Origin: Saprospiraceae bacterium
Lineage (GTDB): Bacteria > Bacteroidota > Bacteroidia > Chitinophagales > Saprospiraceae
Direction: 5' to 3'
DNA length: 40,543 nt
NCBI GenBank assembly: GCA_029263015.1
Contig: JAJCYI010000111.1
Coordinates: 1-40,543, forward strand
Part shown: piece after piece, positions 1 through 40,543 of the stretch
How positions within the stretch are numbered: the stretch's first letter is position 1
Layout: every line of letters begins with the position of its first letter
Position numbers and translations under genes: made by a program
The notes under the pieces: generated by a model
What the model was told of the DNA's origin: nothing
Database searches by the model: none
What the model saw: the letters and a program-made list of their open reading frames with translations, nothing else

Positions 1-140
1 TCGACACTTTTGACGAGGTTATTTTTTCGTCAGACAAGGCAAAAAAAATTAGCATAGCCATAGCTACGGTCATTTTTTTTAACAAAGTATGGCGGAAAAA
101 GAGGCCGCCAAAAGTGTCGATTATTTGAGTTCACCTACTT
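1..140 (+). repeat. Dispersed palindromic repeat, copy 1 (truncated by window start)
   Basis: Perfect 12 bp inverted repeat TCGACACTTTTG (1-12) and CAAAAGTGTCGA (109-120), with a second internal A8/T8 hairpin around 41-80. The sequence is clearly homologous to the reverse complement of 37734-37895: shared blocks include AGACAAGGCAAAAAA (32-46), CGGAAAAAGAG (93-103) and TGTCGATTATTTG (115-127), and homology fades after about 140. By comparison with copy 2, about 20 bp of the left tip lies outside the window. It has no coding capacity. Confidence 0.75.
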
Positions 141-281
141 AATATTAATTTCTTTTTCTCAATAGTTCGGTACATTACTAAAATAATATTAGGATGGATT
201 TCTTTATTAACCATTCATGCAGATGATAATGGTCAAGCAATTCATGACTATTTGGGGAAGTTAGTTATGACAGTAGAATAA
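129..281 (+). pseudogene. Possible C-terminal remnant of an unrecognised gene
   Basis: An open frame without any plausible start runs from 129 to a TAA at 279-281. It begins directly inside the right edge of the palindromic repeat and encodes about 50 residues. The first half is hydrophobic and membrane-like (contains KIILGWISLLTIHADDNG), and the end reads AIHDYLGKLVMTVE. I do not recognise the family. The protein-like composition and the position next to a repeat suggest a gene tail cut off by the repeat, but chance is possible at this length. Confidence 0.25.
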
Positions 282-341
282 AAAAACGCACCGTTCCGGA
301 ATTCTATAGCATAAACAAATCATCTTTAAAACACGTACTCT

Positions 342-1172
342 ATGAAAAACCTATTTACCATTGCTTTAATCTTCATTTTAACTCCAACATTGGTTTTTTC
401 CCAATCAAGAAAAAGGATAAAAAAGGTCATCAATGGGGCAACGATCATCAATTTTTACCCGGCTATTGAGCCGTTTACTTTTAATAAGGACTTTTATATA
501 AAAGAGAATAGTCTCGAGTTGAAATATATCACCGCCACTTCAGGGACATTTACCATAAGTGAAGGTGACTCCGTGAATATTGAAAGAATAGATGATCTCC
601 AGATGCCTTCCCAAACCTTGGGTATAGGTGGGAGTGTGCAGTTCGTCAAAGGGGATAAATTATTTCACGAAATTTCTTTGACGAGGCTCACCTATAACAA
701 ATCGTCACTTGTAGAAAATTATATTTATACAGATATAATGGGTGATGAGCGGGTGGCCCCCATAGGGTATAAGCAAAAATCCTTCGCCATAGGGATGAGG
801 TATGAATTGGGAATGTATTTTGGCAACAACAAAAGGGCTAAGGTCAGGTTTGGGCTAAGCGGCGGCGTTGAATCGACTTTTTACCGTTACGTGAGGACGC
901 CTGCAACGACACAAACATACCCGATCAAAGCCAGACTGTTTACGATCGAGGTTGCTGTCATTCCAGTGCTCTCTGCGAAATTGTCCAAAAAGCTGACCAT
1001 GGATTTTAAGATCATCCCAAATTTTTTGACGGCTGATTTAGGGAAGATTATTAAGGAAGACCCAACCTTGCCGCAAAGAGCGCAAGAAAAGGATCGGGAG
1101 TTTAATTTGCCGGAAATCAATACGTCGTTGAGTGTGATTTTAAGGTACAACTTCAAGGAAACAAAAAGATAG
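342..1172 (+). CDS. Hypothetical secreted protein, probable outer-membrane beta-barrel
   Basis: 276 residues starting with a clear Sec signal peptide (MKNLFTIALIFILTPTLVFS, cleavage near residue 20). The rest alternates hydrophobic and polar residues with many aromatic and glycine positions (for example FGLSGGVESTFYRYV), and it ends in RYNFKETKR after a strand-like SVILRYNF. This is what outer-membrane barrel proteins of Bacteroidota look like, but no named family is recognised. It stands alone: the gene upstream is a remnant and the Fic gene downstream has its own promoter. Function is unknown. Confidence 0.75.
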   Translation: MKNLFTIALIFILTPTLVFSQSRKRIKKVINGATIINFYPAIEPFTFNKDFYIKENSLELKYITATSGTFTISEGDSVNIERIDDLQMPSQTLGIGGSVQFVKGDKLFHEISLTRLTYNKSSLVENYIYTDIMGDERVAPIGYKQKSFAIGMRYELGMYFGNNKRAKVRFGLSGGVESTFYRYVRTPATTQTYPIKARLFTIEVAVIPVLSAKLSKKLTMDFKIIPNFLTADLGKIIKEDPTLPQRAQEKDREFNLPEINTSLSVILRYNFKETKR

Positions 1173-1324
1173 CAAGATAAAGTACTTAAACTACTGGTTT
1201 CAGTTTTCAAAATGAAAACCCATGTTTTGCTTGTCTCCGACGATCGCTTATCCCTGGCAGGCAAAGTATTGCATCCATATATAATAGTCTCAAAAACTTA
1301 ATGAGCTGAAAATGATTAGATAAA

Positions 1325-1355
1325 TTGACATTTATGGATCAATTTACTACCTTTG
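1325..1355 (+). promoter_or_regulatory. Bacteroidota-type promoter of the fic gene
   Basis: TTG at 1325-1327, 20 bases, then TACCTTTG at 1348-1355, matching the TTG-N19/20-TAnnTTTG consensus of the Bacteroidota primary sigma factor. Transcription would start near 1361, so starts at TTG 1353 or ATG 1356 would lie upstream of or at the transcript end. ATG 1377 is therefore the better start. Confidence 0.6.
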
Positions 1356-1376
1356 ATGCGATCAAATGATGGCATC

Positions 1377-2345
1377 ATGATTCAAAAGTACTACGAAGGC
1401 ACACCTCTAATAATCAACTTATCGATTGAGATTGGTAAGTTGTTGGGTATTGTAGATTCAACTTATTTAAGAAAGCCTAAAACTCACCTGAGAAAAGGAA
1501 ACAGGATTAAAACCATACAATCTTCTTTAGAGATTGAGGGGAACACATTGTCTATTGAGCAGGTTACTGCAATCTTCGAAAATAAAAGGGTGATAGCCCC
1601 TGCAAAAGATATTAAAGAAGTGCAGAATGCCATGAAGGTTTATGATAACCTGCTTGGCTTTTCTCCTCTAGAACAGGAATCGTATTTGAATGCTCACAAA
1701 ACATTAATGTCGGGCCTTGTAGATGGGGCGGGTAAATACAGAACCAAAGAAGTAGGAATATTTAAAGGAGATGTGGTAGCGCATATGGCTCCACCTGCTT
1801 GGAATGTTCATCATTTGATGGGTAATTTATTTTCGTATTTAAAGAAAAGTGATGATAATTTGATAATTAAAAGTTGCGTGTTCCATTACGAGATGGAATT
1901 TATTCACCCATTTATGGATGGGAATGGAAGAATGGGAAGGTTGTGGCAAACCATTGTACTAATGCGAGAAAATCCTGTTTTTGAATTTCTTCCAATTGAA
2001 TTAGAAATTAAAAACAATCAAGAGCAATACTACTCGGCACTATCTCAATCAGACAAAGAAGGAGTCTCAACAAAATTTGTTGAGTACATGCTGAATATAA
2101 TTAAGGTAAGTCTTGAAAATTTAATTGCAGACCAAAGACGTACATTGACAAATGAAGAAAGGCTGCTATATTTTAAGGAACATACTAAATTAAAGGAGTT
2201 CACGAGGAAAGATTATTTGACTATGTTTAAGAATATTTCAACAGCTACTGCTACCAGAGATTTAAAAAAAGGTGTTGAGAAAGGAATTTTGAAAAAAACA
2301 GGAGACAACCGAGTTGCTAAATACGAGTTTATTAAAGTGCAATGA
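1377..2345 (+). CDS. Fic family protein (class II, self-inhibited; probable AMP-transferase)
   Basis: 322 residues from ATG 1377, chosen because a good promoter sits at 1325-1355. Fic enzymes move a nucleotide moiety, usually AMP from ATP, to a hydroxyl of a target protein. The catalytic loop HPFMDGNGRMGR begins at H177 and matches HxFx(D/E)GNGRxxR completely. The inhibitory helix motif [S/T]xxxE[G/N] is present near the N-terminus (S50-L-E-I-E54-G55), which places the protein in class II, where the Glu blocks ATP gamma-phosphate binding until displaced. The C-terminus (about 265-320) looks like a small winged helix (DYLTMFKNISTATATRDLKKGVEKGILKKTG). No separate antitoxin gene is adjacent, as expected for class II. 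The target is unknown. The stop lies 17 bp from the convergent T9SS gene. Confidence 0.92.
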   Translation: MIQKYYEGTPLIINLSIEIGKLLGIVDSTYLRKPKTHLRKGNRIKTIQSSLEIEGNTLSIEQVTAIFENKRVIAPAKDIKEVQNAMKVYDNLLGFSPLEQESYLNAHKTLMSGLVDGAGKYRTKEVGIFKGDVVAHMAPPAWNVHHLMGNLFSYLKKSDDNLIIKSCVFHYEMEFIHPFMDGNGRMGRLWQTIVLMRENPVFEFLPIELEIKNNQEQYYSALSQSDKEGVSTKFVEYMLNIIKVSLENLIADQRRTLTNEERLLYFKEHTKLKEFTRKDYLTMFKNISTATATRDLKKGVEKGILKKTGDNRVAKYEFIKVQ

Positions 2346-2361
2346 AAAAAAAAAGCGTCCC

Positions 2362-4692
2362 TCACTTCACCAAAACAACATCTCCCGAATACTCCAACAC
2401 TTCAGCATCAATAAATCCAACCTTAGCCATCCACAAAAAAACACCGGTATCCAGTTCTTTTTCGTTAAATATTCCGTCCCAACCAAATTCAGGATCGTTC
2501 AGAGGTGTGTTATACACATCAAAAACAAGCTCTCCCCAGCGGTTGAAAACCTGAAAAGATATTATTTCTGAAACAGCTTTTCCGGCACCAATGAAAAAGA
2601 AATCATTGATGCCGTCATTATTAGGTGAAAAGGCATTTGGGAAATAGACGTTCCTTACTTTATCTACATTTATGGTAATGCTATCGGTGGCCGTGCAGCC
2701 ATCTATCGAGGTGACGGTCAGGCGATAAGAAGTGTTATTGACAGGCAAAGCAAAAGGCCGCAGGCAATCATCGCAACTGAGTGAATTGAATTCAGTCCAA
2801 ACGATGTCGGTAATATTTGAGCCGTTGGTATTGGTAGGAATGAGGATGTCGCAACCCAATTGAACGGTCAGGTCGTCGCCCAACTCAATAATCGGGATGT
2901 CTGGCGCTTCCAAGCTTCCAGTATTTTCAGTCAGACAGTTATTGGCATCCATGGCGAAAAAACTATAATCGCCTTGACTGAGGTCAGAATAAACAGTGGC
3001 ATCTGAAAAACCACTGTTCCCCAATGCAAAAGTATATGGCGGCGTGCCGCCAGAAGCATTTGCCAAACTGATAATGCCCGTTTCAAAACCATCGCAATTT
3101 GGATCGGTGAATAGTACATCCAAACTAATCGTGCTGGGTTCTGTCAACGTAATGTCAGCAGCCCGCACACAGCCATAGTTGTCGGTGACATTTACTGTGG
3201 AAATTCCAGCTGATAAACTTTCTGCTACATTCTGCATACTGCCGTTGTCCCACAAAAAAGAATAGGGCGGAACACCACCGCTTGGCGTAACGAATGCTGT
3301 CCCGTCCGATCCACCAAAACAGCTGAGGTTAAACCCATTGAGGTCAACAGCTTGCATTTCGATATTGATTGCAGGCGGTTCGGTCACTTCTTGAAACATG
3401 ACGACATCGTTGCCAAACGTGTCCATGATATTTATTTCATAAATACCCGCAGGTACATTGAGTATTTCATTATTAATGAAAAGGTTGGTATTGCCAGTGC
3501 CGCCAATAGTGGGTTCGGTGATATTGCTCCAGTCATAAGTAAAAGGGGGCGTTCCGTTTTCCACAGAGAAAATCAACATCCCAGTTGCCTCGCCATTGCA
3601 AATGGGTTCCACGTAATCGGTCGAGCCGATGATCTCGCATTCTATGATAAACAGGTCGAGCGTGACGAGGCTATCGCAATCCTGAGTAGTTAAAATAGTG
3701 TCCAGAAAAATCCCCGTTTGGGAATAAGGCGTTTGGCCAATAAAAAAGGATTCGCCATTGCAAAGGTTGATGTCGATAAATTCGGAGGCTTGTGGCAGCA
3801 CTTCAAGCGTAACAAAAATGGCGCTGTCGCAGCCGTTGAAAGTGGTAATATGATATTCATAATCACCAGCCACCGTCAATGATTCGCCAGCTACTATAAT
3901 ACTGTCCCCGTCGCAAATCGTTTCATCAATGAACAATGGTCGAGGCGTGTGGACAGTAATTGTTGTGCATTCCTGGGGCGCTTGATCGCAGACGTTAGCG
4001 GCAGTCACGCATAGTTCGTAAGTCCCGTCTGTCGGAAATGTAAGTTCAATATTCTGGTTGGTATTTGGTTGAAGGTCACCGTCAACCCTCCAGTAATAAA
4101 TAGCAGCACCAACATCACCAGTCGTGGTATAAGTAGTTGGGAAGTCAGCACAAGTTTCCATTTCTCCACTAATGACACCGGATGTAGTTAACTGGCCAAC
4201 AGCGGTGCTACCCGCCAATACTTCAAATGTCCAGTCGCACCTATCTCCTCCCGAGCCATCCATTATCATGTAATAATGTTGGCCGATGTTTAGGGGGACA
4301 TCGTTCGTAAAAGTGTAACTTGTATTTTCAGGAATATCTGTGTTGCATTCGGTGATGGGCGTAAAAGTCTGGCAGTCCAGGCTTTCAAAGAATCCGATTT
4401 CCAGCCCCCAGTTAATGGTGCAATTGGTGACAGTCACTTTTATTGACAAATTGGTGCTTCCGGCAATAAAAGCGATGTATGACATATTGTGAAACTGCGT
4501 GGTGCAAAACCCCTGAAAAGTTTGCCCCTGGACGGTCAATTCATTCCGGCCGGTAAAGCCATCAATATCGCAGATAACACAAGCCGTTGCGCAGGTAGAG
4601 GTCATGGCAGGGTCAGGGCCACATGGTTCAGGTTGGGCAATGGAGTATATTGCAGTGAGCAAAAAGAGGCAAAGTGCTATTGTGATTTTCAT
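2362..4692 (-). CDS. SprB-repeat protein with T9SS type B (gliding motility-associated) C-terminal domain
   Basis: 776 residues with a signal peptide (MKITIALCLFLLTAIYSIAQ). After a Cys-rich N-terminal region comes a PKD-like segment (about 165-250), Cys-containing repeats ending in phrases such as FDGCDS- or QDCDS-type turns, then three SprB-type repeats of the pattern C-G-x-(A/T)-x-G...GG-x-PPY-x-(W/F) in the middle of the protein. The last 90 residues start VYFPNAFSPNNDGIND, contain VFNRWGELVFD and GWDG, and end GDVVLVK, the classic CHU_C/gliding motility-associated domain recognised as a type B cargo signal of the type IX secretion system. It is predicted to be exported and anchored on or released from the cell surface. 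Its role, adhesion or gliding, is inferred from the family. Confidence 0.9.
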   Translation of the reverse strand: MKITIALCLFLLTAIYSIAQPEPCGPDPAMTSTCATACVICDIDGFTGRNELTVQGQTFQGFCTTQFHNMSYIAFIAGSTNLSIKVTVTNCTINWGLEIGFFESLDCQTFTPITECNTDIPENTSYTFTNDVPLNIGQHYYMIMDGSGGDRCDWTFEVLAGSTAVGQLTTSGVISGEMETCADFPTTYTTTGDVGAAIYYWRVDGDLQPNTNQNIELTFPTDGTYELCVTAANVCDQAPQECTTITVHTPRPLFIDETICDGDSIIVAGESLTVAGDYEYHITTFNGCDSAIFVTLEVLPQASEFIDINLCNGESFFIGQTPYSQTGIFLDTILTTQDCDSLVTLDLFIIECEIIGSTDYVEPICNGEATGMLIFSVENGTPPFTYDWSNITEPTIGGTGNTNLFINNEILNVPAGIYEINIMDTFGNDVVMFQEVTEPPAINIEMQAVDLNGFNLSCFGGSDGTAFVTPSGGVPPYSFLWDNGSMQNVAESLSAGISTVNVTDNYGCVRAADITLTEPSTISLDVLFTDPNCDGFETGIISLANASGGTPPYTFALGNSGFSDATVYSDLSQGDYSFFAMDANNCLTENTGSLEAPDIPIIELGDDLTVQLGCDILIPTNTNGSNITDIVWTEFNSLSCDDCLRPFALPVNNTSYRLTVTSIDGCTATDSITINVDKVRNVYFPNAFSPNNDGINDFFFIGAGKAVSEIISFQVFNRWGELVFDVYNTPLNDPEFGWDGIFNEKELDTGVFLWMAKVGFIDAEVLEYSGDVVLVK

Positions 4693-4799
4693 ATTGTATG
4701 CTGCTGGGCTTTGAGCAAATTTATGGGATTAATGGTTGGAAGCTTGTTTTGCCTTCTGAATTGTGAGGCTTTGTGTTTTATGTGTCATTTTGATTAAAC

Positions 4800-4855
4800 G
4801 CGGAGACGCAAAGGCGCAGAGGTTTTTAATACTCTCCGTGCCTTTGCATCTCTGC
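4800..4855 (-). terminator. Imperfect hairpin downstream of hemW
   Basis: Arms 4800-4821 (GCGGAGACGCAAAGGCGCAGAG) and 4832-4855 pair with about four mismatches around a short A/T loop, directly after the hemW stop at 4858. It resembles the G/C/A-rich cgcaaaggcgcagag-type intergenic hairpins common in Bacteroidota and Chlorobi. It probably ends the hemW transcript, though no long U-tract follows. Confidence 0.4.
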
Positions 4856-4857
4856 TT

Positions 4858-5982
4858 TCAAAGAAACAATGCCGCTGCGATTCCATCGGCTAAAAACTTT
4901 CCTTTGTTGGTCAGTTTAAAATGGTTGTTATTTTCGATAATTAAATCTTGCTGAATATATTTATTGATATTTATTAAAAAGTATTTTTCGCGACCCATTT
5001 TTTTTATTTTTAAAATATCAATTCCCCATTTTGTTCTAATACTTGTCAAAATGTATTCGTTGTATTGCTGCTCAGGCGTTAATATTTCTTTTTCAAAGTT
5101 TAATTTCTTTTCATTTAATGAACGCATATACTTTGCATTGTTTGCAATACTCCATTGTCGGGAAATACCATTAAAAGAATGTGCAGATGGGCCGATTCCT
5201 AAATATTTTTTGCCTTGCCAATATGCGGTATTATGTTTAGAATAAAATCCCTTTTTTGAAAAATTGGATATTTCGTAATGCTCGTAATTTTCATCATTTA
5301 ATTTATTTATTAAATAATTAAATTGCCGTTCGGCCTGTACTTCATTTACAGGTTCTGCTTTTCCTTTTTTAATAAAATGATCGAGTGCTGTTTTGGGTTC
5401 AACAGTTAAACAGTAACAGGATAAATGTGGGATATTAAATTCAATTGCTTTGTCAATATTTGTTTTCCAATTAATATCAGGGGTAGTGGGCGATCCATAA
5501 ATTAAATCAACCGTCAAATTTTCAAAACCAAGATCTTGTACATTTTTTATACACGCTTCTGCCTCTCCAGCATTATGTGCCCGGTTCATAAATTTTAAAT
5601 CCTCATCAAAAAAAGATTGGATGCCAATGCTCAACCTATTAATGGGTGATTTTTTTAATGCTTTTATTTTTTCAGGAGTTAAATCATCGGGGTTGGCTTC
5701 GAGTGTGATTTCGAGCGATTTGAGATTTGGAGAAATAGAAAATCGGGAAATTATTTTTTCAAAAAATAAATCTAAGTCACGCTGTTCGAGAAGAGAAGGC
5801 GTGCCGCCCCCGAAATAAATAGTTTCAATAGGTTCGCCTTCGAAATAGTCCTTTTGGAGTTCCAATTCTTTGAGCATGGCAGCGACCATTTCCTCTTTGT
5901 ATTTTACAGAAGTGGAAAAATGAAAATTGCAATAATGGCAAGCCTGTTTGCAAAAAGGGATGTGAAGGTATATTCCAGCCAT
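4858..5982 (-). CDS. hemW: Radical SAM family haem chaperone HemW (coproporphyrinogen III oxidase-like)
   Basis: 374 residues, the normal HemW length. The N-terminus MAGIYLHIPFCKQACHYC has the radical-SAM cluster motif CxxxCxxC (C11, C15, C18) followed by NFHF. The phrases YFGGGTPSLL, LEANPDD, RLSIGIQSF, DLIYGSPTT and GIGPSAHSF are typical of the HemN/HemW family, and an HemN C-terminal domain occupies the last 90 residues. HemW binds haem and delivers it to respiratory proteins. It lacks the extra cysteine and N-terminal extension of true HemN, so HemW is preferred over an oxygen-independent coproporphyrinogen oxidase. It is monocistronic, with a promoter at 6024-6052 and a hairpin after the stop. 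Confidence 0.9.
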   Translation of the reverse strand: MAGIYLHIPFCKQACHYCNFHFSTSVKYKEEMVAAMLKELELQKDYFEGEPIETIYFGGGTPSLLEQRDLDLFFEKIISRFSISPNLKSLEITLEANPDDLTPEKIKALKKSPINRLSIGIQSFFDEDLKFMNRAHNAGEAEACIKNVQDLGFENLTVDLIYGSPTTPDINWKTNIDKAIEFNIPHLSCYCLTVEPKTALDHFIKKGKAEPVNEVQAERQFNYLINKLNDENYEHYEISNFSKKGFYSKHNTAYWQGKKYLGIGPSAHSFNGISRQWSIANNAKYMRSLNEKKLNFEKEILTPEQQYNEYILTSIRTKWGIDILKIKKMGREKYFLININKYIQQDLIIENNNHFKLTNKGKFLADGIAAALFL

Positions 5983-6023
5983 TTTGGTATTCAGTTGGCA
6001 GTTTAACAGTTGGCAGCCAGCAG

Positions 6024-6052
6024 CAAATCTATCACTAAGTACTGAAAAACAA
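6024..6052 (-). promoter_or_regulatory. Predicted hemW promoter
   Basis: Read on the minus strand: TTG (6052-6050), 18 bases, TAGATTTG (6031-6024), fitting TTG-N18/20-TAnnTTTG. Transcription would begin around 6017, giving a leader of about 35 nt to the ATG at 5982. Confidence 0.45.
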
Positions 6053-6086
6053 GCGAATAGCCAGCTTCAATATGCTTGGAAAAAAT

Positions 6087-6116
6087 TTGCCAGCAATAGA
6101 TTTTGTTTTACTTTCG
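6087..6116 (+). promoter_or_regulatory. Candidate hppA promoter in the 350 bp hemW-hppA spacer
   Basis: TTG (6087-6089), 19 bases, TACTTTCG (6109-6116), one mismatch from TAnnTTTG. If used, the hppA transcript has a leader of about 210 nt. Apart from this site and the hemW promoter, I see only A/T-rich sequence and a small repeat of the phrase CAGTTGGCAG/ACAGTTGGCAG near 5993-6016 in this spacer. Confidence 0.35.
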
Positions 6117-6333
6117 CCGATCAAACGAAAAACCTGGAAAAATCCAGGAGTTCGATGGTCATTTTAAGGATTGGTTTTGACCTCTTTTGAACATTGAACC
6201 TCCTTTCTTTTCAGGGTGAAAATTAAACTTAATAAGATATTGGACAATAGAATATAGATGATAGCTTTTTCTATAGTCTATTTTCTAAAATCTAAAGTCT
6301 GTTTTAAACAAATCATTCAAATCAAATAAGATT

Positions 6334-8580
6334 ATGGCAAATAGTTTAATGATGATGATTCCAGTAATGGGTGTATTGGCCTTGTTGTACACATTCTGGA
6401 AATCTTCCTGGGTAACAAAGCAGGAAGTTGGAACAGAGCGCATGGGCAGGATTGCCAACAATATTGCCGACGGTGCAATGTCATTCCTTAAAGCTGAATA
6501 CAGGGTATTGGCAATTTTTGTAATAGCTGTTGCCATCCTTTTGGCTGTCAGTGGAAACACCGCTAATTCTTCCCCATTGGTAGGTCTTTCATTTGTAATA
6601 GGTGCAATCTGCTCTGCATTGGCAGGGTTCATCGGAATGAAAGTAGCCACAAAAGCAAACGTGCGTACCACTAACGCTGCTCGCACAAGCCTTGGAAAAG
6701 CACTTGAAGTGGCTTTTGCCGGCGGCGCAGTAATGGGGCTTGGCGTAGTCGGCCTCGGCGTTTTGGGGCTTGGCTCTTTGTTCCTCATTTATTCCGGCAT
6801 AGGCTGGGAAATAAATAAAGTGATAACCGTTATTACGGGTTTCTCTTTCGGGGCATCTTCCATCGCCTTGTTCGCCCGTGTGGGCGGCGGTATTTATACC
6901 AAAGCTGCTGACGTGGGCGCTGACCTCGTGGGAAAAATAGAAGCAGGCATTCCTGAAGATCACCCGCTCAACCCTGCAACCATCGCCGATAATGTTGGCG
7001 ACAATGTGGGTGACGTGGCCGGTATGGGTGCCGACCTTTTTGAATCATTTGTCGGCTCTATCATTGGTACAATGGTCCTTGGAGCGGCATTTATCCTTAC
7101 CAAAGACGTGGACGGAAATATTGTCTCTGGGGCGCTGGGATTTGAGCAAGGCAACGATTTTAGTGGCCTCAATGCAGTGCTGCTGCCATTGGTTTTGGTG
7201 AGTATCGGTATCGTTACTTCGATCATCGGTACTTTCTTCGTGAAAGTAAAAGAAGGCGGCGACCCGCAAAAAGCTTTGAACAGGGGCGAGTTCTTTTCTT
7301 CTGGCCTGATGCTGGCCGCAACTTTTGTTGTTGTGAAATGGATGTTGCCGGAGACTTGGAGCATGGGCGGTGTTGAGTACAGTTCGATGGGTGTTTTTTA
7401 CGCCGTTATTTTTGGTCTGGCAGGCGGACTTTTCATTGGTATGATTACTGAATATTATACGGGTACGGGTACGAAGCCAGTGCAAAGTATTGTTGACCAG
7501 TCAGTTACGGGTTCTGCAACTAACATCATCGCCGGCCTCGGCGTGGGCATGCAATCGACTGCTATTCCAATCTTGATTTTGGCCGTTGCTATCATCGGTT
7601 CTTATTCTTTTGCTGGACTTTACGGCATCGCCATCGCTGCGGTGGGAATGCTTTCCAATACGGGCATCCAATTGGCAGTCGATGCTTACGGGCCAATTTC
7701 TGATAACGCAGGTGGCATCGCCGAAATGGCGAACCTGCCCAAAGAAGTCCGTGGCCGTACCGATAAATTGGATGCAGTTGGAAACACGACTGCTGCTATC
7801 GGAAAAGGTTTTGCCATCGGCTCTGCTGCCTTGACGGCATTGGCATTGTTTGCGGCATTTATCACTGCTTATAACTTCAGCCATCCTGATGCCCAATTAG
7901 GAGCTATCGACATTACGAACCCATATGTAATGGCCATGATGTTTGTTGGTGGCATGTTACCCTTCTTGTTTTCTGCCCTATCAATGGGTGCGGTCGGACG
8001 TGCTGCGATGGATATGATACAAGAAGTTCGCCGCCAGTTTAAAGACATTCCTGAGCTGAAAGCAGCTCTTGCAGTGATGAAGAAAAATGACGGTAAAGAA
8101 ATGTCGGAATGGAGTGCTGCCGATCAAAAAACTTTTGATGCTGCAGACGGAAAACCTGAATATGGCAAATGTGTGGAAATCTCTACCGCTGCTTCCATCC
8201 GGGAGATGGTCCGTCCGGGACTTTTGGCAGTGCTTGCCCCTGTGGTAGTTGGTATTACACCCGGCCTGCTCGGCATCGGAGAGGGTAGCAAATTGGGCGC
8301 TGAAATGTTGGGTGGCCTCTTGGCAGGCGTAACGGTCTGCGGTGTGCTCATGGCGATCTTCCAGTCCAATGCCGGAGGTGCTTGGGACAATGCCAAGAAG
8401 ATGTTCGAGGAAGGTGTCAAAATTGGGGGCGAGACTTTTTACAAAGGTTCTGAGCCGCACAAGGCAGCCGTTGTTGGTGATACGGTTGGCGATCCATTTA
8501 AAGATACTTCTGGCCCATCACTCAACATCTTGTTGAAATTGATGTCGGTGGTGGCTTTGGTGATTGCGCCATTGCTTTAA
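6334..8580 (+). CDS. hppA: Membrane-bound ion-translocating pyrophosphatase (K+-dependent type)
   Basis: 748 residues, about 16 membrane segments. It hydrolyses cytoplasmic pyrophosphate and pumps H+ and/or Na+ out of the cytoplasm. The pyrophosphate/Mg2+ site is intact: DVGADLVGK (193-201), then [32 protein letters not shown], and near the C-terminus [22 protein letters not shown]. The motif [10 protein letters not shown] at 483-492 has Ala487 and Gly490, the pair that marks K+-dependent enzymes (K+-independent ones have Lys and Thr there). Whether it moves Na+, H+ or both is not decided here. There is an insertion of about 45 polar residues before [11 protein letters not shown], as in other Bacteroidota. 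The gene ends in a strong terminator. Upstream is a 350 bp spacer with a candidate promoter. Confidence 0.96.
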
Positions 8581-8603
8581 TACAGAAATAGATATATAGA
8601 AAT

Positions 8604-8638
8604 AAAAAAGCCCTGGCAGGAATGCTGGGGCTTTTTTT
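8604..8638 (+). terminator. Rho-independent terminator of hppA
   Basis: AAAAAAGCCC (from 8604) pairs with GGGCTTTTTT (to 8638) around a short loop and is followed by the U-tract within the right arm. It is 24 bp after the hppA stop and separates hppA from the promoter of the methyltransferase cassette. Confidence 0.75.
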
Positions 8639-8670
8639 GTTTATTTAGTAGAGTAAAATTAATAAATTTG
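8637..8670 (+). promoter_or_regulatory. Predicted promoter of the MTase-DUF262-HEPN cassette
   Basis: TAAATTTG at 8663-8670 fits TAnnTTTG exactly; TTG at 8637-8639 lies 23 bases upstream, a somewhat long spacing. Transcription would start near 8677, which argues for ATG 8692 and against TTG 8668 as the start of the methyltransferase. Confidence 0.4.
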
Positions 8671-8691
8671 CGTAATTGCAAAAAAAAGATC

Positions 8692-9750
8692 ATGTCGATA
8701 CCAAAAAGTCGAATTGTCAAAGTTGTGGATTTGTTCTGCGGTGTTGGAGGACTGACTCATGGATTATTTAAAGAAGGATTCAACGTTGTAGCTGGCTACG
8801 ATTTAGACGAAGCTTGTAAATATCCATACGAAGCGAACAATAAATCAACCTTCTTTAGGCGAGATATTGTAGATGTTTCAAGTAAGGAAATTAATGCGCA
8901 CTATAAGAACTGCGATATAAAAATATTAGTAGGCTGTGCTCCGTGCCAACCTTTTTCTACTTATTCTTATAAAACTGCGGATAAAAATAAATGGCAATTG
9001 CTAGGTCATTTTGCAAGGCTTATTCAAGAGATTCAGCCTGATATTGTTTCGATGGAGAATGTTCCACGGCTGGCTAAATTTACTAAAGAACCTATTTTTA
9101 AAGAATTTTTAGAAACCTTGAATAACAACGGCTATAATTGTTCTTACAAAATAGTTAACTGTCCTGATTATGGTATTCCTCAACATAGGAAAAGGTTAGT
9201 ATTATTAGCTTCTAAATTTGGAAAAATTTCATTAATTCCTGAGACCCATGACCAAGATAGTTATAAAACTGTCAAAAATGCAATTGGAAAACTTGAACCA
9301 CTTAAAAGTGGCGAGGTTTCAAAAAAAGATTCTTTACATAGGGCTGCCAAACTTTCTGAATTAAATCTAAAAAGAATAAGACAATCAAAGCAAGGTGGAA
9401 CTTGGAAAGACTGGGACGAAAATTTGGTATTGGAATGTCATAAAAAGCCTTCTGGAAAAACCTATGTTAGTGTTTATGGTCGCATGAGTTGGAATGAGCC
9501 TGCGCCAACTATAACTACTCATTGTACAGGAATTGGAAATGGAAGATTTGGCCACCCTGAACAAGATAGAGCAATTACTTTACGAGAAGCTGCAATTTTA
9601 CAATCGTTTCCGAAAGGATATAAATTTATAAAACCAAATGAAGACTTTAAAGTAAAAACAATTTCGACTCATATCGGCAACGCCGTTCCGGTTACGTTAG
9701 GCAGAATAATTGGAAAAAGTATTAAGAAGCACTTAAAAAATATAAACTGA
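8692..9750 (+). CDS. DNA (cytosine-5) methyltransferase
   Basis: 352 residues from ATG 8692 (an upstream in-frame TTG at 8668 overlaps the predicted -7 box). It transfers a methyl group from SAM to C5 of cytosine in DNA. All catalytic motifs are present: DLFCGVGG at 13-20 (motif I, SAM binding), PCQPFS at 84-89 (motif IV, nucleophile C85), ENV at 122-124 (motif VI), QHRKR at 164-168 (motif VIII) and HIGNAVP near the end (motif X). The target-recognition region between VIII and IX (about 200-270) is rather short and lysine-rich, so the sequence recognised cannot be read off. The gene starts a three-gene unit: the DUF262 gene begins 13 bp after its stop. No classical restriction endonuclease is adjacent. 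The unit is visibly more A/T-rich than hppA, suggesting acquisition by transfer. Confidence 0.95.
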   Translation: MSIPKSRIVKVVDLFCGVGGLTHGLFKEGFNVVAGYDLDEACKYPYEANNKSTFFRRDIVDVSSKEINAHYKNCDIKILVGCAPCQPFSTYSYKTADKNKWQLLGHFARLIQEIQPDIVSMENVPRLAKFTKEPIFKEFLETLNNNGYNCSYKIVNCPDYGIPQHRKRLVLLASKFGKISLIPETHDQDSYKTVKNAIGKLEPLKSGEVSKKDSLHRAAKLSELNLKRIRQSKQGGTWKDWDENLVLECHKKPSGKTYVSVYGRMSWNEPAPTITTHCTGIGNGRFGHPEQDRAITLREAAILQSFPKGYKFIKPNEDFKVKTISTHIGNAVPVTLGRIIGKSIKKHLKNIN

Positions 9751-9763
9751 TAAAATCATTGAA

Positions 9764-10837
9764 ATGGATACTTATCAACAAGGAGAATTGTTTCCAAAGT
9801 TTACACCGGAACAACAGGATCAGGCTGAATCTCAAATAATAAAAGAACAACAAATAGTTGATTATGAAATTCGTGAATATCCGATTGAAGTTATAGTTCA
9901 AAAGTATTTAGACGGAAAAGGAGAAAACAATAATGAAATATTTATCCCTAAATATCAACGTAAATATGTTTGGAAACAAAATCAAGCTTCAAAATTTATT
10001 GAATCAGTAATGCTTGGTTTGCCCATACCTTATATTTTCACGGCAGATAATGAAGGAAGAATGGAGGTTGTTGATGGTTCTCAAAGGATAAGAACTATTT
10101 TTTATTTTATGAAAAACCAACTTGAACTAAGTGGTTTGAAAAAATTAAATAAACTTAATGGGTTTAAGCATAAAGATTTACCTTTAATTAGGCAAAGGAG
10201 GTTTAATAAAAAGACTTTAAGGATAATTGAATTAACCGAAAAAGCAACATTAGAGGTTAGAAAAGATTTATTTGAAAGGATAAATACTACGTCCACAAAA
10301 CTAACGGATATGCAAGTAAGGAGAGGTGTATATGAAGGAAAATTTAATGATTTTATTAAAGAATGTGCTTCTAATGTTAAATATATAATTCTTTGTCCTA
10401 TTAGTAAAGCTAAAGAAGCTAAGGATGATAGATTAGAAATGGTTTTAAGGTTTTTTGCTTATTCTGATAACTACCTAAAATTCATCCATTCAGTGAAAGA
10501 CTTTGTTGATGATTATATGAAATCAAAGCAGAATAAATTTGATGGTGAAAAAATGGCGGAAGATTTTGAAAATATGTTAGATTTTGTTGAAACATATTTC
10601 CCACATGGTTTTAAGAAGACTACTGGTTCGAAAACTACTCCGAGAGTTAGGTTTGAGGCAATTTCAGTTGGTGTGCATTTAGCATTGAAAGAGAACCCGA
10701 ATTTAACCCCACAACCTGTGTTTGATTGGTTGTATTCAGAAGAATTTATGAAGCATACAAAATCAGATGCTGCAAATAATAAAAATAAAGTTATTGCCCG
10801 GATCGAGTATGTTAGAGATAAATTATTAGAAAAATGA
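9764..10837 (+). CDS. DUF262 domain protein (GmrSD N-domain/ParB-like fold), without a DUF1524 nuclease domain
   Basis: 357 residues. The N-terminal half carries the DUF262 signature: IPKYQRKYVW (61-70), ESVMLGLPIPYIF (80-92) and VDGSQRIRTI (103-112), where DGxQR corresponds to the nucleotide-handling DGQ(Q/R)R motif of the ParB/Srx-like fold. DUF262 is the N-terminal domain of the type IV restriction enzyme GmrSD and of several defence proteins such as BrxU and SspE. The usual C-terminal HNH domain (DUF1524) is absent: residues about 200-357 are helical with no H-N-H pattern visible. Its stop overlaps the start of the HEPN gene by four bases (ATGA), so the two are translationally coupled. 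The likely role is an NTP-dependent sensor or regulator in a methylation-linked defence unit. The fold is known, the role inferred. Confidence 0.88.
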   Translation: MDTYQQGELFPKFTPEQQDQAESQIIKEQQIVDYEIREYPIEVIVQKYLDGKGENNNEIFIPKYQRKYVWKQNQASKFIESVMLGLPIPYIFTADNEGRMEVVDGSQRIRTIFYFMKNQLELSGLKKLNKLNGFKHKDLPLIRQRRFNKKTLRIIELTEKATLEVRKDLFERINTTSTKLTDMQVRRGVYEGKFNDFIKECASNVKYIILCPISKAKEAKDDRLEMVLRFFAYSDNYLKFIHSVKDFVDDYMKSKQNKFDGEKMAEDFENMLDFVETYFPHGFKKTTGSKTTPRVRFEAISVGVHLALKENPNLTPQPVFDWLYSEEFMKHTKSDAANNKNKVIARIEYVRDKLLEK

Positions 10838-11511
10838 GAAACGTAAAACGAGATTTCAATGATCGAGTAAATGAAATAAATATTTATTTTACATTTTTAG
10901 AAAATGTAATGATAAAAGGTGGTAATATTATTTATCCCGACAAATCAATTGATACATTAACCCCTGATCTAAATAAGATATTCAGGGCGAACTCTTTTTT
11001 GTTATTGTATAACTTATGTGAGTCATCTATTAAAAATGCAGTTGAAGAAATTTATTTTACTCTAAATAGAGAAGGAGTTAGTTTTGATGATTTAAAAGAG
11101 GGTATAAAAATAGAAATAATAAAATTTTTGAAAAGCAATATAAATGCTTCTGATTTTGTATCTTCGATAAACAATATTGCACCAGAAATAATACTAAAAT
11201 GTTTTGATTCTGAAAATTTTTTATCAGGAAATATTGATGCAAAGTCAGTTAGAGAAATAGCTAATAAATATGGTTTTTCGCATCTAACAAATCCAGAAAT
11301 TACTAAAAGTGGCTTCCATCTCAGAACAGTAAAGAGTAAAAGAAATGAATTGGCGCACGGAATTTTTTCATTTAAAGAATGTGGAAAGGATTATTCAATT
11401 CAAGATCTGATTTCAATCAAAAATGAAGTTGTAGAATACCTAAAGCAGATATTAAATAATATAGAGGCATACCTTGCCGCTAAAGACTATTTGGTTTTGT
11501 CAACAATGTAA
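10834..11511 (+). CDS. HEPN-domain protein, MAE_28990/MAE_18760-like (predicted RNase)
   Basis: 225 residues, almost entirely helical. The HEPN catalytic signature Rx4-6H is R170-NELA-H175 in KSKRNELAHG, preceded by the helix ending NPEITKSGFHLRTV. The N-terminus (VKRDFNDRVNEINIYFTFLENV) and the overall length match the MAE_28990/MAE_18760 family of HEPN-like nucleases, which are known as neighbours of DUF262 proteins and DNA methyltransferases. HEPN proteins of this kind typically dimerise to form an RNA-cleaving site. It starts inside the DUF262 stop codon (4 bp overlap). The inferred role is the effector or toxin of the cassette. No terminator follows; the convergent FadL-like gene ends 46 bp downstream. 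Confidence 0.8.
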   Translation: MRNVKRDFNDRVNEINIYFTFLENVMIKGGNIIYPDKSIDTLTPDLNKIFRANSFLLLYNLCESSIKNAVEEIYFTLNREGVSFDDLKEGIKIEIIKFLKSNINASDFVSSINNIAPEIILKCFDSENFLSGNIDAKSVREIANKYGFSHLTNPEITKSGFHLRTVKSKRNELAHGIFSFKECGKDYSIQDLISIKNEVVEYLKQILNNIEAYLAAKDYLVLSTM

Positions 11512-11556
11512 AACATCATGCGTGTTATTATACTTGTTGCTTATATAAAATTATCA

Positions 11557-12996
11557 TCAATCTCCGTTCCTCCTCTTCCTCCTATCCTTCCAACTTTTCA
11601 AAATAAAATCATAAGTGAGGACAAGCACAATGGACTGGAAACGAGAAGAAGTAGAGCCATTATCGCTAAAGCTGAACAGGTTATCAGGAGTAATATTCGA
11701 TAAATCCACTAAACGGCCATTCGTTTTTTTAATACCAAAAGCATAGTCCAGGCCGAGGGAAAATTGGTTGTTATTGAACGTAAAAAATCCACCGGCGGAA
11801 AGGTGGTGAATACTTGGGGAAGTGCTTAAAAAACTAAGAGTCTGCAAATCTTGATCGACCACCCTTTGGTTTCGGTCAGTTCGGAAGCCCATGATGAGGG
11901 TTGTTTTTTCACTGTATTTTTTTTGTACACCCAGGGCAACATTAAGCACGGCCCTGTTTTCTGTACGGACCAAGGTGGTCTGTTCGTTCCCTCCGTTGGC
12001 CAAGCCGTTGAACGGATCATTAGTATCATTGATAATAGTATATAGAGGGATTCTTTCAAAAAATTCCATCGAAATAGAAAAGCGGGTTTTGTTTGATTTC
12101 AGGTCAATTCCCATGCCTACCGACCACGGCGTTTTGTAATTTTGTAGTTCTGCGTTGACCAAGTTTGAAATTAAAACGGTACTTCCGTCGTCGAATTTTT
12201 TTTGATCGTTGGAATCATAGCTTGCGCTGCTTTGGTAATTGTAGTAAGTCGGAGTTGTAATTACGAGGCCAATTTTCATGTCCCCTTCTCCAGCACTAAA
12301 CCCCACTTTGGTGAGCATACCCCCGTGGGTAGAAAAAGCATACCTAAAATTGGAGCGCCAACCCATCAATAATTCGAACGGGTTGTCGCGGTTAACGATT
12401 TCTTTTCGAATGGAAAGGTCAGTGCTTTCTGAGTGGAAGGTCAGGAATTGGGAAACGCCAATGGAAAAATGACTGCTGAAACGGTAGGCAAGGGCAAACC
12501 CAAACCACCGCTCGGACATTTTACGTTCAAATTCCAAATCCCCTAAAAAAAGCAGATCCTGCTGGTTTTCCACCACGCCTACCTCACGGGCCCGCAAGCG
12601 GACATCGGAGCGAAAGCGGGTAAAAGAAGCTATGGCAGCCCTGATTTTTTCATTTTTAAAAGGCTTAAAACCAATGGCGGCGTATCCGGGTGCAAAACCA
12701 AAACTCTCGTCCTTTATTTCGTTGCCTGCACCCAGATAGTTTTTTGTTTTCAATACCGAGTAAGAAGGTGTAAAAAAAGAGAGAGATAAACCGAAATCTT
12801 CTCCATTGCCCAATGCTCCAGGGTTGTAAAAAACAGCAGTCTCATCTTCTGTGGAGGCAATTACAGCTCCATTGAGCAACAAGCCTTTTGCGCCATATTG
12901 ATGTGTCCAGTAATGAGCATCGTTCTGGGCATTTGCCGAAAACAGAAAGGGAAGCAAAACAAGAATAAAGAACGCTCTGATTCTAAAATTATACAT
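11557..12996 (-). CDS. FadL/OMPP1-like outer-membrane beta-barrel protein
   Basis: 479 residues with signal peptide (cut after LFSANA, near residue 23). The opening after the signal, HYWTHQYGAKGLLLNGAVIASTEDETAVFYNPGALG, is the FadL/OMPP1-type N-terminus in which a luminal plug precedes the barrel (NPGAL is characteristic). Alternating aromatic strands run to the end. FadL proteins take up long-chain fatty acids or other hydrophobic compounds through the outer membrane. The substrate here is unknown. Convergent with the HEPN gene. A strong hairpin (13050-13082) lies in the upstream spacer. Confidence 0.8.
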   Translation of the reverse strand: MYNFRIRAFFILVLLPFLFSANAQNDAHYWTHQYGAKGLLLNGAVIASTEDETAVFYNPGALGNGEDFGLSLSFFTPSYSVLKTKNYLGAGNEIKDESFGFAPGYAAIGFKPFKNEKIRAAIASFTRFRSDVRLRAREVGVVENQQDLLFLGDLEFERKMSERWFGFALAYRFSSHFSIGVSQFLTFHSESTDLSIRKEIVNRDNPFELLMGWRSNFRYAFSTHGGMLTKVGFSAGEGDMKIGLVITTPTYYNYQSSASYDSNDQKKFDDGSTVLISNLVNAELQNYKTPWSVGMGIDLKSNKTRFSISMEFFERIPLYTIINDTNDPFNGLANGGNEQTTLVRTENRAVLNVALGVQKKYSEKTTLIMGFRTDRNQRVVDQDLQTLSFLSTSPSIHHLSAGGFFTFNNNQFSLGLDYAFGIKKTNGRLVDLSNITPDNLFSFSDNGSTSSRFQSIVLVLTYDFILKSWKDRRKRRNGD

Positions 12997-13049
12997 TAAA
13001 CTGCAATGTTAACTTGGCGAACGTGATGATGTATAAAACGCAAGCATTT

Positions 13050-13082
13050 AGCGTTGACAACTTTTCAAAAGTTGTCAACGCT
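13050..13082. terminator. Perfect 16 bp hairpin between two minus-strand genes
   Basis: AGCGTTGACAACTTTT (13050-13065) and AAAAGTTGTCAACGCT (13067-13082) are perfect reverse complements with one base between them, and AGCA/TGCT flanks extend the pairing with an internal bulge. The GTTGACAACTTT-type palindrome is a recurrent intergenic element in Bacteroidota. It could act as terminator, mRNA-stabilising hairpin or repeat. Confidence 0.55.
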
Positions 13083-13133
13083 TGCTCATAAGGTGCTGGA
13101 AATCAATAAAATGTTACAATTCATGATTCACAT

Positions 13134-13168
13134 AATTTAGGGGGTTACTTCAAGTAGTCCCCTAAATT
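13134..13168 (-). terminator. Terminator-like hairpin after the DUF2911 gene
   Basis: AATTTAGGGG (13134-13143) pairs with CCCCTAAATT (13159-13168), with ACTT/AAGT able to pair inside the loop. It begins 5 bp after the stop of the minus-strand gene at 13173. The U-tract is weak. Confidence 0.55.
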
Positions 13169-13172
13169 TCTC

Positions 13173-14276
13173 CTATTTTAACTCAACAGGCATTCTCACC
13201 ATTGTCGTATCCCAAGCAATAATCATGTCCACATTTTTGTCATCTTTCTTTTCAAAAAGGATGGCCAATTCCTCAATCTCTTTTGGCGTTTTTGAAACAG
13301 GTACACTGACCTTTGCAACATTTTTTTCATCATCGTGACCGAACGTGCCCCAAGATGGAATATTCTTGTGGATTACTATTTCCCAATTGTCAGCATTCAC
13401 CATAGCGTTTATACCATACCTGCCAGCTTTGACGTCTGTGCCCCCGATTTTTACATCTTCGTAGAAAGTGATTTCGGTCGTTTCATTGGCACCGACCCTC
13501 CATACTTCACCGTACTTTAAGAGTTCACCAAAAATTGTCCGGCCTTTTTTTTGTGGCCTTCCGTACACTACACGAATTTTTGGATCAGCTTCAGCCAACT
13601 CCTCTTCTGTTTCAATAAAATTGCGAAACCTTGAATTGGCTGGGTACTGCGCTAAATCCATTGGGCTTTTGTCATCGCCGGAAAGAGATACAGGATTGAA
13701 ACTGATAGGGAGCACTGTCCTCGTCCGGTCCCACTCAAATACCATATTGCATGATTCATCATCCACTCGCTGGAAACCAACGGTGAAAGATTCACGACTG
13801 TTGGACACATTAGTAACGGGGACTTTCACAGAAACGATGTCTTGAGTTTCATCTCTGTTTGAGGTTCCTGCAATATTTGTTTCTGTAGAAATCTTGATGA
13901 TCCAGTGGCTGGGATGGACTTCGGCGAACATGGTATAATAGCCAGTATTGATAAATGTGCCGCCAATTTCCACAGGCGCATTGAAGAACACTTCGGTCGC
14001 TTCGTTGGCACCCAATCGCCAAGTTTCACCATAAGGGACGAGTTTCCCGAAAATTTCCCGATCGTTCTTCTTTGGCCTACAATAACGAACCCTGATTTTG
14101 AGCGGTGTATTTTTATCATCCCCTTTCAGATAGTTTCTCCAGGCTGCGTTTCCTGGATAAGTTGCTGCATCCATTGGACTTTTGTCCATTGAAGGGAATT
14201 CAAGTTCTTGCCCAGTCACCATTTGTGAGCTAATGAAAACAAGAGCAAGCAAAAGGAAGGTACTTTTTAAGTTCAT
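13173..14276 (-). CDS. Secreted protein with two DUF2911 domains
   Basis: 367 residues with signal peptide (MNLKSTFLLLALVFISSQMVTGQ). It is an internal duplication: each half has SPMD(A/L)AxYP, a (K)IRVxYxRPxKxxRxIFGxLxxYGExWRxGANE(A/T)TE core and (I)GGTxxxxGxY. The first core is at about residues 60-115 and the second at about 225-280. DUF2911 proteins are common secreted proteins of Bacteroidota. Their biochemical role is not established. The conserved GANE(A/T)TE patch, present in both halves, may be a binding site. Monocistronic, with a hairpin after the stop. Confidence 0.88.
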   Translation of the reverse strand: MNLKSTFLLLALVFISSQMVTGQELEFPSMDKSPMDAATYPGNAAWRNYLKGDDKNTPLKIRVRYCRPKKNDREIFGKLVPYGETWRLGANEATEVFFNAPVEIGGTFINTGYYTMFAEVHPSHWIIKISTETNIAGTSNRDETQDIVSVKVPVTNVSNSRESFTVGFQRVDDESCNMVFEWDRTRTVLPISFNPVSLSGDDKSPMDLAQYPANSRFRNFIETEEELAEADPKIRVVYGRPQKKGRTIFGELLKYGEVWRVGANETTEITFYEDVKIGGTDVKAGRYGINAMVNADNWEIVIHKNIPSWGTFGHDDEKNVAKVSVPVSKTPKEIEELAILFEKKDDKNVDMIIAWDTTMVRMPVELK

Positions 14277-14537
14277 GATAATTGAATTTTTTAAATTGAA
14301 TTTTTAAGAATGGAGGTAAAAATAGAGTTTGTTCCGAGTTTAAAACAACTCTATAAGGATAAACCGCCGCCAATATACTTCCGGTAACTGGACAGCATTC
14401 ATCCTTTGGAAAAATAGAATCTGCGGAAATGTATTTTGTCGCAATACTTAAACATTCGCATTAAGTGGCCTAAAAATGGAAGGGTACGGGACGCCATTTT
14501 TTGGATTTACACACCTTACCGGACACTGCACCATTTT

Positions 14538-14708
14538 TTATTTCTCAGCCAACTTTTGTTCTATCCGGGCTAGCCGTTCTTCCATGGCAATCAGTTTTTG
14601 CAAGATCAACACATGCGTTTTTTTGGCGTCGATCCCAACTGGGCTTTTATCGCTGTGTATTTCTTTAGCAATAGCTTCGTACAATTTTTTTTCTATTTTA
14701 AGATTCAT
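14538..14708 (-). CDS. Small coiled-coil protein, 56 residues
   Basis: Reads MNLKIEKKLYEAIAKEIHSD... and ends in a heptad-rich helix, LILQKLIAMEERLARIEQKL. Starts 37 bp after the stop of the 156-residue protein gene upstream on the same strand, so they probably share a transcript. The highly charged amphipathic helix and regular codon use argue for a real gene. No family recognised. It might be a partner of the neighbouring helical protein. Confidence 0.6.
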   Translation of the reverse strand: MNLKIEKKLYEAIAKEIHSDKSPVGIDAKKTHVLILQKLIAMEERLARIEQKLAEK

Positions 14709-14745
14709 TTCTGAAATATTTTAGGTGTTTAAATCTTAGGCGGTG

Positions 14746-15216
14746 TTAGAGTTTTTCTAACTGGATGCCATAATCATATTGTAAATCTTCGTGCAATTTG
14801 GACAGGGCGGTTTTTATCTTTTTTATTTGCCCTTGGTATAGATTGGTCAGTACCTTGCTCCTATTAATAGGAAGGTTTGATTCATTTATTTTTTGACAAA
14901 AAAATATGCGGAGTTCGGTTTCGGTTTCTTTGTTTTTGGAATATCGGACGCATTTATCGAGGTAACGGAGTATTTTTCGCAAGCCTTTTTTGATAAAATA
15001 AATCTGGGTTTTGTTGATCGTTTCCAACTGCGATTCCATTTCATCCTTAATACCGGCAATATATCTTGCCTCATTTTCAGATTCAAATAATAAGTAGGTC
15101 AGCAGCTCTTTATTGTCCTTTTTATAGGTTGCCAAACGCAAACATAAAGAGGTAAGTTGCGTCGGTTTCAGCGTATTCAATTCCTTTTTTATATCATAAA
15201 TGGTAGCGGCTTGCAT
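14746..15216 (-). CDS. Conserved hypothetical helical protein, 156 residues
   Basis: Entirely helical and lysine/glutamate-rich: MQAATIYDIKKELNTLKPTQL at the start, LRKILRYLDKCVRYSKNKETETELRIFFCQKI in the middle, and GQIKKIKTALSKLHEDLQYDYG near the end. No signal peptide or membrane segment, so cytoplasmic. I recall similar proteins as uncharacterised ones in Bacteroidota, but no function is known to me. It lies just downstream of the rpsA terminator and may be co-transcribed with the small coiled-coil gene after it. Confidence 0.75.
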   Translation of the reverse strand: MQAATIYDIKKELNTLKPTQLTSLCLRLATYKKDNKELLTYLLFESENEARYIAGIKDEMESQLETINKTQIYFIKKGLRKILRYLDKCVRYSKNKETETELRIFFCQKINESNLPINRSKVLTNLYQGQIKKIKTALSKLHEDLQYDYGIQLEKL

Positions 15217-15252
15217 GGCAGAGTTGTTTTGGGAAACTGTTTGAAAACGATC

Positions 15253-15293
15253 TAAAAAAAATCCCCGATCTAGCTTGCACCGGATCGGGGATT
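15253..15293 (-). terminator. Rho-independent terminator of rpsA
   Basis: Arms AATCCCCGATC (15260-15270) and GATCGGGGATT (15283-15293) pair perfectly over 11 bp. On the minus strand the stem is followed by a run of eight U. It lies 37 bp after the rpsA stop. Confidence 0.9.
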
Positions 15294-15329
15294 ATAGGTG
15301 AGTCGTTCACCCTATTAATAATAGATAGA

Positions 15330-17726
15330 TTATTCTTCTTTCTTGCTTTCTTCTTCAGTAGCAGTGTCGGCTTCTTTCTCGCCTTCCTCGGCAGTAGTTG
15401 CGTCAGCTTTAACTTCTTCTTTTTTAGCCTTGGCCTCTTTTTTAGCAGGTGCTTTGGCTTTGACTTCTTCCTTTTTGCTTTCTTCCTCGGTAACTACTAC
15501 TTCGTCTTTGCCTTCTACTTCAACAGCTACGTCTTCTTTTTTAGCCTTAGCCTTAACTTTTGGCTTCTTGACCTCTTTTTTAGATGCTGCGTCAGCTTCT
15601 TTGAACTGTGCTTTCAATTCGCTCAAAGCACCAAGGTCTCCGAGCGTGGCCCGTTCGACAGAAGATTGAGTTTTGCGAACTGCTTGACGAGTTTCGGTGC
15701 GCTCTTTACTCTTTTCTGCCCTTACCTGATCGTCGGCCTCGCGGCGCACGTCATCGAGGTAGCGGGTGTGAGAAACAAGAAGACGCTTGTCATCGCGGTT
15801 GAACTCAATTACTTTGAAAATAAGGAGTTCGTCAACATTTGCAGTTGTACCATCTTCTTTTTTCAAATGCTTTCCAGGAGCAAAAGCTTCGAGGCCATGC
15901 GGCATCTGAACAATCGCCCCACGGTCATCGCGGCGTAGTACAGTGGCTTCATGGAAAGAACCGACAGGGAAAACAGTTTCAAAAGTGTCCCACGGATTCT
16001 CTTCAGTTTGCTTGTGGCCGAGAGAAAGTTTACGGTTGTTTTTATCTACTTCAAGGATGATGGCATCAATGTCCTCACCAACTTTTGTAAATTCAGAAGG
16101 ATGAGAATAACGCTTGGTCCATGAAAGATCGGAGATGTGGATCATACCGCCGATGCCATCTTCCAGTTCGATGAAAACACCGTACTGGGTCAGGTTTTTT
16201 ACCTTCACAGTGTGGCGGCTGCCAACAGGGTACTTCACTTCGAGTTCATCCCAAGGGTCTTTGCTGAGTTGCTTAATACTAAGCGACATTTTGCGCTCTT
16301 CGCGGTCAATGGTAACCACTTTTGCTTCAAGTTCAGTACTCAGGCTGAAGTAATCTTTGGCGTTGATCTGTTGATTTCCCCATGATACTTCCGAAACGTG
16401 GATCAAACCTTCGACACCTGGCAGTACTTCCAAAAATGCACCGTAATCTTCAACGTTAACTACTTTACCTTTTACGATATCACCTTCGTTGATATCTTTT
16501 GCAAGAACCTCCCAAGGATGTGGCTGCAATTGTTTCAACCCAAGTGAAATCCGTTTCTTGTTTTCATCAAAATCAAGAACGGCTACGTTAATCTTTTGAT
16601 TGAGCGACAATACTTCGCTCGGATGACTGATGCGGCCCCATGAAATATCAGTAATGTACAACAGGCCATCTACGCCACCAAGATCGAGGAACGCACCGAA
16701 GTCGGTAATGTTCTTAACCAAACCTTCAAGTACCTGACCTTTTTCAAGCGTAGAGATAATCGCATCCCTCTGCTCTGCCAAGTCGCTTTCGATGAGTGCT
16801 TTGTGGGAAACAACGGCATTTTTGATCTGCTCGTTGATCTTGACCACTTTGAATTCCATTTGTTTGCCAACAAACTGATCGTAATCCATGATCGGCTTGA
16901 TGTCGATCTGCGAACCAGGAAGGAAGGTTTCCAATCCACCGCAGTCTGCGATAAGCCCACCTTTCGTTTTGCTGATGATGGTACCGTGGATCACCGTACC
17001 ATTTTCGTATGAATCTTTGATAGATTCCCATGCACGGAGCAATTTTGCCTTGCGGCGGGAAAGGACCAACTGTCCTCTTTCGTCTTCTTGGCGCTCCACA
17101 TACACTTCCACTTCATCGCCGATTTTTAAATCGGGAATGTCACGAAAATCACCATGAGAAACAAGCCCGTCTGACTTGAAATTCACATCAAGAACGACAT
17201 CGCCAGCATTGATGGCCGTTACCCGCCCTTTTACGATTTCATTTTCCAGCAATGCGGTCAATGTTTCGTCGTATTGCGCTAGGTAGTCGTTGTGTTCGGC
17301 TTCACTATAAGCTTGGCCATGTTTATTGGCCGCACCCCAGTTGAAATCGTCGTGGGCATCACCAGTCGTGTAATCGACAGTGATTTCAAGTTCCTCTATC
17401 TCGTCTTCTTCTTCCTCTTTTGCTTTTTCAGAACCATTTTCACCCTTAGTTTCTTTTATGGGAGCTGGAGCAGTTTTGGTGGTAACTTCTTTTACTGCTT
17501 TAGCATTGGTAGTAGCTTCAGGTTTAGCCTCCTCCTCTACTATTGTTTCAGCAACAATGACTTCAGGAGCTTCTTCTGCTATAGTTTCAGCAACAACTGG
17601 CGTTTCAGTGGTTTCCTCTTGAGTCGCTTCAGCACTGACAGGCGTTTCAGAAGTTACCTCTTCAACCGTTTCAACGGCGGCAGTGGTTTCTTCTGTTTTT
17701 TCATTTTCAATTTTTTCGTCTAGCAT
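15330..17726 (-). CDS. rpsA: 30S ribosomal protein S1 with long low-complexity extensions
   Basis: 798 residues against about 560 for E. coli S1. Six S1 (OB-fold) domains begin near residue 161 (ENEIVKGRVTAINAGDVVLD) and run to about 650. Domains 3-5 are the most typical (ITDFGAFLDLGGVDGLLYI, VEDYGAFLEVLPGVEGLIHV, LTQYGVFIELEDGIGGMIHI). S1 brings mRNA to the ribosome, important in Bacteroidota, where Shine-Dalgarno sequences are weak. Before domain 1 there is a roughly 110-residue acidic E/T/V/A tail, and after domain 6 a tail of about 145 residues: first a conserved-looking segment with TLGDLGALSELKAQF, then Lys/Glu/Ala repeats ending EEESKKEE. The gene is monocistronic with a good promoter, a leader of about 128 nt and a strong terminator. 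Confidence 0.95.
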   Translation of the reverse strand: MLDEKIENEKTEETTAAVETVEEVTSETPVSAEATQEETTETPVVAETIAEEAPEVIVAETIVEEEAKPEATTNAKAVKEVTTKTAPAPIKETKGENGSEKAKEEEEDEIEELEITVDYTTGDAHDDFNWGAANKHGQAYSEAEHNDYLAQYDETLTALLENEIVKGRVTAINAGDVVLDVNFKSDGLVSHGDFRDIPDLKIGDEVEVYVERQEDERGQLVLSRRKAKLLRAWESIKDSYENGTVIHGTIISKTKGGLIADCGGLETFLPGSQIDIKPIMDYDQFVGKQMEFKVVKINEQIKNAVVSHKALIESDLAEQRDAIISTLEKGQVLEGLVKNITDFGAFLDLGGVDGLLYITDISWGRISHPSEVLSLNQKINVAVLDFDENKKRISLGLKQLQPHPWEVLAKDINEGDIVKGKVVNVEDYGAFLEVLPGVEGLIHVSEVSWGNQQINAKDYFSLSTELEAKVVTIDREERKMSLSIKQLSKDPWDELEVKYPVGSRHTVKVKNLTQYGVFIELEDGIGGMIHISDLSWTKRYSHPSEFTKVGEDIDAIILEVDKNNRKLSLGHKQTEENPWDTFETVFPVGSFHEATVLRRDDRGAIVQMPHGLEAFAPGKHLKKEDGTTANVDELLIFKVIEFNRDDKRLLVSHTRYLDDVRREADDQVRAEKSKERTETRQAVRKTQSSVERATLGDLGALSELKAQFKEADAASKKEVKKPKVKAKAKKEDVAVEVEGKDEVVVTEEESKKEEVKAKAPAKKEAKAKKEEVKADATTAEEGEKEADTATEEESKKEE

Positions 17727-17860
17727 TGATAGAATGCTTTTAAATGGTTAATAAATAGGTGGGTTCGAAGTATAATAATAGACTAAAAAACCACCGGGTT
17801 TACACGCTGTTCTTTTGCCTGGAGAACAATGATATGAACCTCCTTCCGGCAAAAGAGGCG

Positions 17861-17890
17861 CAAAGGTAAATTCTTTCGCTGGGGAAACAA
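17861..17890 (-). promoter_or_regulatory. rpsA promoter with a long leader
   Basis: On the minus strand: TTG (17890-17888), exactly 19 bases, TACCTTTG (17868-17861), a perfect Bacteroidota promoter. Transcription would start near 17854, leaving a leader of about 128 nt with small G/C-rich stems (AAACC/GGGTTT at about 17789-17803). The position suits autoregulation by S1, as known in enterobacteria, but no specific structure is recognisable here. The rest of the 406 bp spacer up to 18132 shows nothing clear. Confidence 0.7.
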
Positions 17891-18132
17891 AAGCAAAACC
17901 CGTTAATTTTTATTCTAAATAAAGGGTGAACGATTTGATAATCAATCGCTTCTGGTGTTCCTAGTATTTGTTTTAATTTGTGGACAGCCTTCTCTCAGTT
18001 TGTACTGTTTTAAAAATCAATGCTCAGAAACTAAGCCCGTAACTTGTACCGTTGTGAGGGTTTATTAAAGACAATCAATTATTTGTTGTTTATAAAAATG
18101 ACTTCGTGAATATTCTTCATAGCTCGTTGATA

Positions 18133-19245
18133 ATGAAGTACATGTTTACCATCATGGGGTGCTTCCTACTTGTTGGTCTTGCTGCGCAAGACCCATCGGA
18201 GGTTGCACAGCCTAACATTATTCCGAATCCAAGTTTTGAACGGTTTTCTTCTCCTCCTATCGGCTGGTTTTATAAAGGAGAGCACTATACCGATGTAATG
18301 AAATACTGGTCATCGGCTACCAATGCTTCCCCCGATGTATTTGGCCCAAGAGTGCGGGTGCCGGCACATTGGGAGGCCAAAGGGTTTGGTAAACAATCAC
18401 CAAGAACCGGCTTGGCAATGTCAGGTATCACGGCGTTTGGCTGTGAAGAAGGCAAACCCCATTGCAGGGAATACATCCAGATCCAGTTAAGCGAACCATT
18501 GGTAACGGGGCAAGATTATCTGGCCGAAATGTGGGTGAGCCATTTGTCCAATTCACTTCGTATCAATAATCTAGGTTTTTATTTTTCTGATGTTAAAATT
18601 GATGAGATAACAGATGGCGTATTACACTTCGAGCCACAAGCCAAATCCAATAACATTTTGGAAAGCAAGGGCCAGGATTGGAGTTTGGTTTCAGAGAGGT
18701 TTGTGGCTGATTCAGAGGCTGAATACCTGGTTATTGGAAATTTTTTTCCAGATAGCCTCACCCAAGTAAGACCAGGGACTAAAGGTTCGTTGCCCTATGC
18801 TTATTATTATATTGATGATGTTTTGGTGAAAAAGATACCCCCGATATTACCCATTCCAGTTCGGGAAGATGATCTCTCCAATATTAAATTAGAAGAAGGA
18901 AAATCCATTGCGCTCCGTGATATATATTTTGAACACGATGAATCTGAACTGATGCCCCGCTCATATGTGGAATTAAAAAAGCTATTGAAAATAATGCAGG
19001 ATCATCCAGGCCTTGCTATTGAAATTTGTGGCCACACGGACAATACGGGCGGTTTTGATTACAACCGCAACTTGTCAGAAAAACGGGCGAAATCTGTTTC
19101 TGATTTTCTCAATTCCAACGGAGTCCCTGAAAACCGGACTGGTTTCAAAGGGTGTGGAAGCGCGCAACCAATAGCCACAAATTCCACTCCACAAGGCAGG
19201 CAACTCAACCGTCGGGTAGAGTTTGTCGTTTTACACAATGAGTGA
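18133..19245 (+). CDS. OmpA-family protein with N-terminal carbohydrate-binding-like domain
   Basis: 370 residues from ATG 18133, which gives a normal signal peptide (MKYMFTIMGCFLLVGLAAQ); an upstream GTG at 18106 would add nine residues in front of it. Residues about 25-235 resemble a galactose-binding/jelly-roll domain (NIIPNPSFERF at the start, GLAMSGITAFG in the middle). The last 110 residues are an OmpA C-terminal domain that binds peptidoglycan: DIYFEHDESELMPRSYVEL, ICGHTDNTG, NLSEKRAKSVSDFL, GFKGCGS and RQLNRRVEF. Probably a periplasmic or surface protein linking the envelope to the cell wall. Similar two-part proteins are frequent in Bacteroidota. Confidence 0.9.
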   Translation: MKYMFTIMGCFLLVGLAAQDPSEVAQPNIIPNPSFERFSSPPIGWFYKGEHYTDVMKYWSSATNASPDVFGPRVRVPAHWEAKGFGKQSPRTGLAMSGITAFGCEEGKPHCREYIQIQLSEPLVTGQDYLAEMWVSHLSNSLRINNLGFYFSDVKIDEITDGVLHFEPQAKSNNILESKGQDWSLVSERFVADSEAEYLVIGNFFPDSLTQVRPGTKGSLPYAYYYIDDVLVKKIPPILPIPVREDDLSNIKLEEGKSIALRDIYFEHDESELMPRSYVELKKLLKIMQDHPGLAIEICGHTDNTGGFDYNRNLSEKRAKSVSDFLNSNGVPENRTGFKGCGSAQPIATNSTPQGRQLNRRVEFVVLHNE

Positions 19246-19328
19246 ATCCAGTGGTGCACTTTAGCCGTGAATTGCCAGTTGGCGGTTAGTGGTTCATTCC
19301 CTTTCTTTGCATCATAATTACTAATAGA

Positions 19329-19581
19329 GTCAGGAGAGAGGAGTCAGGGTCAGAAGGTCAGTAAGAATCAAAAGGGTATCGCTCTTTTTTACCGACCCCC
19401 TGACCCCAGGGCTGTTAAGTTCTCGTTTTTAAATTTTAAATGTAAAAATGGCCTGCACGTAAAACACTCGTGATCAGTTAAATACGTGTGTTTTATTTTT
19501 ACATTTATTATTTATTATTTTACATTTTACATTAAAACCCTTAGCACTTAACAGCCCTGCCCCTGACCCCTCTCTCCTGAC
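19329..19581. repeat. Large nested palindrome (about 250 bp) in the spacer 19246-19611
   Basis: Outer arms GTCAGGAGAGAGGAGTCAGGG (19329-19349) and 19561-19581 pair at 20 of 21 positions. Inside them CAGGGCTGTTAAG (19407-19419) pairs perfectly with CTTAACAGCCCTG (19547-19559), AAATGTAAAAAT (19438-19449) pairs with ATTTTTACATTT (19495-19506), and TAAAACACTCGT pairs with ACGTGTGTTTTA with one mismatch. CCCTGACCCC is also present as a direct repeat. It looks like a folded mobile element or MITE without coding capacity. No other gene-like content is seen in the 366 bp spacer. Confidence 0.65.
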
Positions 19582-19611
19582 CCCTTTCATTAAACATACA
19601 ATCAGTTATTT

Positions 19612-20169
19612 ATGGCTTATACCGAATCCAAAATGCTACCCCTCGGAACGGTGGCGCCAGACTTTTCACTGCCCGATACTGTCTCTGGAAAAACCATCCT
19701 TTTGGATGATGTGGCCACCGATAAAGGCTTAGTAGTCATGTTTATCTGTAATCACTGCCCATATGTGATTCATGTAAACGAGGAGGTGGTCAAAGTGGCG
19801 AAAGATTATGCTGCGCAAGGGGTTGGCTTTGTAGCCATCAGCTCCAATGATGTGGTTAATTACCCCGATGATGCGCCTGACAAAATGAAGTCCCATGCTG
19901 AAGAAGTGGAGTATCCGTTTCCCTACCTTTATGACGAGACTCAAGAAGTGGCAAGGATATATAATGCAGCCTGCACGCCCGATTTTTATGTGTTTGATAA
20001 AAACCGAAAATTGGTTTATCGTGGCCGATTGGACGATTCCCGACCAAACTCAGGAACGCCCCTTTCGGGAAGAGACCTGCGGACAGCATTGGACACGATG
20101 CTGGCTGGGGGAGAAGTTTCGTCAAGGCAATACCCAAGTGCCGGTTGCAACATCAAATGGAAAAAGTAA
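19612..20169 (+). CDS. Thioredoxin-family (redoxin) protein with CNHC active site
   Basis: 185 residues, AhpC/TSA-like fold: PLGTVAPDFSLPDT near the N-terminus, FICNHCPYV at 44-52 with the CxxC pair C46/C49, FVAISSNDV, and CTPDFYVFDKNRKLVYRG later. The NHCPYV phrase marks the cytoplasmic thioredoxin family protein found in many bacteria. There is no signal peptide. It is likely a thiol reductase or peroxidase; the exact substrate is unknown. A further cysteine (C121 in CTPDF) may be a resolving residue. It begins right after the large palindrome, and the membrane-protein gene follows 40 bp downstream on the same strand. Confidence 0.88.
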   Translation: MAYTESKMLPLGTVAPDFSLPDTVSGKTILLDDVATDKGLVVMFICNHCPYVIHVNEEVVKVAKDYAAQGVGFVAISSNDVVNYPDDAPDKMKSHAEEVEYPFPYLYDETQEVARIYNAACTPDFYVFDKNRKLVYRGRLDDSRPNSGTPLSGRDLRTALDTMLAGGEVSSRQYPSAGCNIKWKK

Positions 20170-20209
20170 TATTTGGTGGTTTGCCAACAATTAGCAACAA
20201 ACAACAAAA

Positions 20210-21040
20210 ATGAAAATCTTCCTCGGCACACTTGGCACTATTTCATTCCTGTTTTTGGCAGGGTGTATTTTGCTAAATGTGGCAGTTGCGTTGGTCTTTA
20301 TTTTCCGAAAGAAAGGGGACAAACGTGCGGATTATTTTTTTGCGGCAATGCTAATAGCCTTTGCACTGACTTCTCTTCACCATGTTTTTATATTACAGGG
20401 AACCTACCGATCGAACCCTGAGTGGTTGTTTTTGCCAATTTATTTTACGCTTGCACTTGGCGCAACTTTGTTTTACTCCGTGAAATTGCGGTTGTTCCCA
20501 ACCTATAAATTTATGGGCACGGATGTCAAGCATCTTATCCTACCAATTGGACAATTGGCCTATTTCCTTATTTTGTTCTTCTTTACAAGTGTTGCTTTTA
20601 GAATGGACTTGGGCAGGAAATTTTATTCACCTTTTTATGGTGGGCTGGAAATGGCATTTTATATCGGTACGTTTTACCTCTACCTGTTTGGTGCTTACCG
20701 TTATACCCAATTCAAAATATCTTTCTTGCGGAAGAAAATGGCAGGTGGGCAACCGCTCTACGAAGCTTTTGTACTCAGGCGGATGCTGCGGGTTATGATT
20801 ATTCTTTTTTGGGTGAACAGCGCATACATCGTTATTGATTTTGCCATGTACGAACTACTCCGTTTGGACATGCACCACTTTCCAGGATTCACACGTTTTG
20901 GTGAACTTTCATTTGCGGCTATGGCTGGTTGGACAGGGCTATCGGGCTTTCAACTGCTGGTTCGCTTACCATATATCAATTCTTCCAAGCTTGTTTTTTC
21001 AGTACTGAAAAAAGCATTGAAAAAGGGCAAAAATAAGTAG
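20210..21040 (+). CDS. Hypothetical multi-pass membrane protein
   Basis: 276 residues with about seven hydrophobic segments (for example ISFLFLAGCILLNVAVALVFIF, LILPIGQLAYFLILFFF and MIILFWVNSAYIVIDFAMY). The topology and phrases such as the loop with LRRMLRV resemble the seven-helix sensor half of some Bacteroidota AraC-type regulators, but the DNA-binding half is missing: after the last helix only a basic tail KKALKKGKNK follows. Its function is unknown. It may be cotranscribed with the redoxin. The stop (21040) lies next to the convergent hflX end (21042). Confidence 0.7.
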   Translation: MKIFLGTLGTISFLFLAGCILLNVAVALVFIFRKKGDKRADYFFAAMLIAFALTSLHHVFILQGTYRSNPEWLFLPIYFTLALGATLFYSVKLRLFPTYKFMGTDVKHLILPIGQLAYFLILFFFTSVAFRMDLGRKFYSPFYGGLEMAFYIGTFYLYLFGAYRYTQFKISFLRKKMAGGQPLYEAFVLRRMLRVMIILFWVNSAYIVIDFAMYELLRLDMHHFPGFTRFGELSFAAMAGWTGLSGFQLLVRLPYINSSKLVFSVLKKALKKGKNK

Positions 21041-21041
21041 C

Positions 21042-22256
21042 TTACCAGCGCTTGGCTTGGTACGGGTACCTCACCTGGTATTCCCGTTTTATCATCTTCG
21101 TCATTTTTTTACGTAAAATGTCAATGTTTTCTTTGTTGATGGCAGAGACAAATACATTGTCGTGCTCATACTGGTTTTTCAACCTTGATTGAAGCTCTTT
21201 TTCAATTTCATTTTTGGTTTCGTTGTCTACCAGTTCATCAAAGTATTTTTTTCGGTAGAGGTCTATCTTGTTGAAAACCAGTAAGGTTGGTTTATCCAGA
21301 ACACCAAGGTCTTTAAGCGTTTTATTAACGGTTTGCAAATGTTCTTCATGGCGGGAATGGTCAATGTCCACCACATGAAGTAGGATGTCACTTTCTCTCA
21401 CTTCATCAAGGGTCGATTTGAAACTTTCGACCAAGTGGTGCGGCAGTTTGCGTATAAAACCAACCGTATCGGAAAGTAAGAAAGGAATGTTCTCCCATAC
21501 AATTTTCCGCACGGTAGTATCGAGTGTAGCGAAAAGTTTGTTTTCTGCAAACACTTCAGATTTGCTCATCAGGTTCATCAATGTTGACTTGCCGACATTG
21601 GTGTAACCGACCAGGGCTACACGAATCATCTGGCCCCTGTTCTTGCGTTGGGTTATTGCTTGGCGGTCTATCTTTTCCAACTGTTTTTTCAAGACAGAAA
21701 TCTTGTCGCGTACGATACGGCGGTCAGTCTCGATCTCTTTTTCACCGGGGCCGCGCATCCCGATTCCACCTCGTTGCCTTTCCAGGTGCGACCAAAGTCC
21801 TCGGAGACGCGGCAACAGGTATTGGAGCTGGGCCAGTTCGACCTGTGTCCTTGCCTGTGCGGTCTGTGCCCTGCGGGCAAAAATGTCGAGGATGAGCGAA
21901 CTGCGGTCAATGATTTTTACCTTGAGGAAAGTTTCGAGGTTGGAGACTTGTTTGCCGGAGAGGTCATCGTCAAAAATGACCATGTTGATGTTTTCGTGCT
22001 TTTCAATGTATTCGCCGATTTCTTCCAGCTTGCCTTTGCCGATAAATGTTTTTGGGTGCGGTGCATCGCGTTTTTGGATGAACCGCTTTATGGTTTTGGC
22101 ACCAGCAGTGAGCGCAAGGAACTCCAGTTCGTTTAGGTATTCCTGCACCAGTTCTTCTGTTTGCTCATTGTGAATCAGGCCGACCAATACGGCAAATTCA
22201 GTTTCTATTTTTACACCCTTCTTTTCTTGGGTACTTAAGTTCCACTCTTTACTCAT
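21042..22256 (-). CDS. hflX: Ribosome-associated GTPase HflX
   Basis: 404 residues, normal length. HflX splits stalled 70S ribosomes. The N-terminal glycine-rich HflX domain is seen from AGAKTIKRFI (51-60) through GKGKLEEI to QYLLPRLRGLW and GGIGMRGPGE (163-172). The GTPase has G1 GYTNVGKST (217-225), G3 DTVG (263-266) and G4 NKID (329-332). The C-terminal tail is short and basic. On the minus strand it follows an M23-type gene with a 116 bp gap, so an operon is possible but not shown. Confidence 0.96.
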   Translation of the reverse strand: MSKEWNLSTQEKKGVKIETEFAVLVGLIHNEQTEELVQEYLNELEFLALTAGAKTIKRFIQKRDAPHPKTFIGKGKLEEIGEYIEKHENINMVIFDDDLSGKQVSNLETFLKVKIIDRSSLILDIFARRAQTAQARTQVELAQLQYLLPRLRGLWSHLERQRGGIGMRGPGEKEIETDRRIVRDKISVLKKQLEKIDRQAITQRKNRGQMIRVALVGYTNVGKSTLMNLMSKSEVFAENKLFATLDTTVRKIVWENIPFLLSDTVGFIRKLPHHLVESFKSTLDEVRESDILLHVVDIDHSRHEEHLQTVNKTLKDLGVLDKPTLLVFNKIDLYRKKYFDELVDNETKNEIEKELQSRLKNQYEHDNVFVSAINKENIDILRKKMTKMIKREYQVRYPYQAKRW

Positions 22257-22372
22257 AAAACGAATTTAGCTGTTGTTTGAAATTGGAATTTATTGATTTC
22301 AAATGAATTCAATTTTACCAAAAAAATTTTAGTTGGGCAAGGATAAACAATTTAACCGTAAGAAATGGTTCA

Positions 22373-23689
22373 TCACCTTTTAACCCACATGGCAGGATCG
22401 AGCCTCGTTTTTTCTTTCCAAACTTCAAAATGTACTTCTGAGGTATTGGTTTTGCGGTCAGTACTGACAATGCCAATTGATTGGCGGAGTTTCACATGGT
22501 CGCCTTTTCTGACCTTTACTTCTTCTAGATTGGAATAAACCGTGTAATATTCACCGTGTTTGAGGATGACCATATAATCGAAGCCAGGGATAAACTGAGT
22601 GCCGACAACCGTGCCTTCAAAAACAGCCTGTACCTGCGACCCCTGGTCGGTGCGGATGTCAATACCGTTATTGATAATCTCAACAGATTTGATGGTGGGG
22701 TGTTGCTGCCGCCCAAAACTTCCGGTCACGACACCATTGTTGACAGGCCATGGCAGAACGCCGCGGTTTCTGCGAAACTCGTAAGAAAGATTGAGGCTGG
22801 AATTGCTGGATGCTCCAGTAGCGGAAGGCGAAACATTCACATTGGCCGTTGCACGTTCCTCCCGCTTCGCTTTTTCCATGGCTTCATGGATTACTTTTTC
22901 AATCGCTGCGGTCAGCTTAGCTGCTGCTTTTCGTTTAGCAAGGAGTTGGCGGGACAGGCGGGACTCACTACCTTTCAACTCTTCGAGTATTCGGTTTTTA
23001 GCAGAAATTTCAAGGCCCAACATCTCGGAATGCCGCTGTTCCGTGGAGAGCAGCCTTTCTTTTTCTGATTTCTTTTTTTCTAAGTTGGTGATCTTTGAGA
23101 GCAATGTTTCTTGGGTATCAAGAATCAGGCGGGCCTGTTTTTGGCGGTATCGGTCGTATTGGCGAAGATATTGCCAACGACGGAAGGCATCATTGAAACT
23201 ATCGGCTGATAGGATAAACAGCCAGTCGCTCCGAACCAACCGTTGGCGGTAGGCTTGTCTTACCATGACCGCATATTCGGATTTCAAGCGGTCAACATCA
23301 TCTGTCAGTGCCTGGACGGCTCCAGTGGTACGGGCCACGGTTTCCAAAATAAGCAAAACCTCCGCTTGTAAGGTTTCGATAAGCTGGAGGCGTCGATTAA
23401 TTTGTCGTTGTAAAGTGATAAATCGGGAATAAGTAGCTTCCCTGTTTTTTTTAGTCTGTTTTAGCAGTCTGCTCGTTAATTCAATTTCTTTTAGCAGTTG
23501 CTTCCGTTTTACTTCCAGTTCTGCACGGGAACTTTGTGCAATCGCAGCAGCACAAAGGAATATTAAAAATAAGACAATAAATACCCTCGGTTTTTGCAAA
23601 GATGAAAAGAGGGAACGTATCGGCAGGGGGTCATTTGACCATTTCATATCTGTTGGGAATCGAAAATGACATTTTTTGCGGGACATCAA
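22373..23689 (-). CDS. Murein hydrolase activator EnvC-like protein (degenerate LytM/M23)
   Basis: Up to 438 residues. Two starts are possible: ATG 23689, or ATG 23647, which puts a membrane/signal segment (RVFIVLFLIFLCAAAIAQ) closer to the N-terminus and leaves a 17 bp overlap with the preceding DUF4292 gene. I prefer 23647. After the signal, a long coiled coil (about 60-285, EVKRKQLLKEIELTSRLLKQ...) precedes the LytM domain (about 325-435). The zinc ligands are degenerate: the first His of HxxxD is Asn (NNGIDI) and the HxH pair is HFE (VHFEVW). This is the EnvC pattern, in which the domain activates amidases instead of cutting peptidoglycan. The predicted role is periplasmic cell separation. 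Confidence 0.87.
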   Translation of the reverse strand: MMSRKKCHFRFPTDMKWSNDPLPIRSLFSSLQKPRVFIVLFLIFLCAAAIAQSSRAELEVKRKQLLKEIELTSRLLKQTKKNREATYSRFITLQRQINRRLQLIETLQAEVLLILETVARTTGAVQALTDDVDRLKSEYAVMVRQAYRQRLVRSDWLFILSADSFNDAFRRWQYLRQYDRYRQKQARLILDTQETLLSKITNLEKKKSEKERLLSTEQRHSEMLGLEISAKNRILEELKGSESRLSRQLLAKRKAAAKLTAAIEKVIHEAMEKAKREERATANVNVSPSATGASSNSSLNLSYEFRRNRGVLPWPVNNGVVTGSFGRQQHPTIKSVEIINNGIDIRTDQGSQVQAVFEGTVVGTQFIPGFDYMVILKHGEYYTVYSNLEEVKVRKGDHVKLRQSIGIVSTDRKTNTSEVHFEVWKEKTRLDPAMWVKR

Positions 23690-24395
23690 TCTCTACTTTT
23701 GAAAAATCAATATTAACCTGCAAGGTGCCCAAGTCAGGGCTGTTTAAATTAAAAATACGAAAATATGAAAATTTCTGTTTGTCGGCCAATGATTGATAAT
23801 CAGAAGCCTTATATGACAACTCACGTTTGTTGCGGAAGTCTTCGATAAAAAACTCATTCAACAATATTTTTACTCCATCCATCCAATACTGTGCCTTTAG
23901 GTTGTCTGTCTTTTGGGTAAACTTATAGCGGGTACCATCAACGCCTGTTTCTGTATTGTTGGAAAAGAAAACAGGGTTGCCCAATAATAATGCTTGCAGA
24001 CCTTGGAAGCCAACGGGAAGGTTGAATTCCTGTTGTGCGTATTCAAATGGTTTAGCCAAATATTGGTTGTTCAGGCGGTCAAGCACAAAAATGGAATCGG
24101 AAGTAATCAGCGCCCGCGCCCCTTCAATCCCAAATTTTTTGAAACTCATCCAAATAGCACTGTCCTTTTTCATGCGTATGTATGCCGTGAAACTTTGTTT
24201 CATGTATTCGTCCTGGTAATATATTTTTGCTTTTGTGCCCAGCCATTCTGCATTCACTTGGTTGGCGAGTAGTCGTTTCATCAGGTATTTTTCGCTGCGA
24301 GTTTTTATAGAACCTTTTTGTGCTTGGCGGGCAGGGTTGCAGGCGGTAACCATTAGGATGGAAAAGAGGAGAAATAAAAAGAATGTATTTTTCAA
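23631..24395 (-). CDS. DUF4292 lipoprotein
   Basis: 254 residues with a lipoprotein signal (MKNTFFLFLLFSILMVTAC, lipobox VTAC) followed by NPARQ. The body is beta-rich: NAEWLGTKAKIYYQDEYMKQSFTAYIRMKKDSAIWMS, then FGIEGARALITSDSIFVLDRLN and FPVGFQ-like region, all typical of DUF4292, a family related in fold to LolA/LolB-like lipoproteins. It may handle lipids or lipoproteins at the outer membrane (inferred). Its stop overlaps the start region of the EnvC-like gene, so the two are likely translationally coupled. Confidence 0.85.
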   Translation of the reverse strand: MKNTFFLFLLFSILMVTACNPARQAQKGSIKTRSEKYLMKRLLANQVNAEWLGTKAKIYYQDEYMKQSFTAYIRMKKDSAIWMSFKKFGIEGARALITSDSIFVLDRLNNQYLAKPFEYAQQEFNLPVGFQGLQALLLGNPVFFSNNTETGVDGTRYKFTQKTDNLKAQYWMDGVKILLNEFFIEDFRNKRELSYKASDYQSLADKQKFSYFRIFNLNSPDLGTLQVNIDFSKVEIDVPQKMSFSIPNRYEMVK

Positions 24396-24578
24396 ATTTG
24401 GTATTTTTTAGATAGAACGTAAAAGGCGAGGGAAAGGTATCATTAAAAGATTGTCCGACTAACTGCTTTATAAAGTCGAAAACGCAAAACTAATAAGAAC
24501 GTCTGTCAAGGGTATTTCACAACCACCTTATTTCCTAATAAATGTCCTACCTTACCCTCAAAATTTACCCAAATAATT

Positions 24579-24773
24579 AACCTTTGTTACTTAATAGGCC
24601 TCGGCCTGGGGCCACTGACCATTGGCATGTTGAGCGACTGGCTGGAACCAACCATGGGGGTGGAGAGTTTGCGCGGGGCTTTTGTTTCTTCTTTTGCAAC
24701 AGGGGGCATAGCGGCCTGGTTGTTTTACCTGGGATCAAAGTCTTACCAAAAGGATTTGGAATTAACGCATTAA
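24579..24773 (+). pseudogene. C-terminal remnant of an MFS transporter
   Basis: An open frame with no start reads NLCYLIGLGLGPLTIGMLSDW followed by a last membrane helix (FVSSFATGGIAAWLFYLGSKS) and stops at 24771. The GLGLGPxxxGxLSD phrase is the typical loop between helices 10 and 11 of Spinster-type major facilitator transporters, which would normally have about 400 residues before it. No other part of such a gene is present upstream. It is followed eight bases later by the GreA-like gene. The rest of the spacer 24396-24578 holds nothing I can identify. Confidence 0.65.
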
Positions 24774-24780
24774 AGAAAAA

Positions 24781-25227
24781 ATGGAAATCAAAAAACAACT
24801 TTACCAAGCCTGTCTTTTCGATATTGAAAAACGCATGACAACAGCGCAAGAAGCGCTTGATGATGCAATTGCTGCTGGCAATGAAGAAAGTAAAAGCAGT
24901 GCTGGCGACAAGTATGAAACTGGTCGTGCCATGATGCAGATGGAGCAGGACAAGCACCGGGCGCAATTGTTGAAAGCGGCGCAGACTAAAAGTGAAATGA
25001 CTCAGATAGATATAAAGAGGAAATGTATAAAAGTGGAGAAAGGGGCATTGGTGCACACCTCTGGCGGAAGCTTTTTTATTTCGGTTGGAATTGGGAAAAT
25101 CAAATTAAATAATAGCTATTACGCCATTTCGCCCGAAGCACCACTAGCCAAAGCAATGATGGGGCATCAAGAAAATGAAATCGTACTTTTTCAAAATAAG
25201 GAATACCAAATTGTGGAAATTGTCTGA
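24781..25227 (+). CDS. GreA/GreB C-terminal-domain-like protein
   Basis: 148 residues. The N-terminal 75 residues form a helical hairpin with charged heptads (MEIKKQLYQACLFDIEKRM..., QMEQDKHRAQLLKAAQ), and the C-terminal half has a beta-rich GreA/B-like domain ending SPEAPLAKAMMGHQENEIVLF, where Gre factors read SPxxPLGKALLGKxxGD. In Bacteroidota this conserved protein is often carried in databases under the misleading name 3-oxoacyl-ACP synthase. I see no ketoacyl-synthase motif. It may bind RNA polymerase, but the N-terminal acidic tip residues of true GreA are not evident, so transcript-cleavage activity is uncertain. Confidence 0.8.
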   Translation: MEIKKQLYQACLFDIEKRMTTAQEALDDAIAAGNEESKSSAGDKYETGRAMMQMEQDKHRAQLLKAAQTKSEMTQIDIKRKCIKVEKGALVHTSGGSFFISVGIGKIKLNNSYYAISPEAPLAKAMMGHQENEIVLFQNKEYQIVEIV

Positions 25228-25284
25228 TACGTTGCAAAGTAGCTATTCCTGGTCGGTTCTCAATTTTTGGGTAGTTGTTCCTTC

Positions 25285-26088
25285 TCAAAATAAGGTCATC
25301 TGTTCAGGAGCTGTCTTTTTGATAATTAACTCTCCAAAAGAAGTCCAATCTTTTTTTGCTATTCCCAATAAAGATTTTTTAATAAAATTAAAATCAATTA
25401 ACTCATAAGCTTTACTGAAATCAATTCTCATTAAAATATCTTTTGTGATTGACCTTTTAGAATCAGGGAAAATTATCGATTTTAAGAATTTTTGAACATC
25501 TCCTGAATTTAGTAGAAAATGGGCAATTTTCGCATGTTTCAAATTGTCAAAACCAATAAAATAACAGGTGTCATCTAACATAATTGGTTTTTCATTGTCA
25601 GGTAAAATTAATGTAAAATGAGTGGTCTTGTACATTCCCGAAATTCCGATTTTATAATAGGCAAACGAATAATCACCAATACCAAAAATTGAAAAATCAG
25701 GTTTCCCTTTATAAATTGTGGATTTTCGCTTTTCAAAAAAATCTTTGTTTTTTCTGAGGTATTCAAAAGTTAATGGGAAATCCCGTTTTATATATTTTGT
25801 GTCTTGGCCTATCTTCTTTTGAGTGACGATAGTTGATTTTCTATAATTGTTTGTTTCTGTTTCTTTAAGGTCAGAACTTTTAAGAAGTCCAAAAATTAAA
25901 TCTTTTTCAAAAAAAATTTCCTCTTTAAATCCATTTATATAATGCCCATTGAATTTTTCAAACTCCATTATTTTAGAGCAATCGTGTTTTATTCCTTGCC
26001 TCCAAATAAACTGCGATTTCCCGTCAATATCGTTAGCAGAATCATACTCCGAAACTGAATAGACTTGTTCTTGCGTGATAATCAGCAT
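25285..26088 (-). pseudogene. C-terminal part (target-recognition half) of the IS-split N6-adenine methyltransferase
   Basis: 267 residues if begun at ATG 26088. The reading frame is open and runs across the left inverted repeat of the IS, so the first codons (MLIITQEQVY) come from the element. From S-V-S-E-Y-D onwards it is the original protein. It contains the TRD phrases of Eco57I/TaqI-type enzymes: FGIGDYSFAYYKIGISGMYK, MLDDTCYFIGF, HFLLNSGDVQKFL, and FPDSKRSITKDILMRID. The catalytic half is at 27053-28024. Removing 26061-27054 and one AAT restores one 580-residue frame. A separate product could exist (see findings), otherwise it is a pseudogene fragment. Confidence 0.88.
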
Positions 26089-26114
26089 TTTATGTAATTT
26101 TGCATAAAAAAACA

Positions 26115-26462
26115 ATGCACTATTTAGAAATAAATTCCGAACGCCAATTTAAAGATGCCACTGGATACAGCAAGAATAGTTTTTCAGAATTATTGAAAGA
26201 TTATAAAAAAACCTTTTTTGAAGAATATGGACAAAAATATGAAGAATACATAAAAGAAGAAGCGATCACCCTTCCAAAGCTCAAAACATTGGGGGAATGT
26301 TTGTTTTTTGTATTGTACCAATTAAAGAACGGGCTGATATGGGGTTCTTTGGGCTTTACATTCGGGATGGCGGGATCATCGGCCCATGGTAATTTCAAGG
26401 TTTTTTTGGGCCTCCTTGAACTGACACTTGAAAAAAAAAGTGATGCCCAAAAGAAAGTTTGA
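26115..26462 (+). CDS. IS5-family transposase, N-terminal frame (orfA)
   Basis: 115 residues from ATG 26115. N-terminal helical region FKDATGYSKNSFSELLKDYKK, then a helix-turn-helix-like stretch TLGECLFFVLYQLKNG followed by GFTFGMAGSSAHGNF, the typical first domain of DDE_Tnp_4 transposases. The frame ends at TGA after the A9 run at 26431-26439; the continuation lies in the other frame. Read alone it lacks the catalytic domain. Confidence 0.8.
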   Translation: MHYLEINSERQFKDATGYSKNSFSELLKDYKKTFFEEYGQKYEEYIKEEAITLPKLKTLGECLFFVLYQLKNGLIWGSLGFTFGMAGSSAHGNFKVFLGLLELTLEKKSDAQKKV

Positions 26463-27033
26463 GGGGCCCACTGAATTTGAAAAACATTTGAAGGGTGTTG
26501 ACGAAATTATTTTCGATGGTTTTGAGAACATGACCGAACGCCCACAAGGATATGAGGACCAGAAAGTTAAATATAGCGGAAAAAAAGGTACACATACGGA
26601 CATCGCCCTTTTGATGTCGGACAAACGGACATGGATATATTATGTCAGCGACTTCTATGACGGCAGCAATGTTGATTTTGGGCTGTTCAAAAAGGAATTC
26701 CCGCCGGGGAAGGGATGGTTCAAAAAAAAGAAAATAATAGTTGACCTCGGTTTTCAGGGCATTGAAAAATTATACGAGGCCAGGGAAATTATTATTGGAG
26801 AAAAAAAACCAAGGAAATCAGAAGGAAACCCAAAACCTGAACTTGCCCCTGAACAAAAAGAACGGAACAGGGAAGTCAGCAGGGAAAGAATATATGTCGA
26901 ACATGCGATAGGAAGGTTAAAAAGATTTCGCATTCTAAAAAACAGGTGCAGGTTAAAATGTCAGAATTTTAAAAACCAAATTATTGGAATATGCGCTGGG
27001 CTTTGGAATTACGAATTAAATTTAAATAATTGA
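26428..27033 (+). CDS. IS5-family transposase, catalytic frame (orfB)
   Basis: The DDE catalytic part, starting after the overlap: DEIIFDGFENMTERPQ holds the first Asp, VKYSGKKGTHTDIALL the conserved KGTHT segment, IIVDLGFQGI the second Asp, and RIYVEHAIGRLKRFRI the Glu. No ATG suits a separate start well (TTG 26428 or ATG 26443), so it is probably expressed as a fusion with orfA. Joining requires the loss of one A in the A9 run (26431-26439), as by transcriptional slippage; at the protein level the join would read TLEKKVMPKRK. A sequencing error or inactivating mutation in the homopolymer is the alternative. Confidence 0.82.
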   Translation: MKKKVMPKRKFEGPTEFEKHLKGVDEIIFDGFENMTERPQGYEDQKVKYSGKKGTHTDIALLMSDKRTWIYYVSDFYDGSNVDFGLFKKEFPPGKGWFKKKKIIVDLGFQGIEKLYEAREIIIGEKKPRKSEGNPKPELAPEQKERNREVSRERIYVEHAIGRLKRFRILKNRCRLKCQNFKNQIIGICAGLWNYELNLNN

Positions 27034-27052
27034 TTCTCATGCCCGAACAAGT

Positions 27053-28024
27053 CTAATAAACGAATTTACTTTTATACCATCCAAATGTTGTTCGATTATT
27101 TAAAGAATAGAAATCAAATTCTTTACAAAGATATTCAGGTTCTTTATTGAGATTGGTTATTAAAAGGGATGCATCTACAGAAACATTAAATTCTTTTTTT
27201 GAATCGATATTTAATTTTTCAATATTCCCGATCCTGTATTTTTTATTTTGTTGGCAGTTTATTATGTTTTTTACAACAGAACTTTTGACCAAGAAAGCAA
27301 ATATTCCGTTGTGTTTGTCAAAATGATCGAGCATCAAAAGTGAAATATATTCTCCTATATCAAAATTTCCTTTTCCAGTGATTGCATCAAGGCCACTATG
27401 TTTTTTAAAATTAGATTTTTTTGGCAAATTGTCTGAACCAATCGAACCCAATTCAGAATTAGTTACCCAAGGCGGATTTCCAATAATTAGTGTATTTAAT
27501 TGTTCAGTTTGTTTTGATAAGCCTTTATAGGGAAATTCAAAAGTATTGGCATGTTTGATTTCAATGTCAGGGGTGGTAGCAGAAGGGTTTTGAATAAAGT
27601 AATTCAATATCCTGAATTTAGTTTCCCACACATAAGGTTGATAAATTTCTATGCCAACTATTTTTTTAATAGATTTTAATTTATTAAGAGAGGCAATGAT
27701 AAAACTTCCTTTCCCGCAAGTTGGCTCTAAAATAAATTCTATTATAACTTCTTTTTCTGAAACGTACTTTACAACCTTATTTGCTAATTCATCATTTGTT
27801 TGGTAATCACCATACTCTCTTCTATTTGGTTCTTCAACCTTTGAATGTTGTTCTTGGATTGTTCGTCGTAATTCTATAGTGTCACTTTGGCTATTAAAAA
27901 AATTTGTGATCCCACATTTATTTTTAATAAAGGAGTTAGCTTTTTCAAGTGAATTTAATTGTTGTAAGTTGGCACTTAAGAAAGAGATAACCGAATCATT
28001 AATATGTGCTTCAAAATAATTCAT
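27053..28024 (-). pseudogene. N-terminal (catalytic) part of the IS-split N6-adenine DNA methyltransferase
   Basis: 323 residues ending VY and then a TAG made by the IS tip. Gamma-type N6-adenine methyltransferase motifs: YGDYQTNDELANKVV (71-85), SAM-binding EPTCGKGS (100-107), catalytic NPPW (183-186), and FDIGEYISLLMLDHFDKHNGIFAFLVKSSVVKN downstream of it. In type II systems this enzyme protects the host DNA against its partner endonuclease. The missing target-recognition half is at 25285-26060. The gene start overlaps the endonuclease stop by four bases (ATGA), so endonuclease and methyltransferase form one operon with the endonuclease first. The break lies close to the expected boundary between the catalytic and recognition domains. 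Confidence 0.9.
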
Positions 28025-28668
28025 TCATTTATTTTATCTACCAGTTTAGAAATCCCTTCAATTTCACCTGCTAAACTTACAATTCTTGCATATTGTAGTC
28101 TCCACTGTAAAGCATTGGAAATGGTTAAATACCCTTGTTTTGGTTTTTTGGCCATGATATTTTTAGCAATCAACGCAAGAGTGATTTCATCAGCAGGTAT
28201 ATTCTTGTCGTTGAGATAGGCAATTATATCCTCAATATTAGCACCATCCTTTATCATTTCTCTTAGCCTAAAAGTAGTGGTAAAGTCAGCCGTTCTTTCC
28301 TTTTCAAGAAAGGAACAACTCACAAAATTAAGAGTGGCAGTTCCTGTTTCAGCGTTATCATTTTTATCATAAACGAACACAAGTAAATTGTACCCCAATC
28401 CGAATATTTTCTGTTTAGCATCCTTGAATGGGCAAGAAGATTGTGGTTGTTTAATCGAAGTAACTTTTATATCAGTTTGGATAGTATCACCCGGTAAATC
28501 TATCCCTTTTGCATAAGAACCTTTATCATAATCAAATTGGTTTTTGAGGTATTTCTGAAATTTATGTTCAACATAAGTTCCGACCGCCTTGCCATCTGTT
28601 ACGCCATACAATTCTTTGTTATTATAAATTGATTCTATTCCACAAAATTTTTTTGCTGCTTCTTTCAA
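28021..28668 (-). CDS. Type II restriction endonuclease (PD-(D/E)xK-like), partner of the split methyltransferase
   Basis: 215 residues as an open frame starting at TTG 28668. A PD-(D/E)xK-type core is visible: E34 in TYVEHKFQKYL, D57 in KGIDLPG and D66-I-K68 in TDIKVTS, followed by a strand (YNLLVFVYDK). The position, coupled to an N6-adenine methyltransferase by a 4 bp overlap, supports a restriction endonuclease. The recognition sequence is unknown. There is no ATG at the expected start: the only upstream ATG in frame (28710) is followed after one codon by TAA, and no internal ATG occurs before the core. The start is therefore TTG, or the gene has lost its start. Confidence 0.78.
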   Translation of the reverse strand: MKEAAKKFCGIESIYNNKELYGVTDGKAVGTYVEHKFQKYLKNQFDYDKGSYAKGIDLPGDTIQTDIKVTSIKQPQSSCPFKDAKQKIFGLGYNLLVFVYDKNDNAETGTATLNFVSCSFLEKERTADFTTTFRLREMIKDGANIEDIIAYLNDKNIPADEITLALIAKNIMAKKPKQGYLTISNALQWRLQYARIVSLAGEIEGISKLVDKINE

Positions 28669-28864
28669 AAATTCTATTGTCAGGTTTTTTTTTATCTTTT
28701 TTTAATTCATTTAGAGGGTTCAAAGTTCGTTCTTTTATGTACGACACCCAACTGTTTCGTTAATGTCGACAACCATAAATCAAAAACTTTCCTACCTTAC
28801 CGTTTCGTTTTTTTCCTGCCTGATACCAAATCAAAACCCAAACAAGCTTAAATTACTTGAAACA

Positions 28865-30592
28865 ATGAGTAACATCAATGCCAATTGGCAAAAAGAAAAC
28901 ACTTACGATGCGATTGTCATCGGTAGTGGGATCAGTGGTGGCTGGGCTGCCAAAGAGTTGACAGAAAAGGGGTTAAAGACGTTAGTCTTGGAGAGGGGGC
29001 GCATGATCAGCCACATTAAGGATTACCCGACGATGAACCACAATCCTTGGGACTTTAAGCTAAGAGGCAAGGTGCCACAAGCCGAGATCGACAAACATTA
29101 CCCAAAACAAAACCGTACAGGCTATACTGTCAACGAACAGTCAAAGCACTGGTTTGTCAAAGATGACGAGCACCCCTATACCGAAGTGAAGCGCTTTGAT
29201 TGGATGCGGGGATACCATGTCGGTGGACGGTCTATCACTTGGGGTCGCCAAAGCTACCGCTGGAGCGACCTTGACTTTGAGGCAAATGCAAAAGAAGGCA
29301 TTGGCGTTGATTGGCCGATACGGTATAAGGATATCGCTTCTTGGTACGATTACGTGGAGGAGTGGACAGGCGTGAGTGGACAAAACATGGGGCTGCACCA
29401 ATTGCCGGATGGGAAGTTTCAGCCACCAATGGAACTGAATTGTGTGGAACTTGATGCCAAAGACAGAATAGAAGCAAAATTCAAAGAAAGAAATTTGACT
29501 ATTGGACGAGTGGCACACGTTACTAAGCCGACTGAGTTGCAAAAAAAACTGGGTAGAGGGAAATGCCAGTTTCGTAATTTGTGTGTGAGGGGTTGCCCTT
29601 TTGGCGGTTATTTCAGTAGCAATGGCGCCACACTTATAGCTGCCGAGCAGACTGGAAATATGACCCTTCGTCCGAACTCCATAGTCCATTCGCTAGTTTA
29701 TGATGGAAAATCCGACAAGGTTACCGGTGTGAAAGTTTTGGACGCAGAGACGAATGAGGAGATAGAATTTTATGCAAAAGTCATTTTTGTGAATGCCTCC
29801 GCTTTCAATTCTACCTGGATCTTGATGAATACAATAAGTGAACGTTTTCCGAATGGTCTCGGCAATGAAAGTGATCAATTAGGCCGAAACGTCATGGATC
29901 ATCATTTTAAGGCCGGTGCAGAAGGCTATGTAGATGGGTACACTGATCGCTATTATTCTGGCAGGCGTCCCAATGGTATTTATATTCCACGGTTTAGAAA
30001 TATTGATAAAAAGACAAAACAACGGGACTTTGTGCGTGGGTATGGTTACCAAGGAGGTGCAAGCAGGCAAGGCTGGGGAAGGCTGGTAGCTGAAATGGGG
30101 TTTGGAAAAGGCATGAAATCGATGCTGCAAGAACCAGGTCAATGGACGATGGGTATCAATGGCTTTGGTGAAATGCTACCGCATCCTGACAACCGCATTA
30201 CCCTAAACAAAGATGTGTTAGATAAATATGGTATGTCTACCCTGACAATGGACGTAGAGATTAAAGAAAACGAACTCAACATGCGCAAAGACATGGCGGT
30301 CGCGGCTGTTGAGATGCTAGAAACCGCTGGCCTGAAAGATGTCAAACCTTATGACCATGAATACGGTCCCGGCCTTGGCATCCATGAAATGGGAACTGCA
30401 CGTATGGGGCGCGACCCAAAAACTTCGGTGCTAAACAAATGGAATCAAGTACACGATGCAAAAAACGTATTTCTCACTGATGGGGCCTGCATGACCTCTG
30501 CCAGCTGTGTAAACCCATCATTGACTTATATGGCATTGACCGCCAGGGCTGTGAACCATGCAGTTGAGGAATTGAAAAAAGGGAATCTTTAA
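28865..30592 (+). CDS. GMC-family FAD-dependent oxidoreductase
   Basis: 575 residues from ATG 28865; an upstream in-frame ATG (28763) would add an unrelated 34-residue tail. GMC enzymes oxidise alcohols, sugars or sugar acids. The FAD-binding GxGxxG is at 20-25 (VIGSGISGGWAAKEL) with E of LVLERG closing the fold. GGRSITWGRQSYRW is the second FAD-binding segment. The C-terminus has GIHEMGTARMGRDP, NVFLTDGACM and CVNPSLTYMALTARA with the His/Asn catalytic region. An Fe-S-like cysteine pattern (CQFRNLCVRGCPFGGYFSS) lies in the middle, seen also in gluconate dehydrogenase-type relatives. The next gene encodes a gluconate-dehydrogenase-subunit-3-like protein, so the pair is likely one membrane-associated dehydrogenase. 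The substrate is unknown. Confidence 0.92.
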   Translation: MSNINANWQKENTYDAIVIGSGISGGWAAKELTEKGLKTLVLERGRMISHIKDYPTMNHNPWDFKLRGKVPQAEIDKHYPKQNRTGYTVNEQSKHWFVKDDEHPYTEVKRFDWMRGYHVGGRSITWGRQSYRWSDLDFEANAKEGIGVDWPIRYKDIASWYDYVEEWTGVSGQNMGLHQLPDGKFQPPMELNCVELDAKDRIEAKFKERNLTIGRVAHVTKPTELQKKLGRGKCQFRNLCVRGCPFGGYFSSNGATLIAAEQTGNMTLRPNSIVHSLVYDGKSDKVTGVKVLDAETNEEIEFYAKVIFVNASAFNSTWILMNTISERFPNGLGNESDQLGRNVMDHHFKAGAEGYVDGYTDRYYSGRRPNGIYIPRFRNIDKKTKQRDFVRGYGYQGGASRQGWGRLVAEMGFGKGMKSMLQEPGQWTMGINGFGEMLPHPDNRITLNKDVLDKYGMSTLTMDVEIKENELNMRKDMAVAAVEMLETAGLKDVKPYDHEYGPGLGIHEMGTARMGRDPKTSVLNKWNQVHDAKNVFLTDGACMTSASCVNPSLTYMALTARAVNHAVEELKKGNL

Positions 30593-30593
30593 T

Positions 30594-30651
30594 TTAGTGA
30601 TTAGTGACCAAGTCAGCCTAATCACTAATCGCTAATTCACTAATCACCAAC
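30594..30651. repeat. Hairpin and short repeats between the two dehydrogenase genes
   Basis: TTAGTGATTAGTGA (30594-30607) pairs with TCACTAATCGCTAA (30622-30635) at 13 of 14 positions, and TCACTAATC occurs again at 30637-30645. It lies in the 65 bp between the GMC gene and its partner and might modulate relative expression. It is too short and irregular to be a CRISPR array. Confidence 0.5.
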
Positions 30652-30657
30652 TAAAAA

Positions 30658-31221
30658 ATGAACAGAAGAGACGCAATAAAAAGGACAACCATTCTACTCG
30701 GTGGCACTTTATCAGCGAGTGCCATCATGGGCGTAATGAGTGGTTGCCAAGCAGAGCCAACTTTGGATTGGACACCCTCTTTTTTTACGCCTGACGAGGG
30801 TCGTATCGTTGAACAAATAGTTGAATGCATCCTGCCAAGGACTGACACGCCCGGTGCCGTTGATGCTGGTGTACATACTTTCATTGACAACATGATGGCC
30901 GATTATTACCCTGAAAAGGAAAAGGCAGCTTTCAGGGAGGCCTTGAAAAAAACAGACTTAGATGCGAATACGGTCTATGGTAAATCCTTCGCTGGCCTCA
31001 ATGATGAACAGCAAGATGAATTATTGAGCAAATACGATGAAGAGGCATATGCCAAAACCACGGGCGATAATCATTTTTTTAAGAACATGAAGGAGCTGAC
31101 CATCCTCGGGTTTTATACATCGGAAGTTGGGGCTACCGAGGTGTTGGAGTACGATCCTTTGCCTGGTGATTACAAAGGGTGCATCCCTTATTCTGATGTT
31201 GGAAAGGCATGGGCAACATAG
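30658..31221 (+). CDS. Gluconate 2-dehydrogenase subunit 3-like Tat/lipoprotein
   Basis: 187 residues. The N-terminus MNRRDAIKRTTILLGGTLSA has an RR-x-(A/F)-x-K signature of a twin-arginine signal, and GVMSGCQAEP has a possible lipobox ending at the Cys, so the protein is probably exported folded and lipidated. The rest (FFTPDEGRIVEQIVECILPRTDTPGAVDAG, then FIDNMMADYY) is the gluconate dehydrogenase subunit 3 pattern. In known complexes this subunit supports export and maturation of the flavoprotein, which here has no signal of its own. It is followed by a strong terminator. Confidence 0.9.
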   Translation: MNRRDAIKRTTILLGGTLSASAIMGVMSGCQAEPTLDWTPSFFTPDEGRIVEQIVECILPRTDTPGAVDAGVHTFIDNMMADYYPEKEKAAFREALKKTDLDANTVYGKSFAGLNDEQQDELLSKYDEEAYAKTTGDNHFFKNMKELTILGFYTSEVGATEVLEYDPLPGDYKGCIPYSDVGKAWAT

Positions 31222-31243
31222 TTCGGTTTTGTTTTTTTTCTAA

Positions 31244-31279
31244 AATGCCAGTGTTGGATTCCAGCACTGGCATTTTTTT
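31244..31279 (+). terminator. Rho-independent terminator after the dehydrogenase pair
   Basis: AATGCCAGTG (31244-31253) and CACTGGCATT (31265-31274) pair perfectly over 10 bp and are followed by a T-tract. Confidence 0.9.
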
Positions 31280-31354
31280 ATTCAATAAAATTAGTTGCAT
31301 GAACAACTTTATTTGGATAACCTTGTTCTTGCTCCAATTACATTATTAATTTTC

Positions 31355-31801
31355 ATGAAACATCTCGAATTAGAAAAACATCTGCCGCCTTGGATTGGCA
31401 AGACTTCCAAGTTGATGCGTATTTTCATTGCCGATCGTTTCAAGGACCATGGCCTATACTTGACCATCGAACAATTTATCCTATTGAAAATGCTGAGTGA
31501 GAAGGATGGTGTAATGCAAAATGACTTGGCTATTATTACCGAAAGAAATAAGGCTTCATTGACTCGACTGGTAAACAATATGGAAAAAAAACATTTGGTA
31601 GCAAGAATTCCGTCAAAGGAAGACAAAAGGGTTAACCAGATATTTCTAACAAAAAAAGGTGTTGAAATTTTTGCAGAAGCCGAAAGGATTGTTATTAAAA
31701 ATTTCAAGAAGATACAAGCTGGAATAAGCAGGAAAGAAATTGAAGTTGCGATTTCAATCTTGAAAAGAGTTCAGCAAAACATTTCAAATTTTAATATTTA
31801 G
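31355..31801 (+). CDS. MarR-family transcriptional regulator
   Basis: 148 residues from ATG 31355 (an upstream TTG at 31295 would give an unlikely N-terminus). Winged-helix features: LYLTIEQFILLKMLSEKDGVMQNDLAI followed by the recognition helix ERNKASLTRLVNNMEKKHLVAR and the wing PSKEDKRVNQIFLTKKG. MarR proteins usually repress a neighbouring efflux operon and release DNA on binding small aromatic compounds. The adaptor gene of the RND pump begins 23 bp downstream on the same strand, so it probably controls itself and the pump. No operator palindrome was identified with confidence. Confidence 0.92.
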   Translation: MKHLELEKHLPPWIGKTSKLMRIFIADRFKDHGLYLTIEQFILLKMLSEKDGVMQNDLAIITERNKASLTRLVNNMEKKHLVARIPSKEDKRVNQIFLTKKGVEIFAEAERIVIKNFKKIQAGISRKEIEVAISILKRVQQNISNFNI

Positions 31802-31824
31802 TTGCAGTACAAACTATATTTTTT

Positions 31825-32931
31825 ATGCGAAAAATAATCACCTCTATTTTGGGATTGCTCATTGTTTTTGGAGCAGTCATATTGGCAAAAAAACTGGCCG
31901 CTTCCAAAAACCAACCAAAACCGGTTGAGCAAAAAATTATAACTCCGGTTTTTACCGAATCGGTCAAGAATTCAAGTACTCCCATCACCCTCACCACCAG
32001 CGGCAATCTTTCTGCTAAGGACAAGGTTGAACTTTTCTCGGAAGTGCAGGGCATTTTTGAAAAAAGTACCCACGATTTCAAGCCGGGGAGCTATTACTCA
32101 AAAGGGCAGGTTTTGCTGCGCATAAATAGCGATGAGCACCGCGCCAATCTCCGAGCACAGAAAAGCAGTCTGTACAACCAACTCGTCATGTTCATGCCAG
32201 ATCTGCGCCTCGATTACCCCGATGCCTTTCCGAAATGGCAAACGTATATCCGAAGTTTTGATGAGAGCAAACCCTTGTGGCCCTTGCCGGAAACGAGCTC
32301 CGAAAAAGAAAAACTATTCATAGCAGGAAAGAATGTTTACACCACCTATTATAACATCATCAACGTGGAGGAGCGGCTGCGGAAATATACTGTTTCCGCC
32401 CCTTTTTCTGGTGTGTTGACAGAAGCATTGGTCAACCCCGGTGCATTGGTGCGCAATGGTCAAAAGCTTGGTGAATTTATCAGTACCAGTATTTATGAAA
32501 TGGAAGTAAACGTCAATATTGATTATATGGATTTGCTGAAAATTGGAAAATCAGTCAAGCTCCACAACCTTGACCGCAACAACAATTGGAGCGGAAAAGT
32601 GATACGTGTGAATGGCCGGGTTGATCAAGCTTCTCAGACCATCAAAGCCTATATCCAAGTATCGGGCAAAAACCTGAAGGATGGCATGTACCTCGAAGCC
32701 GACATCGTGGCAAAGGAGGAACAAAACACTTATGAAATAAACCGCAAACTTTTGTTCGATGAGCACAAGGTTTTCATTGTGACCGATACCATATTGGATG
32801 TGGCGGAGATCGTGCCGATCTATTTTAAAGAAAAAACAGTAGTCGTAAAAGGCCTAGCCGATGGCACACAACTTTTATCCAAACCTGTACCCGGAGCATA
32901 TAAAGGGATGCGGGTAGCCATTTTTGAATAA
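31825..32931 (+). CDS. RND efflux periplasmic adaptor (membrane fusion protein)
   Basis: 368 residues with an N-terminal membrane anchor/signal (MRKIITSILGLLIVFGAVILA). Lipoyl-like halves occur near ASGNLS-like and VELFSEVQGIFEKSTHDFKPGSYYSKGQVLLRIN (N-terminal) and YTVSAPFSGVLTEALVNPGALVRNGQKLGEF (C-terminal), followed by the beta-barrel region IYEMEVNVNIDYMDLLKIG. It links the inner-membrane pump to the outer-membrane TolC channel. The helical hairpin between the two lipoyl halves is short and contains a polar stretch (PDLRLDYPDAFPKWQTYIRSF) unlike AcrA. The permease gene follows after 136 bp, including a hairpin. Confidence 0.92.
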   Translation: MRKIITSILGLLIVFGAVILAKKLAASKNQPKPVEQKIITPVFTESVKNSSTPITLTTSGNLSAKDKVELFSEVQGIFEKSTHDFKPGSYYSKGQVLLRINSDEHRANLRAQKSSLYNQLVMFMPDLRLDYPDAFPKWQTYIRSFDESKPLWPLPETSSEKEKLFIAGKNVYTTYYNIINVEERLRKYTVSAPFSGVLTEALVNPGALVRNGQKLGEFISTSIYEMEVNVNIDYMDLLKIGKSVKLHNLDRNNNWSGKVIRVNGRVDQASQTIKAYIQVSGKNLKDGMYLEADIVAKEEQNTYEINRKLLFDEHKVFIVTDTILDVAEIVPIYFKEKTVVVKGLADGTQLLSKPVPGAYKGMRVAIFE

Positions 32932-32987
32932 GGAACGTGTGTGAAAATAAATTCGTGATTAAGGGTAGTTATTTCGCACACGTTCCT
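32931..32987. terminator. Strong hairpin between adaptor and permease genes
   Basis: AGGAACGTGTGTGAAAATAA (32931-32950) pairs with TTATTTCGCACACGTTCCT (32969-32987) with one mismatch and one bulge. No U-run follows, so it is more likely a stabilising or attenuating structure inside the operon than a full terminator. An independent copy of a repeat is possible. Confidence 0.5.
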
Positions 32988-33067
32988 AAATAGGATTGAC
33001 GGCTTGTTAGGTTTGAGGACGCGATGTTCTTAGTATCCTTCCATCCTTCCATCACTTATCATGTCTG

Positions 33068-36000
33068 ATGAAAAACCTTATTGCTTTTTTTATTAAATAT
33101 CCCGTGGCGGTCAACGTGTTGATGCTTGCCATTGTGCTGTTTGGCATCATGGGGTTGATGAATACTAAATCTTCTTTTTTCCCACTTTCTGAAACGAACA
33201 TCATAACCATTGCCATCAATTATCCTGGAGCATCGCCAGAGGAGATAGAGGAGGGAGTGGTGCTCAAGATTGAGGACAATTTGAGGGGGTTGGTCGGGTT
33301 GGATCGAGTAACATCTACTTCCCGTGAAAATGCTGCTTTCATTGTTGTCGAAGCACTGCGCGACCATGACATTGATGCTTTGTTGGCCGATGTCAAAAAT
33401 TCTGTTGATAGAGTACCATCTTTCCCAGTAGAGATGGAGCCGCCCGTAGTAGCCAAAATGGAAGCGCTCAACGAGGCCATTAGTTTTACTGTAAGCGGGG
33501 AGGATGTTAATTTGAAAACGCTAAAGCAGATCGCACGGGCCATCGAGAGCGACCTCCGCGCCATATCGGGCATTTCACAGGTAGAACTGAAGGGGTTTCC
33601 AGCTGAGGAAATCGAAATTGCGGTCAAAGAAAAAACCCTCCGTGCATATAACCTCACCTTCGAGGAGGTGTCGAAAGCTGTGGCCAATGCCAATATCCTG
33701 ATAACAGGCGGCAACATAAAAACGACAGATGAGGAATATCTCATCCGGGCGAACAACCGCTCATATTATGGCGACGAGCTTGATTTCATTGTAGTCAGGG
33801 CCGATGCTTCTGGGGACATCATCAGGTTGAAAGATGTGGCAACTGTCACGGACACTTGGTCAGAAAGTCCCGACAAATTGTACATGGACGGCCAGCCAGC
33901 TATTCAGTTCACTGTTTCCACGACCAACAGTGAGGACATCATCGCTGCAACTGAACTGACACGAGGGTACATTGAAAAATTCAACCAACGCTATGACAAT
34001 GTTCAAATAAAAATTGCCCGTGACCGAACCATCGCCTTGGAGCAGCGCCTTAGCCTACTTATTGAAAATGGGGGTCTGGGTATCTTTCTGGTGTTGATAC
34101 TGTTGGGGCTATTCCTCAAACCAAGTATTGCATTTTGGGTGGCTATAGGGTTGCCGGTTTCGTTTTTGGGTTTGTTCATTGTGGCACCAAGTTTTATGAC
34201 AATCAATGTCATTTCACTGTTCGGGCTGATACTCGTTATTGGTATCTTGGTGGACGATGGCATTGTGATCGGAGAGAATATTTATTACCACTATGAACGA
34301 GGAAAGAGTCCTATTCAAGCCGCCATTGATGGAACAATGGAGGTGATCCCACCTATTGTTTCGGCGATCTTGACTACGATGGTAGCTTTCTCTACTTTCT
34401 TTTTCCTACCGGGAGTATTAGGTAACTTTTTTGGTCAAATATCAATGGTGCTGATTATCATCTTGGCTATCTCGATGGTGGAAGCATTGCTTATTTTGCC
34501 AGCACACATCGCGCATTCGAGGGCATTGAAGAAAGGCAAGCGTGGCTTTCTCCTCAACCGTTGGGCCGAATCAGGTATGCTTTGGATACGAGATAAATTG
34601 TATGCGCCAAGTTTGCGGTTTTTTCTTGCCAATAAAATATTGGGTTTCTCCATCCCGATTGCGTTGATGGTGTTGACGATGGGGGCTGCGGCAGGCGGTA
34701 TCATAAAAGGGGATTTCTTTCCGCCCGTAGAGAGCGACCAAGTGAATATCAGCCTCACCATGCCCCAAGGTACAAGTGAATCGATCACTGATTCTATCAT
34801 AACCATGATAGAAGAAAAGGCTTGGTTGGCTAATGAAAAGCTATCCAAAGAACTGGGGACAGGAAAAAGTGTCATCATCAATTCCATACGAAGGATCGGC
34901 ACCTCGCAAGGCCAGACTGGAGGACCTCCTCGTCCTCCTGGGTTGTCTGGCGGTAGTACTTCAGCGGCTGTGCTTACCCTCAATTTGCAACCTGAAGAAG
35001 CGCGCGGAACGATCAATGCGTTGCAAGTTTCTGATGCAGTGGCTACAGCGGTGGGAGTTGTTTACGGAGTGGAAACATTGGAATACGGGTCGGGAAACAC
35101 CTTTGGTGGGAAAGCGATTTCAGTCTCCCTCGTAAGCAACAATATCACAGAATTGAAAGCGGCGAAGGAAGAACTGAAAGCCAAGTTGCAGACTATGGCA
35201 CAACTGAAAGATGTCTCTGACAACGATCCTGCTGGGATCAAAGAGGTCAGGTTGAAACTGAAAGATAATGCTTACCTGCTGGGTTTGACGTTAAACGGCG
35301 TGATGTTGCAGGTGAGGAGTGCCTTTTTCGGCCAATCAGTACAACGCTTCCAGCGTGGGCGCGATGAAATCCGCGTCTGGGTGAGGTATGACCGCAAGGA
35401 ACGTACTTCCATCAAAAACTTGGACGATATGTGGATAGTAACCCCTTCGAGAAACCGTGTGCCCCTTTCTGAGATAGCGACTTATGAAATTGTGAGAGGA
35501 GAAGTGGCCATCAATCACTTGGAAGGCAGGCGTGAAATCAAAGTGGATGCATCCTTGAAGGGCGGGGGCAACAGCACCACCGAAATGTTGGCATCTATCC
35601 AAGAAAACATAGTCCCACCAATTTTGGCCAAATACCCCAGCGTGACGGCTCTTTATGAAGGTCAGAACAGGGAGGCTGGGCAAATGGGAGAAGCGATGGG
35701 CAAGGTGCTGCCAGGTATTTTGCTTCTTATGTATGTCATTATTGCATTTACTTTCCGCTCCTATACCCAACCATTGATGCTGTTCGTGCTTATTCCTTTT
35801 AGTTTGATCGGAGTGGCATGGGGGCACTGGATACATGGCATGCCAGTCAATATTTTGTCCATGCTGGGTATTGTTGCATTGATTGGTATTTTGGTCAATG
35901 ACGGACTGGTGCTGATAAAAAAATTCAACAACTTGCTCAAAGAAGGCCTGTCGTTCAATGATGCACTGTTTGAGGCTGGCAAGCAGCGTTTCCGGGCTAT

Positions 36001-36274
36001 ATTCTTGACCTCGATAACGACAGTTGCAGGTTTGGCTCCACTCATTTTTGAACCTGGTTTTTCGGCGCAATTCCTCATCCCGATGGCTATTTCAGTAGCC
36101 TATGGGATTGCCTTCGCCACATTCCTTACCTTATTCTTGCTGCCACTGATGTTGTCGGCCAACAGCAAAATGAAACGTGGTAGCCACTGGCTTCGCACTG
36201 GTGAATGGGTGGATAGCAGGGAACTGGAAAGGGCCGTTCAAGAACAAAAGGAGGGCGAGTTGGAGGAGGTATAA
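33068..36274 (+). CDS. RND efflux transporter permease
   Basis: 1068 residues, 12 membrane helices with two large periplasmic loops, AcrB/MdtB-like size. It starts MKNLIAFFIKYPVAVNVLML as usual for the family. The proton-relay aspartates of helix 4 are D396 and D397 (GILVDDGIVIGEN), and the helix 10 motif is GILVNDGLVLIKKFN. The periplasmic loop has LKGFPAEEIEIAV and IGTSQGQTGGPPRP, where the proline/glycine-rich stretch (about 610-640) replaces the usual docking region. It exports small toxic compounds with H+ as the driving force. The substrate is unknown. Second gene of the operon adaptor-pump-TolC; the TolC gene follows after 28 bp. Confidence 0.96.
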   Translation: MKNLIAFFIKYPVAVNVLMLAIVLFGIMGLMNTKSSFFPLSETNIITIAINYPGASPEEIEEGVVLKIEDNLRGLVGLDRVTSTSRENAAFIVVEALRDHDIDALLADVKNSVDRVPSFPVEMEPPVVAKMEALNEAISFTVSGEDVNLKTLKQIARAIESDLRAISGISQVELKGFPAEEIEIAVKEKTLRAYNLTFEEVSKAVANANILITGGNIKTTDEEYLIRANNRSYYGDELDFIVVRADASGDIIRLKDVATVTDTWSESPDKLYMDGQPAIQFTVSTTNSEDIIAATELTRGYIEKFNQRYDNVQIKIARDRTIALEQRLSLLIENGGLGIFLVLILLGLFLKPSIAFWVAIGLPVSFLGLFIVAPSFMTINVISLFGLILVIGILVDDGIVIGENIYYHYERGKSPIQAAIDGTMEVIPPIVSAILTTMVAFSTFFFLPGVLGNFFGQISMVLIIILAISMVEALLILPAHIAHSRALKKGKRGFLLNRWAESGMLWIRDKLYAPSLRFFLANKILGFSIPIALMVLTMGAAAGGIIKGDFFPPVESDQVNISLTMPQGTSESITDSIITMIEEKAWLANEKLSKELGTGKSVIINSIRRIGTSQGQTGGPPRPPGLSGGSTSAAVLTLNLQPEEARGTINALQVSDAVATAVGVVYGVETLEYGSGNTFGGKAISVSLVSNNITELKAAKEELKAKLQTMAQLKDVSDNDPAGIKEVRLKLKDNAYLLGLTLNGVMLQVRSAFFGQSVQRFQRGRDEIRVWVRYDRKERTSIKNLDDMWIVTPSRNRVPLSEIATYEIVRGEVAINHLEGRREIKVDASLKGGGNSTTEMLASIQENIVPPILAKYPSVTALYEGQNREAGQMGEAMGKVLPGILLLMYVIIAFTFRSYTQPLMLFVLIPFSLIGVAWGHWIHGMPVNILSMLGIVALIGILVNDGLVLIKKFNNLLKEGLSFNDALFEAGKQRFRAIFLTSITTVAGLAPLIFEPGFSAQFLIPMAISVAYGIAFATFLTLFLLPLMLSANSKMKRGSHWLRTGEWVDSRELERAVQEQKEGELEEV

Positions 36275-36302
36275 TTTTCAAAAAACAATAATCTCATTCA
36301 GG

Positions 36303-37631
36303 ATGAATTTTAATAAAATATTTCTTTTTGGTAAAATTTCAATTTTACTATTCGTACTGCCAATTGGGGTGTTCTCCCAAACTATTTTGACGAAAGCGGA
36401 GGCCGTGCAAACAACTTTTGAAAAAAACTACGGTATCAAAGTCGCTCAGAATAATATTAAAGTCGCCGAGAACAATACCGGTATTTACAATACGGGAAAA
36501 CTGCCAGTGGTGAATGGCCAAGCGGGCGGGAGATACGACCTTGGCAGTTCTACCCAAACTTTTAATACTGGTAACGAAATTGCGTTAAACAATGCCACAA
36601 CTCTTGGTGCAAATGCCTCTGTGTCTGCGGATTATACTATATTTGATGAAACCCGCACACTGAATATCGAACGCTTAAATGAGAGCCGAAACCTCGCAGA
36701 TATCGAAATGCGACAGACGATGGAAAATAGCTTGACGGGCTTGTTAGAGGTCTATTATGAAACAGCACGATTAACTCAAAATCTAAACCTTCAAACACAA
36801 ACCATTGATGTTTCAAAAAGGCGATTGGAAAGGGCTTCGTACAGATACAAATATGGCCAAGGAATCCGGCTCGATGTATTGAATGCAGAGGTGGATTTGC
36901 AGCGGGACAGCATCAATATGCTGAATATCCGTCAGCAATTGTCCAACTCAAAACACAACCTTAATTTCATCATGGGGCGTGATGTAAAAATTGGTTTTGA
37001 GGTTGACACAGCAGTGGTTTATACCCAAAGCCTATCTTTAGAAAGACTGGTTGAAGATGCTAAGAACCAGAATGTAAATGTCCTGGTTTTGGACAAGAAC
37101 ATCGGCCTGACCCAATATGACCTCCAGTTGGTTGATGCTGGAAAAATGCCAACCGTTGGGGCCAACGCCTCCTATAACTACAATATTACCGACAATCCGG
37201 ATGAGTCATTTTTCACAAAAACAACCAGTAATGGCCTCTCGCTTGGCCTAACTGTTAACTGGAATATTTTTGATGGAGGCTTCCGCCGCACACGCGCACA
37301 GAATACCCAAGTATTCATTGAGAGCCAACAGATACAGCGCGAGCAATTACTTCAGCAATTGGAAAGGGACGTAGCCAATGCTTGGGGGCTTTACCAAAAT
37401 GCCTTCTTTATTTTGAAAGCAGAAGAAAAGAACCTCGCCAGCAACCGTTTGAATTTTGAACGGACGAATGAAAGGTACAAGGCAGGACAAGTCAGTTCGG
37501 TTGAATTCCGGCAGGCGCAACTAAATTTACTGCGCTCAGAAACGAACTACCACACTGCGAAGTACGATGCAAAATTGAGGGAACTGCAATTACTGCAGTT
37601 GAGTGGTGGGCTTTTGGCAGCAACTTATTAG
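36303..37631 (+). CDS. TolC-family outer-membrane efflux protein
   Basis: 442 residues from ATG 36303 (an upstream frame opening at 36177 overlaps the permease and would hide the signal). Signal peptide ILLFVLPIGVFSQ. The two OEP repeats are visible: TILTKAEAVQTTFEKNYGIKVAQNNIKVAENN with RLERASYRYKYGQGIRLDVLNAEVDLQRD in the first half, and IESQQIQREQLLQQLERDVANAWGLYQNA with NFERTNERYKAGQVSSVEFRQAQLNLLRSETNYHTAKYDA in the second. It forms the outer-membrane channel of the RND pump. Last gene of the operon, followed by a palindromic terminator-like hairpin. Confidence 0.94.
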   Translation: MNFNKIFLFGKISILLFVLPIGVFSQTILTKAEAVQTTFEKNYGIKVAQNNIKVAENNTGIYNTGKLPVVNGQAGGRYDLGSSTQTFNTGNEIALNNATTLGANASVSADYTIFDETRTLNIERLNESRNLADIEMRQTMENSLTGLLEVYYETARLTQNLNLQTQTIDVSKRRLERASYRYKYGQGIRLDVLNAEVDLQRDSINMLNIRQQLSNSKHNLNFIMGRDVKIGFEVDTAVVYTQSLSLERLVEDAKNQNVNVLVLDKNIGLTQYDLQLVDAGKMPTVGANASYNYNITDNPDESFFTKTTSNGLSLGLTVNWNIFDGGFRRTRAQNTQVFIESQQIQREQLLQQLERDVANAWGLYQNAFFILKAEEKNLASNRLNFERTNERYKAGQVSSVEFRQAQLNLLRSETNYHTAKYDAKLRELQLLQLSGGLLAATY

Positions 37632-37656
37632 AGATTGTGTTATTTGTTAACTGATT

Positions 37657-37689
37657 AGACCTGACAGGTTTGCAAAACCTGTCAGGTCT
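37657..37689. terminator. Perfect 15 bp hairpin ending the efflux operon
   Basis: AGACCTGACAGGTTT (37657-37671) and AAACCTGTCAGGTCT (37675-37689) are perfect reverse complements around three bases and are followed by TTTCTTC. The CCTGACAGG palindrome is a very common intergenic element in Bacteroidota. Confidence 0.7.
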
Positions 37690-37733
37690 TTCTTCTGGCA
37701 ACCATCATCAAAGTATTGGTTAAAAGATGCCAC

Positions 37734-37895
37734 TAAGTACCTTGACCCAAATAATCGACACATTTTGAACAGCTCTTTTTCCGATATACTGTGTTAAAAG
37801 ATAATTCCGTAGCTGGGCTATGCAATGATTTTTTGCCTTGTCTATCGAAAAAATAGTTCACTCAAAAATGACGATTATTTAAGTCAAGGTACTTA
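37734..37895 (-). repeat. Dispersed palindromic repeat, copy 2 (complete, 162 bp)
   Basis: Terminal inverted repeats: the left arm begins TAAGTACCTTGAC (37734-37746) and the right arm ends GTCAAGGTACTTA (37883-37895); pairing continues inward through AAATAATCG with few mismatches over about 27 bp. The element is in inverse orientation to copy 1 at 1-140, with shared blocks TTTTTTGCCTTGTCT (37829-37843), CCGTAGCT, CTCTTTTTCCG and CAAATAATCGACAC. It ends five bases before the glycosyltransferase stop (37901), so it could also affect the 3' end of that transcript. No coding capacity. Confidence 0.8.
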
Positions 37896-37900
37896 CCGAA

Positions 37901-38968
37901 TTAGAGACTATCCAAAAACTGGTTGATAACGGTTTTCATTTTTGGTTCGTCAAAATACCAATCCCCCAAACCTCCCGTTGCCAGGGCTGCTGGAATTCCT
38001 TTTTTTAGATTCAGGGCATCTTGGGTTTGGATGTGAAATATACCATTTGCCGAAAGGCGGTTACCCAAATACTCTTGCTCGGTTTGGCCGGGGGTGGGAA
38101 TGAGCAGGGCGGATTTTTGCAGTTTTGCCAAATCCATCAGCGAGCTATAACCTGTCCGGCCAATGAACAGATCACTTGAGAGTAATGCCTCGTTCAGCTC
38201 TTCAGCTCTTAAAAAGGATTTGACTTCAATATTTTTACCGATAAAAAAATGATCCCTTTGTTCTGGCTTTCCCTGAATTATGAGAAAACGGTAAGGAAGT
38301 TTTTTTGCCTGTGCGAGAATCCCTTTTTCGAGCTTGGTACGTTGTGGTTCGGGGCCTGACAAAACAACGATTACATCGTATTTTTTCCCCAAAATTTTAT
38401 TTTCCAATCGTGACAGTGCCCCCAAGTATTTAATACCCTTGATAGAAGTGCCGTGCGACAAACGGCCAGAAAGGCTGGGCTCTCCTGCCACATCGGGGAC
38501 CCAGCATTCATTGAATTTATTGATGAATTGATAGTTAATCCAGCGGCTTGTTTTTTCCAAAAAAGGATGAGGCGCAATCAAGTCTATTTGGTGGGTTATA
38601 AAAACAGAAGGTACTTTTTTACAGAAACAACCCAGTCTGTTATCGGAGATGATTCCGTTTACCTGGTGTTTTTCAATATGCTTTTTGATTACGCGATTTT
38701 CTTGGTAAATGGCCCTTGCCAATTTTGGTGCTTCCAAAGCGACATTGAGCAAGATATTGTTGGAACGGTAGGTGATCCCATAATGGGGAAGCTTCAGGAG
38801 GGTAAGGTCAGGAAATTCCTGCTTGAGGAGGCCAAGCGCCCGGCCATCGGAAGCAAGTAAAATTTTAGCTCCTTGTTTTTGCAGTTCACTGACGATTGGA
38901 ATGCAGCGGGTGGCATGGCCAAGCCCCCAATTGAGTGGGGCAACGAGAATTTTTTTAGTTCGGCGCAA
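37901..38968 (-). CDS. Glycosyltransferase (MurG/GT28-like, two-domain GT-B fold)
   Basis: 355 residues. The N-terminal domain starts with KKILVAPLNWGLGHATRCIPIVSEL (the GLGHATR phrase is a Rossmann nucleotide-sugar acceptor loop). The C-terminal half has DVIVVLSGPEPQR, then FLRAEELNEALLSSDLFIGRTGYSSLMDLAKL and LLIPTPGQTEQEYLGNRL, the GT28_C pattern for binding a UDP-sugar. Donor and acceptor are unknown. A Bacteroidota-specific family of such enzymes is common and poorly characterised. It is transcribed divergently from the short lipoprotein gene. Confidence 0.85.
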   Translation of the reverse strand: MRRTKKILVAPLNWGLGHATRCIPIVSELQKQGAKILLASDGRALGLLKQEFPDLTLLKLPHYGITYRSNNILLNVALEAPKLARAIYQENRVIKKHIEKHQVNGIISDNRLGCFCKKVPSVFITHQIDLIAPHPFLEKTSRWINYQFINKFNECWVPDVAGEPSLSGRLSHGTSIKGIKYLGALSRLENKILGKKYDVIVVLSGPEPQRTKLEKGILAQAKKLPYRFLIIQGKPEQRDHFFIGKNIEVKSFLRAEELNEALLSSDLFIGRTGYSSLMDLAKLQKSALLIPTPGQTEQEYLGNRLSANGIFHIQTQDALNLKKGIPAALATGGLGDWYFDEPKMKTVINQFLDSL

Positions 38969-39006
38969 GGAATTTTATATGTTTGTATTTCATGCAAAGA
39001 AATAAC

Positions 39007-39102
39007 ATGAAAAACTTCCGTTTACTCCGTGTCGCTTTTTTTTTATTGACTATTTCCATTTTCCTGCTTAGTTGCCGGGCAAGTGATTGCGGCTGTCCAT
39101 AA
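39007..39102 (+). CDS. Very small lipoprotein (31 residues)
   Basis: Signal peptide with lipobox LLSC: MKNFRLLRVAFFLLTISIFL then LSC, leaving the mature peptide CRASDCGCP. A promoter -7 box TATGTTTG lies at 38978-38985, 22 bp before the ATG and divergent from the glycosyltransferase. Tiny lipoproteins with one Cys-rich tail of this kind are recurrent in Bacteroidota and usually left unannotated. The mature chain of only nine residues with three cysteines is unusual. The function is unknown. The IS begins 26 bp after its stop. Confidence 0.6.
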   Translation: MKNFRLLRVAFFLLTISIFLLSCRASDCGCP

Positions 39103-39128
39103 AAAACAAATGGGTCTGCAAGTTAAAG

Positions 39129-40543
39129 CAGCAATTCTCGCTATTAGCGAAAAATAAATATGGCCTATTCGAGCAAAGGAAAATCAATTTTGATTTCTCT
39201 TGCGATGAATCGATAAATAACGTTCATTGACAAACAAGGCAATAAATCAAATACTTGACGAGTCTTTTCCCAAAGTTTTTTCTTGGTTTTACAATATTTC
39301 CAAGCCTTTTTGAAATCCAAATCTACCCTTTGGGCGATTTGGTCAGTAAGAAAAGCCAAGAAAGTTAGGAGCATGAAATTAGTCGCCAAATATTTTTTGC
39401 CATGCCCATAAGAATGAGTCAAGTGATATCCCTGATTTTTGAGGGTATTGAAAGTTTCATTTTCAATTTTCCAACGGCTTCGACCAATTGCAACTAATTC
39501 TTTGATTGTATCCTCGGTAATTTCAATATCTGTTATCCAACTACTGTAGAAAAGTCGATTATCTTTTGAATCAACTTCTTCATACTCAAAGAAGTTAACT
39601 TTTATATCTTGGTGTGTACCATTCAAAGGCAAGCAATTATACCATTGGGCAGTGCATTTTTGACCACTACTGCCTACCCATTCTTTTACATAAAGGGCTT
39701 TTTGTGCTTTCAACCTTTTGATTTGCACTAATACATAGCCTTCTTTAATGCCAATTACATAGCGCATATGGGCCAGACCTAAATCTTTGATAAATGGTCC
39801 ATTAGGATATAAAGCATCAAAAACACCTAGCAGTTCATATTTTTGCTTTGGCAGCATTTTGCGTACCGCTGGAATAAGCCGTTTGGCAGCATTGAGTTCA
39901 CAATCATTTTTGGTCTGTCCATCTTGTCGGATAATGGCTTCACAAGCAACTGGAAAAACTTCTTGATTACCAGGACAGGACATAACTGCGGCTAAAGCTT
40001 GATGGTGATAAGTTATTTTTGTTACTTCTCCTTTTTTATTCCGATGGACTTTAGTCAAACAATGCTGGCAAGGCGCTTTACAACTACAATAGTGTTGTGT
40101 GCCATCAAATAATATGCATTGATAGCGGCCCAAAACTTGGTAATCTTTCATTATCCCTTGATTATCAAGCTCTGCTAATGGAATTTTAAAACAGTCCTGT
40201 AATTCACTCGGGCCTACACCATCTATAGCTTCTCGTATCGCCGTATCAGATGGTAGGCTCTCAATTTGGTAGATTCGTTCCAAATTTGCTGCTCGTTCTG
40301 GATAATTTAGCCGATAATGATTCAGCGATGGGTCTTTTAAATGGAACATCGCAAAGGCACACTGCAAGTGGTTTTCCAAAGGAATTTGAGCATTTTTATA
40401 GCGGTGTTCCGACACCGACCCAAATGCTGATTTAATGCTTTGTATTAATTTGTCAACCATAAAACCGTCTCTTTTGACGGCTAAAATAAAATTTTATGCT
40501 TTTAGCTCTCATATTTATTTTTTGCTAATAGCGAGAATTGCTG
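39129..40543 (-). mobile_element. Complete insertion sequence with 33 bp inverted repeats (1415 bp)
   Basis: Left end CAGCAATTCTCGCTATTAGC (39129 onward, 33 bp) is the reverse complement of the right end (40511-40543) with one mismatch. The right inverted repeat ends with the last base of the window, so the target duplication cannot be tested. One transposase gene is inside on the minus strand. The structure shows an intact, probably active element. Confidence 0.93.
39165..40460 (-). CDS. DDE transposase (IS4/ISNCY-like)
   Basis: 431 residues. The first catalytic Asp is in ILFDGTQHY, followed by a zinc-binding-like Cys cluster CSCKAPCQHC; the second in LLGVFDALYPNGPF with the third, Glu, in RSRWKIENETFNTLKNQGYHLTHSYGHGKK (YREK-like signature RW-x-IEN-x-F). 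This pattern with HHQALAAVM and a DGQTKNDCE segment resembles ISNCY elements of the ISDol1 type, though IS4 is also possible. Full length, no disabling change seen. Confidence 0.88.
   Translation of the reverse strand: MVDKLIQSIKSAFGSVSEHRYKNAQIPLENHLQCAFAMFHLKDPSLNHYRLNYPERAANLERIYQIESLPSDTAIREAIDGVGPSELQDCFKIPLAELDNQGIMKDYQVLGRYQCILFDGTQHYCSCKAPCQHCLTKVHRNKKGEVTKITYHHQALAAVMSCPGNQEVFPVACEAIIRQDGQTKNDCELNAAKRLIPAVRKMLPKQKYELLGVFDALYPNGPFIKDLGLAHMRYVIGIKEGYVLVQIKRLKAQKALYVKEWVGSSGQKCTAQWYNCLPLNGTHQDIKVNFFEYEEVDSKDNRLFYSSWITDIEITEDTIKELVAIGRSRWKIENETFNTLKNQGYHLTHSYGHGKKYLATNFMLLTFLAFLTDQIAQRVDLDFKKAWKYCKTKKKLWEKTRQVFDLLPCLSMNVIYRFIAREIKIDFPLLE

Follow-up and report, generated by a model that had tools for sequence, protein, structure and literature searches.

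Introduction

Restriction endonuclease genes that adjoin a corrupted methyltransferase gene have been catalogued before. Ershova et al. (2012; PMC3488263) report 74 such endonucleases, 11 of them of Type II, with the neighboring methyltransferase gene corrupted by a frameshift, truncation, or premature stop. Sequencing errors and unexpressed or inactive endonucleases are discussed there, together with PaeR7I, for which deletion of the methyltransferase was not lethal. We are interested in a Type II restriction-modification (R-M) locus of a Saprospiraceae bacterium within a contig of 40,543 nucleotides, hereafter called the window. This locus belongs to the catalogued class. As in the cases of that catalog, a full-length endonuclease frame lies next to a broken methyltransferase gene, intact orthologous systems exist elsewhere, and no other copy was found. 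It differs from the frameshifts, truncations, and premature stops described there, and adds to the class, in that an apparently recent break was made by an insertion sequence (IS) with a target duplication and the start codon of the endonuclease gene is altered.

The closest relatives by sequence combine an endonuclease of the NF052465/PDLC03454 family with a methyltransferase of the PDLC03310 family. The window locus shares the gene order and the overlap or close spacing of the two genes with L041 and most of the 106 distinct loci compared here. Unlike these relatives, it has an interrupted methyltransferase gene, an ATA codon at the start of the endonuclease gene, and tyrosine instead of serine at endonuclease position 52 (S52Y). 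We did not find the locus described in literature searches that addressed R-M systems in general. A preliminary description of this DNA had presented the locus as a paradox, as an active Type II endonuclease without its methyltransferase would be lethal. On the comparisons reported below, the locus is most likely not a paradox but an ordinary defence locus that is decaying.

The Methyltransferase Gene Is Interrupted by an IS5-Family Element

The endonuclease gene is followed by a methyltransferase gene whose ATG overlaps the endonuclease stop codon (ATGA). The adjacent gamma-class N6-adenine methyltransferase is not encoded by one open frame in the window: the frame ends after 323 residues at the border of the IS, where a TAG codon was created (Table 1). 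This N-terminal part carries the sequences EPTCGKGS and NPPW, which we take to be motifs I and IV of the methyltransferase, respectively.

Table 1. Coordinates of the features of the R-M locus and of the inserted element in the window.
Feature	Position	Strand	Evidence
Type II restriction endonuclease, extent by relatives	28021..28695	-	NF052465, PDLC03454, start comparison
N6-adenine methyltransferase, N-terminal part, 323 aa	27055..28024	-	PF02384, PDLC03310 positions 6-253, frames
N6-adenine methyltransferase, C-terminal part	25285..26057	-	PDLC03310 positions 267-474
IS5-family insertion element, 994 bp	26061..27054	+	PF13359, frames, inverted repeats, AAT duplication, A run
AAT target-site copy, left	26058..26060	.	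sequence inspection
AAT target-site copy, right	27055..27057	.	sequence inspection

The preliminary description was right in presenting the interruption as an IS5-like insertion flanked by AAT. The element ends in terminal inverted repeats of 10 bases (AGACTTGTTC) and is oriented opposite to the R-M genes. Its transposase is encoded by two overlapping frames of the + strand (26100-26462 and 26428-27033) spanning a stretch of nine A. The transposase matches PF13359 above the cut-off (3.5e-25, profile search), and the NCBIfam IS5 models below their cut-offs only. The DDE transposase, the terminal inverted repeats, and the short target duplication are together those of the IS5 family. Partial end copies of the same IS are located at four other contig ends of the genome and represent the ends of two further copies, each partial copy being flanked by ATT, the 3-bp AAT target on the opposite strand. 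The ends of the window element are identical to the other copies in the genome over 137-138 bp. Because the ends are identical across several copies, the insertion into the methyltransferase gene is, as judged from these sequences, recent. The other copies stop at contig ends (C162, C166, and C178); the copy in the window was assembled through.

Scripted removal of the IS together with one AAT restores a single frame of 580 codons, in which no further lesion was seen. The PADLOC methyltransferase profile PDLC03310 (475 positions) spans the break, with its two matching segments divided between the two halves. In L041, the closest locus among the matches listed, a single methyltransferase of 580 residues aligns with both halves of the window protein at 79% identity, and the two halves are directly contiguous. 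As the preliminary description had proposed, these comparisons support the derivation of both halves from one former protein. Intact homologs of the joined protein, suggested there as a check, proved to be common: the methyltransferase is open through both halves in 91 of the 96 distinct loci with a scorable region.

The five remaining loci are the window, L026, L038, L096, and L199. The methyltransferase gene of L026 (7248-8639; genome G370) contains two nonsense codons, TAA at 8280 and TAG at 8436, and that of L096 (from 2805) is interrupted at residue 126 by a stop, with further stops close to the end of the contig. No methyltransferase was found within 3 kb downstream in L199. In the distant relative L038, the methyltransferase is in two parts that lie in different frames, parting at about 6920-6950. 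Its N-terminal frame ends just past GGW, which matches the conserved GW, and hence within a few residues of the break in the window. An apparent natural split in plasmid relatives, in which the match ends near residue 307, was rejected for the two examined, H7 and H9. In each, the endonuclease gene is followed by a single methyltransferase gene with a length of about 470 codons.

The AlphaFold2 model of the L041 methyltransferase is of good quality (pLDDT 86.4). The site corresponding to the break follows a predicted β-strand (residues 320-322) and precedes a predicted helix (residues 325-334), in a poorly conserved stretch between the conserved GW..KFV and IDG..WRQG. None of 52 relatives has an insertion at residues 321-327. 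We infer that the catalytic domain meets the recognition domain at this break. The best whole-length fold match of the model among solved structures is M.BseCI (7qw5), with TM scores of 0.58/0.61 and a sequence identity of only 17%.

ATA Takes the Place of the Conserved Start Codon in the Endonuclease Gene

The endonuclease matches NF052465 over positions 7-209 of 209 with 323.7 bits against a cut-off of 290, which places it within this family, and it also matches PDLC03454. The 215-residue open frame given in the preliminary description is indeed without an internal stop, but its first codon, a TTG (28668), lies nine codons into the gene when the extent is taken from relatives. The relatives start about nine codons before this TTG, in most cases with ATG, and then have a near-invariant LT. 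At this place the window has ATA (28695-28693), preceded three codons upstream by an in-frame TAA (28704-28702). The 5′ end reads TAA AAA AAG ATA AAA AAA AAC CTG ACA ATA GAA TTT TTG, so that no ATG, GTG, or TTG lies between the upstream TAA and TTG 28668, the first standard start downstream of the ATA.

The named loci are the best 80 of at least 542 confirmed relatives, picked by their similarity to the window endonuclease, and counts among them are not those of a random sample. After removal of 10 duplicate loci, 106 distinct loci remained, including the window. A standard start codon is found at the conserved place in 93 of the 106 loci (87 ATG, 5 GTG, and 1 TTG); in three the start is off the contig, and ten have none. 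Four of these ten lack the N-terminus, in L108 an ATG is present but offset in the alignment, and L116 and L198 are apparently frameshifted near the start. The start region is kept with the codon missing in three loci only, namely the window, L111, and L051. L111, which is the sole other ATA locus among the 106, has an internal stop in the endonuclease gene and a TTG four codons after the ATA. The L051 endonuclease deviates at three columns of at least 98% conservation (G22E, T31I, and P80S).

The residues D57, D66, and K68 emphasized in the preliminary description, and likewise E34, are each identical in all 101 loci reaching the position, window included. Position 52, five residues before the conserved D57, is tyrosine in the window only and serine in 100 of the 100 other loci that reach it, and S52Y is the one departure of the window from columns conserved at 98% or more. 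At least one departure from highly conserved columns is present in 33 of the 106 loci. We rejected relaxed selection on the body of the endonuclease, which has not evolved unusually fast. The window and L041 endonucleases share 79.5% identity, compared with an average of 83.2% (sd 4.4) in 42 pairs with 75-80% methyltransferase identity, and both are about equally distant from five outgroups.

The start codon and S52Y suggest that restriction may be silent in the window locus. The ATA (28695-28693) comes down to a single base of a single draft assembly. Weak initiation from ATA is possible in E. coli, and TTG 28668 could also serve as the start. The paradox of the preliminary description assumes a normally expressed endonuclease, which is doubtful because ATA replaces the start codon and S52Y is present; the disruption of the methyltransferase gene and the origin of its halves from one protein stand. 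Among the ways out of the paradox named in that description, a silent endonuclease has gained support from the two sequence changes, and a second methyltransferase has found none at the family level, as only the two halves match the family model in the assembly.

Paired States of the Two Genes Among Relatives

We compared the states of both genes across the relatives. Ten loci with a methyltransferase cut by the contig end (five of these without interruption up to that end) and three with the endonuclease start off the contig were left out. L108 was entered with an ATG start and L096 with a damaged methyltransferase. The methyltransferases of L043, where N separate the two genes, and of L194, whose methyltransferase gene contains 10 N, were entered as intact. 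Many records are metagenome-assembled, and single stops or frameshifts in these counts may be errors in either direction. The methyltransferase is intact in 91 loci, three of them with off-contig endonuclease starts; the endonuclease is damaged in eight of the other 88 (L039, L051, L109, L111, L116, L193, L194, and L198). Among the five loci without an intact methyltransferase, the endonuclease is damaged in three (L038, which lacks the N-terminus, L199, and the window) and undamaged in L026 and L096. The one-sided Fisher test gives p = 0.011 when the window is counted and 0.057 when it is omitted, the latter not significant at 0.05.

The cutter may thus usually be lost before the protector. 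The trend is weak, and such an order is not a rule because L026 and L096 keep an ATG-started, open endonuclease beside a damaged methyltransferase. G370, the genome of L026, yielded no further copy of this methyltransferase family. We also observed the reverse state in L194 (G515), L109, L111, and L193, where the endonuclease is represented by a match of the first 39 residues, or shows a stop or frame change, beside an open methyltransferase. An apparent fusion of endonuclease and methyltransferase in L043 (same record as G535) was dismissed, being actually a run of 100 N.

Acquisition of the Module and Other Methyltransferases of the Host

The host genome is a 6.95-Mb draft of 245 contigs, in which the locus is flanked by GreA-like and GMC genes. 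These two genes are neighbors without R-M genes in 2 of 13 same-genus genomes (G404 and G402); the remaining 11 showed no GreA-like gene within a distance of 1.5 kb. The open methyltransferases of the relatives G410, G395, and G403 share only 51-58% identity with the N-terminal half in the window. G395 corresponds to L097 and G410 to L045, with identical endonuclease DNA (a same-genus and a same-family genome). Five neighbor proteins of the window have no match beside the R-M loci compared. Because the flanking genes adjoin without R-M genes in G404 and G402, the methyltransferases of relatives are distant, and the neighbors are unmatched, the module was probably acquired horizontally.

A profile search found no second PDLC03310 copy in the 245 contigs, where only the two halves match. 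Genome-wide, 13 other loci match the four methyltransferase families searched, with PrmC (C87) excluded and C5 methyltransferases outside this search. The other gamma enzyme to match a Type II profile at full length is encoded in C89, but the profile is a different one and the enzyme has its own HNH neighbor. A D12-family methyltransferase gene of the same genome (L162; G000:C237:10179-10907) contains two in-frame TGA codons and is located downstream of a SMODS nucleotidyltransferase gene.

A Decaying R-M Module and Its Alternatives

We consider it fairly probable, at somewhat better than even chances, that the window contains a horizontally acquired Type II R-M module in decay, in which restriction was silenced first and the methyltransferase was lost later. 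The module has the endonuclease gene first and the overlapping N6-adenine methyltransferase gene second. With ATA at the start, efficient initiation would have been lost and restriction silenced, and the selection keeping the methyltransferase would then have gone. The later IS insertion would have been harmless because silenced restriction had ended that selection, and the endonuclease frame would still be open simply since the decay is recent. Against such decay, the body of the endonuclease evolves at an ordinary rate, and departures from highly conserved columns are common among the loci. The proposed events would provide a concrete order for losing a toxin-antidote-like module without host death: the cutter is silenced at its start, and the protector may then be destroyed. 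The comparison of start codons also indicates that openness of the frame, taken by itself, says little about whether a solitary endonuclease is active.

An active endonuclease would be tolerated if another host methyltransferase protected the same or an overlapping site. Such "separated" partners were predicted for 57 of 272 solitary endonucleases by Ershova et al. (2012; PMC3488263). Candidates are the 13 other methyltransferase-family loci of this genome, one of them with two in-frame stops, and the C5 enzyme in the window. None of the 13 belongs to the PDLC03310 family, a weak objection as an overlapping specificity may come from another family, and C89 has a different profile and an HNH neighbor; we regard this protection as unlikely. 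Slightly less likely is a methyltransferase working as two chains, a catalytic N-terminal half and a recognition half started within the IS, where an ATG (26088-26086) would open a 267-residue C-terminal half with an IS-encoded leader. The predicted position of the break, between strand and helix in a poorly conserved stretch, would suit two chains, and complementation of split C5 methyltransferases is reported in PMC3404938. As the frames of L038 part near the same place, a break there may have arisen at least twice, yet the L038 break reads more easily as decay because its endonuclease lacks the N-terminus. The 91 of 96 scorable loci open through both halves and the 52 relatives without an insertion at 321-327 also argue against two chains, and translation of the C-terminal half would have to be initiated separately, past an oppositely oriented IS. 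An endonuclease that is made but depends on its methyltransferase for activity would accord with the non-lethal methyltransferase deletion of PaeR7I, noted in PMC3488263, and with the open endonucleases beside damaged methyltransferases in L026 and L096. We find this quite doubtful, as there is no sign of such dependence in the endonuclease family, and ATA and S52Y would be left as a coincidence.

Still more doubtful is that the IS made a working two-chain gamma-class methyltransferase as a step toward the M and S subunits of Type I systems, with the start-weakened endonuclease keeping the pair viable; the frame break of L038 would then be a second instance. Also very improbable is a mixed population, in which the site is empty in some cells and only one of the versions entered the assembly. 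The ends of two further identical copies imply that the element may be mobile, but no contig carries an uninterrupted copy, although an assembler could collapse one, and the insertion-bearing cells must still survive. An assembly or sequencing error, with the IS misplaced or the ATA a base error, could be imagined in a draft whose contigs are broken at other copies of the IS. It is nevertheless the most improbable of these explanations, since halves of one protein bordered by a perfect AAT duplication are unexpected from a misjoin, an argument that is silent on the ATA.

Recognition Site and Other Features of the Window

Absence of sites from the genome was ruled out for any six-base palindromic site: none of the 64 such palindromes is absent from 436 kb of the genome, the fewest being eight occurrences of CGTACG. 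TTCGAA is ninth by under-representation z-score, with eight lower, and site avoidance therefore allowed no inference on specificity. The NspV specificity (TTCGAA) was set aside as a lead only, since it derives from the label of a single annotated plasmid gene and the match of that gene is to the methyltransferase rather than to the endonuclease. The model of the endonuclease is poor (pLDDT 68.6, with residues 49-78 below 50). No fold matched it with an E value of 0.001 or below; the weak matches, at E values of at least 0.3, include SfiI, MvaI, and BcnI.

A C5-cytosine DNA methyltransferase gene (PF00145) is followed closely by genes encoding a GmrSD_N protein and an HEPN protein of the MAE_28990-like type at 8668-11511 (+), a group that constitutes a second modification/defence cluster in the window. 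Near the contig end, a second transposase-like gene (39165-40460, -) matches PF01609 weakly, with 23.2 bits against a cut-off of 23.
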